A stretch of 56,431 nucleotides of DNA from Dehalococcoidia bacterium (lineage in GTDB: Bacteria; Chloroflexota; Dehalococcoidia; Bin125): positions 1-56,431 of the forward strand of contig JAJEBU010000092.1 of assembly GCA_022822375.1 (NCBI GenBank). The letters are read 5' to 3'. The notes below the pieces were generated by a model. The model did not search any database. It saw nothing but the letters and a program-made list of their open reading frames with translations, and was not told where the DNA came from. This document shows positions 1 to 56,431 of this stretch, piece after piece. Position 1 is the stretch's first letter. The number at the start of each line of letters is the position of its first letter. The position numbers were made by a program, and so were the translations under genes.

Positions 1-267
1 GACCTGCCGGGCTGCGTGACCGTCGGCGACACGCTGGAAGAGACGAAGGAGCTGATCCGCGAGGCGATTGAGTTCCACATCGAGGCATATGTCGAGGACG
101 ATGAAGAGATTCCGCACCACTCGTGCATTGACGCGGCGGTCGTGGACGTGAAGATCCCTGAGGGTGCGCGGTTCGCCGAAGCCGAGTATCCGTTGTGGAA
201 TCCTGAGGACGACGACGAAGAGTACGAGAGTCCGGCGTTGAACGAGGCGGCGGAGGTCGCTGACTGA
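1..267 (+). CDS. HicB-family antitoxin, C-terminal part
   Basis: The reading frame is open from base 1, so the true start lies left of the window; the GTG at 16 is internal. The visible 88 residues begin DLPGCVTVGDTLEE and continue with a helix rich in Glu and Ala. This is the signature of the HicB partial RNase-H fold (dLPGC.T.GdT.eEA...EAI..h). HicB proteins neutralise HicA mRNA interferases and usually repress their own operon. The tail after about residue 65 is very acidic (DDDEEY) and shows no clear DNA-binding domain. HicA normally lies next to HicB; nothing like it follows here, so it would have to be to the left. The gene converges with the ABC permease, 4 bp between stops. Confidence 0.75.
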   Translation, partial: DLPGCVTVGDTLEETKELIREAIEFHIEAYVEDDEEIPHHSCIDAAVVDVKIPEGARFAEAEYPLWNPEDDDEEYESPALNEAAEVAD

Positions 268-271
268 GGGA

Positions 272-1546
272 TCAGCGCTCGCCGATGCCCTGTGCCCGCT
301 CGACCCGCTGCGATATCCGCGACATCATGAACGCCACGATCCAGAAGATGACGGAGACGAACACGTAGGCCTCGATGCGGTCGGGCGTGAACTCGAACTG
401 CGAGATCGCGGAGTCGGCGTTGCCCTTCAGCTCGCGCAGCGGCAGGATGACTGAGACGAGCGTGGTGTCTTTCCAGATCGAGATGGCCTGACCGACCATG
501 GGCGGGATCGAGATTCGCAACGCCTGAGGCATGACGATCAGGCGGGTCCGCTGCGTTTGAGTCAGGCCGACGGCTTGCGCGGCTTCATATTGTCCGCGCG
601 GCAGCGCCTGCAGGGCGCCGCGGATGTACTCGGCCATGTAGGCCCCGGTGAAGACGGCCATGACGACCATCGCGCGAACGATCAAATCGCCGCCGATGAT
701 GTCGTCGAGGATGAACAGGGCCACGAAGAGCCAGCCGAGCAGCGGCGCGCCGCGCACGATCTCGATGTAGGCGGTGCAGGTCCAGGAGATCGACTTCATC
801 GACGATGCGCGGCCCAAGGCGAGCGGGATGCCGAGCACGATGCCGCCAACGATGCCGACTGGCGCGAGGATCAGATTGAGCACGAATCCATCGAGGTTGC
901 GCGGGCCGACTTCGCCGCCGACGAGCAAGATCAGGAGGACGACCGGCAGCGACAGCGCCATCAGACCGCCTACGATCCGCTGCTGCCAGGTGCGCCGCGT
1001 CGACGTCTCGCGCGGCAAGCGGACGGTGAAGAGGTAGCCGCCATAGAGGCAGGCCACGGCAATCAGGAAGTAGATGCTGGACCAGGCCGCGGCGCCGCCG
1101 TGCGCCATCAGGAAGATCACGAACGCGCCGACCAGTGCGACGAACAAATGGTCGCGGCGCCCCATGGAGGACCAGGTGCCGTAGGCCAACCCGATCAGGG
1201 TGAAGACGATGGCGATGCTGACCCATAGCCGCCATGCCTCGCCTTGCGGGAAGCCGCCGGCGAACAGCAGCCAACGATTATGGGTAATGACCTCCCAGTT
1301 GGCGCTGACAAAGACGAAGTAGACGGCACCGGTCAGGATTCCGGCGAGGATGGTGCCGGCCACGAGCGTCAACAGCGTCCCGCTGCGCGACGGGAACAGA
1401 TTCTTGCGCACCCATTCGCGGATTCGGACGGATCTCGGTCGTCTCGACCGTTGCCGATGAGGCGGCAGCACGATCCGCCGCTGGCCGGGCGCAGGAGGCA
1501 ACGGGCGCTGCTCGGGTCGCGGGATTGGCGGTAGGTCAGACATCAC
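272..1546 (-). CDS. Polar amino-acid ABC transporter permease (AapM/HisM type)
   Basis: Inner-membrane permease of a polar amino-acid uptake system. Visible features are a proline/arginine-rich cytoplasmic N-terminus (about 50 residues), then several hydrophobic segments, then a classical binding-protein-dependent permease domain in the second half. The EAA loop that contacts the ATPase starts near residue 321 (EAAQAVGLTQTQ) and ends MPQALRISIPP. At 424 residues it matches AapM-type permeases, which carry extra N-terminal membrane segments. Start: GTG at 1546 followed directly by ATG at 1543; either is possible. It follows the partner permease by 9 bp, so the two are surely cotranscribed. No ATPase gene follows. 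Confidence 0.9.
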   Translation of the reverse strand: MMSDLPPIPRPEQRPLPPAPGQRRIVLPPHRQRSRRPRSVRIREWVRKNLFPSRSGTLLTLVAGTILAGILTGAVYFVFVSANWEVITHNRWLLFAGGFPQGEAWRLWVSIAIVFTLIGLAYGTWSSMGRRDHLFVALVGAFVIFLMAHGGAAAWSSIYFLIAVACLYGGYLFTVRLPRETSTRRTWQQRIVGGLMALSLPVVLLILLVGGEVGPRNLDGFVLNLILAPVGIVGGIVLGIPLALGRASSMKSISWTCTAYIEIVRGAPLLGWLFVALFILDDIIGGDLIVRAMVVMAVFTGAYMAEYIRGALQALPRGQYEAAQAVGLTQTQRTRLIVMPQALRISIPPMVGQAISIWKDTTLVSVILPLRELKGNADSAISQFEFTPDRIEAYVFVSVIFWIVAFMMSRISQRVERAQGIGER

Positions 1547-1555
1547 ATGCCCCGC

Positions 1556-2758
1556 TCAGACGCCGACCCGCGTGACGCGGGCGTTGATGAAGTTCATGAC
1601 GACGGAAATCAGGAATGAGATCAGCATGTAGGTGACGATGATCACGAAGAACATCTCGAGCGCATGGCCCGCTTTGTTCTGGATGATGCCGGCGACGCGG
1701 AACAGATCGTCGTAGAGCACGGCGTAGGCCAGCGAGGAGTTCTTGTTGACGTTCAGATACTGGTTGGTGATCGAGGGAAGCATCTGGCGCAGCGCCTGCG
1801 GCAGGATGATCAGCGTCATCCGCTGGTATGCCGACAGTCCGACCGCGTTGGCTGCTTCGGTCTGGCCGCGCGGCAGGGCCTGGATGCTGCCGCGCACGAT
1901 CTCGGCGTTGAACGCACCGGTGTAGAGCGTCAGGCCGATCGTGAGCGCGGCAAACTCGGGACGAATCACGATCCCTTCGAGATAGCGCGTGCCCTCCACA
2001 ATCGGGCGATCGATGGAGACGGGCAGGCCGAGCGCGATGAATGAGATCAGCGCACCGACCGCGAAGATGCCGAACGCCCAGCGGTTGGCGAAGTGCGGCT
2101 GGCCGGTGTCGCGTTCGAGCTGTTGACGCTGCCGCCGGACGGTCATCGCGATGATGCCCACGGCGATCAGCAGCGCAACCCAGACGCCGACGAACCAGTC
2201 AGGCACGCCCCACCAGCCGGCGTCGGGCACCGGCCAGGGAATCGCCAGACCTCGGTTTGAGATGAAGGCGAAGTCGCCAATGACCAGGACTTCCTGGATG
2301 ATCGGCGCGCCGACGAGGAAGATCGCGTAGACCAGCACGACCTGCATGAGCAGCGGCGTGTTGCGGAACACCTCGACGTAGAGCATCGCCAGGCGGGCAA
2401 CCAGCCAGTTGGACGACAGTCTGGCCACACCGACGACGACACCGACCAGGGTCGAGAGCAGGATGGCGACAAAGATGACGCGGACGGACGACCAGACGCC
2501 GACGAGGTACATCGTGATCCGGTTGTTGGTCACGCCGTCGATGTCGGTGATCCACTGATTGGCGACCTTGAACGCGGCCGGGTCGTCGAGGAATCCGAAT
2601 CCGAATTCGCGCAGGTTGAGCGCGTCGTAGACGTACCAGGCGAGCAACGCGGTGACGCCGATGTAGGCGCCCTGCTGCACCAGGCGTCGGAATCCGCGCT
2701 GAAAAATGAGCGGAACGGGGTCAGGAGGCGGCAGAGGCGTGGACGGTTGCTGGGACAT
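1556..2758 (-). CDS. Polar amino-acid ABC transporter permease (AapQ type)
   Basis: The 400-residue partner permease of the same importer. It shows the long periplasmic/outer segment between the first two membrane helices (about residues 50-90) typical of AapQ, and an EAA loop starting near residue 301 (EAANAVGLSAYQR) followed by LPQALRQMLPS. The motif TLYTGAFNAEIVRGSIQALP just before it is the conserved polar amino-acid permease signature. AapQ and AapM would form the heterodimeric membrane channel. It lies 209 bp downstream of the binding-protein gene, separated by a strong hairpin and a patch of 12-bp degenerate repeats. Confidence 0.92.
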   Translation of the reverse strand: MSQQPSTPLPPPDPVPLIFQRGFRRLVQQGAYIGVTALLAWYVYDALNLREFGFGFLDDPAAFKVANQWITDIDGVTNNRITMYLVGVWSSVRVIFVAILLSTLVGVVVGVARLSSNWLVARLAMLYVEVFRNTPLLMQVVLVYAIFLVGAPIIQEVLVIGDFAFISNRGLAIPWPVPDAGWWGVPDWFVGVWVALLIAVGIIAMTVRRQRQQLERDTGQPHFANRWAFGIFAVGALISFIALGLPVSIDRPIVEGTRYLEGIVIRPEFAALTIGLTLYTGAFNAEIVRGSIQALPRGQTEAANAVGLSAYQRMTLIILPQALRQMLPSITNQYLNVNKNSSLAYAVLYDDLFRVAGIIQNKAGHALEMFFVIIVTYMLISFLISVVMNFINARVTRVGV

Positions 2759-2788
2759 CGTCTGTGCTTGCCTTCAGATCGCTTACCA

Positions 2789-2836
2789 GGTGGTCTGCCG
2801 GGTCGTCTGTCAGGTCATCTGTCAGGCCGACTGCGC
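2789..2836. repeat. Four degenerate 12-bp tandem repeats
   Basis: Four head-to-tail 12-bp units lie 30-78 bp upstream of the AapQ start. The two central units (2801-2812 and 2813-2824) differ at one base; the outer two are more diverged. On the minus strand the unit reads TGACAGAYGACC. They lie between the hairpin and the permease start, so they would be in the mRNA leader if transcription reads through. No role is known. Confidence 0.6.
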
Positions 2837-2912
2837 GGCTGGTGCGTATGTTAGCCGAGCATGGCAACCGGCCGGCGGCGCGCGGTCGGCCTGCCCGATG
2901 TCGGACAACGCA

Positions 2913-2942
2913 AACGGGCCGCCCCCAAGGGGGCGGCCCGTT
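2913..2942 (-). terminator. GC-rich hairpin after the binding-protein gene
   Basis: A perfect 14-bp inverted repeat (arms 2913-2926 and 2929-2942, two-base loop) starts 25 bp after the stop of the substrate-binding gene. On the minus strand it is followed by TTTG rather than a long T run. Such hairpins between binding-protein and permease genes commonly cause partial termination or protect the upstream mRNA 3' end, giving excess binding protein. That role is inferred from position. Confidence 0.75.
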
Positions 2943-2967
2943 GTTCTCGGCTCGGTAACGAGTCGAT

Positions 2968-4164
2968 TTAGCGGTACGGCAGGGCGTACAGGATGCCGCC
3001 TTCGCCGGGGCCGCAGTCCACCGCCTCGGAGGGCAGTGGTCGGGCGAGGGCATTCAGCGTGCAGTCACGTTCGATCGCGTCGCCGATCTCGCGGTCGTAG
3101 ATTTCGCCGTAGTTGCCGACGGCGGCAATCGCGCGCTGGATGAACTGCGCGTCGACGGCATCGAAGCCGAGCGTCGAGACGGAGCCGCCCTCGAAGGGAA
3201 CGCCCAGCAGGCGTGCGACTTCGGTGTTGGGCGGGTTGGCAGCCATGGCAGCCACGTTGGCCTGCGTCAAGCCGATCTCCTCAGCGCGGATCAGGCCGTG
3301 CACGACCCAGTTGACGACGTCTTTCCAGTCGCTGTCGTAGTCACGCACGCCGGGAGCCAGCGGCTCCTTGGAGATGATCTGCGGCAGGATCTTGTAGTCG
3401 TCGGCGTCATCGCGGACCACGATGCGCGAGGCGAGGTCAGAAGCGTCGGCAGTCAGCACGTCACAGCGGCCCTCGAAGAAGGCGGCGGCCACGTCCTGGC
3501 TCAGACCACCGGTCGGCTCGTAGTTGAGTCCGATGTCGGTGAAGTGGTCGGCCACGTTCTGCTCGGTGGTCGTACCAGTCTGGACACAGATGGCTGCATT
3601 GGCCATGTCGCTGGTCGAGTTGATGCCGGAGTCCTTGCGGACGGCGAAGCCCTGACCGGTGTAGAACGTGGTCTGAGCGAAGTCGACGTCGAGTTCCATG
3701 TCGCGCGAGCTGGTGATCGTCGTGGTCCGGATCAAGATGTCGATCTGACCATCGGCCAGCAACTCGAAGCGGGTGGAGGCGTCGGAGGCGTCGACGTACT
3801 CGACGGCGTCATGGTCCTTGAGCACCGCAGCGGCGATCGCCTTGCAGAACTCGATGTCGAAGCCGGTCACGTTGCCGTCGGCGTCGCGGTTACCGAACAG
3901 CGGCTGGGTCTGCTTGACGCCACACTTGAGGGTGCCGCGGTCCTGAACCAACTGGATCGTGTTGCCACGCGGCTCACCGGAGACCTGCGCTTGCGGCTGG
4001 TCCTGCTGTTGTTGCATGACCTGCTGCTGTTGTTCCACTGCTTGGGCCTGCTGATCGTCGTCGTCCGACGTACAGGCTCCAATCAGGGCACCGGCAAGCA
4101 GTGCCGCACCCGCAAACATCAAGGCGCTGACAAACCGCCTGCTCTTCAAACTCGGCAATCGCAT
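2968..4164 (-). CDS. Amino-acid ABC transporter substrate-binding lipoprotein (AapJ type)
   Basis: Extracytoplasmic solute-binding protein, family 3. The N-terminus has a basic n-region, a hydrophobic stretch and the lipobox LIGAC at about residues 27-31, so it should be lipid-anchored. A linker of DDDD and runs of Gln (residues ~33-60) tethers it. The mature domain carries RGTLKCGVKQTQPLFG and the family 3 core FDIEFCKAIAAAVLKD, with TTTITSSRD, as in general L-amino-acid binding proteins. It is the first gene of the import operon. AAAGGA lies 11 bases before the ATG, so translation may be modest. The nearby downstream hairpin suggests its transcript is the most abundant of the operon. Confidence 0.93.
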   Translation of the reverse strand: MRLPSLKSRRFVSALMFAGAALLAGALIGACTSDDDDQQAQAVEQQQQVMQQQQDQPQAQVSGEPRGNTIQLVQDRGTLKCGVKQTQPLFGNRDADGNVTGFDIEFCKAIAAAVLKDHDAVEYVDASDASTRFELLADGQIDILIRTTTITSSRDMELDVDFAQTTFYTGQGFAVRKDSGINSTSDMANAAICVQTGTTTEQNVADHFTDIGLNYEPTGGLSQDVAAAFFEGRCDVLTADASDLASRIVVRDDADDYKILPQIISKEPLAPGVRDYDSDWKDVVNWVVHGLIRAEEIGLTQANVAAMAANPPNTEVARLLGVPFEGGSVSTLGFDAVDAQFIQRAIAAVGNYGEIYDREIGDAIERDCTLNALARPLPSEAVDCGPGEGGILYALPYR

Positions 4165-4297
4165 TGCTCGCCCGTCCTTTCATGAACTGCATCTCTGCAG
4201 ACCGTCTCGCTAGTTGGTCAGTGTACACAGATTGTTAGAGGCTGATGACCTCAGTTGAGGGCTGATCCCAACGCTGGCTCGACTCGTTATGTAGTGG

Positions 4298-5533
4298 CTA
4301 GCGCTGGGACTCGGGCACCTCGAAGCCAAACAGGCGGGCGGCGTTGAGGCCGAGAATCTTCGCGCGTTCCTCGTCCGTCAGGTCGCCCATGGTGCGCTCG
4401 ATGGCGGCGGCCGAATGCGGCCACGATCCCTCGTGGTGCGGGTAGTCGTTCGCCCACAGCAGGTTGTCGACGAGGTCATACTTGCGCGCCAGGTCAACGC
4501 CGGGGCCGTCGTCCTGGAACGACCCGAAGCAATGCGCGCGGTAGTAGTCCGAGGGCAGACCCTCGAGCTTGGGGAACGCCCACATGTGGTGCTTGTGGTA
4601 GGCCTCGTCCATCGCGGTCAGCGCCCAGGGGATCCAGCCGATCCCGGCCTCGATCGTGCCTGCGCGCAGATCGGGGAAGCGCTGGAAGACGCCGGATGCG
4701 CACATGTTGATGATCGGCTCCATCGTCATCGCCAGCGAATGGAAGACGTAGTTGGTCACTGCGCCGCCGTTGCCACGCGCACCGCGCGGGTCGCGACCGG
4801 TCGAGACGTGGAAGGTGATCGGCAGGCCGGTCTCTTCAACAGCCGCCCAGAGCGGATCAAACTCGGGCAGGTTGTAGTTGCGGGAATCCTCGCCCGTCGG
4901 TCCCCAGACCGGTTTGGCCGGGAAGGAGAATCCGCGGAAGCCGCGCTCGGCCGAGCGCTGTACCTCGGCGATGGCGCCGGGGATGTCGCCGCTGGCCACG
5001 CAGGCCAACGGCGAGGAGCGGTCGTAGGTGTCGGCGAAGGTCTCCCAGGCCCAGTCGTTCCAGGCCGAGCACATCGCGTTGGCGAACACGGGGTCGGACG
5101 TGGCCCACATCGAGAGGCCCTTGTTGGGGAAGATGATCTCCGCGTCGACGCCGTCGAGGTCCATGTCGCGCACGCGCTCTTCGGGGAACGCATTGCCGTG
5201 CTTGTCGCGCACGAGGTCTTCGCCGGCCAGCTTGAGGTCGCGGATCTTGGTCGGGCGGTGACCCTCGGTCACCTGCCAGCGCACACCGTCCTCATCGACC
5301 TCGATGCGCGGCAGTCGGTGGCGGTACCGTTCGTCGACGCGGCGCTCCAGGAAGTCGACGGGCTCGTGGACGTGGCAGTCGGCGGAGACCATGAAGTACT
5401 TGTTGGGGTCAGACGGCTGGGCGGTGCGGGCCCAACCGCTGTTGCCAGGCGTGCGCCAGCGATGCTCGGGGATCTCATAGCGAAATCCATCAATCGCTGC
5501 AGTCGCCTGGGGCGGGCGTGAGCTGGTCACCAT
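4298..5533 (-). CDS. Amidohydrolase-family metal-dependent hydrolase (COG2159 type)
   Basis: TIM-barrel amidohydrolase_2 protein of 411 residues. Metal and active-site signatures visible are SADCHVHEP near the N-terminus, a central FHVSTGRD histidine, and the C-terminal LLWANDYPHHEGSWPHS with its Asp. Relatives include o-pyrocatechuate/ACMSD-like decarboxylases and hydrolases; the substrate cannot be read from sequence. I chose the ATG at 5533 because AAAGGA lies 8 bases upstream; an upstream in-frame TTG at 5554 has no such support. A second, diverged member of the family is at 52447. It stands alone on the minus strand. Confidence 0.85.
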   Translation of the reverse strand: MVTSSRPPQATAAIDGFRYEIPEHRWRTPGNSGWARTAQPSDPNKYFMVSADCHVHEPVDFLERRVDERYRHRLPRIEVDEDGVRWQVTEGHRPTKIRDLKLAGEDLVRDKHGNAFPEERVRDMDLDGVDAEIIFPNKGLSMWATSDPVFANAMCSAWNDWAWETFADTYDRSSPLACVASGDIPGAIAEVQRSAERGFRGFSFPAKPVWGPTGEDSRNYNLPEFDPLWAAVEETGLPITFHVSTGRDPRGARGNGGAVTNYVFHSLAMTMEPIINMCASGVFQRFPDLRAGTIEAGIGWIPWALTAMDEAYHKHHMWAFPKLEGLPSDYYRAHCFGSFQDDGPGVDLARKYDLVDNLLWANDYPHHEGSWPHSAAAIERTMGDLTDEERAKILGLNAARLFGFEVPESQR

Positions 5534-5629
5534 GAACGTGGTCCTTTCGGTCAACGGGCAGACAGAATCGGAACCAGTCTAGCGGCCGCCTGCATCGATG
5601 GCTCTCCCGCTGGACTGCCCCCGTTTCGA

Positions 5630-5947
5630 TCACTGGGATAGGTCGAGTCGAGAGAAGGGGCCTGGATGGTCGTAGTCCAGCTGCGCGGTGTCGATTCGGC
5701 CGCTGTCGGGGATGGGCAGGTCGACGTACTCAGGGTCGAGCCCTTCCGACGGCCAGAAGCGGAGGCGGACGCCGACCGCATTCGGCGGAGGCTGATGCGA
5801 GGTTTCGGCGGCGCCGCGGGCCGAGTGAAACCAGTCTCCCTCGGTTTTGCCGTCGCCGACGAGCCAGGAGCCGAACCACGGCATTGGCTCGCCGAAGTCG
5901 GAGGTCTGCTCGTGCCAGGTGATGGTCAGTGTCGTCACTGTGGTCAT
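5630..5947 (-). CDS. Small protein of unknown function downstream of a crotonase
   Basis: A 105-residue protein that I do not recognise. It is rich in Trp, Pro and Asp, with no signal peptide or membrane segment. Its ATG is 4 bp after the stop of the enoyl-CoA hydratase gene, which argues for translational coupling and a real gene. No separate ribosome-binding site is visible. The N-terminal TTVTTLTITWHEQ could be a beta strand, suggesting a small beta-rich domain. Function is unknown; context points to the same acyl-CoA pathway as the crotonase. Confidence 0.55.
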   Translation of the reverse strand: MTTVTTLTITWHEQTSDFGEPMPWFGSWLVGDGKTEGDWFHSARGAAETSHQPPPNAVGVRLRFWPSEGLDPEYVDLPIPDSGRIDTAQLDYDHPGPFSRLDLSQ

Positions 5948-5951
5948 GGGC

Positions 5952-6824
5952 TTAGGTGTCCGTGAAGTTGGGGCGGCGCTTCTCGCTGAAGGCTGATGGA
6001 CCTTCGACTGAGTCGTTCATGCCCTGCAGGTTCTGCTCGATGGCGCTGCCGAACTGGGAGGCCATCAATGGCTCCATATAGTAGCCGCGATAGAGCGCCT
6101 GCTTCATGTTGCGCACGGCTCTCGGTGCGAGGAAGAGCATGCGGCGGGCGTACCCGAGGGCGGTTTCCAACAACAGCTCTCGGGGGACGACGCGCTGCAC
6201 CCAACCGAGTTCGTAGCAGCGCTGCGCGTCGTACTGGGTGTCACCCCAGAGTGTCAGCTCGAGCGCCGAGCCGAGCCCGATCTGGCGGGTCAGCGGAGTC
6301 ATCCAACCGGCGCCGCCCATGTTCCAGCGGGCCTCGGCGATGCCGACCCTCGCTTCTTCGGACATGATCCGGATGTCGCACTGCATCGCGTACATGAAGC
6401 CGCCGGCAACCGCCCACCCATTGATCGCGGCGATGGTTGGCTTCCACAGTTCCAGCTTCTCGGAGAGCGGGACCGGATTCTTGCGGCGCGAGATGATCGG
6501 CGCGGGACCCTCGCGGCCGGCTTGCTCGGCCTGGCGGGTCTCAGCGGTGTTGATGAGGTCAGCGCCAGCGCAGAAGGCACGGCCCGCGCCGGTGAGCACA
6601 GCGCAGCGCGCATTGGGATCATCGCGATACTCGACGAAGGCGTCGTAGAGCGCGTCCGAGAGGCCGTCGCCGATTGAGTTCAAGCGATGCGGGCGGTTCA
6701 GCGTGATCAGGTAGATGCCGCCGTCCTCCAGCTTGTCAACCTTGACGACGGGCCCAAAGGTCTCCTGCGGCGTTGCGCGGTTATGCACGGCGGGGTCGTA
6801 GGTCTCATACTGCTGATCGACCAT
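5952..6824 (-). CDS. Enoyl-CoA hydratase/isomerase (crotonase family)
   Basis: Crotonase-fold protein of 290 residues acting on acyl-CoA thioesters in the cytoplasm. The oxyanion-hole segments are GRAFCAGADL (about 81-90) and AAINGWAVAGGF (about 132-143). Both acidic positions of true hydratases appear kept: Glu164 in GIAEARWNMGG and Glu189 in SALELTLWGD, so hydration of an enoyl-CoA is plausible. The ATG at 6824 was chosen because AGAGGAG lies 6 bases upstream; the longer upstream frame is not family-like. It is divergent from the carbonic anhydrase gene and followed at 4 bp by a small unknown gene. Confidence 0.9.
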   Translation of the reverse strand: MVDQQYETYDPAVHNRATPQETFGPVVKVDKLEDGGIYLITLNRPHRLNSIGDGLSDALYDAFVEYRDDPNARCAVLTGAGRAFCAGADLINTAETRQAEQAGREGPAPIISRRKNPVPLSEKLELWKPTIAAINGWAVAGGFMYAMQCDIRIMSEEARVGIAEARWNMGGAGWMTPLTRQIGLGSALELTLWGDTQYDAQRCYELGWVQRVVPRELLLETALGYARRMLFLAPRAVRNMKQALYRGYYMEPLMASQFGSAIEQNLQGMNDSVEGPSAFSEKRRPNFTDT

Positions 6825-6940
6825 GGCTGGCTCCTCTGCGTGTGGTCGTGTGGTGTTGCGGGCTGAGCGGTCAGCCGCTTCGTTGGCCGATAATCTAGCG
6901 CCCAGACCGGGCCTCCGCAGGAGGCGAGCGAACTCGGACG

Positions 6941-7549
6941 GTGAACGTGACGGACTTGGGCAACGGACAATCACCGATAGACATCTCGAACTGCGAGAGG
7001 TCCGACGGACCCGCGCCGACGTCGGACTATCGGGGCGCAGCGGCCGCCGTCGAGCGCCGCCCGCTGCCGCTGATCACGTTCGAGCGGGGCAGCGAAGTGC
7101 GCGTCGGAGGCGATGCGTATCGACTCCTCCAGGTGCATTGGCACACGCCCGCCGAGCACACGCTGGAGGGCGCTGAGTTTGCGGCCGAGGTGCACCTCGT
7201 CCACATCGGCGCCGACGACCAGCTGCTCGTCGTGGGCACGATCTACGAGCTGGGCGAGGCGGACCCGGCGGTCCAACGGCTGATCGACGAAACGCGGCGC
7301 GCGGAGGCAGAGGGCGATGCGCCACAACTCGACGCCACCGAGGTCGCGCCGTCGCCAGGTGGTTACTACCATTATGTCGGATCGCTCACGGCGCCGCCTT
7401 TCAGCGAGCCGGTGCAGTGGTGGCTGCGACAGACTATCGGCACAGTGTCGCCGCGCCAGGTCGAGCAGCTGCAAATGCTGACCAACGGCCCGAACGCGCG
7501 TCCGTTGCAGGATCGCAACGGACGCACGATCCTCTGCTGCGGCGGCTGA
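6941..7549 (+). CDS. Alpha-class carbonic anhydrase, short N-terminus
   Basis: Interconverts CO2 and bicarbonate. The 202-residue protein shows the alpha-CA signatures NGQSPIDI (8-15), the zinc ligands His66 and His68 in LLQVHWHTPAEH, the third ligand His85 in AAEVHLVH, the gatekeeper Glu in AEH and the Thr loop SLTAPPFSEPVQWW. All catalytic residues therefore look intact. Two things are odd. Bacterial alpha-CAs are normally exported, but this one has no signal peptide. It also begins right at the QSPI motif, lacking the usual 20-30 residue start of the domain (W.Y....GP..W). The start is GTG at 6941; no in-frame start exists just upstream. Confidence 0.9.
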   Translation: MNVTDLGNGQSPIDISNCERSDGPAPTSDYRGAAAAVERRPLPLITFERGSEVRVGGDAYRLLQVHWHTPAEHTLEGAEFAAEVHLVHIGADDQLLVVGTIYELGEADPAVQRLIDETRRAEAEGDAPQLDATEVAPSPGGYYHYVGSLTAPPFSEPVQWWLRQTIGTVSPRQVEQLQMLTNGPNARPLQDRNGRTILCCGG

Positions 7550-7567
7550 GATCGAGAGGACATCGCG

Positions 7568-8083
7568 ATGCCAAACGGTGGATCGGACTGCTGCGGCACC
7601 TGCTGGTTCAATCGCGCCAACGGAGGTCAGGCCGGTTCGTCGAATCACAATCACGAGATTCCGAGTTACTGCGAGATCCGTCAGCTGGAGATCGAGAATC
7701 CCTTCTACACCTATTGCGCGAACCATCCGTACAACCGGTCGGAACGCGACCCCGTCCCCATCGGTCCGGTCTACGTCGGGGTGTTTGACCCCGATGCGCT
7801 GAATCAGCATCGTCGCGAGATCTGGAAGCCAGCACCGGATGAATCAGAGATCCGCGAGCACTTGCTGCGCATCGTGGCTGACCCGTCGCAGCACGAGCGA
7901 GGCTACTTGCTCTCCAGTCCTTCCTACGTCCGCGCCATTGAGGAGCTGTTGCGCCTTCAAGAGACGAGACTGATTGGGGCGCTCGAGCAGCTGGCAGATG
8001 ACCCTCGAGTCGCTGATGCGCGGGACGACATTCTGGAGATGGCGGCCGCCGTTCAGGAACGCTTCGCAGGCGATGCCGGCTAG
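7568..8083 (+). CDS. Unknown protein with N-terminal cysteine cluster
   Basis: A 171-residue cytoplasmic protein of unknown function. The N-terminus holds Cys8, Cys9 and Cys12 (CCGTCWFN), then His27/His29, Cys35 (YCEIR) and Cys50 with His53 (YCANHPYN). This spacing suits a zinc or iron-sulfur site. The C-terminal two thirds are predicted helical and acidic, including ERGYLLSSPSYVRAIEELLRLQETR, reminiscent of short HEAT-like helices. GAGAGGA lies 7 bases before the ATG. It follows the carbonic anhydrase by 18 bp, so the two are probably cotranscribed. No function should be assumed. Confidence 0.75.
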   Translation: MPNGGSDCCGTCWFNRANGGQAGSSNHNHEIPSYCEIRQLEIENPFYTYCANHPYNRSERDPVPIGPVYVGVFDPDALNQHRREIWKPAPDESEIREHLLRIVADPSQHERGYLLSSPSYVRAIEELLRLQETRLIGALEQLADDPRVADARDDILEMAAAVQERFAGDAG

Positions 8084-8125
8084 CATCGTTCACATCACCC
8101 AGCAATAGCTGAACAGGGCGACGCC

Positions 8126-9658
8126 ATGCCTCCGATCGTGACGACTTCATTGGGCAAGCTGCAAGGCGACACGGACAATGACTGCGTCGTCTTTCGCGGC
8201 GTGCCGTTCGCCCAGCCGCCCGTTGGATCGTTGCGCTGGCGACCGCCCGAGCCGGTCGAGCCGTGGAGCGGCATCCGCGACGCGACGACCTTTTCCGCGT
8301 CGGCGATGCAGCGGCAGCTGCCCGGCGATGTCGGCGACTTGATTGGCATCCCCGCGCAGACGCAGTCGGAGGATTGCCTCTACCTGAACATCTGGACGCC
8401 GGCCTGCGATGACCGACGGCGACCGGTGATGGTCTGGATTCACGGGGGCGGTAACACAGTGGGATCGGGCACGCAGCCGCGCATTGACGGGCGCCGACTC
8501 GCCATGACGGGCGATGTCGTGGTGGTCACGCTGAACTATCGGCTGGGCGTCTTTGGTTGGCTGCACGCGCCGATCCTGGGCGCGTACGGGAACGAGGGAT
8601 TGCTCGATCAGACCGCCGCGCTGTTTTGGGTCCGCCGCGAGATTGCCGCGTTCGGCGGCGATCCCCAGAACGTGACGGTGTTCGGACAGTCTGCCGGCGG
8701 CTTCGACATTGCCCACTTGATGGCGATGCCAGCCGCGACGGGCGCGTTCGACAAGGCGATTCCCATGTCGGGCTCGCTGATCGAGACGATCACGAAGGTC
8801 GATGCGCGCGCCGTCGCTGAGAAGTTCCTCTTGAGATTTGGCGGTTGGGACGATCCCGAGCGGATGCGGGCCGTCGGCGCAGACGACTTGCTGGATTATC
8901 AGGTCGAGCTCAGCGGCGGCGGGCTCGGCGGGGCGCGATTCGGCCCGGTCGCCGACGGCTATGCGCTCGGGCTCGACGCCGAGGCGCGGATTGGCGCCGG
9001 CATCCAAACCAACGGCATGCCAATGCTGATCGGGCACACCAAGGACGAGTTCAACCTGTTCACGGTCACCCGCGCGGGCGCCGAGAACATGTCCGAGAAC
9101 GACCTCTTGGCAGCGGCGACCGCGCCGTTCGGCGGCATGCGCGCCGCTGAGGGCGTTGACTGCTACCAACGCGCTCGCGACGCGCGCGCTGAGCCGACCG
9201 ACAACCTGGCCGTCTGGAACGCGATCATGACTGATTCGATGTTCCGCATTCCCGCGATCAGGACGGCTGAGGCTCAGGCGCGGCACACGCCCGACGTCTG
9301 GAGCTACCGCTTCGACTACCCATCGCCGGCCTACGACGGCCGGTTGGGCAGCTGTCACTCGCTCGACATCCCGTTCATCTGGGGCACGTACGAGGCGGAG
9401 AACATGAAGCGCTTCTGCGGGGACGCATCGCCCGAGCTGGAGGCGCTGTCGGAGACGATGATGCAGACCTATCTGGCCTTCGCGAGAACGGGCAATCCGA
9501 ACAACGCGCGACTGCCCGAATGGCCTGTCTACGACGTCGCCGATCGCGCTGTGATGACGCTGAATCACGACTGCGAAGTCGTGCAGTCGCCGGGCGAAGA
9601 GGAGCGGGCGTTCTGGGCGTCGCTGGCGCCGCGTGAGCTCGCACGCGTCGGCGGGTAG
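8126..9658 (+). CDS. Type B carboxylesterase
   Basis: Alpha/beta hydrolase of 510 residues, like para-nitrobenzyl esterases. Visible signatures are FRGVPFAQPPVGSLRW (23-38), SEDCLYLNIWTP (81-92), the oxyanion motif IHGGG (105-109) and the nucleophile elbow FGQSAGG with Ser189. The family norm is GESAGG; here Gln replaces Glu before the serine. SCHSLDIPFIWG supplies the catalytic His. No signal peptide is seen, so it acts in the cytoplasm. Likely role: hydrolysis of organic esters. It is in a plus-strand run with the carbonic anhydrase and an LLM oxidoreductase. Confidence 0.92.
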   Translation: MPPIVTTSLGKLQGDTDNDCVVFRGVPFAQPPVGSLRWRPPEPVEPWSGIRDATTFSASAMQRQLPGDVGDLIGIPAQTQSEDCLYLNIWTPACDDRRRPVMVWIHGGGNTVGSGTQPRIDGRRLAMTGDVVVVTLNYRLGVFGWLHAPILGAYGNEGLLDQTAALFWVRREIAAFGGDPQNVTVFGQSAGGFDIAHLMAMPAATGAFDKAIPMSGSLIETITKVDARAVAEKFLLRFGGWDDPERMRAVGADDLLDYQVELSGGGLGGARFGPVADGYALGLDAEARIGAGIQTNGMPMLIGHTKDEFNLFTVTRAGAENMSENDLLAAATAPFGGMRAAEGVDCYQRARDARAEPTDNLAVWNAIMTDSMFRIPAIRTAEAQARHTPDVWSYRFDYPSPAYDGRLGSCHSLDIPFIWGTYEAENMKRFCGDASPELEALSETMMQTYLAFARTGNPNNARLPEWPVYDVADRAVMTLNHDCEVVQSPGEEERAFWASLAPRELARVGG

Positions 9659-9707
9659 AATCTGAGCAAGTCGTTCCCGAAAGACACAGCGGAGAGGTGA
9701 ACTCACC

Positions 9708-10805
9708 ATGAGAATCGAAACAGGCTTCGGCGGTGGTTGGCTGGGCGGCATTCCCGAGCAAGTCAAGGCGCTTGAGGCGCGCGGCTTTGACTCCATCGTC
9801 GTGCCTGAGACCAAGCACAACTCGCTCTTCCAGATGATGATGGCGGCTGAGCACACCGAGCGCGTGGAGATTTCCTCGTCCGTGACAATTGCCTTCCCGC
9901 GCACGCCGATGATCATGGCTCAGGCCGCGTGGGACATGCAGGAACTGTCCAAGGGCCGGATCAACCTCGGGCTCGGCTCGCAGGTCAAGGGTCACAACGT
10001 CCGACGCTTCGGCGGCACCTGGGCGCCGCCGGCCAAGCGGATGGAGGACTACATCAACATGATGCGCGCCGTCTGGCACTCGTGGCAGACTGGCGAGCGG
10101 CCCGAGTTCATCTCGGATAACTACACCTACACGCTGATGACGCCGATGTTCGATCCGGGTCCGATCGACTACGACCCGCCCAAGGTCTCGCTGGCCAACG
10201 TGGGGCCGCTGATGGCGCAAACTGCCGGCGCCTGCGCCGACGGCCTGCGTCCGCACGGCTTCATGACCCACAAGGTGATGATGGAGACGGTGATTCCGAA
10301 CGTCGAGAAGGGCGCGCTGCGAGCTGGCCGAACGCTCGACGACATTGACATCTCGGTGGGCGGATTCATGGCTTTCGGCGAGACGGAGTCCGAGGTCGAG
10401 CAATCGATCGACGGCTTGCGCCGGGCGATCTCGTTCTACGGTTCGACACGCTCCTACCATGGCATCTTCCGCGCGCACGGGATGGAATCGTTGGGGATGC
10501 AGCTGCACGAGCTGTCGCTGAAGGGCGAGTGGGACAAGATGCACGAGGCGGTCAACTTCGAGGTCGCCGCGGAGATGGCGCACGCCACCACCTGGGACGA
10601 CCTGCCCAAGTACGTCCGCAGCAACCTCGAGTACGCCAGCCGCATCTCGCTCGGTCAGTACGTGCGCGAGGAGGCGGCCGGGCGCTCGGGCTTCGGCTAT
10701 CCGGGCTCGCGGGACGCCTCAGGTCCAGCGCCGCTGACGGAGGAGCGCCTCGACTGGCTGATGGGCGAGCTGCGTCCATTGGGGGCGACTCCAGTGGTGG
10801 ATTAG
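9708..10805 (+). CDS. LLM-class flavin-dependent oxidoreductase
   Basis: Luciferase-like (bacterial luciferase/F420-dependent) TIM-barrel protein of 365 residues. The N-terminal MRIETGFGGGWLGGIPEQVKALEARGFD and the strand ISSSVTIAFPRTPMIMAQAAWDMQELSKGR are characteristic, as is LGLGSQVKGHNVRRFGGTW. It probably uses F420 or FMN to oxidise or mono-oxygenate a small organic substrate, which cannot be named. GGAGAGGTG precedes the ATG. The gene follows the esterase by 49 bp. Its stop codon overlaps the stop of the convergent ATPase gene (10802-10805). Confidence 0.88.
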   Translation: MRIETGFGGGWLGGIPEQVKALEARGFDSIVVPETKHNSLFQMMMAAEHTERVEISSSVTIAFPRTPMIMAQAAWDMQELSKGRINLGLGSQVKGHNVRRFGGTWAPPAKRMEDYINMMRAVWHSWQTGERPEFISDNYTYTLMTPMFDPGPIDYDPPKVSLANVGPLMAQTAGACADGLRPHGFMTHKVMMETVIPNVEKGALRAGRTLDDIDISVGGFMAFGETESEVEQSIDGLRRAISFYGSTRSYHGIFRAHGMESLGMQLHELSLKGEWDKMHEAVNFEVAAEMAHATTWDDLPKYVRSNLEYASRISLGQYVREEAAGRSGFGYPGSRDASGPAPLTEERLDWLMGELRPLGATPVVD

Positions 10806-12526
10806 CGCCGCTCAGCGCTGCGCTTGGCGATCTGTCGCATCAACTCCTTCGTCAGCTCGGCCACGAGGCGGTCTGACGAGGGAGTTGTTCTCTTCAGCTC
10901 CGAGTAGCTGACTGTTCCCTGCAGCCCATCCAGTGGCTGGTCATCGAACGTCGCCACGCGAGTCACTGCAGTCTCACCGAACTCCCACAAGACGTCGAAC
11001 GATACGGTGAATCCTTGTTGCCCTCGACCGTTGTAGCTTGACAGACGCCATCGCTCGCCGATCCTCAACTCACTCTTGCCAAGCTCGAATCCTCTGGTCG
11101 CGACTCGCTCGTCACGAATCTGTTGCCACACCTCTGGTCTGCCCATGCTGCCGCCAGCCGATTCCGATCCAGACGTCCGGACAATGCCGCTGGAAGAATG
11201 CCCCTGAAACAGCGCCTCGCCGATCGGTTCAACGATCTGGTGAATCGCCTCGATTGCCGGCTTGATCAGGCGCTCATACGCCACGTCCAAACGCTCCACG
11301 TCGTCTTGGACGGGGGATTCGCTCTGATACTCACGTACAAACTCATCGATCTCTGTTCCGACATCAAACGGGTCCAGCAACTCGGGTAGGGCGTCTACTG
11401 GAACCACCTCGACGCCGTGTCGAGTCTGTTTCGTGTCGCCTGCATACACGACGATCGAACGCTCAACCTCCGGGATGAGCTTGGCGACCCGCTGGATGGG
11501 GCCGAAGAAGTCGCTGTTGATCGAGGCGCCGGCCTTGATCTCGATCGCGGTGATCGCACCCCCTCTGCGATCGAACACGTCGCACTCGAGTCCGTTCCTG
11601 TCTCGAAAGAACGACAGGTCCGGTCGACCGCCTTTGTTCAGGTAGGACTTGATCAGCTCCGCGATCACCAGATTCTCGAACAGCGGACCGCGCAGCGGGT
11701 GTGTGGCGAGCTGCTCGGGCGCTTCAATGCCAAGCAGATAGCAAGCCAACCCCACGTCGTAAAAGTAGAGCTTCGGCGACTTGACCAGCCGTTTGCGGAT
11801 GTTCGACTGAAACGGCTGCAGCTGGAACGTAATGAACCTCGCTTCGAGGATCGTGAACCAGTCACGAGCGGTATTGTGGCGGATGCCGGCGTCGCTTGCG
11901 AGCGAACTGAGATTGAGCAGCTGTCCAATGCGACCCGCGCAGAGCCGCATGAACCGCCGAAACGAGCTCAGCTGGCGGACGTTGCCCAAGCGCCGCACGT
12001 CGCGCTCGACGTAGGTTTCCACATAGCCCGCCAGTGCTTCTGAAGGATCCAAGCGTTGATCGAGCAAGCGCGGATAGAAGCCGGAGAAGAGCATCTCGTT
12101 GACGTTGAGGGAAGCGTCAAAGCGTTGCCGCTCTGCGAACGAGCAGGGAAGCAGCTGCAGCATCGCGGTGCGACCAGCCAGCGACTGCGTGATCGACTCA
12201 GTGAGCTGAAACTGCTCGCTGCCGGTCAGCACGTACATGCTGTTCCGTCCGGCGTCATCGGCGATCACCTGCAGGTAGGACAGCAACGCGGGTACATGCT
12301 GCACCTCGTCGATGATGCCGCTGTCACCCAATGAAGCGATGAACCCGCGAGGATCCTCTTCGGCCGCCTGCCGCTGCCCTGGGTCTTCGAGATTGGCGTA
12401 GGCAAGCTCTGGAAACGCCGCGCGGCAGAGCGTCGTCTTTCCCGATTGACGAGGGCCCGTGACCGTGACGAACGGATACTGCTGGAATCGCTCTCGCAGA
12501 ACCGGAGTGATATCACGCTCGACCAT
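10802..12526 (-). CDS. AAA ATPase with DUF4143 and a long unknown C-terminal extension
   Basis: The N-terminus is an AAA_14-type ATPase: Walker A GPRQSGKTTL (24-33), Walker B GIIDEVQ (70-76), and LTGSEQFQL as a sensor segment. Residues about 185-345 match the DUF4143 nuclease-like domain, with ECDVFDRRGGAITAIEIKAG keeping a PD-(D/E)xK-like E...D...EIK pattern. Normal members end near residue 390. Here about 180 more residues follow: a helical stretch (EFVREYQSESPVQDDVERLD) and a beta-rich end with SELRIGERWRLSSY. I do not recognise that part. The function of the family is unclear; defence or mobile-element roles have been suggested. Base composition is less GC-rich than its neighbours, consistent with transfer. 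Confidence 0.85.
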   Translation of the reverse strand: MVERDITPVLRERFQQYPFVTVTGPRQSGKTTLCRAAFPELAYANLEDPGQRQAAEEDPRGFIASLGDSGIIDEVQHVPALLSYLQVIADDAGRNSMYVLTGSEQFQLTESITQSLAGRTAMLQLLPCSFAERQRFDASLNVNEMLFSGFYPRLLDQRLDPSEALAGYVETYVERDVRRLGNVRQLSSFRRFMRLCAGRIGQLLNLSSLASDAGIRHNTARDWFTILEARFITFQLQPFQSNIRKRLVKSPKLYFYDVGLACYLLGIEAPEQLATHPLRGPLFENLVIAELIKSYLNKGGRPDLSFFRDRNGLECDVFDRRGGAITAIEIKAGASINSDFFGPIQRVAKLIPEVERSIVVYAGDTKQTRHGVEVVPVDALPELLDPFDVGTEIDEFVREYQSESPVQDDVERLDVAYERLIKPAIEAIHQIVEPIGEALFQGHSSSGIVRTSGSESAGGSMGRPEVWQQIRDERVATRGFELGKSELRIGERWRLSSYNGRGQQGFTVSFDVLWEFGETAVTRVATFDDQPLDGLQGTVSYSELKRTTPSSDRLVAELTKELMRQIAKRSAERR

Positions 12527-12546
12527 GCTGATAGATTAGCACGATT

Positions 12547-12583
12547 CAAGGCTGATTGGCATTGCCACTGACAATCAGCCTTG
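12547..12583. repeat. 12-bp perfect inverted repeat upstream of the ATPase gene
   Basis: Arms 12547-12558 and 12572-12583 pair perfectly around a 13-base spacer, starting 20 bp upstream of the AAA/DUF4143 start and about 67 bp before the divergent gene. Position between divergent genes fits an operator or a transcript-end hairpin from upstream. The role is inferred; only the symmetry is seen. Confidence 0.7.
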
Positions 12584-12649
12584 CACGAGGCAGATGTATC
12601 ACTAGCGCTGCTGAGCTGCCGGTCTATCCTCCTCCCAGGGAGCGCGCAC

Positions 12650-13429
12650 ATGACTGACCCGTTTCAACTCCTCCTTGACGACCTGGCGGCTGAGCAGGCG
12701 TACCTGGATGCTCAGCTCGCGCCGCTGGATGATGCGGCGTTTGAGCTGGACACGCCTTGCCGCGGTTGGATGGTGCGCGATGTGATCGCGCATCTGGCTG
12801 AGGTTGACGACGGCGCAGCGCTCGTCGCCTCGGGCGCGGCGCAGGGACTGGGCGGCGGCGAGCGATCTGCGGATGGACTGCGCTCCGGCTTGCAGGACAG
12901 TTCGCGGCACCTGACCCGCGTGCAGCTCGTCGATTGGTGGCGCGCCGCGCGTGGACGCCTCCAAGATGCGCTGCGCCCGCTGGACGCCCGCGCCCGCTTG
13001 CCGTGGGCCGGTCCGCCGATGAGCGCCCGCTCGTTTGCCACGGCGCGGCTGATGGAGTGTTGGTCGCACGGGCTCGACGCCCTCGACGGCGCGGGGATTG
13101 AGCCGATTCACTCCGACCGATTGCAGCACATCGCACACTTGGGGTTCATCACGCGCGGCTTTGCCTATCAGACGCGCGGTCTGGAGCCGAACTCGGAACC
13201 GCTGCGCGTGCAGCTGACGATGCCTTCGGGAGCAGAGTGGACTCGCGGCGATGATGACGCGGCGAATGAGATTTCAGGCACCGCGGCCGACTTCTGCCGT
13301 GTCGTGACGCAGCGGATTCACTACACCGACACTGATCTCCGCTATCGCGGCGTCGCGGCGGAGGAGTTTCTGCAGCTGGCACAGGCGTTTGCGGGGCCAC
13401 CGGGCGAGGGTCGGGAGCCGCAGCGTTAG
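12650..13429 (+). CDS. DinB-like / TIGR03084-type metal-binding protein
   Basis: A 259-residue protein with the four-helix maleylpyruvate-isomerase-like N-terminal domain. Visible hallmarks are DDAAFELDTPCRGWMVRDVIAHLAEVD, where the WxxxDVIAHL His is a metal ligand, and a second region RLMECWSHGLDALDGAGIE giving the other His. Relatives depend on mycothiol or another thiol cofactor, but the actual reaction is unknown. The ATG at 12650 is preceded by GGGAG at a good distance; an upstream in-frame ATG at 12581 falls inside the inverted repeat and is less likely. It is a single plus-strand gene. Confidence 0.8.
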   Translation: MTDPFQLLLDDLAAEQAYLDAQLAPLDDAAFELDTPCRGWMVRDVIAHLAEVDDGAALVASGAAQGLGGGERSADGLRSGLQDSSRHLTRVQLVDWWRAARGRLQDALRPLDARARLPWAGPPMSARSFATARLMECWSHGLDALDGAGIEPIHSDRLQHIAHLGFITRGFAYQTRGLEPNSEPLRVQLTMPSGAEWTRGDDDAANEISGTAADFCRVVTQRIHYTDTDLRYRGVAAEEFLQLAQAFAGPPGEGREPQR

Positions 13430-13458
13430 CTCGGCAACACGATTGCCGCCGTTGATAC

Positions 13459-13488
13459 TTGACAACGATCTTCAAACAGTGCAAGAAT
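13459..13488 (+). promoter_or_regulatory. Sigma-70-type promoter with extended -10
   Basis: TTGACA at 13459-13464 matches the -35 consensus exactly. After 18 bases comes AAGAAT at 13483-13488 (4 of 6 to TATAAT), preceded by TGC, the extended -10 signature. Transcription would start near 13495, almost 200 bases before the next start codon. This is one of the clearest promoters in the window by eye. Confidence 0.65.
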
Positions 13489-13494
13489 AGACAC

Positions 13495-13691
13495 AGCATC
13501 AAGAGAGGGCGTACGCCCCGCCAACCTGCTCGCTCGGCAAGGTGGCTGTTCCGCTCGGAACGATGTGGCCGGAAGGCAACGAATGAGCATCGCGACTCTT
13601 CCCTTCACTGCCGACTCGATCTCTGCGCAGCGCTGTCTGTCGACGTGCCCCGGCGCGTCTGCCCTCCATTCACCCGAAGGAGGGTTTCGCT
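13495..13691 (+). other. ~200-nt structured leader or small RNA candidate
   Basis: No gene with family resemblance is seen between the promoter and the small ORF at 13692. The stretch holds a 12-bp palindrome at 13507-13518, a GTTCC-GCTC-GGAAC hairpin at 13548-13561, and an imperfect long stem involving 13520-13545. It ends in the strong ribosome-binding site AAGGAGGG. It could be a regulatory 5' leader or a separate small RNA. It does not match the SRP RNA, RNase P, tmRNA or c-di-GMP riboswitch cores that I know. Confidence 0.35.
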
Positions 13692-13889
13692 GTGTCCCAC
13701 ATCTACATCCCCGGTCCCGAGCCTGACACGGTCGCGATCTATCGCGTCAGTAGCTTGCATCCGCGCTACGTGCTCGTTGGCACCGTGCCCGCGTCTCAGC
13801 TGGGCGAGCCGCAGCAGGGTCCGGACCACAACCTGATCGCACAACAGCCAGCGGCCGTGACGCTCGAGCGCTCCACGCCGGCAAGTTGA
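13692..13889 (+). CDS. 65-residue protein of unknown function
   Basis: A small ORF starting GTG (VSHIYIPGPEPDTVAIYR after initiator Met). An excellent ribosome-binding site AAGGAGGG lies 8 bases upstream, which is the main argument that it is translated. The protein has no signal peptide, membrane segment or recognisable motif; it has beta-strand character (AIYRVSSLHPRYVLVGTV) and a Gln/Pro-rich tail. It is served by the promoter at 13459. No function can be given. Confidence 0.6.
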   Translation: MSHIYIPGPEPDTVAIYRVSSLHPRYVLVGTVPASQLGEPQQGPDHNLIAQQPAAVTLERSTPAS

Positions 13890-13932
13890 TCGATCGCGAC
13901 CTGGCACATCGCTCTGCAAGGGAGGAACAGAA

Positions 13933-14631
13933 ATGACATTCATGCACATGGGCGGACGAGGCAGGTTGATCCTATGCGGCCGCAGACCTTCTGGGACGTC
14001 TGGACACTGCTATCGGGGAAACGTGCAAAATGAGAGCGCACGATTCGTAACGCTCCGAGACATGCTGCAATCGGTGGAGGCCGACGCACTCACGCGAGTC
14101 AGCACTGACGAGCTCGACATCGCTCGACAGGCCCTATCGGGCCTCCCATCGGAGCTTGAGTTCCCTACGGGATGGTTCGAGCGCACGTTCAAAACTCAGG
14201 AAGCGGCGTCCGCCGTTGGGCGGGTGATTGAAGCGTCGCTCCTGAACGGTTGCTTACAAGGCTGGATCCTGCGCAGGGTGATCGACCGATCTTGCGCCAG
14301 CGACGAGCAGTTGATCAGCCTCAATGCCGACTCGCAGCTGGGTCAACGCCCGATTCAACAGCCGCCGAATCAGCGTGCCAGGCTCGGGGAGGGCATCGCC
14401 GCGAAAGTTGCACCGTGGCTCAACCTGTCGGAGTTTCTGCAGCAGGGTCGCGGCATCGGAAAGGCCTACCGGGTCCGATACCCAGAGGAGCAGCAAAGAT
14501 TCCGCAACTGCAGTTGCGCCCGTACGCCTGAACGGTACGAGTGGCGAAACAACGTACGGCGGATGGACCCCCTGGCACAACCGTTCTTCGGGCTGTACGA
14601 ACCGCCTGACAATGCCGACCCGCAGCCATGA
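13933..14631 (+). CDS. Unknown protein, 232 residues
   Basis: Not recognised. AGGGAGGA lies 6 bases before the ATG, so initiation here is likely. The first 30 residues are basic and low in family character (GGRGRLILCGRRPSG); from about residue 35 the protein becomes a normal mixed helical sequence with LRDMLQSVEADALTRVSTDELDIARQ. The C-terminal third is basic and Pro/Arg-rich with two Cys (NCSCART). No membrane segment is seen. It follows the 65-residue ORF by 43 bp and is probably in the same transcript. The reading frame could alternatively start later; gene reality is fairly likely, function unknown. Confidence 0.5.
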   Translation: MTFMHMGGRGRLILCGRRPSGTSGHCYRGNVQNESARFVTLRDMLQSVEADALTRVSTDELDIARQALSGLPSELEFPTGWFERTFKTQEAASAVGRVIEASLLNGCLQGWILRRVIDRSCASDEQLISLNADSQLGQRPIQQPPNQRARLGEGIAAKVAPWLNLSEFLQQGRGIGKAYRVRYPEEQQRFRNCSCARTPERYEWRNNVRRMDPLAQPFFGLYEPPDNADPQP

Positions 14632-14691
14632 CCGAACTGCGCACGTCCCGCCTGGGCAGTCGAGTCAGCGGCGCGCGTTACCCTGCGGGGC

Positions 14692-15930
14692 ATGTTGTCT
14701 CCCTACCGAGTGATTGACCTGACTGATGAACGTGGCGTCCTGGCCGGTCAGATGCTGGCCGACCTCGGCGCCGACGTCATCCAGGTCGAGCCGCCGAGCG
14801 GCTCTTCGGGGCGCGGCGTCGCGCCGTTCTTCGCCGACCGCCCTGGCGAGTCCATCTACTGGGCTGCCTACACGCGAGGCAAACGCGGGGTCACCTGCGA
14901 CCTCGAACAGCCGCGCGGACGCGACTTGCTGTTCCGACTGCTGGAGTCGGCGGACTTCTTGTTCGAGTCCTCGGACGTTGGACGTATGGCTGCGCTCGGC
15001 CTTGACGAGGAGTCCGTGCGCGAGCGATTCCCGCAACTGATCTACGTGTCCATCTCTGCCTTCGGCCAGACCGGGCCGAAGGCGCACTATGCAGGCTCGG
15101 ACCTGGCGATCTGGGCGGCGGGAACGCCGCTGCTGATGACGGGCGACGACGACCGAGCGCCGCTGCGGGTGTCCCAGCCCCAGGCGTGGGGCCACGCCGC
15201 TGCCGACGCTGCCGGCGGCGCGATGCTGGCCTTGCATGCTCGGCATCAGAGCGGTCGCGGGCAGCATGTGGACGTCTCGGCGCAGGTGTCGGCCGCGCAA
15301 TCGACGCTCGCGCAGGTGCTCGCGTACCAACTGGGCGCGTCGGAGCCGGAGCGCTTCGGCGGCGGGATCAAGGTGCGCGGTCAGGGCCTGCGCGGCACGG
15401 CTGATGTCGCTGACGGTTACATCGTCCTGCTCATGGCGCCGGGCCCGGCGGTCGGACACTTCGCCAACCACGCAGTTCGCTGGCTCGTCGATATCGGCGC
15501 GATCGACGCCGGCATGCTGGACGAGGACATGGTGACCTACGCCGACCGGCTCGCCGCCGGCCAGGCCAATCCCGAGCTGTTCCCGCGTCTGCAGGAGAAC
15601 ATGCGCGCAGCCGTCGCGTCCCGCACCAAGCAGGAGATGCTTGACATCTCGATTGCGTACGACCTGTTGCTCGTTCCGGTGCTCACCGTCGCCGACCTGG
15701 CGGAGAGCCCGCAGCTCGAACACCGCGGCTTCTGGCGGGACATCGAGCATGCGGACGGCCGGATCGTGACGTATCCGGGACCGCCGTTGCAGATCTTCGT
15801 CGGGGGCGAGCCATTCGGCTACAGCCATCGTCCGCCGCCGACGCTGGGGCAGCACAACGCAGAGATCTACGCAGAGATCGGCGTGGACGCGAACGAGCTC
15901 GAGCAGTTGAACGAGGCAGGCACGATATGA
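14692..15930 (+). CDS. CaiB/BaiF family CoA-transferase, first of a coupled pair
   Basis: Family III CoA-transferase of 412 residues, which moves CoA between carboxylic acids through an aspartyl-CoA anhydride. It shows the Rossmann-like start VIDLTDERGVLAGQMLADLGADVIQVEPP, and the segment YAGSDLAIWAAG with Asp137 at the expected catalytic position. The pattern GRGQHVDVSAQVS is the conserved CoA-binding region. Its stop overlaps the next start by ATGA, so the two CaiB/BaiF proteins are made together and may form a heteromer. Substrate unknown. Confidence 0.92.
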   Translation: MLSPYRVIDLTDERGVLAGQMLADLGADVIQVEPPSGSSGRGVAPFFADRPGESIYWAAYTRGKRGVTCDLEQPRGRDLLFRLLESADFLFESSDVGRMAALGLDEESVRERFPQLIYVSISAFGQTGPKAHYAGSDLAIWAAGTPLLMTGDDDRAPLRVSQPQAWGHAAADAAGGAMLALHARHQSGRGQHVDVSAQVSAAQSTLAQVLAYQLGASEPERFGGGIKVRGQGLRGTADVADGYIVLLMAPGPAVGHFANHAVRWLVDIGAIDAGMLDEDMVTYADRLAAGQANPELFPRLQENMRAAVASRTKQEMLDISIAYDLLLVPVLTVADLAESPQLEHRGFWRDIEHADGRIVTYPGPPLQIFVGGEPFGYSHRPPPTLGQHNAEIYAEIGVDANELEQLNEAGTI

Positions 15931-17147
15931 CGCTGCCCGAAGGAACAGGACCGCTTGCCGGCGTCAACGTGCTGGATCTGAGCTGGATCGTGGCCGGCCC
16001 GACGGTCGGCCGAGCGCTTACGGACTACGGCGCGACCGTGATCCGCGTGGAATCACCGTCGCGGGTCGACACCGCGCGCGTCGTCGCGCCGTTCCACGCC
16101 GACGAACCGGGCGTCGAGAACTCGGGGCTGTACGTCAACGTCAACGCGGGCAAGTGGGGATTGACACTCGACCTTCGCATCAGCGAAGCGCAGGAGATCT
16201 TTCGTCGGCTGGTGGTCTGGGCAGACATTGTCTGCGAATCGTTCACGGCGGGCGTCCTATCGCGCTGGCAGCTGGACGAGCCAAATCTGCGGCGGTTGAA
16301 GCCGGACTTGATCATGCTCAGCAGCACGCTGCTCGGTCAAACCGGTCCCTACAACCAGGTCAGCGGATTCGGCAGCCAGGGCGCCGGGATGGCCGGCGTG
16401 CAGGACCTGACGGGCTGGGCCGACCGACCGCCGGCGGGACCGTACGGACCATACACGGACTATCCAGCGCCGCGGTTTTCGCTCACGGCGTTGTTGGCCG
16501 CACTCGATCACCGCAATCGCACGGGCGAAGGCGTGTTCATCGACCAGGCACAGGCCGAGGGCACGTTGCAGCTGCTCGCGCCCGCCTTGATCAACGTCAA
16601 GAACGGCGGACCCGCGCTCGAACGGCGGGGCAACGACGATCCGCAGATGACGCCGCACGGCGTCTTCCCGTGCCGGCGGACATCGGACCGCTCGGAGTCG
16701 TGGGTGGCGATCGCTGTGGCATCGGACGAGCAGTGGCGGGCACTGGCGGAGGTCATCGGCGCGAACCCCTCGCTGACCATCGGCGAGCGGCGCGAGCAGC
16801 AGGCCGCAATCGAGGCGACGATCTCGAATTGGACAGCACAGCGATCCGCGGCAGATGCCGAGGAAGCCCTCCAGGCGCTCGGCGTCTCTGCCCACCGCCT
16901 GTCCAACACCGAAGATGCCGCCAACGACCCGCAACTCGCGCATCGCGGCCACTTTCATCGATTGCCGCACACGTTGCACGGCGAGACGACGGTCGAGGGG
17001 CCGCGCTATCTGCACTCAGAGACACCGGGGCGTCCCCAGCGTCCGGCGCCGCTCTACGGGGAACACAACCGTCAAATCCTCTCCGAGCTGCTAGGCCTGT
17101 CAGACGAAGAAATCGAGCATCTGGCCGCATCAGGGGCGCTGAGCTGA
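15927..17147 (+). CDS. CaiB/BaiF family protein lacking the usual catalytic Asp
   Basis: 406 residues, same fold as the preceding gene (LDLSWIVAGPTVGRALTDYGATVIRVES). Aligning the region after GQTGPY, the catalytic Asp position is occupied by Ser160 (GFGSQGAGMAGVQDLTG). Relatives with this type of loop are common as second subunits or non-canonical members. The ATGA overlap with the Asp-containing neighbour suggests an alpha-beta enzyme with one catalytic and one structural or substrate-binding subunit, as reported for some heteromeric family III transferases. That subunit assignment is inference. A VapBC45-like pair follows 31 bp later. Confidence 0.9.
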   Translation: MTLPEGTGPLAGVNVLDLSWIVAGPTVGRALTDYGATVIRVESPSRVDTARVVAPFHADEPGVENSGLYVNVNAGKWGLTLDLRISEAQEIFRRLVVWADIVCESFTAGVLSRWQLDEPNLRRLKPDLIMLSSTLLGQTGPYNQVSGFGSQGAGMAGVQDLTGWADRPPAGPYGPYTDYPAPRFSLTALLAALDHRNRTGEGVFIDQAQAEGTLQLLAPALINVKNGGPALERRGNDDPQMTPHGVFPCRRTSDRSESWVAIAVASDEQWRALAEVIGANPSLTIGERREQQAAIEATISNWTAQRSAADAEEALQALGVSAHRLSNTEDAANDPQLAHRGHFHRLPHTLHGETTVEGPRYLHSETPGRPQRPAPLYGEHNRQILSELLGLSDEEIEHLAASGALS

Positions 17148-17178
17148 ATCAAGGTATGCTGCTCCCGAGAATCGAACG

Positions 17179-17877
17179 ATGACGACATTCGACCTTCCGG
17201 CAGCACTGTCAGCTCGGTACACACCCAGCGAAGTTGCTCAGCTTGCTGGCGTGCACACGCGCACGGCGAGCTACTGGTTTCGTGGTCGGCGGGGCTCAGC
17301 GGTCCCCCCTGTGTTCCCATTGGTTGAACAATGGGATCCACAGACGACGCGGGTGTCATTCCTCGATCTCTGCGAAGCGATCGTTGTATCCAACTTCAGA
17401 CGTCACGGCGCATCCCTCCAACGAATTCGCTTGGCCCGAGAGTTTACGAAGCAACGAGTCACATCGGAACACCCATTCGCCACCGAGCAATTCAAACTGG
17501 CCGGCGGCCGCATCTTGTGGGAGTTCGATGAGCAGAGCCCCAGCAACCGCAAGCAGGACGTGTTGGTCGACTTCGATTCGAGCGCCGGGCAATATGCGCT
17601 TCCGATCTACTTCACCGAAGCGCTCGAACGGTTTGACTACGGAGATTTGCTCGGAGATCGGACGGCCTGCCGTTATCACCCGTATGGCCGCGACGTGCCA
17701 TTGGTGATCGATCCCGAGTTCGGCAGCGGCCGCCTCACCATTGCCGATTCCAACATTCGCGCCGAGGCAGTCTTGGCGCGGTTCTCTCATGGGTACACGA
17801 TTGAAGAGATTAACGACGATCTCGGACTGCCGACGGACCAGCTGAGAGCGGTACAGCAATTCCAACGCGCCGCCTGA
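17179..17877 (+). CDS. VapB45-like antitoxin (HTH plus DUF433)
   Basis: A 232-residue two-domain protein. The N-terminus TPSEVAQLAGVHTRTASYWFRG (about 15-36) is a MerR-like helix-turn-helix. The C-terminus (about 178-229, TIADSNIRAEAVLARFSHGYTIEEINDDLGL) is a DUF433 domain. This arrangement is that of VapB45-type antitoxins, which bind DNA and neutralise a downstream PIN-like nuclease. The downstream gene overlaps its stop codon. Base composition is clearly less GC-rich than the CaiB/BaiF genes before it, suggesting a mobile module. Confidence 0.8.
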   Translation: MTTFDLPAALSARYTPSEVAQLAGVHTRTASYWFRGRRGSAVPPVFPLVEQWDPQTTRVSFLDLCEAIVVSNFRRHGASLQRIRLAREFTKQRVTSEHPFATEQFKLAGGRILWEFDEQSPSNRKQDVLVDFDSSAGQYALPIYFTEALERFDYGDLLGDRTACRYHPYGRDVPLVIDPEFGSGRLTIADSNIRAEAVLARFSHGYTIEEINDDLGLPTDQLRAVQQFQRAA

Positions 17878-18281
17878 CACTGTTCTTCGACGAAGCGGTT
17901 GGAGGACGAGTCGCCCAGGCTCTGCGGCTGGTGAACGCGCCCGATCTTGAGTGCGTGACGCACCGCGAGCTGTATCGCGACACACCTTCACATGGCCGAT
18001 TCATTCCGGACGCACAGTGGATCAGTGACTGCTCTCGCTTCGGTTGGTTGGCTCTGACACAAGACGTGAAGATCTTGGACGCGGGACCAGAGCGGGAGGC
18101 AATCATCAACAGTGAAGTTGGAATCGTCATTCTCGAACCTGGTGACGCTGTCAATTATGACGTGCTCTCATTCATCATCCGCCGGATGACTTGGCTCAGG
18201 CAGATCAACGAAGAGTCCAAACCCTTCGTGTACCGGACATCGCTGCGCGGACGAGCGCGGCGGATGCCCCTGATGGCGTAG
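17874..18281 (+). CDS. VapC45-like PIN-domain toxin, probable CTG start
   Basis: A 135-residue PIN-like ribonuclease toxin. The first GTG in frame (17931) would remove the conserved N-terminal strand. Reading upstream in the same frame gives TLFFDEAVGGRVAQALRLV, the expected start of the family with the acidic FDE motif, directly after a CTG at 17874. That CTG overlaps the antitoxin stop as CTGA, mirroring the common ATGA coupling. The rest includes WISDCSRFGWLALTQDVKIL, with acidic residues for metal binding. I therefore place the start at CTG 17874; there is no other in-frame start codon. Function as a toxin is inferred from family and arrangement. Confidence 0.7.
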   Translation: MTLFFDEAVGGRVAQALRLVNAPDLECVTHRELYRDTPSHGRFIPDAQWISDCSRFGWLALTQDVKILDAGPEREAIINSEVGIVILEPGDAVNYDVLSFIIRRMTWLRQINEESKPFVYRTSLRGRARRMPLMA

Positions 18282-18292
18282 CAGGCGCTCGG

Positions 18293-19858
18293 CTAGTCCT
18301 CTGCTGACATCCACTCTGCGATGCGGGCGCCCATCATCATGCAGGTGAAGTTGGTGTTGGCGCGAATAATCGTCGGCATGATGGATCCGTCGACGACGCG
18401 CAGGTTGTCGACGCCGTGCACGCGGCCTTCGCTGTCGACGACCGCGCCGGCAGCAGGATCGTCACCCATCGGACAGGTGCAGGTCGGGTGCGCCATGCTC
18501 GTGGCGGTAGCGTGAATCCAGGCGTCGAGCTGATCATCGTCGTCGATCATCGCCTGGGTGACGTCGACCGCTCCCTGGTGGAAGGCTGACAGCTGTTCGG
18601 AGTGGGCCAGACGCCAGGCGAGGCGCGCGCCCTCACGCAGGCGGACGCGATCCGCGTCGTCCTCGTCAAACTTGAGGTCGATGACCGGGTGATCGTGCAG
18701 GTCGGCGCTGCGCAGCGTCACCGACCCAGAGGAGTTGGGCAGCTGCACGCCCGGCGCGATGCCAAACACCCACTCCGCCTCGGGCTGCTGCTCGTCTTCG
18801 CCCACCCAAGCGCCAAACCGTGCTTCCGGACCGATCAGGATGTGACCCAGCAAGTACACCTGCATGTCGTTGAACTCGCCCATCTCGGAGCTGTAGCAGA
18901 GCAACGTCTGGGCGAGCGGGCGCTGCGGATCGACCGTGCCTTCGGCCGGCCAGAAGAGCATCGGAGTCATCGGATGATCCATCAGATGCTTGCCGACGCC
19001 GGGCAGGTCGGCGACCGACGGGATCCCGAGCGACGCGAGCTCGTCTGCGGGGCCGATGCCTGATCGCAGCAGGATCGCCGGGCTCATGATTGCCCCGGCG
19101 GAGAGGATGATCTGCGTACCGCGGACCTCTTGCAGCTCGCCTTCCGATTCCACCACGAGCCCGACCGCGCGACCGTCTTCGATCAACACGCGGTCGACCA
19201 GGCAGTGACCACGCACCGTCAGATTGAGGCGTTGACGCGCCTGGGAAAGGAATCCCATGTTGGCCGACCAGCGGGTCATTCGCTGCGGCCCGTCTCGGTT
19301 CATCGCCAACGGCGAGATGCCGCTGGATTCAGGGTCATTCTGATCGTCGGTGTGCGCGAAGCCATGAGCGATGCAGGCGTCGTAGAAGCCGCGCTGGACC
19401 GGCTCCATTTCGTCCAGCCGCCATCGTCGGACGGGAATCGGCCCGCCCTGCCCGTGGAAGTCACCGCCGTAATCCTTGTCGTCCTCGATCGCGCGGAAGT
19501 ACGGCAGACACTCAGACCACGCCCAGCGGTCGTCGCCGCTCAGTTCGGCCCAACGGTCGTAGTCGCCGGGCTTGCCGCGGATCGCGACGCCTGTGTTGAT
19601 CGCCGATGATCCACCGACCAGCTTGCCGCGCGGCAGGGGCGCGTCGCGGCCCGGCACGAATGTCGCCTGGAATCCCCAGTCGTGCGCGACGACCGACGGC
19701 TCGTGAATGCTGTTGACGTCCGAGGGCAGCTCGTCGAGCGAGCGGTAATCGGGACCGGCATCGAGCAGCAGAACGGAGCGGGATCGGTCCTCGCTCAGCT
19801 TGGTTGCCAGCACCGCGCCGGACGATCCGCCGCCCACGATGATCACGTCGTATTCCAT
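18293..19858 (-). CDS. GMC-family FAD oxidoreductase (choline/alcohol dehydrogenase-like)
   Basis: A 521-residue flavoenzyme oxidising an alcohol. The FAD dinucleotide-binding motif is VIIVGGGSSGAVLATKL at the N-terminus; GMC signature 1 is PRGKLVGGSSAINTG and signature 2 GAIMSPAILLRSGIGP. The C-terminal MAHPTCTCPMG and ANTNFTCMMM carry the active-site His and Asn region. The ATG at 19858 has AGGAGG 5-6 bases upstream, so it is preferred over a longer GTG frame. It lies downstream of two MFS genes on the same strand, so the substrate may be what those carriers import. No signal peptide is seen. Confidence 0.92.
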   Translation of the reverse strand: MEYDVIIVGGGSSGAVLATKLSEDRSRSVLLLDAGPDYRSLDELPSDVNSIHEPSVVAHDWGFQATFVPGRDAPLPRGKLVGGSSAINTGVAIRGKPGDYDRWAELSGDDRWAWSECLPYFRAIEDDKDYGGDFHGQGGPIPVRRWRLDEMEPVQRGFYDACIAHGFAHTDDQNDPESSGISPLAMNRDGPQRMTRWSANMGFLSQARQRLNLTVRGHCLVDRVLIEDGRAVGLVVESEGELQEVRGTQIILSAGAIMSPAILLRSGIGPADELASLGIPSVADLPGVGKHLMDHPMTPMLFWPAEGTVDPQRPLAQTLLCYSSEMGEFNDMQVYLLGHILIGPEARFGAWVGEDEQQPEAEWVFGIAPGVQLPNSSGSVTLRSADLHDHPVIDLKFDEDDADRVRLREGARLAWRLAHSEQLSAFHQGAVDVTQAMIDDDDQLDAWIHATATSMAHPTCTCPMGDDPAAGAVVDSEGRVHGVDNLRVVDGSIMPTIIRANTNFTCMMMGARIAEWMSAED

Positions 19859-19909
19859 GAAGGCCTCCTCAAACACATCTCGTGCGTCTCAGAGGCTAGG
19901 ACATCGTGG

Positions 19910-21241
19910 CTAGCGGCCGTGACGCCGTCCATGCTGAGGAGCAGGCCGCGTGACCATAATCGGCGATGGCGGCAGCACGCCGGCGCCGAAGCCGCCGCGA
20001 GGTCCCGGCAGCGTTGGGCGAGTCGAGATCAGCACCCAGATCAGGCCGGTGGCCGCGCCGATGCTGAAGACGACAAAGGGGATGTCGTAGCTGCCGAACG
20101 CATCACGCATGATCCCAGAGCCGAGCATGCCGATCGTCATGAACGGCATCATGACCATCGACGTCCAGCCCATGATTCGCCCAAACTGGGACGCGCCGAA
20201 GTAATCGGCCCGCAGCGATGTGACCAGCGTCCCGCGGGCGCCCCACGATACGCCGTTGAGCACCGCAAACACCATCAGCAGCCACCAACTGTTCGCCAAT
20301 CCCAACGAGACGCCGGCCACGCCGTGCCCGATCATGCAGAGCATCAAGAGCGGCCGCTTGGGATACTTGTCGCCCACCCAGGCCGAGAACAACTGTCCGA
20401 TCAGCTGCGTGACAACCATGACCGAGACCACGACCGCCCCGTCGCTTGCTTCGAATCCGGGCAGCTCGTCAATGTGCAGCACGCCATGCCCCAGCCACAT
20501 GCCGACGACCATCAGCGGAGTACCGTGCGCCAGCGCGAGCCCCCAGAAGGCGCGCGTCCGCAGCGCCTCGCGCGCGGTAAAGTCGCGATGCCGATGCGGA
20601 TTGACTGGCGGAAGGGTCGCCCCGTCGGCGCCTCGCGCCTCCGCGATGCCGCCGTCCACTTGCAGCCCTTTGTCGGACGGGTGACGGTGGAACAGGAACG
20701 ACAGCGCCCAACCAACGACGAGCATGAAGATGCCCGTGCCAATCGAGGCCTCCCGCCAGCCAACCGCGCCGATCAGCACGCTGACGACCGTGGCGATCAG
20801 CGCACCCAGAGTGAACCCGATCGACATGAAGCTGATCGCCCGTGATCGTTTGCGCTCGAACCAGGTCACGACGGCGACTGACACGGTCATGAACCCGCCC
20901 ATGGACGTACCGACGGAAAGCAGGATGTAGAAGCCGACAAACGAGACTTCGTCCCACAGCCGTCCGAACAGGATCATGCCGATGGCTGTGGCGGTGATAC
21001 CAAGCCGCATCATGGCACGCGGTCCCCAGCGGTCGATCATCCAGCCCTGGATCGGCCCCAGCAGGCCCGACTCCACTCGCGTGACCGCGGAGGCGACGCC
21101 GAACAGCGTCGCCGACCACATGAATTCGTCCTTGAGCGCGGCGGCATAGAAGCCGAATGCATGCATCACCAGGCCGCCCATCAACATATTGATGATCAGC
21201 CCAGCGCCGACGATGTACCAGCCATAGAAGATTCGAGGCAT
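19910..21241 (-). CDS. MFS transporter, OFA-like (paralogue 1)
   Basis: A 443-residue 12-helix carrier. It starts MPRIFYGWYIVGAGLIINMLMGG and has the MFS loop RWGPRAMMRLGI between helices 2 and 3. The general style resembles monocarboxylate/oxalate-formate-antiporter-like permeases, which import organic acids. It is closely similar to the next gene: both contain NMLMGGL, GVL/LGPIQGWMIDR and HRHRDFTAREALRTRAFWGLALAHG. It lies 25 bp after that gene and 51 bp before the GMC oxidoreductase. No good ribosome-binding site is visible, suggesting coupling. Confidence 0.9.
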   Translation of the reverse strand: MPRIFYGWYIVGAGLIINMLMGGLVMHAFGFYAAALKDEFMWSATLFGVASAVTRVESGLLGPIQGWMIDRWGPRAMMRLGITATAIGMILFGRLWDEVSFVGFYILLSVGTSMGGFMTVSVAVVTWFERKRSRAISFMSIGFTLGALIATVVSVLIGAVGWREASIGTGIFMLVVGWALSFLFHRHPSDKGLQVDGGIAEARGADGATLPPVNPHRHRDFTAREALRTRAFWGLALAHGTPLMVVGMWLGHGVLHIDELPGFEASDGAVVVSVMVVTQLIGQLFSAWVGDKYPKRPLLMLCMIGHGVAGVSLGLANSWWLLMVFAVLNGVSWGARGTLVTSLRADYFGASQFGRIMGWTSMVMMPFMTIGMLGSGIMRDAFGSYDIPFVVFSIGAATGLIWVLISTRPTLPGPRGGFGAGVLPPSPIMVTRPAPQHGRRHGR

Positions 21242-21266
21242 CTCGGAGGAGGGTATCGCGGGACTG

Positions 21267-22670
21267 CTAGCGTCCGGGCTCGCCGTGCTGCGGGGCTGGC
21301 CGGGTGACGTCAGTTGGCAACATCGAGCTGGCTCGCCAGCCTCCGCCGGGCAGGGTCGGACGGGTGGCGATCAGCACCCAGATCGCGCCCGTCACCGCGC
21401 CCAGTCCGAGCACTATGAAGGCAATCTCGTAGCTGCCGGTGGAATCGACCAGGACGGAGGAGATGAAGCCGCCGAGCGTCATGAAGGTGGACATCACGAT
21501 TGACGACCAACCCATGATCTGTCCGAAGTACCGGGCGCCGAAGTAGTCCGCGCGCAAGGCGGTGATCAGCGGTGCGCGCGATCCCCAGGCCAGACCGTTG
21601 ATGATCGCGGCGATCAGGATCGCCTCGTAGGTCGTCGCGAAGCCCAACAGAATCGCGGCAACGCAGTGACCAAACATCGCGGGAATGAGTAGCATCCGCT
21701 TCGAGAATCGGTCGCCGAGATAGCCCATCCCGATCTGTCCGACCAGCTGCGCGGCGTTCATGATCCCGTAGGCCACGCCGGAGTGAAACGCGGTCAGGCC
21801 GTCTACCTCCTCGACGAGCAGGGTGAAGTGCACGAAGACGCCGGAAATGACCAGCAACGGCGCGCCGTGAGCGAGCGCCAGGCCCCAGAAGGCGCGGGTG
21901 CGCAGCGCTTCGCGCGGCGTGAAGTCTCGGTGTCGATGCGAACTAGCGGGCCGCGACGACGTTGATGCGGCCGTCAGCTCCCCGCCGTCCTTTTGCAAGC
22001 CCCGATCCTCGGGACGTCGCACGAACAAGAAGGCCAGCGCCTGGCCGACGACGAAGAGTAGGGCCGCTGAAACCAAGGCGGTGTTGCGCCAGCCGAACTC
22101 CTGGATCATGGTGCCGACGGGAATCGCCAGGAAGCCACCGAAGGCGAACCCCGTGGACATGAAGCCGAGCGCCCGTGATCGCAGCCGCTCGAACCAGTTC
22201 ACGACCGCGACGGAGACGGTCATGAAGCCGCCCACGGACGATCCGATGGCGACGATGAAGTAGAAGCCGATGAACGTACTCTGGCTATTGAGCTGGGAGA
22301 AGAGCAAAAGCCCGATGGTGGTCGAGATGATCCCGAGTCGCATCATCGTTTGTGGGCCGAAGCGGTCGATGAGCCAGCCCTGGATCGGTCCGAGCACACC
22401 GGACTCGATGCGGGTGATCATGAAGGCCAGACCGAAGATCGTGGCAGGCCACAGGAATTCGTCAGTGAGCTCAGCGACGTAGAAATGGTAGGCGTGCATG
22501 ATCAGCCCGCCCATCAGCATGTTGATGATGATCCCGGCGCCGACGATGTACCAGCCGTAGAAGAGCTTGCCCTCAGAGGCGCGCGACCCGAACAACCCCG
22601 ATAACACCCGCAGTCCGCCTCCAGCCGGTCCGATCGTGCCGCAACGGGGCCGCCACTGACCGTTGCTCAT
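21267..22670 (-). CDS. MFS transporter, OFA-like (paralogue 2)
   Basis: A 467-residue carrier and evident tandem paralogue of the preceding entry. Helix 1 is KLFYGWYIVGAGIIINMLMGG, and the loop motif is RFGPQTMMRLGI. I prefer the ATG at 22670 (MSNGQWRPRCG) because longer upstream frames run into the divergent promoter of the cyclase gene. The N-terminus is about 35 residues longer than in paralogue 1. It is probably the first gene of a three-gene operon with paralogue 1 and the GMC oxidoreductase. Duplicate carriers suggest two related substrates or directions of transport. Confidence 0.88.
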   Translation of the reverse strand: MSNGQWRPRCGTIGPAGGGLRVLSGLFGSRASEGKLFYGWYIVGAGIIINMLMGGLIMHAYHFYVAELTDEFLWPATIFGLAFMITRIESGVLGPIQGWLIDRFGPQTMMRLGIISTTIGLLLFSQLNSQSTFIGFYFIVAIGSSVGGFMTVSVAVVNWFERLRSRALGFMSTGFAFGGFLAIPVGTMIQEFGWRNTALVSAALLFVVGQALAFLFVRRPEDRGLQKDGGELTAASTSSRPASSHRHRDFTPREALRTRAFWGLALAHGAPLLVISGVFVHFTLLVEEVDGLTAFHSGVAYGIMNAAQLVGQIGMGYLGDRFSKRMLLIPAMFGHCVAAILLGFATTYEAILIAAIINGLAWGSRAPLITALRADYFGARYFGQIMGWSSIVMSTFMTLGGFISSVLVDSTGSYEIAFIVLGLGAVTGAIWVLIATRPTLPGGGWRASSMLPTDVTRPAPQHGEPGR

Positions 22671-22702
22671 CCTATCGGCAGTCCACGCGACGTTCTGCGC
22701 TC

Positions 22703-22711
22703 TGGCATACT
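22703..22711 (+). promoter_or_regulatory. Candidate extended -10 element
   Basis: TGG followed by CATACT (22706-22711) forms an extended -10 sequence in the 87-bp gap between divergent genes. It is placed 46 bp before the cyclase ATG. No convincing -35 is seen. Weak evidence on its own. Confidence 0.35.
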
Positions 22712-22757
22712 GCGCGGGATTGGGGTGCAACGGCCCCGTCCTGGATTGGAGACTCCG

Positions 22758-23693
22758 ATGGCTGCTCAGACCGGTACGCGAGACGATGTGGATGCGCTGG
22801 CTCAACAGTTGTCGAACTGGGGACGCTGGGGTCCGGACGACGAGCGCGGCGCGCTCAACTTCATCACCCCCGCGGTATCAGCGGCGGCCGCCGCGCTCGT
22901 GCGCGAAGGCGTCACCGTCAGCTGCGCGTTGGAGCTGGCCAAGACTCCCGCGGCGGACAACCCGACTCCGGTCACTCACTTCATGACTGGCGCCGGCGAC
23001 GTCAGCGGACTGGGCGGGTTGCGCGGCTTGGAGTCGACCGGCGATGGCTTCGTGATCTCGCCGCACGGCATGGCGAACACGCACATTGACGCGCTCTGCC
23101 ACATCCTCGACCAGGGCAAAATGTACAACGGCTTCCCGGCCTCAGAGGTGCTCTCGACCGGCGCGCGCAAGAACTCGATCATGGGCCTCGAGCAGGGCAT
23201 CTCGACGCGCGGCGTACTGCTCGACATCCCGCGCCAGCGCGGCGTCGATTGGCTGGAGCCGGGCTATGGAATCACGGTCGACGACCTCGAAGCGGCGGAG
23301 TCGGCGCAGGGCGTGACCGTGCGCTCGGGCGACATCCTGCTGGTTCGCACCGGTCGCGACAATCGCCGCGAAGCGGAGGGCGCCACACCGCCGTTCGCCG
23401 GCATGGCTGGGCTGAACATGGAGTGTCTGCCCTGGATCCGCGAGCGCGAGGTGGCCATCCTGGGCTGCGACGGCGTGTCGGACGTGATTCCCTCCAACGT
23501 CGACGGGTCGCCGCTGCCGATCCACCACATCATCATCACCTACATGGGCGTGCATCTGATCGACAACGCGCGGCTCGGGCCCCTGGGCGACGCCTGCGCG
23601 GAGCGTCAGCGCTGGGAGTTCCTGCTGACCATCGCACCGCTGCGATTGGTCGGAGGCACGGCGTCGCCAATCAATCCGATCGCGATGTTCTAG
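22758..23693 (+). CDS. Cyclase-family metal-dependent hydrolase (kynurenine-formamidase-like)
   Basis: A 311-residue member of the putative cyclase (PF04199) family. The metal-binding signature HxD...H is seen in NTHIDALCHILDQG, and the C-terminal region has CDGVSDVIPSN and PIHHIIITYMGVHLIDN as in the long-form family. Characterised relatives hydrolyse formamides or open lactam/ester rings; substrate here unknown. The ATG at 22758 has TGGAGA six bases upstream. It is divergent from the MFS/GMC operon and may act on the same imported compounds. Confidence 0.88.
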   Translation: MAAQTGTRDDVDALAQQLSNWGRWGPDDERGALNFITPAVSAAAAALVREGVTVSCALELAKTPAADNPTPVTHFMTGAGDVSGLGGLRGLESTGDGFVISPHGMANTHIDALCHILDQGKMYNGFPASEVLSTGARKNSIMGLEQGISTRGVLLDIPRQRGVDWLEPGYGITVDDLEAAESAQGVTVRSGDILLVRTGRDNRREAEGATPPFAGMAGLNMECLPWIREREVAILGCDGVSDVIPSNVDGSPLPIHHIIITYMGVHLIDNARLGPLGDACAERQRWEFLLTIAPLRLVGGTASPINPIAMF

Positions 23694-23709
23694 GTCGGTG
23701 CGGGCGTCC

Positions 23710-24330
23710 ATGCGACGTCAACGAGGCTGGTCGGCCCGTAGCCCGAGGCTGCGGGCTGCGATGTTCGCGTTCAGCGCTGTCGCTGTTGCGCTGTACCTCG
23801 CGCTCTCCGCCGCGAGGGCCGCTGATTCTCCTGCGCAGACCATAGCGTTGCAACCCGGCGACAATCTCGTCGGTTGGGTGGCGGAGCCGAAGCCGGTCAC
23901 GGAGGTCTTTGCGGAGATACCTGAGACCAGCCTGATCTATCACTGGGACGCTGAGGAGCGGAGGTGGGCGTACGCCATTCGCGGGGTCGGCGGGAATCTG
24001 GAGACGCTGGAAGCGGGTATGGCCGTGACGGTCCGCGTCGGAGGCGATCAGACCGTCAGCTGGGAACGTCCGCTGACGCCAGCGAAGGGCAGCATCACGC
24101 TGTACTCAGGGGTCAACAGGGTCACGTGGCTGGGCCGGGATGAGTGGCCGTTGGATCAGGTGGCGCGTTTAGCGAGTCGTTCCGTGAGGTTGCTGAGCCC
24201 GCTCTTCATCGAGGAACAGTCCCCATGCTTTTCGCCCCTTGCGACTGTTGCAGTTCCCGCACAGCCCGATCCGATTCATCACGCCGTCTTCCCCGCCGCG
24301 GACCTTCGGAATGCGATGATCGAGATGTAA
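23710..24330 (+). pseudogene. Secreted repeat protein with its 3' end replaced
   Basis: The protein starts with a clear signal peptide (MRRQRGW..., hydrophobic core AAMFAFSAVAVALYLALSAARA). A module IALQPGDNLVGWVAEPKPV...EVFAEI...IYHWD follows. A second copy begins ITLYSGVNRVTWLGRDEWPLDQVAR and stops abruptly at 24168. From there the frame reads the antisense strand of the methyltransferase gene, whose stop codon is at 24169-24171. About 53 residues of the open frame are therefore not native. I judge that the gene lost its 3' part when the methyltransferase arrived. The intact family looks like surface or secreted proteins with tandem WD-containing modules; function unknown. Confidence 0.65.
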
Positions 24331-25653
24331 GTCCACCTTGCGCAGATTCTCTGAGTCGCAGTACGGATTCGCGCAGAGCCTGCCTTGTCGGTTCCAGAGG
24401 GCATCTCGCAGCTTTTGATCGGAGACACTCGGCACATCTGAGCGACGCAGGGTCTTGCGCACCGTGACGGGTTGATTCAGCATGTTCAGGCCAGTTGCTT
24501 CACGCAATCGGATGTACGTTGCTTCTTCAGCGACTGGATCGATGTCGATCCCGACCCACTGGCGATCTAGTAGCTCGGCCGCGACGCAGCTCGTGGCGCA
24601 GCCAGCGAATGGGTCTAGCACCACGTCTCCTTCATCGGTCCCACACTCGACCAACCGACGATACAGATCGAGCGGCTTGCGTGTGTCCCAGTCCAGTTCG
24701 CTCGGTTCGACCTGAACAACGTCATCCCAGATATCGTCACGCGGTTTGCCAGGTTGTTCGTCGAGATAACGCTTGAAACGCGGGACGTTGCCAGGCTTGG
24801 CCTGAACGACCCGTCCAGCAGCGTACTCAGCCTCCATCCGCTCCCGCGTCCAACGCCAGACGCGAGTCACTCCTAAGAATTCGTATGTCAAGTTCGGGCG
24901 ATCACGATTGGGGTTCGCCAAATCTGTCAACGAATAGCGACGCCCGTCGTCATCTCTTTTGTCGTACTGCTCGAGCGTTTTCCGTGTCTCTCCGTCAAGG
25001 TTCGCGTCGTCGAGGCTGGCCGCGTTCAGCATAGCCACATCGTAGGGCTCATATGAAGAGTTCCATTTGTACTTTGGAGTCTTTCCATACGTGAGCAGGG
25101 TGTCGCTATTGTTGGGCAGTCTGCGTGTACTCAGACCCTTGGCTGAGGCTCTGCGACGCGTGATCTCGTTGATGAAGTTGCGCCGGCCGAAGACGGCGTC
25201 GAGCAGCAACCTGAGGTACGCGTTGGCCTCGGTGTCGCATTGCATGAAGAGCACGCCGGTCGGCTTGAGCAGCCGATGCATTTCGACAACACGTGGCGCC
25301 ATGTACGCGAGATACGCAGCCATCGAGTTTTGGATGCGCCCCGTGTTGATCCTCCCGGTGCGATGGTCGACGGTTCCGCCCTCGATCACGACCGCGGCTT
25401 CGATGATCTCCTTGATCGCCGGATGGTCGCTCGCGATCAGGTCCTGCCATTCGTCGGTCACCTCGTCCCAACGCCAGCGATCGTCAAACCGCTGCTCAGC
25501 CTGCCTCGATCCCAGAGGGGCGTTGAATATGCGCTTCTTGTTGAAGGGTGGATCTGTCGCGATGCAGTCCACGCTCTCCGAATTCATCCCTCGAAGGATG
25601 CGGATGTTGTCCGCGACAAACAACGTCCGGTTCTGCCAGTTTGCCTCTGCCAT
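24169..25653 (-). CDS. DNA methyltransferase fused to a C-terminal HNH nuclease domain
   Basis: 494 residues. The beta-class amino-methyltransferase order is seen: motif IV ATDPPF (32-37) near the N-terminus, a long variable target-recognition region, then motif I VVLDPFAGC (344-352) and GIDIDP. After a linker comes an HNH domain: zinc ligands Cys427 and Cys432 (CANPYC), catalytic core LHLDHRIPKVRGGED with Asp445-His446, then Cys465 and Cys468 (CGNC) and NSRKG. One chain thus has both modification and cutting parts. No separate restriction gene is adjacent. Base composition is visibly less GC-rich than the flanks. Alternative: a nicking or repair nuclease rather than a restriction enzyme. Confidence 0.88.
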   Translation of the reverse strand: MAEANWQNRTLFVADNIRILRGMNSESVDCIATDPPFNKKRIFNAPLGSRQAEQRFDDRWRWDEVTDEWQDLIASDHPAIKEIIEAAVVIEGGTVDHRTGRINTGRIQNSMAAYLAYMAPRVVEMHRLLKPTGVLFMQCDTEANAYLRLLLDAVFGRRNFINEITRRRASAKGLSTRRLPNNSDTLLTYGKTPKYKWNSSYEPYDVAMLNAASLDDANLDGETRKTLEQYDKRDDDGRRYSLTDLANPNRDRPNLTYEFLGVTRVWRWTRERMEAEYAAGRVVQAKPGNVPRFKRYLDEQPGKPRDDIWDDVVQVEPSELDWDTRKPLDLYRRLVECGTDEGDVVLDPFAGCATSCVAAELLDRQWVGIDIDPVAEEATYIRLREATGLNMLNQPVTVRKTLRRSDVPSVSDQKLRDALWNRQGRLCANPYCDSENLRKVDLHLDHRIPKVRGGEDGVMNRIGLCGNCNSRKGRKAWGLFLDEERAQQPHGTTR

Positions 25654-25737
25654 ATCCAGAGGCTAATGCGGTTAGGCGGTTAATCCAACGCACCCCGACG
25701 CCTTTGGCGACTCTGGAACAGGACGAAGTAGGGCCCC

Positions 25738-26088
25738 TCAGAGCACCTCGCGGCCTCTTTCTCCCGTTCTGACTCTCACCGCTTCCTCGACGTCGGTGAC
25801 GAAGATTTTGCCGTCGCCGGTGCGGCCGTCGCCTTCGCTGCGCGCGCCCTCGATGATGGCGTTGATCGCTGGCTCCACGTTGAAGTCTGAGATCACGGTG
25901 ATGATCTTGACTTTCGGAATCATGTCAACGACGTAGAACTGTCCGCCGCGGCCGGCCTGGACGATGCCGCCCTGGTAGCCGTGTCCGACGACCCGTTCGA
26001 CGTGCAGCCCGGTGATCCCGCCCTCGATCAGCTTGCGTTTGACCGGTTCGAGTGACTCCGGGCGGATGATGGCTTCGATCTTCTTCAT
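25738..26088 (-). CDS. glnK: P-II nitrogen regulatory protein
   Basis: A 116-residue trimeric sensor of 2-oxoglutarate, ATP and ADP. Starts MKKIEAIIRPESLEPVK, and the B/C loops are conserved (TGDGKIFVTDVEEAVRVRTGERG). The T-loop (about 37-53) is one residue longer than in E. coli GlnB. Tyr52 in QFYVVDMIPK aligns with the uridylylated Tyr51, while the Tyr46 position is Gly. It overlaps the transporter gene by ATGA, so it is the GlnK-type partner that blocks the channel when nitrogen is plentiful. Whether it is covalently modified cannot be judged. Confidence 0.93.
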   Translation of the reverse strand: MKKIEAIIRPESLEPVKRKLIEGGITGLHVERVVGHGYQGGIVQAGRGGQFYVVDMIPKVKIITVISDFNVEPAINAIIEGARSEGDGRTGDGKIFVTDVEEAVRVRTGERGREVL

Positions 26089-27410
26089 GGCAGCAGCTTC
26101 CTCAGCGCTTGGGTGCCGGACGGAATCTCCTGGTCGATGCTTTCGCTGGCATCCCAGCCAAAGCCGATCTCGTCAAACTCGTAGGCCGGCTCGTTGTGTT
26201 CGCCGCGGTCGAGTCCGAGCATCTCTTGATGCTCGTCGACGCGCAGCGGCATCAGACGCTGAACCACGATGAACAGCAGGGCGGACAAGACGAACGACCA
26301 GCCCAGCGCGGCCAGGACGCCGATCGCCTGGCGCCAGATGAGGTCGGCCGAGCCGCCGATGAAGCCGTTCGGTCCGCCAGTGACTTCGGAGACGGCAAAG
26401 ATACCGATGGCGAGCGCGCCCCAGATGCCGCCGACGCCGTGCACGGCGAAGACGTCGAGCGTGTCATCCATATCGTGCCAGCGATGCATGGCGCGGATTG
26501 CGAAGAATCCCAGTAGTGATGCGACCGCGCCGATGCAGAGCGCCGGAAAGAAGTTGAGGTAGCCATCGGTCGCCGGCCATTGTCCGACGGAGCCGGCCGC
26601 AGGCGTGATCGCGACCAGTCCGGCGACCGCGCCCGTCGCAGCGCCGACGATTGACGGGTGTCCCGTGTAGCGCCAGGACAACAGGGTCCAGGCGACGAGT
26701 CCACCGGCGGCGGAGATTTGGGTCTGCACGAAGGCGTTGATCGCGGCGCCGTCGGCGGCCAGGGCGGAGCCGGCGTTGAAGCCGAACCAGCCGAACCAGA
26801 GCAGGCCTGCACCCAGCACGACCTTGGAGACGTCGTGTGGACGCGTCTCGGCGACGGAGTCGCGCCGGCGTCCGACGAAGAGTGCGCCAGCGAGGGCGGC
26901 AGCGCCTGCGTTGATGTGGACGACGGTACCGCCGGCGAAGTCGAGCGCGTCGAGCTGGAAGAGCCAGCCGTCTGGGTGCCAGACCCAGTGACAGAGCGGC
27001 GCGTAGACGACGGTGATCCAGAGCACGGTGAAGACCAGCAGCGCCTTGAACGAGATGCGCTCAACGAAGGCGCCGGTGATCAGCGCCGGCGTGATGATCG
27101 CGAACATCATCTGGAAGACCATGAAAGCGAGGCCGTCGGCGGTCGGTTCGAGTCCACGCAGGCCGAAGTTGGTGAGATTGCCGACGAATCCGCCGATGTC
27201 GGTGCCGAAGGCCAGCGAGTAACCCCACATGACCCAGACGACAGTGGCCACGCCGGCCATCACAAACGACTGCATGATGGTCGCGGCGGCCGACTTGGTG
27301 CGCACCAGACCGGAGTAGAAGAAGGCCAGACCCGGCGTCATCAGCAGGACCAAGGCCGCAGACGTCAACAGCCAGGCCGTGTTTCCGGCCTCGCCCACTT
27401 GTAGATCCAT
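26085..27410 (-). CDS. amtB: Ammonium transporter
   Basis: A 441-residue Amt/MEP/Rh channel. The N-terminus is NTAWLLTSAALVLLMTPGLAFFYSGLVR. The pore histidines are visible in LCHWVWHPDGW and DVFAVHGVGGIWGALA, and GFNAGSALAADG is the conserved mid-protein signature. ATG at 27410 is chosen since GGGGGAGA lies just upstream and because a longer GTG frame adds no family sequence. It comes first and the P-II gene second, reverse of the E. coli order. Expression is probably raised under nitrogen limitation; no specific operator was recognised. Confidence 0.93.
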   Translation of the reverse strand: MDLQVGEAGNTAWLLTSAALVLLMTPGLAFFYSGLVRTKSAAATIMQSFVMAGVATVVWVMWGYSLAFGTDIGGFVGNLTNFGLRGLEPTADGLAFMVFQMMFAIITPALITGAFVERISFKALLVFTVLWITVVYAPLCHWVWHPDGWLFQLDALDFAGGTVVHINAGAAALAGALFVGRRRDSVAETRPHDVSKVVLGAGLLWFGWFGFNAGSALAADGAAINAFVQTQISAAGGLVAWTLLSWRYTGHPSIVGAATGAVAGLVAITPAAGSVGQWPATDGYLNFFPALCIGAVASLLGFFAIRAMHRWHDMDDTLDVFAVHGVGGIWGALAIGIFAVSEVTGGPNGFIGGSADLIWRQAIGVLAALGWSFVLSALLFIVVQRLMPLRVDEHQEMLGLDRGEHNEPAYEFDEIGFGWDASESIDQEIPSGTQALRKLLP

Positions 27411-27560
27411 GTGCGTCTCCCCCTCTGGCGAAGCAGGCAAGCGACTTGATCGCCTGAATGTCCACGGGACCAGTTCTCCCCAGTGTGACTCCGACCGGCG
27501 CGCGTCTGGTTACAGCGATATGAATTCAGCGCGAGCGGCGGTCGGTGATACCATCGGCGC

Positions 27561-28325
27561 ATGACGGACGAGCCCCAACTCGCTCTGCACGGAGACATCG
27601 CCCTCGTCACCGGGGCGTCGCGTGGGATCGGCCGGGCGATCGCGCTCGAGCTGGCGCGTCAAGGCGCTGATGTCGGCGTGAACTACTCCGCTTCGGCTGA
27701 CGCCGCGGCGGCGGTCGCGGCGGAGATACGCGATCTGGGCCGAAAGGCCGTGGTGGTCCAGGCCGACATCTCCGACGCCGAGGCGGTCACGGCAATGACC
27801 AAGACGGTCAACGCCGAACTCGGCCCGCCGACGATCCTTGTCAACAACGCCGGTATCACCCGCGACATGCTGGCCATGCGCATGAAGTCGGACGACTGGC
27901 AAGCGGTCGTGGGCACCAACCTGACCGGCTCGTTCCTGGCCTCGCAGTCCGTGCTGCGCGGGATGCTGCGGGCGCGCAAGGGGCGGATCATCACGATCGG
28001 TTCGGTGATCGGTACCGTCGGCAATGCGGGTCAGGCCAACTACGCGGCGGCCAAGGCCGGCTTGGCGGGCATGACCCGTTCGCTCGCGCACGAGCTGGGC
28101 TCGCGCGGGATCACGGTCAATCTGGTCGCGCCGGGATTCATCCAGACGGACATCACCGCCGATCTGTCGGATGATGTGATCGGCGCCGTGATGCAGCGCA
28201 TCCCGCTCGAGCGGCTCGGCGATCCTGCGGACGTGGCGCCATTGGTGGCGTTCCTGGCCGGTCCGGGCGGCGCGTACATCACGGGCCAGGTGATTCACGT
28301 CGACGGCGGGATGGTCATGGCCTGA
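27561..28325 (+). CDS. fabG: 3-oxoacyl-ACP reductase
   Basis: Short-chain dehydrogenase of 254 residues performing the NADPH-dependent ketoreduction in fatty-acid elongation. The cofactor motif TGASRGIG is at 17-24, NNAG at 95-98, and the catalytic set Ser148, Tyr161, Lys165 (NYAAAKAG) is present. The end is GAYITGQVIHVDGGMVMA, typical of FabG. It begins a plus-strand fatty-acid cluster and is divergent from amtB. No Shine-Dalgarno is visible and GATACC lies close to the ATG, so a leaderless or very short-leader mRNA is possible. Confidence 0.9.
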   Translation: MTDEPQLALHGDIALVTGASRGIGRAIALELARQGADVGVNYSASADAAAAVAAEIRDLGRKAVVVQADISDAEAVTAMTKTVNAELGPPTILVNNAGITRDMLAMRMKSDDWQAVVGTNLTGSFLASQSVLRGMLRARKGRIITIGSVIGTVGNAGQANYAAAKAGLAGMTRSLAHELGSRGITVNLVAPGFIQTDITADLSDDVIGAVMQRIPLERLGDPADVAPLVAFLAGPGGAYITGQVIHVDGGMVMA

Positions 28326-28364
28326 TACTGTTTCAGGCCGGCGTAACGTTCGCCGCGTCGTGCG

Positions 28365-28388
28365 GCACATTGGGCCTGCACATTGGGC
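28365..28388. repeat. 11-bp direct repeat in the fabG-fabD gap
   Basis: GCACATTGGGC occurs twice, at 28365-28375 and 28378-28388, with a 13-bp period. The first copy contains TTGGGC, a possible -35, 17 bp before CATACT (28393-28398), and TACAAT occurs at 28429-28434. The arrangement fits an operator over a promoter that drives fabD and its followers. Not matched to any known fatty-acid regulator. Confidence 0.5.
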
Positions 28389-28498
28389 ACTGCATACTGG
28401 ATAGTCGCACGACAAGCAGCAGAGTCGGTACAATTGGCTATCAACCCGTCGGAGCATCGCGACGTTCACCGCCACGGAGCCGATGGTCAGGAGCCGAG

Positions 28499-29539
28499 AT
28501 GGACACCGAGACCCAAGCGGCAGACCCCGCAGAAGAACCGCCAAGCGGCGAACACCCCGCTCTGACCGACGACGAATACGCGCTGCTCTTCCCTGGTCAA
28601 GGATCGCAGTCGGTCGGCATGGCCGGCAAGGTGCTGACCGTGTACCCGAACGCTCAGCACTGGTTCAACCGCGCCAACGAGGTGCTGGATTATGACCTGC
28701 TGCACCTGATTGAGCACGGCCCGACGGAAGATCTGAACCAGACGACGCATTCGCAGCCGGCGATCTTCGTCGCCTCCGTCGCCTGGCTCGAGGCGCTGCG
28801 CCACAAGTGGGATCATGCGGGCTGGACGCTCTCGCCCAAGCTGGTTTCGGGCCACAGCATGGGACAGATCACCGCGATGTTCGCCGCGCGCGCGGTCGAC
28901 TTCGACGAGGCGCTGCAGCTCGTCCGACGCCGAGCGGAGGTGATGCACGCCGCCGACAGCATGCGGCCGGGCGGTATGGCGTCGATCATCGGCCTGCGCG
29001 ACCGCGTGCTGCGGCGCCTGGTGGGCGAGGCGCAGGAGGAGGGCACGCTCGTGGTGGCCAACGACAATTGCCCTGGCCAGACGGTCGTCTCGGGCGACGA
29101 GGCGCCGCTGGAGAAGATGATGCGCCTCGCCGATGAGCAGGGCGCGCGACGCGTCGTCCGCCTGCCGATCTCGATCGCCTCGCACTCGCCGCTGATGTCG
29201 GAAGCCCAGACGCACTTCTCGGAGGCGGTCCACTCGGTCAACTGGCGAGATCCGGTTGTGCCGGTCGTGAGCAACATCTCGGGCGGTCTGATGCACACCA
29301 AGGAACAGCTGGCGCATGAGTTGTCGGAGGCGCTGACGGCGCCGGTCCAGTGGCAGCAGGCGGTCAAGACCATGGCCGCGCAAGGGTCGACGCTGTTCGT
29401 CGAAGCAGGACCGGGCGACGTGCTCTCCAAGTTGGTGCGTCGCATCTCGCGCTCGTCCTGGACGTTCCCCGTCTCGGACGACGATCACGGGCTCTCGCAT
29501 CGTGATTACCCGGACAAGAGCGACGGGATCCCCAAGTAG
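28499..29539 (+). CDS. fabD: Malonyl-CoA:ACP transacylase
   Basis: 346 residues; loads malonyl groups from CoA onto acyl carrier protein. LLFPGQGSQSVGMAG (29-43) is the family start, the nucleophile is Ser120 in SGHSMGQ, and the partner His229 is in SIASHSPLM. About 25 acidic residues precede the domain. ATG 28499 has AGGAG five bases upstream; a longer frame upstream overlaps the repeat-bearing promoter region. The stop codon overlaps the next gene's GTG by one base, showing tight coupling. Confidence 0.93.
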   Translation: MDTETQAADPAEEPPSGEHPALTDDEYALLFPGQGSQSVGMAGKVLTVYPNAQHWFNRANEVLDYDLLHLIEHGPTEDLNQTTHSQPAIFVASVAWLEALRHKWDHAGWTLSPKLVSGHSMGQITAMFAARAVDFDEALQLVRRRAEVMHAADSMRPGGMASIIGLRDRVLRRLVGEAQEEGTLVVANDNCPGQTVVSGDEAPLEKMMRLADEQGARRVVRLPISIASHSPLMSEAQTHFSEAVHSVNWRDPVVPVVSNISGGLMHTKEQLAHELSEALTAPVQWQQAVKTMAAQGSTLFVEAGPGDVLSKLVRRISRSSWTFPVSDDDHGLSHRDYPDKSDGIPK

Positions 29540-30816
29540 TGACTGCCGATGCGTTTCGGGCCAATAGCGGGCGCCGTGTCGTGATCACGGGTGTGGGCGC
29601 GGTCACGCCTGTCGGCAACGACATGCCCACCACCTGGCAGAATCTCCTCGCGGGCGAGAGTGGCGTGGATCGCATCAAGCGGTTCGACCCCGAAGCGTGG
29701 GGGGCGAAATCGCCAATCGCAGCGGAGGTCAAGGATTTCGACCCCGAGTCGGTGCTGCCCGACGCCAAGGCGCTGCGTCACATGGACCTGAACACGCAGT
29801 ACGCGATGTCGGCCGGGATCGAAGCGTTCTCGGACTCGGGCTTGACGATCAACGAGGACAATCAACACCGAGTCGGCATCATCTTCGGGTCGGGCGGCGG
29901 CGGGATGGAGCTGGTCACGCGCTGGCAAGACACGCTGGTAGAGCGCGGCGCGCGGCGGGTCTCACCGTTCGCCATGCCCAACCTGATCGCCGACGCCGCG
30001 TCTGGCCACCTGTCGATTGCGACCGGTGCGACGGGGCCCAACTTCTCGCCGACCTCGGCCTGCGCGACCGGCGCCAACGCGGTCGCCGACGGACTCTTGC
30101 AGATCAAGGCCGGCCGCGCCGACGCCCTGATCGTGGGCGGTTCAGAGGCGATCATCTTGCCGCTCTTCCACGTCTGCTTCGAACGAATGGGCGTGCTCGC
30201 CACGCCGGCCGAGCCGCTCTCGACGTCCTGCGCGCCCTACGACTTGCACCGCAACGGGTTCGTGCCGGGCGAGGGCGCGGCGGCGATGATGATCGAGGAC
30301 CTCGACCACGCGCTCGCTCGCGGTGCACCGATCTATGCCGAAGTCGTCGGCGGCGGATCGGCCAACGACGCGCACGATATCGCCCAGCCGGAGTCGCACG
30401 GACGCGGGCTGATGGTCAGCGTGCAGCAGGCGCTGGAGGAGTCCAACATCGACCCCACCCAGATCGGTTACGTGTCCACACACGGCACGGCGACGCGGCT
30501 GGGCGATCTCGTCGAGGTCACCGCGATGCGGCGCATGTTCGGCTCGCATGTCGATGACCTGGCGCTCTCCTCGATCAAACCGGCCACCGGCCACATGATG
30601 GGCGCGTCGGGCGCGCTGGAAGTCATCATCTCGGCGATGGTGCTGAAGGAAGGCGTCGCGCCGCCGACGCTGAACTACAACACGCCCGATCCCGAACTAG
30701 ACGTCGACGTCATTCCCAACGTGGCGCGAGAGCTGCAAACGGAGGCGGCGCTGTCGTTCTCGGTCGGACTGGGCGGCCACAATGCCGCCGTGCTGCTGAA
30801 ACGCTACGTCGCATGA
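29539..30816 (+). CDS. fabF: 3-oxoacyl-ACP synthase II, copy 1
   Basis: A 425-residue condensing enzyme that elongates acyl-ACP with malonyl-ACP. The Cys-His-His set is complete: Cys175 in PTSACATGAN, His315 in VSTHGTATRLGD, His352 in KPATGHMMGASG. The start is GTG, sharing its first base with the last base of the fabD stop. It is followed by a second ketosynthase with an ATGA overlap. Standard length and good conservation point to ordinary fatty-acid synthesis. Confidence 0.93.
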   Translation: MTADAFRANSGRRVVITGVGAVTPVGNDMPTTWQNLLAGESGVDRIKRFDPEAWGAKSPIAAEVKDFDPESVLPDAKALRHMDLNTQYAMSAGIEAFSDSGLTINEDNQHRVGIIFGSGGGGMELVTRWQDTLVERGARRVSPFAMPNLIADAASGHLSIATGATGPNFSPTSACATGANAVADGLLQIKAGRADALIVGGSEAIILPLFHVCFERMGVLATPAEPLSTSCAPYDLHRNGFVPGEGAAAMMIEDLDHALARGAPIYAEVVGGGSANDAHDIAQPESHGRGLMVSVQQALEESNIDPTQIGYVSTHGTATRLGDLVEVTAMRRMFGSHVDDLALSSIKPATGHMMGASGALEVIISAMVLKEGVAPPTLNYNTPDPELDVDVIPNVARELQTEAALSFSVGLGGHNAAVLLKRYVA

Positions 30817-32075
30817 CCTTCTCCGATCGATCCGCTGACGAGAGAGTCGTCATCACGGGCATTGGTCCCGTCACGCCGATTGGCACTGGTGTTGACGCCT
30901 TCTGGGAGTCGCTGACGCAGGGCCGCTCAGGCGCCCGACGCGTCCCCGAGCTGATCGAGGCCGGGCTCAAGGTGCAGATCGCTGCCGACATCCCGAGCTT
31001 CACGCCGGCGGACTACATGGAGACTAAGTCGGCGCGGCGGATGGCCCGCTTCGCGCAGCTGGGCGTCGCGGCCGCCCGACTGGCCGTCGCCGACGCCGGC
31101 CTCGACCTCGAGGCGGTCGAGGCCGAGCGCGCCGCAGCCGTGATCAACACTGGCGGCGGCGGCGTCACGACCATCGCGCAGCAGTCCGAGGTGCTGAACG
31201 AGAAGGGACCTGGGCGGGTCTCTGCCATGTTCGTGCCGATGATGGCGGGCAACATGGCCTCCTGCCAGGTATCGATTGAGCTGGGGCTGCGCGGTCCGGC
31301 GCTGACCTCGCTGGCGGCCTGCGCCGCGAGCGTCTATGCCTTCATCGACAGCCGCCGCCTCCTGCTCGACGGCGAGGCCGACATCGCGCTGGCCGGCGGC
31401 ACCGAGTCCAATGTGTCCGCGCTGGGCATTTCGGGTCTCGCCAACATGCAGGCGCTGTCGCGCCGCAACGACGATCCCGAAGCCGCCTCGCGGCCCTTCG
31501 ACGCCGACCGCGATGGATTCGTCTTCGGCGAAGGCGCTGTCGTCTGTCTGATCGAAACCTTGCAGTCAGCCCGCGCCCGCGGAGCCCGCATCTATGCCGA
31601 GATTCTGGGCGGCGGCCGCAGCGCCGACGCGTATCACATCACGGCGCCCGATCCCGACGGTGACGGCGCGGCCCGCGCCATGTCCGCCGCCCTGCGCAAC
31701 GCCCGGTTGAATCCCGACCAGATCGGCTACATCTGCGCACACGGCACGTCGACGCCGCTCAACGACGCGATCGAGACCCGCGCCATTCGCACGGTGTTCG
31801 GCAGTCACGCCGACGCGTTGGCCGTGTCGTCCGTGAAATCGATGACTGGGCACCTGATGGGCGCGGCTGGCGCGTTGTCCGGCGCGGCGACCGCGCTGGC
31901 GCTCTACCACGGCGTTCTGCCGCCGACGATCAACCTGGACACGGCCGATCCAGCCTGCGACCTCGATTATGTCCCCAACACGGCGCGGGACTGCGCGTTT
32001 GACGCGGCAATTGTCAACGGCTTCGGCTTTGGCGGACAGAACGGCGTCGCCGTTCTCGCCCGCGTCGACGACTGA
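30813..32075 (+). CDS. 3-oxoacyl-ACP synthase II, copy 2
   Basis: A 420-residue ketosynthase, more diverged than copy 1. It still has all three catalytic residues: Cys170 in LAACAASVYAF, His310 in ICAHGTSTPLND and His347 in KSMTGHLMGAAG. It is therefore not a chain-length-factor type inactive partner. Starts ATGA on the stop of copy 1. The two may differ in chain length or substrate preference, or form a heterodimer; sequence alone cannot decide. Confidence 0.92.
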   Translation: MTFSDRSADERVVITGIGPVTPIGTGVDAFWESLTQGRSGARRVPELIEAGLKVQIAADIPSFTPADYMETKSARRMARFAQLGVAAARLAVADAGLDLEAVEAERAAAVINTGGGGVTTIAQQSEVLNEKGPGRVSAMFVPMMAGNMASCQVSIELGLRGPALTSLAACAASVYAFIDSRRLLLDGEADIALAGGTESNVSALGISGLANMQALSRRNDDPEAASRPFDADRDGFVFGEGAVVCLIETLQSARARGARIYAEILGGGRSADAYHITAPDPDGDGAARAMSAALRNARLNPDQIGYICAHGTSTPLNDAIETRAIRTVFGSHADALAVSSVKSMTGHLMGAAGALSGAATALALYHGVLPPTINLDTADPACDLDYVPNTARDCAFDAAIVNGFGFGGQNGVAVLARVDD

Positions 32076-32127
32076 GCGATAACCTAGCCTGCATCCAGCC
32101 GTCACGCTGCAAGACGGGAGCCGCAAC

Positions 32128-32391
32128 ATGTCCGACGATGCCAGCCTGCAGTCGCGCGTCTGCCAGCTCGTGGCTGACCAGCTGCGTCAGCCGCTCGAGA
32201 AGGTCACTGCGGAGGCGCACCTGATTGACGACCTCGACGCCGATTCACTCGACATCGTTGATCTGACGATTGCGATCGAGGAGGAGTTCTCGACAGACGA
32301 CCATCAGCTCGAGATTCCCGAAGAGGACGCGGCCGAGATTCGCACGATGCAGGATCTGCTGAGCTATCTCGCGACGGCAGGAGTCAGCTGA
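32128..32391 (+). CDS. acpP: Acyl carrier protein
   Basis: 87 residues, acidic and helical. The phosphopantetheine site is Ser40 in DDLDADSLDIVDL. It carries growing acyl chains between the Fab enzymes encoded just before it. A somewhat longer helix 3 region (STDDHQLEIPEEDAAEIRT) than in E. coli is seen. The ketosynthase gene ends 52 bp upstream, and a small cupin gene follows after 2 bp. Confidence 0.92.
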   Translation: MSDDASLQSRVCQLVADQLRQPLEKVTAEAHLIDDLDADSLDIVDLTIAIEEEFSTDDHQLEIPEEDAAEIRTMQDLLSYLATAGVS

Positions 32392-32393
32392 GC

Positions 32394-32702
32394 GTGCCGC
32401 TGCAGCGCATCGCCGCCCAGATCGGCGGCGACGGCCGCGCTGGCCGCGCCGACCGTTCGATCCCGACATCGCTCGCCTCCGAGGCGATTCGGCTGCCCGC
32501 GGGCCAGCAAGCTCTCAACCGCAAGACTGAACGTGCCACCGCCCTGATCGTGGCCGAGGGCGCGATCGCGATCGGCACCGAAGACGACAACGACACGTTG
32601 AGCGCGGGCGACGGCGTCCTGCTCGACGCGGACACGTCCTACTCGCTGGTCGCCGAGGACGACGCGCTGGCCTTGCTGTTCAGCGTCCCCGACAGCTGCT
32701 AG
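32394..32702 (+). CDS. Small cupin-like protein
   Basis: 102 residues, starting GTG two bases after the ACP stop. The pattern AIRLPAGQQALNRKTERATALIVAEGAIAIGTEDD...LSAGDGVLLDADTSYSLVAEDDALALLFS reads as a single cupin beta-barrel. The usual His metal ligands are absent, so it may be a non-metal or ligand-binding version. Coupling to acpP suggests a role tied to the fatty-acid cluster, but that is only context. Function unknown. Confidence 0.6.
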   Translation: MPLQRIAAQIGGDGRAGRADRSIPTSLASEAIRLPAGQQALNRKTERATALIVAEGAIAIGTEDDNDTLSAGDGVLLDADTSYSLVAEDDALALLFSVPDSC

Positions 32703-32755
32703 CTGGCGCGTCTCTACGACTGGCCGCATCGCCGTCGCGTTCTGGTCGCCGATGA

Positions 32756-32837
32756 TCGTCGTTCCAGCTTGTCTGGAATCTCGCCTGGTCAGATACACAA
32801 ACCGCAAGCGTGCTCCCAGACTTCGCTGGGACGACGA
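32756..32837. repeat. Nested inverted repeats between convergent operons
   Basis: In the 147-bp gene-free gap are two short hairpins, TTCCAG/CTGGAA (32762-32767 with 32773-32778) and TCCCAG/CTGGGA (32814-32819 with 32826-32831). The outer sequences 32756-32768 and 32825-32837 also pair over 13 bases with one mismatch, an alternative long-range stem. It lies between the ends of the fatty-acid cluster and truB, so bidirectional termination or mRNA-end protection is plausible. No T run is present. Confidence 0.45.
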
Positions 32838-32849
32838 GCCGCGGTGGCG

Positions 32850-33767
32850 CTAGCTCGCGCTCAGGACTTTCTCTGGTTGCCAGGTGGCGGCGCTCAGTTG
32901 GTCGCGGCGCAGGACGGCGGTGACCTGATTGGCGTCGTTGATGGCGAGCGCGGTGTCCCAGCCGTCGACCGGCGCATGGCGGATCGACTGGCCTCGTTTG
33001 ACGCGTTGGAGTTGTTCGCCCTGCAGGTGAAAGTGCGGCCATTCGGGGAATAGGTCGGCCGGCGAGATCGAGAGCGACCAGACATCTCCCGCATCGGCGG
33101 CCGCCGCCAGCTCGTCGGGCGTGTGACCGTCCGACGCCAGACAAGGGCCAATCGCGCTGCGCCGCATTTCGGTCACGTGCGCGCCGCAACCAAGCGCCTG
33201 ACCGAGGTCGCGGGCGATGGCGCGGACATAGGTGCCCGTGCTGACCGACATGGACAGCGTGATATGCGGCAAGTCGATGCTCGTCGCGCGCAGGTCGTGC
33301 ACGGTCACGTCGCGCGCGTCGATCTCGACGTGCTCGCCTGCTCGCGCCGAGCGGTAGGCGGCGACACCGTCGCGCTTGACCGCGCTGAACTGCGGTGGAA
33401 CCTGCGAGATCTCTCCGCGGAACTGATCGAGCGCCGCGTCGATCTCCTCTGCGCTCAACGCCGGCACAGCCTCGCGCGAGATGACCCTGCCCTCGCTATC
33501 GTCGGTGTCGGTCGCCTGGCCCAGGAGGAGCGTCGCCTCGTATGACTTGCGGTAGGGCGCGAGGTACTCGTTCAGGCGCGTCGCGACGCCGACGAATACG
33601 GGCAGCAGTCCGCTGGCCAATGGATCGAGGGTGCCGCCATGCCCGACTCGGCGCAGGCCCGTCCAGCGGCGGATGTCGCGCACGATGTCGTGCGAAGTCG
33701 GCCCCTGTGGCTTGTCGACCAGGAAGACGGCGCCGGGGTGATGCGGCTCACGGCGTCGGCGGCTCAT
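32850..33767 (-). CDS. truB: tRNA pseudouridine(55) synthase
   Basis: 305 residues; converts U55 in the T-loop of tRNAs. The catalytic Asp48 lies in RVGHGGTLDPLASGLL, and VDKPQGPTSHDIVRDIR is the N-terminal signature. A C-terminal PUA-like part follows (WPHFHLQGEQLQRVKRGQSI). ATG 33767 overlaps the rbfA stop as ATGA. It is the last gene of the proS-nusA-infB series. Confidence 0.93.
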   Translation of the reverse strand: MSRRRREPHHPGAVFLVDKPQGPTSHDIVRDIRRWTGLRRVGHGGTLDPLASGLLPVFVGVATRLNEYLAPYRKSYEATLLLGQATDTDDSEGRVISREAVPALSAEEIDAALDQFRGEISQVPPQFSAVKRDGVAAYRSARAGEHVEIDARDVTVHDLRATSIDLPHITLSMSVSTGTYVRAIARDLGQALGCGAHVTEMRRSAIGPCLASDGHTPDELAAAADAGDVWSLSISPADLFPEWPHFHLQGEQLQRVKRGQSIRHAPVDGWDTALAINDANQVTAVLRRDQLSAATWQPEKVLSAS

Positions 33768-34213
33768 GATCCGCCCGTGCCCGTGCTCGTCCCGCTGCCA
33801 CTCAGGCCGCGCAGACGCTCCTGCATCTCCGCCGCTCCGGCGAGGCGCTGGTCGAGCTCGAAGCTGAGCCACGGCACGCGCTTCATCCGCAGCGAGCGGC
33901 GGATTGTGCGATGCACAAACGGCGCGGCTCCGTTGAGCGCGTCAATCGCCTGGGCGGCGGCCTGTGACTGGTCATCGCTGGAGGTGTCGGGCGGCGCCAT
34001 GGCGGAGATCAGCACCGTCGCGTTGCGCAGGTCTCGGGACGCGCGCACCTCGGTCACGCTCAGCATCGTTCGCTCCAGACGTGGATCCTTCAGCTCGCGC
34101 GCGATCACCTCCGCGATGGTGTCGCGCAGCAGATCGTTGACCTTGTCCATCCGATCGACGCCGGCGGCGTCGCGGACGCCGACTCGAGCATGGGGGCGAA
34201 GTGTGCGTGCCAT
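33764..34213 (-). CDS. rbfA: 30S ribosome-binding factor A
   Basis: 149 residues. The KH-type fold region DKVNDLLRDTIAEVIARELKDPRL...LSVTEVRASRDLRNATVLIS is standard RbfA, needed for 16S 5'-end maturation and cold adaptation. The N-terminus has about 20 additional residues and the C-terminus a Ser/Gly/Thr tail. Start ATG at 34213, 8 bp after infB. Overlaps truB by ATGA. Confidence 0.9.
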   Translation of the reverse strand: MARTLRPHARVGVRDAAGVDRMDKVNDLLRDTIAEVIARELKDPRLERTMLSVTEVRASRDLRNATVLISAMAPPDTSSDDQSQAAAQAIDALNGAAPFVHRTIRRSLRMKRVPWLSFELDQRLAGAAEMQERLRGLSGSGTSTGTGGS

Positions 34214-34221
34214 CTCGGCGC

Positions 34222-36078
34222 TCAGCGAGTCACGTTGCGGATTTCGCCGCCCTGGACGATCCGCGACTGCACTTCGATGTGGAAGAACTCGAGCTGATCG
34301 CCGGCCTCGAAGCGGTCGTAGCGGGCCAACGCGACGCCGAACTCCTGTCCAGCATCGACTTCGCGCACGGTGTCCTGGAAGCGGCGCAGGCTGGAGATGG
34401 GCGACTCGGCGATCTGCTCACCATTGCGGTACACGTGCACCATGGCGTCGGCGCGGATCGATCCGTCGAGCGAACGGCAACCGGCGATGTTGCCGAGTCC
34501 GCGAATGGGGAAGACCTGCAGGACCTCGGCGTGGGCGTCGACGACTTGCATGTGGACCGGCTCGAGCAGCCCGCTGATCGCGGCTTCGACCTGTTCGATC
34601 ACCTCGTAGATGATCGAGTAGCTGCGCACCTCGACGCCCTCCAACTCGGCCAGGCGCTCGGCGCCCGGCTCGACCGGCGTGTTGAAGGCGATCACGAGTC
34701 CCTCAGACGCGAGAGCGAGGTTGACATCAGCCACAGAGACGGGGCCAGCCGCGGCATGGATGACCTTGACCGTGACCTCTTCGTTGGTGAGCTGTTCGAG
34801 CGATTCGCGCAGCGCCTCGACTGATCCGACGACGTCGGTCTTGACGATCAGGTTGAGCGCCGAGACATCGCCGCGCGAGATTTCGCCGAAGAGCGCGTCG
34901 AGCGAGGCGGAATGCTGGATTTGCGCGTCGCGCGCCTCTCGCTCGCGGCGGGCCTGCCCGTAGATTCGTTTCGCTTCGCGATCGCTGCCCACGACGCGGA
35001 AGGCGTCGCCGGCCTCTGCCACGTCTTGCAGGCCGAGCACGACGACGGGCATGGACGGACCGGCCTCGTCGATGCGCTTGCCGACGAAGTCGGTCATCGC
35101 CTTGATGCGTCCCCACGTCTGTCCAACGAGGATGGCGTCGCCTTGTCGCAGCGTGCCGCGCTGGATCAGCAGCGTCGTGCGCGGGCCTTGCCGCCGATCG
35201 AGCTCGGCTTCGAGCACGACGCCTGAGGCGGCACGATTGGGGTTGGCGCGCAGGTCGGCGAGATCGGCGACGAGCAACAACGTCTCGAGCAAGTCGTCCA
35301 TGCCGTCGCCCTCGGTCGCCGAGACGGCGACGAGCGGCACGTCGCCACCGTACTCCTCGATCACGACCTCGATATCGGCGAGCGCCGCCTTGACGCGGTC
35401 AGGGTTGATGTTGTCGAGGTCCATCTTGTTCAGGGCGACGACGTAGGGGACGCCGGCCGCGTGGATGTGATTGACGGCCTCGAGCGTTTGGGGCATCACG
35501 CCGTCGTTGGCGGCCACGACCAGGATCGCGATATCGGTCGCCTGCGCGCCACGCGCGCGCATCTCGGTGAACGCGGCGTGGCCTGGCGTGTCGATAAAGG
35601 TGATCACGCGGTCGCCGGCCGCGGCCTGATAGGCGCCGACCCGCTGCGTGATGCCGCCCGCCTCGCCTTCGGCGACGTTGGCCTGACGGATGTAGTCGAG
35701 CAGCGATGTCTTGCCGTGGTCGACGTGCCCCAGTACGGCGACCACGGGCGCACGGCTTTGTAGATCGGATTCGGCGTCCTGCTCTTCCTCGGGCAGGTCG
35801 AGCAGGTCGAGCGTGGACGGCGCTTCAGCCTCCTCCACAACATCGCCCGCCTCCTCAGGGTCGAAGCCGCGCTCCAGCGCGACGATCGCCGCCGTGCCGT
35901 AATCGAGCGTTTTCGAGACATCGGCCATGATGCCGTTGGTCATCAGCGTCTTGATGATCGTGACTGGCGTGTCGCCGAGCAGGTCTGCCAGCTCGCGCAC
36001 GGTCAGCGTGCGGGGAATCTGGACGACGGCGTCCTCGATCGGCGGCGGTGTCTGCTGGGTGCGCTGTTGGGTCGTCAT
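34222..36078 (-). CDS. infB: Translation initiation factor IF-2, short form
   Basis: 618 residues, with a short N-terminal arm: one IF2_N domain (about 23-75) and an acidic linker, then the GTPase. GTP-binding motifs are GHVDHGKT (127-134), DTPGHAAF and NKMD. The C-terminal domains that bind fMet-tRNA follow. CGGAG lies 6 bases before the ATG. It is much shorter than the 850+ residue forms with a long basic N-terminus, as is common in Dehalococcoidia. Positioned after ylxR by 21 bp. Confidence 0.95.
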
Positions 36079-36099
36079 GGCGGACTCCGAAGCTTGAGG

Positions 36100-36393
36100 T
36101 TAGGCGATCGCGCTGGCGATCTGGGTGGTGCGTTCTTGTAGCTCGGCGATCAGCGCTTCAGGCAGCTGGATGCGCAGCGAGCGTTCGAGCCGCTTGGGCT
36201 CCGACGCCGCGGCGGTCAGGCACGCGTCCCGCATGTGGATGTAGGCGCCGCGACCGTCGGCCGACTGGCTCAGCGAGACCGATCCGTCCGGCCCTCGGAC
36301 CGCGCGCAGCAACTCGGACTTGGGCGCCGACTGGCGACAGACGACGCAGCGCCGCAGCGGAGCGGAGGCAGGGGAGCGTGGGCGGTCGGACAT
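36100..36393 (-). CDS. ylxR: YlxR-family RNA-binding protein
   Basis: 97 residues (DUF448). RRCVVCRQSAPKSELLRAVRG and DGRGAYIHMRDACLTAA are the conserved halves of the family, which form an RNA-binding surface. YlxR is found between nusA and infB in many bacteria and has been linked to RNase P and nucleoid-level regulation in some. Here the position is the same: 82 bp after nusA and 21 bp before infB. Confidence 0.9.
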   Translation of the reverse strand: MSDRPRSPASAPLRRCVVCRQSAPKSELLRAVRGPDGSVSLSQSADGRGAYIHMRDACLTAAASEPKRLERSLRIQLPEALIAELQERTTQIASAIA

Positions 36394-36475
36394 GACATTC
36401 TCTCGTGCTGCGCGGGGCTGGAACCCGCGTCGCCGTCAGACGGAAGATGGACCAGCGGGGGTGGCGGGCGCGCTC

Positions 36476-37945
36476 CTAGAAGTCCTCTGCGAATTCGTCT
36501 TCGTAATCGGCGTATGGGTCTTCCTCGAGATCCTCATCGACCTCGTGGTAGCGAGGACGGCGACGCCGTCTGCGCTGCGACTCCTGCTCTTGCTCCCGGC
36601 GCAGGACGTCTTCGCCAAAGCGGATCTGTCCGTCGTCGCGAGCAGCGGGTGCGACTTCGGTCGCTTGCAGGACGGGCTCGAGTTCGGGCTCATCCTCGAT
36701 CAGCTCAGGCTCATCGATCGGCTCGGTCTGGACCGGCGCGGTTTCGATCGGCGCAGACGCCTGGGCCGGATCGAGCTCCGCAGTCGCCATCGACGGCGCC
36801 GTCACGGCGGCCGGTTCAGGCTCGGGCTCCGGCTCGGGCGCCAGTTCATACTCGACCTGCGGCGCAAACGGTCCCTTGCCCTCTTCTTGCAGCCGCTCGG
36901 CCACCGTCTGGGGCTTGAGATCGATGCGGAAACCGGTCAGCCGCGCGGCGAGCCGCGCATTCTGTCCCTCGCGGCCAATCGCCAGGCTCAGCTGCATATC
37001 CGGCACGGCGCACTCGGCGGTGTTGGTGTCGGGATCGATGCGCACGGCGAGGATCTGCGCTGGGCTGAGCGCGTGCTCGACGTAGCGGCGCGGGTCGCGG
37101 TCCCATTCGATCACGTCGATCCGCTCGCCGCTCAGTTCGTTGACGATGTTCTGGATCCGCATCGCGCGCATGCCGATGCAGCTGCCGATCGGGTCGACGC
37201 CCTCGCGGTTGGAGTAGACGGCCACTTTGGTGCGGTGTCCGGGTTCGCGGGCGACGCCGCGGATTTCGACGATACCGCGCATGATTTCCGGCACTTCGAG
37301 CTCGAACAGCCGCTGGACGAACTCCGGGCGCGCTCGCGACGTCTTGAGCTGCGGCCCCTTGTTCTCGCGCATCACCTCGACCAGCATGGCCTTGACCCGC
37401 TGGCCGCTGCGCAGGCGTTCCATGCGGACGAGTTCGGCGGCCGGCATGACCGTTTCGGTGGAATCGGCCAGTTCGATGATGATCTGGTGTGATTCGGCGC
37501 GCTGGACCGTGCCAGAGATGATGCCGCCCTCGTCGCCGGCGTACTTGGCGAAGATGGCCTCGCGCTCGGCCTCGCGCAGCGCTTGGAGGACGACCTGCTT
37601 GGTCGTCTGCGCTTCGATCCGACCGCCGATGTCGCCGATGTCCTCGTGGTCTTCGCGCAGCGTCGAGCCAATCTGGACGTTGGGATCGATCTGTTGGGCG
37701 CGCTCGAGCTCGATCTGCAGATCGGGCTCGGCGATGTCTTCCTCAATCTCCACGACCTCGCGCTCGGACCAGGCCTTCATGCTGCCGTCGTAGCGGTCGA
37801 TTTCGACCATGACGACGCCAGGCAGGTCCCAGCGGCGCTTGACGGCGGCCGCCATGCCGCGTTCGACGGCGCCGAACACGACCTCTTCGTCGAGGTTCTT
37901 GTCGTTGCGCAGCTGTTTGATTGCGAGCAGAAATTCGGGTGTCAT
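36476..37945 (-). CDS. nusA: Transcription termination/antitermination factor NusA
   Basis: 489 residues. The order is N-terminal RNA-polymerase-binding domain ([25 protein letters not shown]), S1 domain ([19 protein letters not shown]), KH1 ([18 protein letters not shown]) and KH2 ([17 protein letters not shown]). A long acidic tail of about 120 residues (Glu/Pro/Asp-rich with a short Arg block) replaces the acidic repeats of other NusA proteins. ATG 37945 (MTPEFLLAI) fits the family; the longer frame adds no homologous sequence. rimP, normally directly before nusA, is absent; proS is there instead. Confidence 0.95.
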
Positions 37946-38060
37946 CGGGTCAGTCGTCCTGCTGGGAGAGCGGGAATCCGTGTCGTGGGTTGATGTCTGA
38001 TGCCTGCGGCGCAGGATCAGACCGGTGAGCCCGACCCCACCACCCGACATCCACATCGCA

Positions 38061-38142
38061 ACTATACACCGCAGATGCGCCGTCTCAGTGCGGTGTAGTG
38101 CGGTGTAGTGTCAAGTACGACCGCTCTGGCGCTACACCGCAG
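38061..38142 (-). promoter_or_regulatory. Repeat-built control region between proS and nusA
   Basis: A 9-10 base element occurs four times. On the minus strand GCGGTGTAG forms the last codons of proS (38132-38140); two inverted tandem copies follow (38091-38100 and 38101-38110, identical 10-mers on the plus strand); a fourth copy in the first orientation is at 38063-38072. These can fold into two adjacent 9-bp hairpins with 23- and 15-nt loops. TTGACA (38109-38114, minus) and a -10-like TATAGT (38061-38066, minus) lie inside, although 42 bp apart. Terminator, attenuator or operator roles are all possible; only the repeats are directly seen. Confidence 0.55.
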
Positions 38143-39844
38143 CGCTGGACTGCACGGCGGCGATTGCGGCCTCGGCCGCCTCGGCCAACGGCGTCGCGCG
38201 AGGCTCCGACGCTCGGCGCGGTTTCAGTTCGACCAGGCCGTCCTTCAGTCCGCGCGCGCCGATCGTGATCCGCAGCGGCGCGCCGAGCAGATCGGCATCG
38301 TTGAACTTGACGCCCGCCCGCTCGTCGCGGTCGTCGCAGAGGACGTGCAGCCCGGCGTCCGATAGCGCGTCGGTTACTTGCTGCACGGCCTGCGCGACCT
38401 CGTCGCCGGCTCCCAGCGGGACAATGTGGACGTCAAACGGCGCGACTGAGAGCGGCCAGACGATGCCGAACTCATCGTGGTTGGCCTGCACGACCGCCGC
38501 CATCAGCCGTTCGACGCCAATGCCGTAGCAGCCCATGATCGGCGTGCGACGCTCGCCGTCCGCGTCGAGGAAGGTGGCGTCCATCGGGTCTGCGTAGCGG
38601 GTACCGAGCTTGAAGATGTGGCCGAGCTCGATCCCGCGCCGCATCTCGAGCGCTGAGTCGCACTGTGCACAGCCGTGGCCGGCTTCGGCCAATCCGATGT
38701 CGGCGATCACGCTTGCCGTGTAGTCACGGCCGTAGGTGACGTGCCGCAGGTGGACGTCGATCTTGTTCGCCCCCGCGACCAGGCCGCCGGCATCGACGAT
38801 GCTTGGGTCGACAACCACTCGCGCCGGGGCGACGCCGATCGGCGAGGCGTAGCCGGCCACCCAGCCGGCGGCCTCGACTTCCTCTGGCAGCAGCGGGCGG
38901 ACTTCCAGGCCATCCAGCGCATTGAGCAGCTTGAGCTCATTGACCTCAAGGTCGCCGCGGATGACGGCAAAGGTCGGCTGGCCGTCGACGAGGAAAAACG
39001 CAGCTTTCGCGGTCGCGGACGCTGGAACGTTGAGAAAGGCGGCGAGGTCGTCGATGGTGGCGACGCCGGGCGTGGTCACCTCTTCGAGCTCACCGTCGGA
39101 GCCTGCGGCATCGCCGCGTGCAAACTCGGCGCGCTCCTGGTTGGCGGCGTAGCCGCATGACGGGCAGAGGATGATGTTGTCCTCGCCGATTTCAGTGAGG
39201 AAGATGAACTCCTCCGACTGCTTGCCGCCGATTGCGCCAGAGTCAGCCTGGACCGCCACGACCGGCACACCGCAGCGCTCGAAAATGTTGTGGTACGCCT
39301 GCCGCATCGCGAGATAGCTGCGCTGGAACGCCTCATCGTCCACGTCGAAGGTGTAGGCGTCCTTCATGATGAACTCGCGCACGCGGACGAGTCCGCCGCG
39401 CGGGCGCGGCTCGTCGCGAAACTTGGTCTGCATCTGGAAGACGCTCTGGGGCAGGTCGCGGTAGGACTGAACCACCTTGCGGAAGAGGTCGGTGACCGAT
39501 TCCTCGTGGGTTGGGGCGAGGACCATGGTGCGGTCGCGTCGGTCTTGGAGATTGAACAGGACAGGACCGTAGGAGTCGGCGCGGCCTGACTCCTCCCAGA
39601 GCTCGCGCGGCTGGATCGCCGGCATGCGCAGCTCTTGCGAGCCGGCGTGCTCCATCTCCTCGCGGATGATCTGCTCGATCTTGCGCAGGGTGCGCCAGGC
39701 CGGCGGCAGGAAGGAGTAGACGCCGGCGGCGAGTTGGACGATTAGTCCGCTGCGCAGGAGCAGCTGGTGGTTAGCGGAGTCCGCGTCGGCCGGCGCCTCG
39801 CGCAAGGTGCGGCCGAACATTGCGGACATACGAACGATGGACAT
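38132..39844 (-). CDS. proS: Prolyl-tRNA synthetase, bacterial type
   Basis: 570 residues, class II. Motif 1 region QPRELWEESGRA, motif 2 FRDEPRPRGGLVRVREFIMKDAYTFD and motif 3 MGCYGIGVERLMAAVV are present. The bacterial insertion (editing) domain is between motifs 2 and 3 (about 225-390, with TIDDLAAFLNVPASATAKAAFFLVDGQ). This is the ProS type that clears Ala-tRNA(Pro). ATG at 39844; later in-frame ATGs at 39829 and 39820 are alternatives. It heads the minus-strand translation cluster. Confidence 0.94.
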   Translation of the reverse strand: MSIVRMSAMFGRTLREAPADADSANHQLLLRSGLIVQLAAGVYSFLPPAWRTLRKIEQIIREEMEHAGSQELRMPAIQPRELWEESGRADSYGPVLFNLQDRRDRTMVLAPTHEESVTDLFRKVVQSYRDLPQSVFQMQTKFRDEPRPRGGLVRVREFIMKDAYTFDVDDEAFQRSYLAMRQAYHNIFERCGVPVVAVQADSGAIGGKQSEEFIFLTEIGEDNIILCPSCGYAANQERAEFARGDAAGSDGELEEVTTPGVATIDDLAAFLNVPASATAKAAFFLVDGQPTFAVIRGDLEVNELKLLNALDGLEVRPLLPEEVEAAGWVAGYASPIGVAPARVVVDPSIVDAGGLVAGANKIDVHLRHVTYGRDYTASVIADIGLAEAGHGCAQCDSALEMRRGIELGHIFKLGTRYADPMDATFLDADGERRTPIMGCYGIGVERLMAAVVQANHDEFGIVWPLSVAPFDVHIVPLGAGDEVAQAVQQVTDALSDAGLHVLCDDRDERAGVKFNDADLLGAPLRITIGARGLKDGLVELKPRRASEPRATPLAEAAEAAIAAVQSSAAV

Positions 39845-39904
39845 CTTCTGTTTCCCAACGCAAGGAGGGTCCGTTGCGACGATATCAGCGAGCCGCTGCG
39901 CGCA

Positions 39905-40216
39905 TCATCTTGGTCTGCGCGACCACTTGGTGAACCGTCTATCCAGGTCGAATCTGTCCCATGCCCGAAAGCTCATCGAGCAGGCAAGGCCAGCGCCGAG
40001 GAGCGCCGCGAGCATCGAGACGGCGATGCCCAACTCGTTGTCCAGTCCGGCCAGTGGGACCAACACACCCCCGCCAATGCCGCCCAGCACGGCAAACGGA
40101 GCGGCCCACAGCGCGCCAACCGCGCGTCGACGCAGACTCAGCGCAATCCAGCTCAGCATCGCCAGGAACAGCCATGCGGCGGCAAAGAGGATCAGGAAGA
40201 TCACATCCACCAACAT
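39905..40216 (-). CDS. Small membrane protein of unknown function
   Basis: 103 residues with three likely membrane helices: residues 2-28 ([19 protein letters not shown]), about 33-57 ([24 protein letters not shown]) and about 62-82. The C-terminus is basic ([11 protein letters not shown]), probably cytoplasmic. No catalytic motif. It is 60 bp before proS and divergent from ispG by 44 bp. Function unknown. Confidence 0.6.
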
Positions 40217-40260
40217 GGCTCAACGGTACGATGCATCTGAAGAGCAGGCGGAGGCATGAG

Positions 40261-41418
40261 ATGTCTGAGACGATTCATCTGAGCGGCGACCTGCGCCGCA
40301 ACCCCACCCGGGCGGTGCAGGTGCGAGACGTCATGATCGGCGGCGGCCATCCGATTGTCGTGCAATCGATGGCGGCGACGCGCACGCAAGACATCGAGGC
40401 GACCGTCCGCCAGGTCAAGTTGCTAGAAGCAGCCGGCGCGGACCTGGTTCGCGTGGCGGTCGACTCGCGCAAAGACGTCGAAGCACTCGCCGCCGTACGT
40501 GAGCAGACGTCAGCGCCGCTCTCGGTCGACTTGCAGGAGAACTACCGCCTGTGCGTCCAGGTGGCGCCACACGTGGACAAGATCCGCTACAACCCCGGTC
40601 ACCTGCATCACCATGAGAAAGACAAGTCAGTCCGTGACAAGGTCGCATTCATCGCCGAGACCGCGGCCGCGAACGACTGCGCGATTCGGGTCGGCGTGAA
40701 CTGCGGGTCAATCGACCCGCGCATGATCGAGCGCTATCCGGACGACCACGTGTCGGCCATCGTCGCGTCGGCGTCCGAGCACTGCGGGATCCTCGACGAG
40801 CTGGGCTTCGAGCGTTACGTCGTGTCGCTCAAGGACTCCGACTGGAAGCAGGTCGTGGAGGTCAATCAGACGTTCGCGGCCGAGCGTCCCGACGTGCCGC
40901 TGCATCTCGGCGTGACGGAAGCGGGCATGCCCCCCGAGGGCGTGATCAAGACTCGCGTGGCGTTTGAACAGCTTGTCTCTCAGGGGATTGGCGACACCGT
41001 GCGCGTCTCGCTCACCGTGCCATTCGATGACAAGGGTCAGGAGATCACCGTCGCGCGCGACATCCTGTCGGACATCGCGGCGGGCCGCTTCCGTTCGGTG
41101 CCGCCGAAATTCGACGAGGGATTGAACATCATCTCCTGTCCCTCCTGCTCGCGCGTGGAGAATGAGAAGTTCGTGGACCTGGCGCAAGACGTGAAGGCAA
41201 TGACCGAATACGCGTCGGAGTACGACATCACGATCGCCGTGATGGGCTGCCGGGTGAACGGCCCGGGCGAGACCGACGACGCCGACCTCGGTCTCTGGTG
41301 CGGTCCGCTGGCGGTCAATCTGAAGCGCGGCGAGGAGTCGTTGGGGCACTACGGCTACGACGCAATCCTGGGCAGATTGAAGGAGGAGTTGGACGCGATC
41401 ATCGCGACAAAGGGATGA
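40261..41418 (+). CDS. ispG: 4-hydroxy-3-methylbut-2-en-1-yl diphosphate synthase
   Basis: 385 residues; the [4Fe-4S] enzyme of the MEP isoprenoid pathway that makes HMBPP. The cluster ligands are Cys293 and Cys296 (CPSCSR) and Cys330 ([10 protein letters not shown], with Glu337 as the likely fourth contact). The TIM barrel starts [30 protein letters not shown] lies six bases before the ATG. It overlaps a toxin-like gene by ATGA. A MEP-pathway gene next to a toxin-antitoxin-like pair, with overlap, is unusual. Confidence 0.94.
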
Positions 41419-41774
41419 GCAACGTGCCCCGAAGACGCAGGAGACCCCGTCGAGTTCCCGAGTTCCAAGAGAGTCCTGACACAGCCGATAAGCTCGATGC
41501 CCACGGACTCACGATTGAACAAGCAATGGAAGTGCGCCAGATCGACCCGGTGATGGCAGCACAGTCCGCAAAATCGTACTTCGGCCCTGACGGGGTGTTC
41601 TACGAGCAGCCGGAGCGCCTGAAGATCATCGGCCCCGACCGGACGGGGCGAATCTTCACGATCATCATTGAGTACCCTGATCAAGACGATCGGTCTACCA
41701 TTGTGACCGGTTTCGAATCCAGCAGAAGAGACGAATTGCTACACCGTCGGCATAGAGGCGGCAGAAGAAGATGA
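41415..41774 (+). CDS. BrnT-like toxin candidate
   Basis: 119 residues. After a highly basic start (PRRRRRPRR), the pattern [18 protein letters not shown]...[46 protein letters not shown] resembles the BrnT/RelE-like ribonuclease fold: an N-terminal HGL helix, a beta sheet, and a C-terminal Arg cluster. It is not a close match, so the call is tentative. It starts ATGA on the ispG stop and ends ATGA on the next gene, an unusual three-gene coupling. BrnT would be an mRNA interferase. Base composition is less GC-rich than ispG. Confidence 0.45.
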
Positions 41775-42037
41775 CCGACGCAATCGCAGCCTCCACGCAG
41801 CCCGAACACCCCCCCGATCTGTGGGAGGATTCTGAGGAAGACTTCTTTGAGCTTGTGCTCAATCCTGAGGTATCTGGCCTGATCGTCGACGTCAGTAGAG
41901 ATGAAGTGCGCCAAATCGTGCAAGCGGGGGAACTCCTTGGCGAAGCACCTGGGGACTTCATCCGGCGAGTGCTGATCGAGTCGTCGACCACGATCCTGGC
42001 AGGAACATCTGCCGAGTCGCCCGCGGCTGGCTCCTAG
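41771..42037 (+). CDS. Antitoxin candidate paired with the BrnT-like gene
   Basis: 88 residues. The acidic N-terminus (DLWEDSEEDFFELVLNPE) is followed by SRDEVRQIVQAGELLGEAPGDFIRRVLIESSTTIL, which looks like the helices of a ribbon-helix-helix or DUF1778-type antitoxin (..G.sp.dFIr.al.e). The ATG overlaps the stop of the toxin-like gene. Acidic protein after basic toxin in one overlapping pair is the standard arrangement. Identity beyond that is uncertain. Confidence 0.45.
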   Translation: MTDAIAASTQPEHPPDLWEDSEEDFFELVLNPEVSGLIVDVSRDEVRQIVQAGELLGEAPGDFIRRVLIESSTTILAGTSAESPAAGS

Positions 42038-42049
42038 CGTTCCGAGCGT

Positions 42050-42715
42050 TTAGCCGCCGAACGATTCGCCATCAAGACGGTCGATGGTGGTGAAGCCGTC
42101 GACGGGGCCTCGCTTCAGCTTGGTCAGCTGCTTGACAGGCTTGCCGATCGGCAGGAACGCGGCGATCGCGTAGTGGTCGGGCAGACCCAGGATGGGTTTG
42201 AGGTCCGGCTCATTGGCGACCGGGATCGTCGTCAGCGTGCCGCCGTAACCTTCGTTGCGAGCCATCAGCAGCAGGCTCCAGACGAACGGATAGATGGAAC
42301 CGCCGGAGATCACGCCGACGCGGTCCAGCTCCTTGTCGACGGATGCCACTTCGCCCAGATCAACGACCACTGCCAGCAGCACGGGCGCGTTCAGGTACGG
42401 GTCCATCAGACGCCGCGGCGAGGGCAGGTGGGCCGCCGACTCGTCAGTCACGCTGGACGGGTACACCGCATTCCACGGACCCTCGCCCGCTTGCTGCATG
42501 GCGACGTAGCGCTTGGCGGGACGCTCGGCGGCCTGCGCGATGGCGGCGCGAATTTCCGGGTCTCGCACAACAATCACGTGCCAACCCTGACGATTGCCTC
42601 CAGAGGGCGCGAAGCGGGCGTGTTCCAGCATCCGTACCAACACATCATCAGGCACCGGATCGTCGGTGAACTGTCGAGCGGCGAAGGTGCTGCGGATGAC
42701 TTCAGAGATGTCCAT
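42050..42715 (-). CDS. Nitroreductase family FMN protein
   Basis: 221 residues. MDISEVIRSTFAARQFTDDPVPDDVLVRMLEHARFAPSGGNRQGWHVIVV is the FMN-binding start of the family; the C-terminal GLPDHYAIAAFLPIGKP is also typical. These enzymes reduce nitro compounds or quinones using NAD(P)H and act as dimers. AGGAG lies 5 bases before the ATG. Physiological substrate unknown; it is a stand-alone gene between the BrnT-like pair and uppP. Confidence 0.9.
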   Translation of the reverse strand: MDISEVIRSTFAARQFTDDPVPDDVLVRMLEHARFAPSGGNRQGWHVIVVRDPEIRAAIAQAAERPAKRYVAMQQAGEGPWNAVYPSSVTDESAAHLPSPRRLMDPYLNAPVLLAVVVDLGEVASVDKELDRVGVISGGSIYPFVWSLLLMARNEGYGGTLTTIPVANEPDLKPILGLPDHYAIAAFLPIGKPVKQLTKLKRGPVDGFTTIDRLDGESFGG

Positions 42716-42750
42716 GTCGGCTCCTAGAGTGATGCTGTGAGTGAGTCTAG

Positions 42751-43560
42751 GTGAGCATCCTCGAAGCGATCGTACTGGCCGTCGTACAAGGGCTCAGCGA
42801 GTTCCTGCCGATCTCATCGAGCGGGCACCTCGCCCTCGCGCGCTGGCTGTTCGGTTGGGACGATCCAGGCCTCGACTTCGACGTTGCGGTGCACGTCGGC
42901 ACGCTCGCCGCCATACTCGTCGCCTTCCGCCGCGACGTCTGTGCGGTGATTTCCGGCCTGCGCTCAGACGTTGGCTGCGTCGAGGGTCTCAGGCCGCGGC
43001 GTCTGCTCTGGCTGGGGCTCATCGGCACGCTGCCGATCGTGATGGTCGGCGGGTTGTTCTACGAGACGCTGCAAGACGACTTGCGCGACGCGACGGCGGC
43101 GGGCGCATTCTTGCTCGTCACCGGAGTACTGATCGGCGGAGCGGAGTGGCGTACCCGTCGCGCCGCGCCGCAAGGCTCGCCGTTGGGAGCGGGTCAGGCA
43201 GCGGCGATTGGCGTCGCGCAATGCCTGGCGATCCTGCCGGGGATGTCCCGCTCGGGAATCTGCATGGTCGCGGGGATGGCGCTGGGACAATCTCGCGAGG
43301 CGGCGGCGCGATGGGCGTTCTGGCTCGCGATGCCGGCCCTGGCCGGTGCTGGAGTGCTGGCGGTGGCGGCGCTGATCGACGAAGGAGCATCGACCGGCGT
43401 GGATGTCCTCATTGTGGGAGCATTGGTCTCGTTTGCCACGGCGCTGGTGGCCATTCGAGCGCTGCTCTGGCTGGTGCGGGGCAGGTCGCTGGCTCCGTTC
43501 GCTGTGTACTGCGTGATCGCCGGCGCCGCGGTGTTGATCGCGCGCGCGGCCGGACTCTAG
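42751..43560 (+). CDS. uppP: Undecaprenyl-diphosphate phosphatase
   Basis: 269-residue integral membrane protein (BacA) that dephosphorylates undecaprenyl diphosphate to recycle the cell-wall lipid carrier. The conserved segments are GLSEFLPISSSGHLAL (14-29) and LPGMSRSG, both holding catalytic residues. Starts GTG with no clear ribosome-binding site. It converges with the carboxyltransferase gene; the two stops overlap by 4 bases (43557-43560). Confidence 0.92.
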   Translation: MSILEAIVLAVVQGLSEFLPISSSGHLALARWLFGWDDPGLDFDVAVHVGTLAAILVAFRRDVCAVISGLRSDVGCVEGLRPRRLLWLGLIGTLPIVMVGGLFYETLQDDLRDATAAGAFLLVTGVLIGGAEWRTRRAAPQGSPLGAGQAAAIGVAQCLAILPGMSRSGICMVAGMALGQSREAAARWAFWLAMPALAGAGVLAVAALIDEGASTGVDVLIVGALVSFATALVAIRALLWLVRGRSLAPFAVYCVIAGAAVLIARAAGL

Positions 43561-45128
43561 GGGCGGACTCCGTAGATGGGCTTCGGTTCGAGCTCATGCG
43601 GCAGCACCTTGTAGGCGCGCTCGACGAACTGTTGCAGGTAGCTGCGTGTCTGGCGCGGATCGATGATCTCCTCGATGCCGAATGTCTCGGCGGTTCGGAA
43701 GACGCTGCGCAGGGAGCGCAGATCGGACTCGATTTCCTCGCGCCGCGCCGCAGGATCGTCGGCTTCCGCGATCTCGCGGCGGTAGGCCGCGTCGACGCCG
43801 CCCTCAATCGGGATCGAGCCCCACTCGCCCGATGGCCAGCCGAGCCGGTAGTTGAGCCGCGCCGCGTTGCCGGTGGCCATACCGGCCATGCCGTAGCACT
43901 TGCGGATCACGATCGTGAGCTGCGGCACGGTCGCCTGCAGTCCGACCCACATGGCGCGCATCCCCGCGCGGAGCGTGCCTTCGCGTTCGGCTTGCTCGCC
44001 GATCATGAAGCCTGGCACGTCGACCAGATAGACGATCGGGATGTGGAAGTAGTTGCACAGCTCGAGGAAGTGCGTTTGCTTATCGGAGCCGTCGCGGTCG
44101 AGCGCGCCGCCGTTCTTGAGCGGGTTGTTGGCCACGATCGCGATCGGCAGTCCGTCAATGCGGGCGAAGGCGGTGATCACGGCCGTGCCCCAGTGCGGCT
44201 TGACCTCGAAGAACTCACCTCCGTCGACGACCGAGCCGATCAGTTGATGCATGGAGTACGGACGCCGGGTGTTGCGCGGCACAAGGTCGATCAGGCTCTC
44301 GGCGGCCCCGTCTGGGGCATCGCGGACAGGTGCGGCCGGGGGCAGTTCGTTCACGTTGTCGGGCAGATAGGAGAGTACCTGGCGGATCTGGTTGAACGCG
44401 TCCGGCTCGTCTTCGGCTTCGTTGTCGATGCAGCCGGAGGTGTGCACGTGGATGTGCGATCCGCCCAGCGATTCGTTGGTGACGTCATGTCCGATGCCGC
44501 GCTTCACGACGGGCGGCCCGGCGGCGAACATGGCCGAGCGGCCTTTCGTCATGACGGACCAGTGCACCATCATCGCGCGGCCTGACGGTCCGCCGGCGAT
44601 GGCGCCCAACACGCCAGCCAGGACTGGCACGTTGCGCATCGCCTCAATCGACGTCATAAAGCTCGATCCGCCGCCGTTGGGCAGGTAGGTGGTGCCCATT
44701 CGCTTGGTCGCGGCGACGTTGGCGCCGGCTCCGTCGATCAACAGGATCAGCGGCACTCGGTACTCCAGGGCCAGCTGCTCGCAGAATCCGCCCAATCCGC
44801 CCTTCAACCGCTGCATGGGAAAGAGCGCCGATCCGCCCTGGATGGTGAAGTCCTCGCCGCCCACCGCGACCGTGCGGCCGTCGATCTTGCCCAGCCCCAT
44901 CACGTATGAGGCGGGCGTGAACCCGACCAGCTCGCCGTCCTCGTACTCGCCCAGACCGGCCAACGCGCCCACTTCGTGGAACGACCCGTCATCGAGCAGA
45001 CCATCGATCCGCTCGCGCACCGTCAGGCGGCCCAATCGGTGTTGGCGCTCAATCCGGTCGGGAGTGCCGCCTCTGGCGGCCAGCTCGGCTCTGTAGCGCA
45101 GTTCTTCGACTTCAGGCTCCCAGACCAT
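43557..45128 (-). CDS. Acyl-CoA carboxylase beta (carboxyltransferase) subunit
   Basis: 523 residues. The crotonase-like double domain is clear: LTVRERIDGLLDDGSF, GKIDGRTVAVGGEDFTIQGGS, the N-terminal oxyanion segment GGGSSFM, and the C-terminal VVANNPLKNGGALDRDGSDKQTHFLELCNYFHIPIVYLVDVPGF with GYMAG-like turn MAGMATGN. It transfers CO2 from carboxybiotin to an acyl-CoA such as propionyl- or methylcrotonyl-CoA. No biotin carboxylase or carrier subunit is nearby. GAGGAG precedes the ATG. Exact substrate not decided. Confidence 0.92.
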   Translation of the reverse strand: MVWEPEVEELRYRAELAARGGTPDRIERQHRLGRLTVRERIDGLLDDGSFHEVGALAGLGEYEDGELVGFTPASYVMGLGKIDGRTVAVGGEDFTIQGGSALFPMQRLKGGLGGFCEQLALEYRVPLILLIDGAGANVAATKRMGTTYLPNGGGSSFMTSIEAMRNVPVLAGVLGAIAGGPSGRAMMVHWSVMTKGRSAMFAAGPPVVKRGIGHDVTNESLGGSHIHVHTSGCIDNEAEDEPDAFNQIRQVLSYLPDNVNELPPAAPVRDAPDGAAESLIDLVPRNTRRPYSMHQLIGSVVDGGEFFEVKPHWGTAVITAFARIDGLPIAIVANNPLKNGGALDRDGSDKQTHFLELCNYFHIPIVYLVDVPGFMIGEQAEREGTLRAGMRAMWVGLQATVPQLTIVIRKCYGMAGMATGNAARLNYRLGWPSGEWGSIPIEGGVDAAYRREIAEADDPAARREEIESDLRSLRSVFRTAETFGIEEIIDPRQTRSYLQQFVERAYKVLPHELEPKPIYGVRP

Positions 45129-45192
45129 GGCGCACTCCTCGCGGTCGCGTACGATGGCCGAAGTCTAGGCGGGAACTCAACAGGCGGCGAAC

Positions 45193-45438
45193 ATGGCGGA
45201 CTTCAAGAATCGGCTTCACGAACAGCTGGCCAAGCGCACGGCCCGCAATGCCTTCCGCGACGCCGGCCCCGACGCCGGCGAGGTCACGGTCTGGTGCGAG
45301 GTGATGAACGTCTCATTCACTTCGGCAGACGAGGATGACCTTCGCGAGCAGCTCGAGGCGCACTACAAGTCGGCCGAATACCGCCGCGCGACGAACATCA
45401 CGATCGACAAACAGCGAGAGCTGCGTCAGCAGCAATAG
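45193..45438 (+). CDS. Small protein of unknown function
   Basis: 81 residues, mostly helical and charged (MADFKNRLHEQLAKRTARN ... QREL). No signal peptide or membrane segment. It contains one Cys. AGGCGG lies at a normal distance before the ATG. It starts 64 bp after the divergent carboxyltransferase and 51 bp before the fused CoA-transferase. Not recognised. Confidence 0.6.
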   Translation: MADFKNRLHEQLAKRTARNAFRDAGPDAGEVTVWCEVMNVSFTSADEDDLREQLEAHYKSAEYRRATNITIDKQRELRQQQ

Positions 45439-45489
45439 TCACGGCAGGCCGCGTCCGCATTACCATGCCCGCAGACGGGAACGGGCAAT

Positions 45490-47880
45490 ATGGTCACAGC
45501 TCTGGACGGATTGCGGGTGCTCGACATTTCGGAGGGCCTGGCCGCGCCCTTCGCGGCCAAGCTGCTGGGCGATCTGGGCGCGGACGTGATCAAGCTCGAA
45601 CCGCCCGGCGGTGACTCCGCCCGCGGTCGCGCGGCCGACCCTGAGGCGTCGCCCGCGTTCCTCTTCGCCAACACCTCAAAGCGCTCCGTTCACGACGACT
45701 ACTCGATCTGGAATCGGCTGATCGCCGGCGCAGACGTGGTCATCTCCCACCGAACCGAGTCGTACCTCGCCTCAAGAGGCTCCGGGTACGAGGCGCTGCG
45801 CTCGATCAACCCGCGCATCATCCTGACGACGGTGACCGGCTTCGGATCGACCGGTCCATACGCCGAGTGGGACTGGAATCACCTGACCTGCTGCGCCATC
45901 GGCGGATTCTCGCACCTGTGCGGACGACAAGAGCGGGAGCCGCTGCAGCTGGGCGGCTCCTACACCGAGACATTGGCCGGCTCCTACGCAGCGGTGGGCA
46001 CGATGGTGGCCGTCTACGGACAGTCGATGTACGGACGCGGCGACCACGTCGACGTGTCAGCGCAGGAGGCGGCGATCAACGCGGCTCTGCTGCTCCCGCA
46101 GCGTTATGAGTACACCGGTGATCTTGGCGAGCGCCGCGCGGACATTGGTCCCGCGCCGTCGTTCATCCTGCCCACGTCCGACGGCTACGTCGGCGCCAAC
46201 GTGCTGACGCAGGCGCAGTGGGAAATGATGTGTCAGTTCTTCGGACGTCCCGAGTTGATTGACGATCCGCTCTTCGCCGGGCCGTGGGATCGGATGGCGA
46301 ACTCGCGCGAACTCGCCAACGAGCTGGCCGAGCAGACCCGCGACCGCACCGCTGAGGACGTCTTCCACGATGCGCAGACCTGGCGCATCCCGTTCGGACT
46401 CATTCCGTCGCTGGCGGAAGTGCTCGACCTGCTGCCGCATCGCGAGCGCGATTACTTCCTCGACCTCGATCACCCGCGCGCCGGGCGTCTGCGGATGCCA
46501 GGCGTTCCCTGGCTGTTTGGGGAAGAGCGTCCGACCGGCACCCGTCCGCCGCTGTTGGGCGAGCACAACGACGAGGTAGTCGCGGCCGGCGACGCGCTCT
46601 GGCCACCGCGCCCGGACCCGGCCGAGTCCGACCACGCACCCGAGCGGCCGCTGGACGGGCTGCGCGTGATCGACCTCTCGATGTTCATGTCAGGGCCGAT
46701 GACATCGTTGGTCTTCGCCGACGGCGGTGCTGATGTCGTGAAGATCGAATCGGTCCAGCGCTTCGATGGCTGGCGCGCGAGCGGCGCCGCTGAAGACTTT
46801 TGGTGGGAGTGGGCGCCGCAGTTCAACTGGGTCAACCGCAACAAGCACGGCATCACGCTGAACCTGACCGATCCGCGCGGCGCCGACGCCGTCCGACGCA
46901 TGGTGCGAGACGCAGACATTCTGGTCGAGAACTACACGCCTCGTGTGATGGGCAACTTCGGGCTTGCGTACGAGCAGCTGCGCGAGATCAACCCGGAGCT
47001 GATCATGATTTCGATGCCTGGATTCGGACTGACGGGTACGTGGTCGCACTACACGGCCTTCGCCAACACGACCGAGCAGATGTCGGGTCTGCCGCATCTG
47101 ACGGGTTACCGCGACGACCAGCCGATCTTCAGCGGCACGACCGGCGGCGATCCGCTGGCCGGCGTGATGGGCGCGCTGGCGCTGCTCTCGGCGCTGGAGC
47201 GCCGCCGCCGATTGCAAGCGGCCGGCCAACCGGGCGGTTGTCACATCGATCTCTCGCAGACGGAGACGGCGACGATTTATCTGGGCGACGCCATCACCGC
47301 CTACGCCATCTCCGGCGATGACCCAGGCCGCGTCGGCAACGATCATCCGCAAATGGTCCCGCACAACACCTATCGCTGCAGCGAGGAACAGTGGATCGCG
47401 ATCGCCTGTGAGACCGATCAACAGTTCACGCGCCTCGCCCGATTGATCGGGCGAGAGGACTGGCTGGAGCGATTCGCATCCTTGTCGGAGCGCGACGCCG
47501 CACGCGAGGAGATCGACTCAGCCATCGCGGATTGGACCCGCGAGCAGCAGGCTCAATCCCTGATGCGCGAGCTGCAGTCGATCGGCATTACTGCGGCCGC
47601 CGTCCAACACGGGCTCAACCTGCTGCAGGACGCGCACCTCGCGGAGCGAGGCTTCTTCATCACCCAGCATCATCGCTACGCGGGCACCAAGCGCTATCCG
47701 CTCCAGCCCTACCGATTCCAGCGCTGGCAAGGTCCCGAAGCACACCGTCCGTCGCCGACGCTGGGTGAGCACACCAGGCCGGTGTTGATGCGATTGACCG
47801 ACCTCTCGGAGGCCGACATCGATCAGATGGAGTCCGACGACGTGATCGGCACAATTCCGCTGGCAGCGCGCGGCGATTAA
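45490..47880 (+). CDS. Fused double CaiB/BaiF family protein
   Basis: 796 residues made of two complete CaiB/BaiF domains in one chain: residues 1 to about 380, and about 388-796. Each half starts with the family signature (LDGLRVLDISEGLAAPFAAKLLGDLGADVIKLEPP; LDGLRVIDLSMFMSGPMTSLVFADGGADVVKIES). The loop that normally has the catalytic Asp reads WDWNHLTCCAIGG in half 1 (Asp128 is two residues off; the aligned position is Asn130/His131) and AFANTTEQMSG in half 2 (Asn526). Thus neither half clearly keeps the Asp. It may therefore work differently, or use a neighbouring acid. The FAH hydrolase gene follows, pointing to one catabolic route. Confidence 0.9.
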   Translation: MVTALDGLRVLDISEGLAAPFAAKLLGDLGADVIKLEPPGGDSARGRAADPEASPAFLFANTSKRSVHDDYSIWNRLIAGADVVISHRTESYLASRGSGYEALRSINPRIILTTVTGFGSTGPYAEWDWNHLTCCAIGGFSHLCGRQEREPLQLGGSYTETLAGSYAAVGTMVAVYGQSMYGRGDHVDVSAQEAAINAALLLPQRYEYTGDLGERRADIGPAPSFILPTSDGYVGANVLTQAQWEMMCQFFGRPELIDDPLFAGPWDRMANSRELANELAEQTRDRTAEDVFHDAQTWRIPFGLIPSLAEVLDLLPHRERDYFLDLDHPRAGRLRMPGVPWLFGEERPTGTRPPLLGEHNDEVVAAGDALWPPRPDPAESDHAPERPLDGLRVIDLSMFMSGPMTSLVFADGGADVVKIESVQRFDGWRASGAAEDFWWEWAPQFNWVNRNKHGITLNLTDPRGADAVRRMVRDADILVENYTPRVMGNFGLAYEQLREINPELIMISMPGFGLTGTWSHYTAFANTTEQMSGLPHLTGYRDDQPIFSGTTGGDPLAGVMGALALLSALERRRRLQAAGQPGGCHIDLSQTETATIYLGDAITAYAISGDDPGRVGNDHPQMVPHNTYRCSEEQWIAIACETDQQFTRLARLIGREDWLERFASLSERDAAREEIDSAIADWTREQQAQSLMRELQSIGITAAAVQHGLNLLQDAHLAERGFFITQHHRYAGTKRYPLQPYRFQRWQGPEAHRPSPTLGEHTRPVLMRLTDLSEADIDQMESDDVIGTIPLAARGD

Positions 47881-47947
47881 CCTGACCACATCAGCGGTCG
47901 GCCGCGCTGATCGACTGTGCGGCCGCACATCGAAACCGGAGCACGCA

Positions 47948-48832
47948 ATGAGACTGGCCAGCTTTGCCTTTGAGGACACGGTCCGCGTGGGCGTGGTGGT
48001 AGGCAACGAAGTGGTCGACCTGTACCTGGCGGAGCCCGAGGCGCCAACGGATATGTCGGCATTTCTGTCGCTGGGAGAGGAAGGGCGCGTGATGGCCGAG
48101 ATGGCCGTCGAGCGCGGCGGCAATCGGCGTCCGCTCTCCGACGTGCAGCTGCTGTCTCCGGTGCCGAGTCCGCGCAAGTTTTTGGCCGTCGGTCTGAACT
48201 ACGGCGACCACATCGCCGAGACCGGTGCGCAAACGCCCCGCATGCCGACGATCTTCACCAAGCAGGTCAGCTGCGTGCAGCGTCCAGGCGGTGGGATCGA
48301 GATCCCGCTCGCCTCGAGAAACGTCGACTACGAGGGTGAACTGGGCATCGTGATCGGCAAGTCCTGCCGTCACGTCGCGGCCGCCGACGCCGCGGATGTC
48401 ATCGCCGGCTACACGATCGTCAACGATGTCTCCGTGCGCGACTTCCAGCGTCACACGCCGCAGTTCACGATGGGCAAGTCGTTTGACACACACGGTCCCG
48501 TCGGACCCGTGATCGTCACCGGCGACGAGCTGGGCGACCCGCACACGCTGGGCATCCAGACTCGCGTGAATGGCGAGCTGCGCCAGGACTCCAACACGAA
48601 GCACCTGATCTTCAACTGCTACGACATCATCGAGTACGTCACGCAAGCAATGACGTTGGAGCCAGGCGACATCATCGCCACCGGCACGCCGTCAGGCGTC
48701 GCCGCCGCGATGACGCCGCCGCGCTGGCTCGTCGCGGGAGACACAGTCAGCATCACGATTGCCGGGATTGGGACGCTGGAGAACACGTGCATCGAGGAGG
48801 TTGAGGCGTCGGATGGCGATGGCCATCATTAG
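47948..48832 (+). CDS. Fumarylacetoacetate-hydrolase family protein
   Basis: 294 residues. FLAVGLNYGDHIAETG opens the catalytic domain and VDYEGELGIVIGKSCRHV gives metal ligands (Glu pair); MTLEPGDIIATGTPSGV is the C-terminal signature. Members hydrolyse C-C bonds of beta-diketones, isomerise or decarboxylate oxaloacetate-like acids. The N-terminal 60 residues match the FAH short N-domain. GGAG lies 6 bases before the ATG. It follows the fused CoA-transferase by 67 bp. Confidence 0.92.
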   Translation: MRLASFAFEDTVRVGVVVGNEVVDLYLAEPEAPTDMSAFLSLGEEGRVMAEMAVERGGNRRPLSDVQLLSPVPSPRKFLAVGLNYGDHIAETGAQTPRMPTIFTKQVSCVQRPGGGIEIPLASRNVDYEGELGIVIGKSCRHVAAADAADVIAGYTIVNDVSVRDFQRHTPQFTMGKSFDTHGPVGPVIVTGDELGDPHTLGIQTRVNGELRQDSNTKHLIFNCYDIIEYVTQAMTLEPGDIIATGTPSGVAAAMTPPRWLVAGDTVSITIAGIGTLENTCIEEVEASDGDGHH

Positions 48833-48865
48833 GGCGATGGAATCTCCCACCAGTTTGCTCACGGC

Positions 48866-49123
48866 TCACAGAGACCTGATGATTCGCTCATACTCGTCGT
48901 GGCGGCCAATCCAGAACCACAGGAAGTCTTCACCGTCCCAAACGGCAACCGCTCGATGATTGCGGTCAACCCTGGCCACCCAGAAATTGCCGGCGTTCTT
49001 GAAGTGCACGGACGGGTGCGACGAGTTGTCGGACATCAACTGAAAGCTGCGGACGACCGCTTGCTGAACCGATTGCGGCAGTTGACGGTAGGCCGTCCAA
49101 AACCTGCGCGATGTCCGATGCAC
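48866..49123 (-). CDS. RelE/ParE-like toxin
   Basis: 85 residues. RFWTAYRQLPQSVQQAVVRSFQLM, then VHFKNAGNFWVARVDRNHRAVAVWDGEDFLWFWIGRHDEYERII is the RelE/ParE fold with the basic ARVDRNHR core and the C-terminal HDEYERII. It would be an mRNA interferase or gyrase-directed toxin. The GTG start directly follows the antitoxin stop without a gap. The antitoxin gene is upstream on the same strand, as is usual. Confidence 0.85.
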   Translation of the reverse strand: MHRTSRRFWTAYRQLPQSVQQAVVRSFQLMSDNSSHPSVHFKNAGNFWVARVDRNHRAVAVWDGEDFLWFWIGRHDEYERIIRSL

Positions 49124-49342
49124 CTAACGTCGCTCGACCCCAGGAAGGTCTCTCAACAGGCCGCGGCGCTTGTCTTCTAGCGCCTCTTTTGCGAGAAAGT
49201 CCAGGCGGCCAGCTTCACTGTCCGCGGCGATCTGCCGATCCCAATCGTCCCAATCGGCTTCCGCGAGCCATTGACGAATCCGCTCGTAGTCCTCTTCAGG
49301 CAGAGCCTCAATCGCTTGCTGAATCTCTTCGACGGTCTGCAT
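49124..49342 (-). CDS. Antitoxin of a RelE/ParE-like pair
   Basis: 72 residues, acidic and helical: VEEIQQAIEALPEEDYERIRQWLAE is the recognisable start of short antitoxins of this class (IEALP..e...l..WL.e.d...WD.qi..D...G). The stop abuts the toxin GTG. GGAG is 6 bases before the ATG. It would bind the toxin and probably repress the operon. Confidence 0.82.
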   Translation of the reverse strand: MQTVEEIQQAIEALPEEDYERIRQWLAEADWDDWDRQIAADSEAGRLDFLAKEALEDKRRGLLRDLPGVERR

Positions 49343-49380
49343 GATCCACTCCGAATTCGCTCCATCCCCACGAGATCAGT

Positions 49381-49980
49381 TTATCGCGCGAGCGCCTCAG
49401 CGACGGGCGGCCACATCTTGGCCATCGCGGGCGTCGAGCCAGGCGGTGTCGGACGCGCGCTGTAGAAGCGATCTTCTGGCCTTGTGTAGAGCTGGATCAG
49501 CGTTGGTCCGTCGGCCGCGAGCAGCTCGTCGAGCGCCGCGTCGAACTCTTCGGCGTCGCCAAAGCTGGCGGTCTGGGCGTAGCCAGCGCCCTTGGCCATT
49601 TGCGCAAAGTCGACCTCCGCCTGCGACGGCAGCGGCTGCGATCCTGAAGTCTCGTAGACGCCGTTGTGGACGACGATGTGCAGAAAGTTCGTCGGCGCCG
49701 CGCCGGCGATGGTGCCCAACGAGCCGAGCTGCATCATCAGCGAGCCGTCTCCGTCGATCACCCAGACGTCGCGCTCGGGCTGAGCCAGCGCGACGCCCAA
49801 CGCGAGCGTCGAGGCGCCGCCCATGAAGCCGATGCAGGCGAGGTTGAGCTCGTGCGGCGATTTCTGCCGCCAGACGCCGTTGGCGGTCATCGTGCCGACC
49901 ACGACTTGCTGCTCGCGGCGGCGCGCGAGCACCTCCATCGCGGCGTCGAGCGACATGCGGCGTGCGTCTTGGTTCGTCAT
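49381..49980 (-). CDS. ThDP-dependent decarboxylase, ThDP-binding subunit (ComE-like)
   Basis: 199 residues. The diphosphate/Mg2+ motif starts at GDGSLMMQLGSLGTIAG and ends HNGVYETSG, i.e. the GDG...N pattern of ThDP enzymes. GIGFMGG-like CIGFMGGASTLALG precedes it. It is the C-terminal half of a split enzyme like sulfopyruvate or phosphonopyruvate decarboxylase. Starts ATGA on the partner stop. No gene for coenzyme-M, sulfolactate or phosphonate metabolism is adjacent, so the substrate is open. A RelE pair follows. Confidence 0.85.
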   Translation of the reverse strand: MTNQDARRMSLDAAMEVLARRREQQVVVGTMTANGVWRQKSPHELNLACIGFMGGASTLALGVALAQPERDVWVIDGDGSLMMQLGSLGTIAGAAPTNFLHIVVHNGVYETSGSQPLPSQAEVDFAQMAKGAGYAQTASFGDAEEFDAALDELLAADGPTLIQLYTRPEDRFYSARPTPPGSTPAMAKMWPPVAEALAR

Positions 49981-50483
49981 GATGTCGGCGCTCCTACCAG
50001 CAAGGCGACCGGTCCGCCGCGTGACGCGGCCTCGTCGAACGCCGTCTCGACGCAGCTCAGGTCTTCGGGTCCGTCCAGCAGATGCCAGGGCACGCCCAGC
50101 GTCTCGAGCAGCGGCTGACAGAGCCGAACCATCGAGGAGCCATCATCGTTGGGGTCCAGCTCGGGGTCGCGGCCCAGCAGTCCGATCATGATCACGATCG
50201 GAAACTGGCCGTCGAGTCCCAATCCGCGCAGATTGTTGACCGACGCGTACAGTCCGGCGTGTTGAATGTTCATCAGGGGGCGGCGCCCGCCGATGATCAG
50301 CCCGGCCGACACGGCCAGCGCCTCATCCTCCGTCGAGCAATGCACCGTGCGAATCTCGTTGTCGGCCATCAGGAGCTCAAGCAACGTACGCTGGTGCGTA
50401 TCGGGCACGAGCACGACGTCCTGGACGCCGGCCGCGCGGATCGCATTCCACAGCTCACTTGCGGGGATCGACTGCGCCGCCAT
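49977..50483 (-). CDS. ThDP-dependent decarboxylase, pyrimidine-binding subunit (ComD-like)
   Basis: 168 residues, the N-terminal half of the split decarboxylase. The key acid that activates ThDP is the Glu in HCSTEDEALAVSAGL. The start ASELWNAIRAAGVQDVVLVPDTHQRTLLE is typical of ComD/phosphonopyruvate decarboxylase. ATG 50483 has a perfect GGAGG five bases upstream, preferred over a longer in-frame start at 50501. Together with the next gene it forms a two-chain enzyme in the cytoplasm. Confidence 0.85.
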   Translation of the reverse strand: MAAQSIPASELWNAIRAAGVQDVVLVPDTHQRTLLELLMADNEIRTVHCSTEDEALAVSAGLIIGGRRPLMNIQHAGLYASVNNLRGLGLDGQFPIVIMIGLLGRDPELDPNDDGSSMVRLCQPLLETLGVPWHLLDGPEDLSCVETAFDEAASRGGPVALLVGAPTS

Positions 50484-50545
50484 GAATGCCTCCAACCGCA
50501 AACAACCCGCGCCCGATCAGCGATCTGCGCGACTGACTCAACGCC

Positions 50546-51235
50546 ATGAATGATACCGACCAGCAAGACGCATCCCCCGACGCCCCCGGCGGGCTGCCGG
50601 AGGAGAACCCCAATCGTCCGCGCGAGTATCACGGCGGACGCACGGTGATTGCCGGCATCGGCGTGGTGATCGCGGTTGCCGCGGCACTCTGGCTGACGTT
50701 GATCCAGCCAGGTCCGGACGATGGCGGCGACGTCGCTGGAGTCCTTGAGTTGCCTGCCGAGCTGAATCCGGACTCGCGCGTGGTTGGCGACCGTCCCGAT
50801 CAACTCGCGCCGGACTTTGAGCTGCGCACGTTGGACGGCGGGTTGCTGAGACTGTCTGACCTGCGCGGGCAGCCGGTGCTGATCAACTTCTGGGCGTCCT
50901 GGTGCGGACCCTGCCGACGCGAAGTCCCGGCGCTGATCCGCGTGCAGGAGCGCTGGCGGGACAACGGACTCGTCGTGCTGGGCGTCAACATCGAGGAGTC
51001 GGACGGACGCGCACAGACCTTCGCCGACGAGTTTGGCATCAACTATCCGTTGCCGATGGATTATCGCGGAGCGGTCTTTCGCGCCTACGGCGGCGGCGGC
51101 ATCAACGGTCCCCCGCGTTCATTCTTCATCAATCCCGATGGCGTGATTGAGCTCGTCTATGCCGGCCAAGCGCCTGATCAGCAGATCGAGGTCGATGTTG
51201 GCCGATTCGTGCAGAAGCACACGGACATTCCGTAA
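50546..51235 (+). CDS. Membrane-anchored TlpA/ResA-like thioredoxin
   Basis: 229 residues. A short cytoplasmic start is followed by one membrane helix (about 32-53, VIAGIGVVIAVAAALWLTLI), so the redox domain is outside. The domain has APDFELRTLDGGLLRLSDLRG, the active site WCGPC (119-123) and the cis-proline region GPPRSFFI. It probably reduces disulfides in extracytoplasmic proteins, for example in cytochrome c maturation or peroxide defence. Divergent from the decarboxylase by 62 bp. No cytochrome gene is nearby. Confidence 0.92.
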   Translation: MNDTDQQDASPDAPGGLPEENPNRPREYHGGRTVIAGIGVVIAVAAALWLTLIQPGPDDGGDVAGVLELPAELNPDSRVVGDRPDQLAPDFELRTLDGGLLRLSDLRGQPVLINFWASWCGPCRREVPALIRVQERWRDNGLVVLGVNIEESDGRAQTFADEFGINYPLPMDYRGAVFRAYGGGGINGPPRSFFINPDGVIELVYAGQAPDQQIEVDVGRFVQKHTDIP

Positions 51236-51340
51236 CCCAACGGACAGGATGGTCGGGCATCAACCGCACGGCGCGTCCGCAGCACGGCGAGCCGAATAGA
51301 TTGGCAGGACAGACGCAGAGCATCGGCGAGGAGGACGGCG

Positions 51341-52378
51341 ATGGGCATGCTCGATCTGATTGAAGTCGACGGCTACGAACAGGTCGCGCACTGGCGCGAC
51401 GACGAGGCCGGCATCGAGGCGCTCTGCGCGATCCACTCGACGGAGCGTGGGCCGGCAATCGGTGGCGCTCGCTGGCAACCGTACGACGATCGCGACGCCG
51501 CCCTCTCCGACGTCCTGCGCCTGTCCGAGGCGATGACGCTGAAGTCGGCGGCGGCGCAGCTGCCCTTTGGCGGCGGCAAAGCCGTCGTGATCGGCGATCC
51601 GATGGCCAAGTCCGAAGCGCAGCTGCGCAGCGTCGCGCGCTTCGTCGACCAGTTCGAGGGCCGCTACCTGACCACCACCGATGTCGGCACGACGACCGAC
51701 GAGATCGACCTGCTCGCGCAGTGGACCCCCTACGTCGTCGGAACATCGGCTGGTTCCGGCGACACATCCGCGCTGACCGCGGTCACGGTTCTCGCAGGAA
51801 TTGCGGCCACCCTGGCCGCACTCGACGGCGATCCCAGCGCGGCGGGACGCACGATCGTCGTGCAGGGTGTGGGGAAAGTCGGATCGAAGGTCGCGCGGGC
51901 GCTCGCGGACGAGGGCGCAACCCTGTTCCTGGCCGACATCCGAGCGATTGCCGCGGCGGCGCTGGCGGCCGAGCTTGGCGCACAGACCGTATCCGTCGAT
52001 GAATCAATCGTGGCGCCCTGCGACCTGCTCTCGCCCAACGCGCTCGGCGGCGTCTTTGGCGAGTCCACCATTCCCGCGCTCCAGGCACGCGCCATCTGCG
52101 GCGGCGCCAACAATCAGCTCGTCCGCGATCCAGACGACGCGGCGCTGCTGGACGCGGCTGGCATCCTCTACGCACCCGATTATGTCGTCAACGCGGGCGG
52201 CGTCATCTCCGTCGCCCAGGATGTCGTCGGTTGGAGCTTCGACGAGGCGCTCGCCCATGCAGAGTGCGTCGGCGCAACCGTCCAGGAGATCTTCGACATC
52301 TCCGCTCGCAGCGGGATCACGACGGCCCAGGCCGCGCGGCAGTTCGCGCGCTCGAGGATTCCCACCGCCGCCTCCTGA
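51341..52378 (+). CDS. Leucine/valine-type amino-acid dehydrogenase
   Basis: 345 residues, similar to leucine dehydrogenase. Substrate-binding and catalytic lysines are Lys68 and Lys80 in LKSAAAQLPFGGGKAVV; PAIGGARW is at 38-45 and TTDVGTTTDEIDLL holds a catalytic Asp. The NAD fold is VVQGVGKVGSKVARALADEGATL. It reversibly deaminates branched-chain amino acids to 2-oxo acids, linking to ammonium. AGGAGG is 6 bases before the ATG, an optimal site. The upstream gene is the thioredoxin, 105 bp away. Confidence 0.9.
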   Translation: MGMLDLIEVDGYEQVAHWRDDEAGIEALCAIHSTERGPAIGGARWQPYDDRDAALSDVLRLSEAMTLKSAAAQLPFGGGKAVVIGDPMAKSEAQLRSVARFVDQFEGRYLTTTDVGTTTDEIDLLAQWTPYVVGTSAGSGDTSALTAVTVLAGIAATLAALDGDPSAAGRTIVVQGVGKVGSKVARALADEGATLFLADIRAIAAAALAAELGAQTVSVDESIVAPCDLLSPNALGGVFGESTIPALQARAICGGANNQLVRDPDDAALLDAAGILYAPDYVVNAGGVISVAQDVVGWSFDEALAHAECVGATVQEIFDISARSGITTAQAARQFARSRIPTAAS

Positions 52379-52446
52379 CCGCCTGTTGCCGATAGCTACA
52401 ATGGGCTGGCAACATCACACACCGCTCTCTGCGACAGGAGTCCAAC

Positions 52447-53643
52447 ATGTCCCTCACCGTGCACGGCATTCCCGTTATCGACATCGACTCGCATTACACC
52501 GAGCCGCCCGACCTGTGGACGTCGCGTGCGCCGGCCAAGTACAAGGACGCTGTCCCCCACATCACGATCAACGCTGAGGGGCAGCAGCGCTGGACGGTGC
52601 TCGACGACATTGACTTCGGTCCGCCAGGCTTCACGGTCGTGCGCGAGGACGGCAAGAAGGAGTACGGCACGATCTCGCTCGACAGCTTCGAGCAGATGTC
52701 GAAGGCGGCGACCGATCCGAAGGCGCGCCTCGACCTGCTTGACGACCTCGGCGTCGCGCAGCAGATCGTGTACCCCAACGTGGCTGGCTTCGGCTCGCAG
52801 AATTTCGTACGGATCGAGGACACCGAGCTGCGCAACGTCTGCTGCACCGTCTATAACGACGCCGTCGCCGAGTTCCAGGAGGCCGGAAACGGTCGGCTCT
52901 TCCCGCAGGGGCTGGTCCCCTTCTGGGACATCCCGGCCGCGGTTGACGAGCTCAAGCGGATCAAGGACCTCGGCATGACCGGGATCACGATGTGCGACAC
53001 GCCTGAGGCGTTCGGTCTGCCGCACCTCAGCGATCCGGCGTGGGATCCGTTCTGGGACACCTGCCAGGACATGGAGATGCCGGTCAACTTCCACATCGGC
53101 GCGGGCGCCGGCGTGGCCGACAAGTTGATCTGGCCCGGCTACGGACCGCAGCGGCGGCTCGCACTGACCTCGATCACGCTGTTCATCACCAACTTCAAGG
53201 TGATCATCAACCTCATCTTCTCCGGCCTCTGCGAGCGCTACCCGAACCTCAACTTCGTCTCGGTCGAGTCAGGCATCGGATGGGTGCCGTTCATCCTCGA
53301 GGCGATGGACTACCAGTTCGAGGAAACCGTCCCGACCGAGCGTGAGGGTCTGACGATGAAGCCGTCGGAGTACTTCCGACGCCAGATCTTCGCGTCGTTC
53401 TGGTTCGAGGACTTTGGTCCGCGCGCCACGATCGAGGCGATCGGCGAGGACAACGTGATGTTCGAGACCGATTTCCCGCATCCGACCTGCCTCTACCCGC
53501 GAGCGCAGGAGCACATCACCGAGGTCCTGACCGACCTCGACGAGGGCATTCGCGAGAAGGTCCTGCGTACGACGGCCGAGCGCATCTACCACCTGCCGCC
53601 AGCCCCACAGAGCATCTACGACTCCGTCGCCGCCGGGGGTTAG
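52447..53643 (+). CDS. Amidohydrolase-family hydrolase/decarboxylase
   Basis: 398 residues, same superfamily as the gene at 4298. Motifs: VIDIDSHYTEPPDLW (metal site start, His in DSHYTEP), PVNFHIGAGAG, FVSVESGIGWVPF, and MFETDFPHPTCLYP with the conserved Asp. Note the HxH of classic members is replaced by DSHY. The chemistry is probably decarboxylation or hydrolysis of an aromatic or small acid. AGGAG lies upstream of the ATG. It is followed 14 bp later by a DUF2442 gene. Confidence 0.87.
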   Translation: MSLTVHGIPVIDIDSHYTEPPDLWTSRAPAKYKDAVPHITINAEGQQRWTVLDDIDFGPPGFTVVREDGKKEYGTISLDSFEQMSKAATDPKARLDLLDDLGVAQQIVYPNVAGFGSQNFVRIEDTELRNVCCTVYNDAVAEFQEAGNGRLFPQGLVPFWDIPAAVDELKRIKDLGMTGITMCDTPEAFGLPHLSDPAWDPFWDTCQDMEMPVNFHIGAGAGVADKLIWPGYGPQRRLALTSITLFITNFKVIINLIFSGLCERYPNLNFVSVESGIGWVPFILEAMDYQFEETVPTEREGLTMKPSEYFRRQIFASFWFEDFGPRATIEAIGEDNVMFETDFPHPTCLYPRAQEHITEVLTDLDEGIREKVLRTTAERIYHLPPAPQSIYDSVAAGG

Positions 53644-53657
53644 AAGGGACGCCGACG

Positions 53658-53960
53658 TTGCCAGACGTGTATGCCACAGATCCGGTCAAGGTCGAGCCCC
53701 GAGAGGGGTATTCGCTCTACGTTGAGTTTGGAGATGGCACCACAGGCGTCGTCGACCTGTCGTTCCTAGCTGGGGGCGAGGCATTCGCCGGCTGGAAGGA
53801 TCGCGAGTACTTCGAGTCAGTCCACATCACTAGCGGTGGCGGCGATGTGGAATGGGGCAACGATCTGCGTAGAAGCGGCTATGCGCTGTACATCGACCTG
53901 ACCGGTTTGCCTTGGGAAGAAGTCTGGCCGAGAGTTGACCAAGTAGTCGCTGTTGTCTGA
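53658..53960 (+). CDS. DUF2442 protein
   Basis: 100 residues. VYATDPVKVEPREGYSLYVEFGDGTTGVVDLSFLAG and VEWGNDLRRSGYALYIDLTG are the DUF2442 signature; members are small proteins often next to DUF4160. Start TTG at 53658, GAAGGG upstream. The pair is often suspected to be a toxin-antitoxin-like module; activity is not established by sequence. The next gene overlaps by 8 bp. Confidence 0.75.
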   Translation: MPDVYATDPVKVEPREGYSLYVEFGDGTTGVVDLSFLAGGEAFAGWKDREYFESVHITSGGGDVEWGNDLRRSGYALYIDLTGLPWEEVWPRVDQVVAVV

Positions 53961-54213
53961 ACTCTTCCGCATTGGAGCCATCAGAATTCTCATGCATCCC
54001 AGCGATCACCCGCCTCCGCACTTCCACGCGGAGGTTGGCGATCGGAGCATGATGGTCAGAGTTTCGGACCTCTCGATTCGTCGCGGACGGCTGACGCCGC
54101 GCCAAGAGCGGGAAGTGCTGGAGTGGGCTCAGGCAAATCAGGCAGAGCTTCGAAGGGCATGGCGCCAAGCTGAATCCGGCAGACACCCCGATCGCATCGC
54201 CCCTCTGGACTAA
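53953..54213 (+). CDS. DUF4160 protein
   Basis: 86 residues. RILMHPSDHPPPHFHAEVGDRSMMVRVSDLSIRRGRLTPRQEREVLEWAQANQ is the DUF4160 core (DHPPPHFH with nearby His). Start is TTG at 53953, overlapping the preceding stop; no ATG is in reach. DUF4160 and DUF2442 commonly occur as neighbours. Order here: DUF2442 then DUF4160. Both starts are TTG, which is striking. Confidence 0.75.
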   Translation: MSELFRIGAIRILMHPSDHPPPHFHAEVGDRSMMVRVSDLSIRRGRLTPRQEREVLEWAQANQAELRRAWRQAESGRHPDRIAPLD

Positions 54214-54227
54214 GAAGGAGCCCAATC

Positions 54228-54989
54228 ATGCCTGGACGACTGGACGGTAAAGTGGCGATCGTGACGGGCGGCGGCGCCGGAATGGGCGCCGCGGAGTGTC
54301 GGCTGTTTGCCCGCGAGGGCGCTTCAGTGGTGATTGCCGATCTCGATGACGACGGCGGCCGACAGGTCGAAGATGAGATTCGCTCCGCGGGCGGAGCAGC
54401 GACCTTCTCCCACATGGATGTCACCGCTGAAGAGGAGTGGAACGCGCTGATCGCTCTGACGCTGGACGCCTACGGCGGCCGACTCGACGTACTCGTCAAC
54501 AACGCCGGCTTGTCCTCCACGTCGCAGGACGATTTCGAGTCGACCGAGGGCTGGCATCGGATCATGGACGTCAATGCGACGGGGGTCTTTCTGGGCACGA
54601 AGCTGGGATCGGCGGCGATGCTCGCCGCTGGCAACGGCGGATCGATCGTCAACATTTCCTCGATCTACGGGTTCGTCGGCTCGGACAGCGGGCACCCGGC
54701 GTATCACGCGTCGAAGGCGGCCGTGCGCAACTTCTCGAAGGCGATGGCGGTGCGGCTCGGACCGCAGGGCATTCGCGTGAACACGGTTCATCCCGGCTTC
54801 ATGCCGCCGATGCGGTCGGGCGTTTCCATGTCCGACGAGGTGCGGGCGCGCCTCTCCCGAGCGATCCCGCTGCGCCGCACGGGCGAGGTCGACGAAGTGG
54901 CCAACGGCGTGCTGTTCCTGGCGTCGGACGAAGCGTCGTACGTGACCGGCGCCGAGCTGAAGATCGACGGTGGCTTCCTCGCCCGTTGA
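54228..54989 (+). CDS. Short-chain dehydrogenase/reductase
   Basis: 253 residues. The cofactor motif is VTGGGAGMGAAE (the TGxxxGxG form); NNAG and the triad Ser (NISSIYGF), Tyr-x3-Lys (YHASKAAVRN) are present. The end SYVTGAELKIDGGFLA is typical of 3-alpha-hydroxysteroid or glucose-1-dehydrogenase-like SDRs. AAGGAG precedes the ATG by 7 bases. NAD(P)-dependent oxidation of a secondary alcohol is likely; substrate unknown. It follows DUF4160 by 14 bp. Confidence 0.92.
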   Translation: MPGRLDGKVAIVTGGGAGMGAAECRLFAREGASVVIADLDDDGGRQVEDEIRSAGGAATFSHMDVTAEEEWNALIALTLDAYGGRLDVLVNNAGLSSTSQDDFESTEGWHRIMDVNATGVFLGTKLGSAAMLAAGNGGSIVNISSIYGFVGSDSGHPAYHASKAAVRNFSKAMAVRLGPQGIRVNTVHPGFMPPMRSGVSMSDEVRARLSRAIPLRRTGEVDEVANGVLFLASDEASYVTGAELKIDGGFLAR

Positions 54990-55176
54990 TCGACTCGCCT
55001 GCTGATCAATCTGCTGGGCGGCTGCTTCGCTTCTGTGAGACGACCGCAGCAGCGAATCGTTATCGGAGCGCAAAATCACTGCGGCAATCGGCGTCTGGCT
55101 GAGCGTCTGCCGACGAGCGCGATAAACTGTCAACGAACTGTTGCCGCCACGCGGGCGAGGCACGAAGGAGACGGGT

Positions 55177-55953
55177 ATGCAGACCATCCTGATTGACGCT
55201 GGGGCACGACGCTGGACCCTGCGCGTTGTGCTGGTTGGCCTCTTGGCAGCGGCAATCGTCGCGCTGGCCGCGACTGCTGACGCGCAGGATCGCCCCCAGC
55301 CCCCGCATTGGTTCTGGGGCAACGACGCCGACGGCTACGCCGGCGCGACGGTCACGGCGATTGATGCGGACGGCAACGAAGTGGGCATCAACCAGGATGG
55401 CGCTAGCGTCGTGAATTCAGACGGGGAGTGGTCCGTTCAGGTGCAGCCCGAAGACGCTTCTCGCATCAAGCTGCGCATCGCCAACGCCGATGTGACCCGC
55501 GAGACCAACTACATGGACGTCGTCTCGGGCGGCTTCGACCCCGCCGGAGTCTCCATCTCCGCGTTCACGAACTTTGTCGACGACGACCTGCAGGAAACAG
55601 TCCCGCCAAGTTCGATAGAAGTGAGGATCGTCGCCCGCCGGGCTGACGATGGTCGGATCGAGTTCGGCATGCGCGACCAACACGGCGAGGAGATCTTCCC
55701 CCGCGCGCGCTACTTCCCGAACGGCGGCCCCGGCCACAGCCGCTGGCTGCGCAGCTCGGAGATCGACTTCGGCGACGGCTTCGTCGGACGAATCGTCGCC
55801 CGCTACGTGGCAGGCGACGGCCGCACGGAGTTCGGCTTCCGCGTTGAGGGCTACGACGATATCTTCCCGCGCGCCCGCTTCTTCCCGGCGACGGGTCCCG
55901 ACCACAACCGCTGGCTGACCAGCACGCCCATCGAAATCAGCCAGCCACGTTAG
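55177..55953 (+). CDS. Secreted protein with tandem ~52-residue repeats
   Basis: 258 residues. Signal peptide: basic start, then VVLVGLLAAAIVALAATADA and a cleavage site near residue 37. The middle is a beta-rich domain (WFWGNDADGYAGATVTAIDADGNE) like a carboxypeptidase-regulatory or Ig-like domain. The end has two tandem copies of a motif: RIVAR...GRIEFGMR...EIFPRARYFP...HSRWLRSSEI and RIVARYVAGDGRTEFGFRV...DIFPRARFFP...HNRWLTSTPI. AGGAG lies 6 bases before the ATG at 55177. Not a family I can name. A terminator follows. Confidence 0.75.
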   Translation: MQTILIDAGARRWTLRVVLVGLLAAAIVALAATADAQDRPQPPHWFWGNDADGYAGATVTAIDADGNEVGINQDGASVVNSDGEWSVQVQPEDASRIKLRIANADVTRETNYMDVVSGGFDPAGVSISAFTNFVDDDLQETVPPSSIEVRIVARRADDGRIEFGMRDQHGEEIFPRARYFPNGGPGHSRWLRSSEIDFGDGFVGRIVARYVAGDGRTEFGFRVEGYDDIFPRARFFPATGPDHNRWLTSTPIEISQPR

Positions 55954-55986
55954 CTGCGGTTCGGCCACCAACCCAGGCCCATCCGA

Positions 55987-56012
55987 GAGGCCCGCGCTCA
56001 GGCGCGGGCCTC
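55987..56012. terminator. Intrinsic-type terminator hairpin
   Basis: A perfect 11-bp GC stem (55987-55997 with 56002-56012) with a 4-base loop TCAG, followed by TTGCGTTCT. It sits 33 bp after the stop of the secreted protein and 23 bp before the end of the convergent MFS gene, so it may stop both. Confidence 0.8.
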
Positions 56013-56034
56013 TTGCGTTCTCCGACTCCCTGCG

Positions 56035-56431
56035 TTACGCGCTGGAGCGCTTTTGTGGGGTGGCCCGTGCGGCGGGATGGCGGTCTGGGCTGATCAGCTC
56101 GGTGACCCGCCGGACCAACTCGGCCAACGGCGCCTGCCGCTTGGCCGGCAGCCGCAGCATCAGGCAGAGCAGCGCTGAGCCCGCCCAGAAGACCGCGCAC
56201 GTGTAGAACGCGTAGTCGTACGTGCCGATCACGTCGTAGGACAGCGCCACCGCCAGCGGCGTGATCGCGTTGATGCCCATCGCAATCGGGAATCCCACGC
56301 TGCGCACCGCGCCCAGATAGCGCCGACCGAAGTACTCGGCCCAGAACATGTCCTGAATGGGAATGTTGCCGCCGATGCCGAAGCCCATCACGGCGAGCGC
56401 CCCCGCGATCAGCCACCAGTCACCGCTCGGC
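56035..56431 (-). CDS. MFS transporter, C-terminal part
   Basis: The gene continues past the right edge. The visible 131 residues begin ...PSGDWWLIAGALAVMGFG and contain GFGIGGNIPIQDMFWAEYFGRRYLGAVRSVGFPIAMGINAITPLAVALSYDVIG, an MFS half with three to four membrane helices, then a soluble tail with LPAKRQAPLAELVRRVTELISPD. It resembles the OFA-like carriers at 19910 and 21267 (FGRRYLGAV corresponds to FGASQFGRI) but is not a recent copy. Substrate unknown. Confidence 0.85.
   Translation of the reverse strand, partial: PSGDWWLIAGALAVMGFGIGGNIPIQDMFWAEYFGRRYLGAVRSVGFPIAMGINAITPLAVALSYDVIGTYDYAFYTCAVFWAGSALLCLMLRLPAKRQAPLAELVRRVTELISPDRHPAARATPQKRSSA

Follow-up and report, generated by a model that had tools for sequence, protein, structure and literature searches.

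Introduction

Single-chain restriction-modification is already well known; enzymes of Type IIC/IIG cleave site-specifically, AdoMet stimulating the reaction or being required for it and their own methylation blocking it. In the Type IIC/IIG enzymes (the MmeI, Eco57I and TspDTI family; BtgZI) the endonuclease and methylase domains lie in one polypeptide, one recognition module apparently serves both activities, specificities diverge within a family and the simplest cases need no separate methyltransferase (PMC4081073, PMC4752239). The shared recognition region is the defining trait of Type IIG-like systems (PMC4752239). According to a 2014 review, most Type IIC enzymes join an N-terminal PD-(D/E)XK nuclease to a gamma-class methylase; BtgZI, with an alpha-class methylase and a C-terminal PD-(D/Q)XK variant, is the exception named there (PMC4081073). 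Type III systems (EcoP15I, Mbo45V) have a Mod subunit with a beta-class methylase core and leave cutting to a separate Res helicase-nuclease. EcoKMcrA, ScoMcrA, GmeHNH and the HNH domains of type II-C Cas9 and IscB come without a methylase, and the McrA-type enzymes read modified DNA.

Here we describe a gene in a 56,431-nucleotide stretch of DNA (the window; contig JAJEBU010000092.1) from a Dehalococcoidia bacterium of the Chloroflexota. Its product resembles the Type IIC/IIG enzymes in carrying methylase and nuclease on one polypeptide, but differs from their usual (not formal) architecture: the methylase is beta-class, the nuclease is a C-terminal HNH domain and the chain has only 494 residues, with relatives that are either HNH or Mrr-like. 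The methylase core is of the kind found in Type III Mod, and no res gene lies among the genes scanned near the locus. With the McrA-type, GmeHNH and Cas9/IscB nucleases it has in common the HNH fold, the Cys4 zinc site and the catalytic motif. A fusion of a beta-class methylase with a C-terminal HNH was not found described in the openly available papers searched; this is weak evidence of absence and we claim no priority. Judging from its sequence, we consider it likely that the gene encodes a complete one-gene restriction-modification enzyme, working as Type IIC/IIG enzymes do but on a different chassis.

Results and discussion

The methylase core

The features of the locus are collected in Table 1.

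Table 1 Features of the methylase–HNH locus, in window coordinates
Feature	Position	Strand	Basis
Replacement segment, 1,572 bp, holding only the methylase–HNH gene and its 86-bp upstream region	24168..25739		Alignment to the uninterrupted syntenic site (G007 contig 155)
5′ remnant of interrupted gene, function unassigned, probably secreted; the intact G007 version has 782 aa	23698..24167	+	Alignment to G007
P-II protein gene bordering the segment on its other side (given for context, outside the system)	25738..26088	−	Alignment, gene annotation
Methylase–HNH gene, ATG start, 494 aa	24169..25653	−	ORF, Pfam, family conservation, predicted fold
N-terminal catalytic core, residues 1–195; motif IV DPPF at 34–37 (~25543–25554)	25069..25653	−	Pfam, conservation, predicted fold; limits approximate
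Putative target-recognition region (TRD), residues 196–318	24700..25068	−	Variable block between motifs IV–VIII and X–I, discordant tree; limits approximate
C-terminal catalytic core, residues 319–388; motif X and AdoMet motif I, DPFAGC at 347–352	24490..24699	−	Pfam, conservation
Linker, residues 389–411, relaxed constraint (pN/pS 0.47)	24421..24489	−	pN/pS
HNH nuclease domain, residues 412–476 (C427, C432, D445, H446, N460, C465, C468, N469, K472)	24226..24420	−	Pfam, conservation, predicted fold

Within the 494-residue chain Pfam places N6_N4_Mtase (PF01555) at residues 28–376 (E = 2e-34), and the profile of PHROG 67, a DNA methyltransferase family, also matches the methylase (E = 5.5e-43). 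Both DPPF and DPFAGC are nearly invariant across the family. The motif order, IV then TRD then I, is that of the beta-class amino-methyltransferases, with DPPF before the recognition region and a DPFxGxGT-like motif I after it. An AlphaFold2 model of the whole chain, calculated from 40 family sequences, has a mean pLDDT of 84.6 and a Rossmann-like methyltransferase fold; a structure search matched it to M.BceJIV, MboIIA, CcrM and RsrI with Z of 23–25, and the Type III Mod subunits EcoP15I and Mbo45V were also among the best matches. An earlier annotation made from the letters of this DNA (the sequence-only reading) had assigned beta-class motifs to the chain, an assignment that the reading frame, Pfam, the motif order and the predicted fold confirm. 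On these grounds residues 1–195 and 319–388 form a beta-class amino-methyltransferase. The predicted modification is probably m6A, because of the DPPF motif and the closest structural relatives.

The HNH domain

Pfam locates an HNH domain (PF01844) at residues 431–474 with E = 6.6e-8, above the curated cutoff. This bears out the sequence-only reading, which had seen on the same chain four zinc cysteines and an LDH core; the cysteines are C427, C432, C465 and C468, and the core is at residues 444–446. The catalytic spacing D-H-x13-N-x8-N is present. A search for homologues with the same domain order, which that reading had advised, recovered both domains by Pfam and about 34 relatives that keep the architecture and the residues; the combination is thus far beyond chance. 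The seven residues C427, C432, N460, C465, C468, N469 and K472 are invariant in all 34 aligned fused relatives; 33 of them retain D445 and 32 retain H446. Asn replaces D445 in one member (L036). Two closely related members, L060 (4103–5740, −) and L063 (4183–5820, +), have DR instead of DH and so lack the catalytic His, with no change at the cysteines or the Asn positions. Their activity may be lost or their function altered, and a minority of the family may therefore be inactive. The sequence-only reading would have been undermined by an HNH part that was degenerate or always absent in homologues. We find D/N445–H446 in 32 of the 34 and the Cys4 set, N460 and N469 in every one, and the relatives that lack HNH have a Mrr-like nuclease instead.

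Selection tells the same story. Among six close homologues (70–88% identity) pN/pS is 0.18 in the HNH domain as against 0.19 and 0.23 in the two methylase blocks; in the same six it is 0.25 in the recognition region and rises to 0.47 in the linker. By this measure the HNH domain is under purifying selection as strong as that on the methylase core, and it is therefore maintained by selection within the window enzyme's own clade.

The HNH domain was also folded and structure-searched alone, apart from the whole-chain model, whose match list did not include it, an absence that carries no weight for or against the domain. The resulting model (pLDDT 90.5) matches the HNH domains of type II-C Cas9, with Z up to 8.9 for Acidothermus Cas9, the GmeHNH nicking enzyme (Z 6.7) and EcoKMcrA (Z 5.8). 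The Foldseek E-values are modest, the domain being so small; the profile matches are clear (6e-13 for Acidothermus Cas9, 2e-10 for GmeHNH) and the block aligns to both without a gap. The domain thus presents a Cys4 zinc site and the D-H ... N ... N/H residues within an HNH fold.

These matches bear on a different account, in which the HNH domain would be a nickase or would act on modified or hemimethylated DNA; the chain would methylate its own site and the HNH domain would work in another step, for example a type IV-like attack on foreign modification. GmeHNH, the closest single-domain structure, is a Mn-dependent nicking endonuclease, the next structural matches (EcoKMcrA and ScoMcrA) are modification-dependent HNH restriction enzymes, and the cut made by one HNH site is confined to one strand. 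A modification-dependent enzyme that shared its recognition region with a fused methylase would, however, attack its own product unless it read another mark, and Pfam detected no second reader domain (SRA, EVE, wH) in the 494-residue chain. The methylase sites, moreover, are fully conserved. We regard this account as unlikely.

A second nuclease type in the family

A similar methylase is present in 85 of 100 genomes of relatives of the host, often in several copies. Those relatives without HNH that were examined carry a Mrr_cat/NA-iREase1 domain at the same C-terminal position, and both types are present among 301 Chloroflexota genomes drawn across the phylum. The alignment of this Mrr-like PD-(D/E)XK sister domain has a conserved block, GxDxGIDG...(S/Q)VK, and Asp430 and Lys451 (Asten numbering) are present in all 95 readable rows. 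The Pfam model that matches the domain, NA-iREase1, is named after inactive nucleases; here the catalytic Asp and Lys are kept. Mrr-type relatives include Streptomyces phage Asten gp48, Mycobacterium phage Dori/Mask gp42 and PHROG 67. They have the same methylase core (35–45% identity) and in some cases the same recognition region (55–63%), and their nuclease, at the same C-terminal position, is Mrr-like PD-(D/E)XK where the window enzyme has HNH. No characterised Mrr-type member was found in the published literature searched. Phage and plasmid records annotate the Mrr-type proteins solely as DNA methylases, and PADLOC registers these proteins as methylase only, the nuclease part going unrecognised.

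The window protein, used alone as the query, found no relative in viral contigs; the family alignment found 402. At the best 80 viral loci there are 81 family ORFs, 80 of them Mrr-type, one HNH-type (L155) and none nuclease-free. One viral contig has two Mrr-type members in tandem (L166, 2–3606, +). In two members from elsewhere in the genus the protein is split into overlapping ORFs in different frames, of 335 and 280 aa in L055 (about 3978–5422, −) and of 302 and 337 aa in L058 (about 4068–5529, −); a pseudogene, an assembly error and phase variation are the alternatives.

In our judgement, the best argument for DNA cutting as the role of the C-terminal domain is that two unrelated nuclease folds occupy one position on the methylase. 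The arrangement also tells against a solitary regulatory methylase on which the HNH and Mrr-like domains would be merely structural or DNA-binding. The loss of the HNH histidine in two members would suit such a protein, as would the sister domain's best match being to a model named “inactive”, but each of the two folds keeps its catalytic residues, the constraint on HNH equals that on the methylase core, and the distribution of the family, which is patchy and mobile, with multiple copies whose recognition regions have diversified, is unlike that of a conserved regulatory methylase. It seems to us quite unlikely.

For the family as a whole we lean, with some reserve, towards an uncharacterised superfamily of minimal single-chain restriction-modification enzymes of about 420–570 residues, built on a beta-class methylase, with exchangeable recognition region and nuclease type (HNH or Mrr-like PD-(D/E)XK), that would move as one gene and supply single Chloroflexota genomes of the clade with several specificities.

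Exchange of the recognition region

A tree of the methylase core, calculated without residues 196–318 and including both HNH-type and Mrr-type proteins, places all HNH-type proteins in one clade (bootstrap/SH-aLRT 100/100) nested among the Mrr-type. When residues 196–318 are included, the window clade groups with Mrr-type phage and plasmid proteins. The tree of the TRD only requires six changes of nuclease type; a single origin is seen in no bootstrap tree, and HNH-type as one clade is rejected (p-AU 0.003). Pairwise identities agree. The window TRD is 55–63% identical to those of the Mrr-type enzymes from Asten, Mask and a Microbacterium plasmid, and 11–32% identical to those of most other HNH-type enzymes despite 40–46% identity in the core. 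Copies within one genome differ in the same way, with TRD identity mostly 11–42% against 38–66% for the N-terminal cores; one such pair, in G014, reaches 55% in the TRD. The recognition region has thus been exchanged between HNH-type and Mrr-type chains, as read from these alignments. A second, independent gain of HNH, which the tree with residues 196–318 had suggested, is rejected: without the TRD all HNH forms are one clade, and the TRD-only tree confirms the exchange. Each chain shows one variable recognition region, exchanged as a block, and from this exchange we infer that one region would direct both methylation and cleavage.

Transfer of the gene and its surroundings

Gene order is the same in contig 155 of a related genome, G007, where an unbroken gene of 782 residues takes up the corresponding position. 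The flanks align at 89% (window 20004–24167) and 91% (25740–30000), and the 1,572 bp between them (24168–25739) stand where G007 has 1,867 bp of the neighbouring gene. Since the 5′ remnant of the interrupted gene (23698–24167) is still there, the window shows the derived state. On the left, the junction falls one base past the methylase stop codon. The G+C content is 58.6% in the coding sequence against 65.7% in the flanks, and GC3 is 0.70 against 0.84. G007 has its own copy of the enzyme, 88% identical, elsewhere in its genome. In nearly all pairs of close homologues DNA homology ends at the ends of the ORF, only L010 and L013 sharing flanks. By these alignments the gene has moved alone, as one gene, and the suggestion of the sequence-only reading that such a chain would be compact and transferable is supported by the uninterrupted site in G007 and by the loss of homology beyond the ORF, where the flanks are otherwise unrelated. 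Besides Chloroflexota, two records labelled Alphaproteobacteria (L011, L014) contain close homologues; the label may err because these records are metagenome bins. Several of the bins that hold close homologues presumably come from marine sponges. We note that the interrupted gene (about 23698–24168, +) belongs to an expanded family: the host genome has five matches to it, and as many as 14 occur in a relative of the genus.

A selfish mobile gene, whose HNH breaks would aid its own insertion in a homing-like manner with the methylase protecting the host, is very improbable: the transferred unit ends 1 nt past the stop codon on one side and relatives occupy many unrelated places, but the insertion came with the loss of those 1,867 bp, whereas homing endonuclease genes insert precisely into their own cleavage site and have the unoccupied allele as substrate, no common target sequence is seen by eye at the junctions, and close copies lie at different sites.

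The genes at 18.3–29.5 kb encode a GMC oxidoreductase, two MFS transporters, a cyclase, P-II, AmtB, an SDR and an acyltransferase. Among the annotatable genes of this interval there is no separate nuclease, methylase or helicase (Res) gene, and within it the earlier statement that no separate nuclease gene is nearby holds. At nine other loci Pfam found no nuclease or methylase domain in adjacent ORFs, many of which have no Pfam match and some of which are perhaps not genes. A conserved companion gene was sought in the window clade and not found. In L085 (4149–6451, +) a TIR-domain gene of 343 aa lies downstream of the methylase–HNH gene and shares 4 nt with it; PADLOC gives this TIR gene a weak ThsB-like match. 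In L053 (4263–7212, +) it is followed by two overlapping ORFs of 321 and 144 aa, the first without a Pfam match. The two MFS transporter genes of the window (19910–21241, − and 21267–22805, −) align to each other's counterparts at 67–68% DNA identity and are for this reason probably a tandem duplication.

Proposed mechanism

A one-gene restriction-modification enzyme, put forward as a candidate by the sequence-only reading, emerges as the best-supported interpretation, from the integrity of the HNH domain in relatives and its replacement by a Mrr-like nuclease. Several observations weigh against it: the DR of L060 and L063, the Asn for Asp of L036 and the frameshifts in L055 and L058; the ability of HNH domains to nick instead of making double-strand cuts, with a nicking enzyme as closest single-domain structure; and the recognition of the methylase alone by PADLOC, together with the name of the NA-iREase1 model.

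If the enzyme works in this way, the recognition region would position the chain on its DNA sequence. On host DNA, where the site is methylated beforehand, the enzyme would methylate the second strand or leave, and its own methylation would block cleavage. On phage or plasmid DNA entering the cell, where the site is wholly unmethylated, the HNH domain, a putative Cys4-zinc nuclease tethered by a short flexible linker, would cut one strand at or near the site, which would give the gene a role in defence. To break both strands, two chains would have to act together, for instance as a dimer or from two bound sites. Since a single recognition region would serve both activities, exchanging it alone would alter the specificity of methylation and of cleavage at once, and such a single exchangeable region would explain the several copies with unrelated recognition regions in one genome. 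For Type IIC chains it has been proposed that self-harm is avoided because monomers methylate at low concentration and cutting follows only after assembly (PMC12707154); by analogy, our guess is that the methylase–HNH enzyme might do the same.

Conclusions

If the HNH domain cuts, the enzyme would be a complete restriction-modification system of very small size, a single 1.5-kb gene acting without a partner. That the TRD has been exchanged in nature between HNH-type and Mrr-type proteins points to a scaffold with replaceable specificity and replaceable cutter, a goal of Type IIG engineering. Since PADLOC and PHROGs register these proteins only as methylases, estimates of restriction in phages, plasmids and Chloroflexota may be too low. 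The family also makes it possible to test how one chain spares its host before the host genome is methylated.
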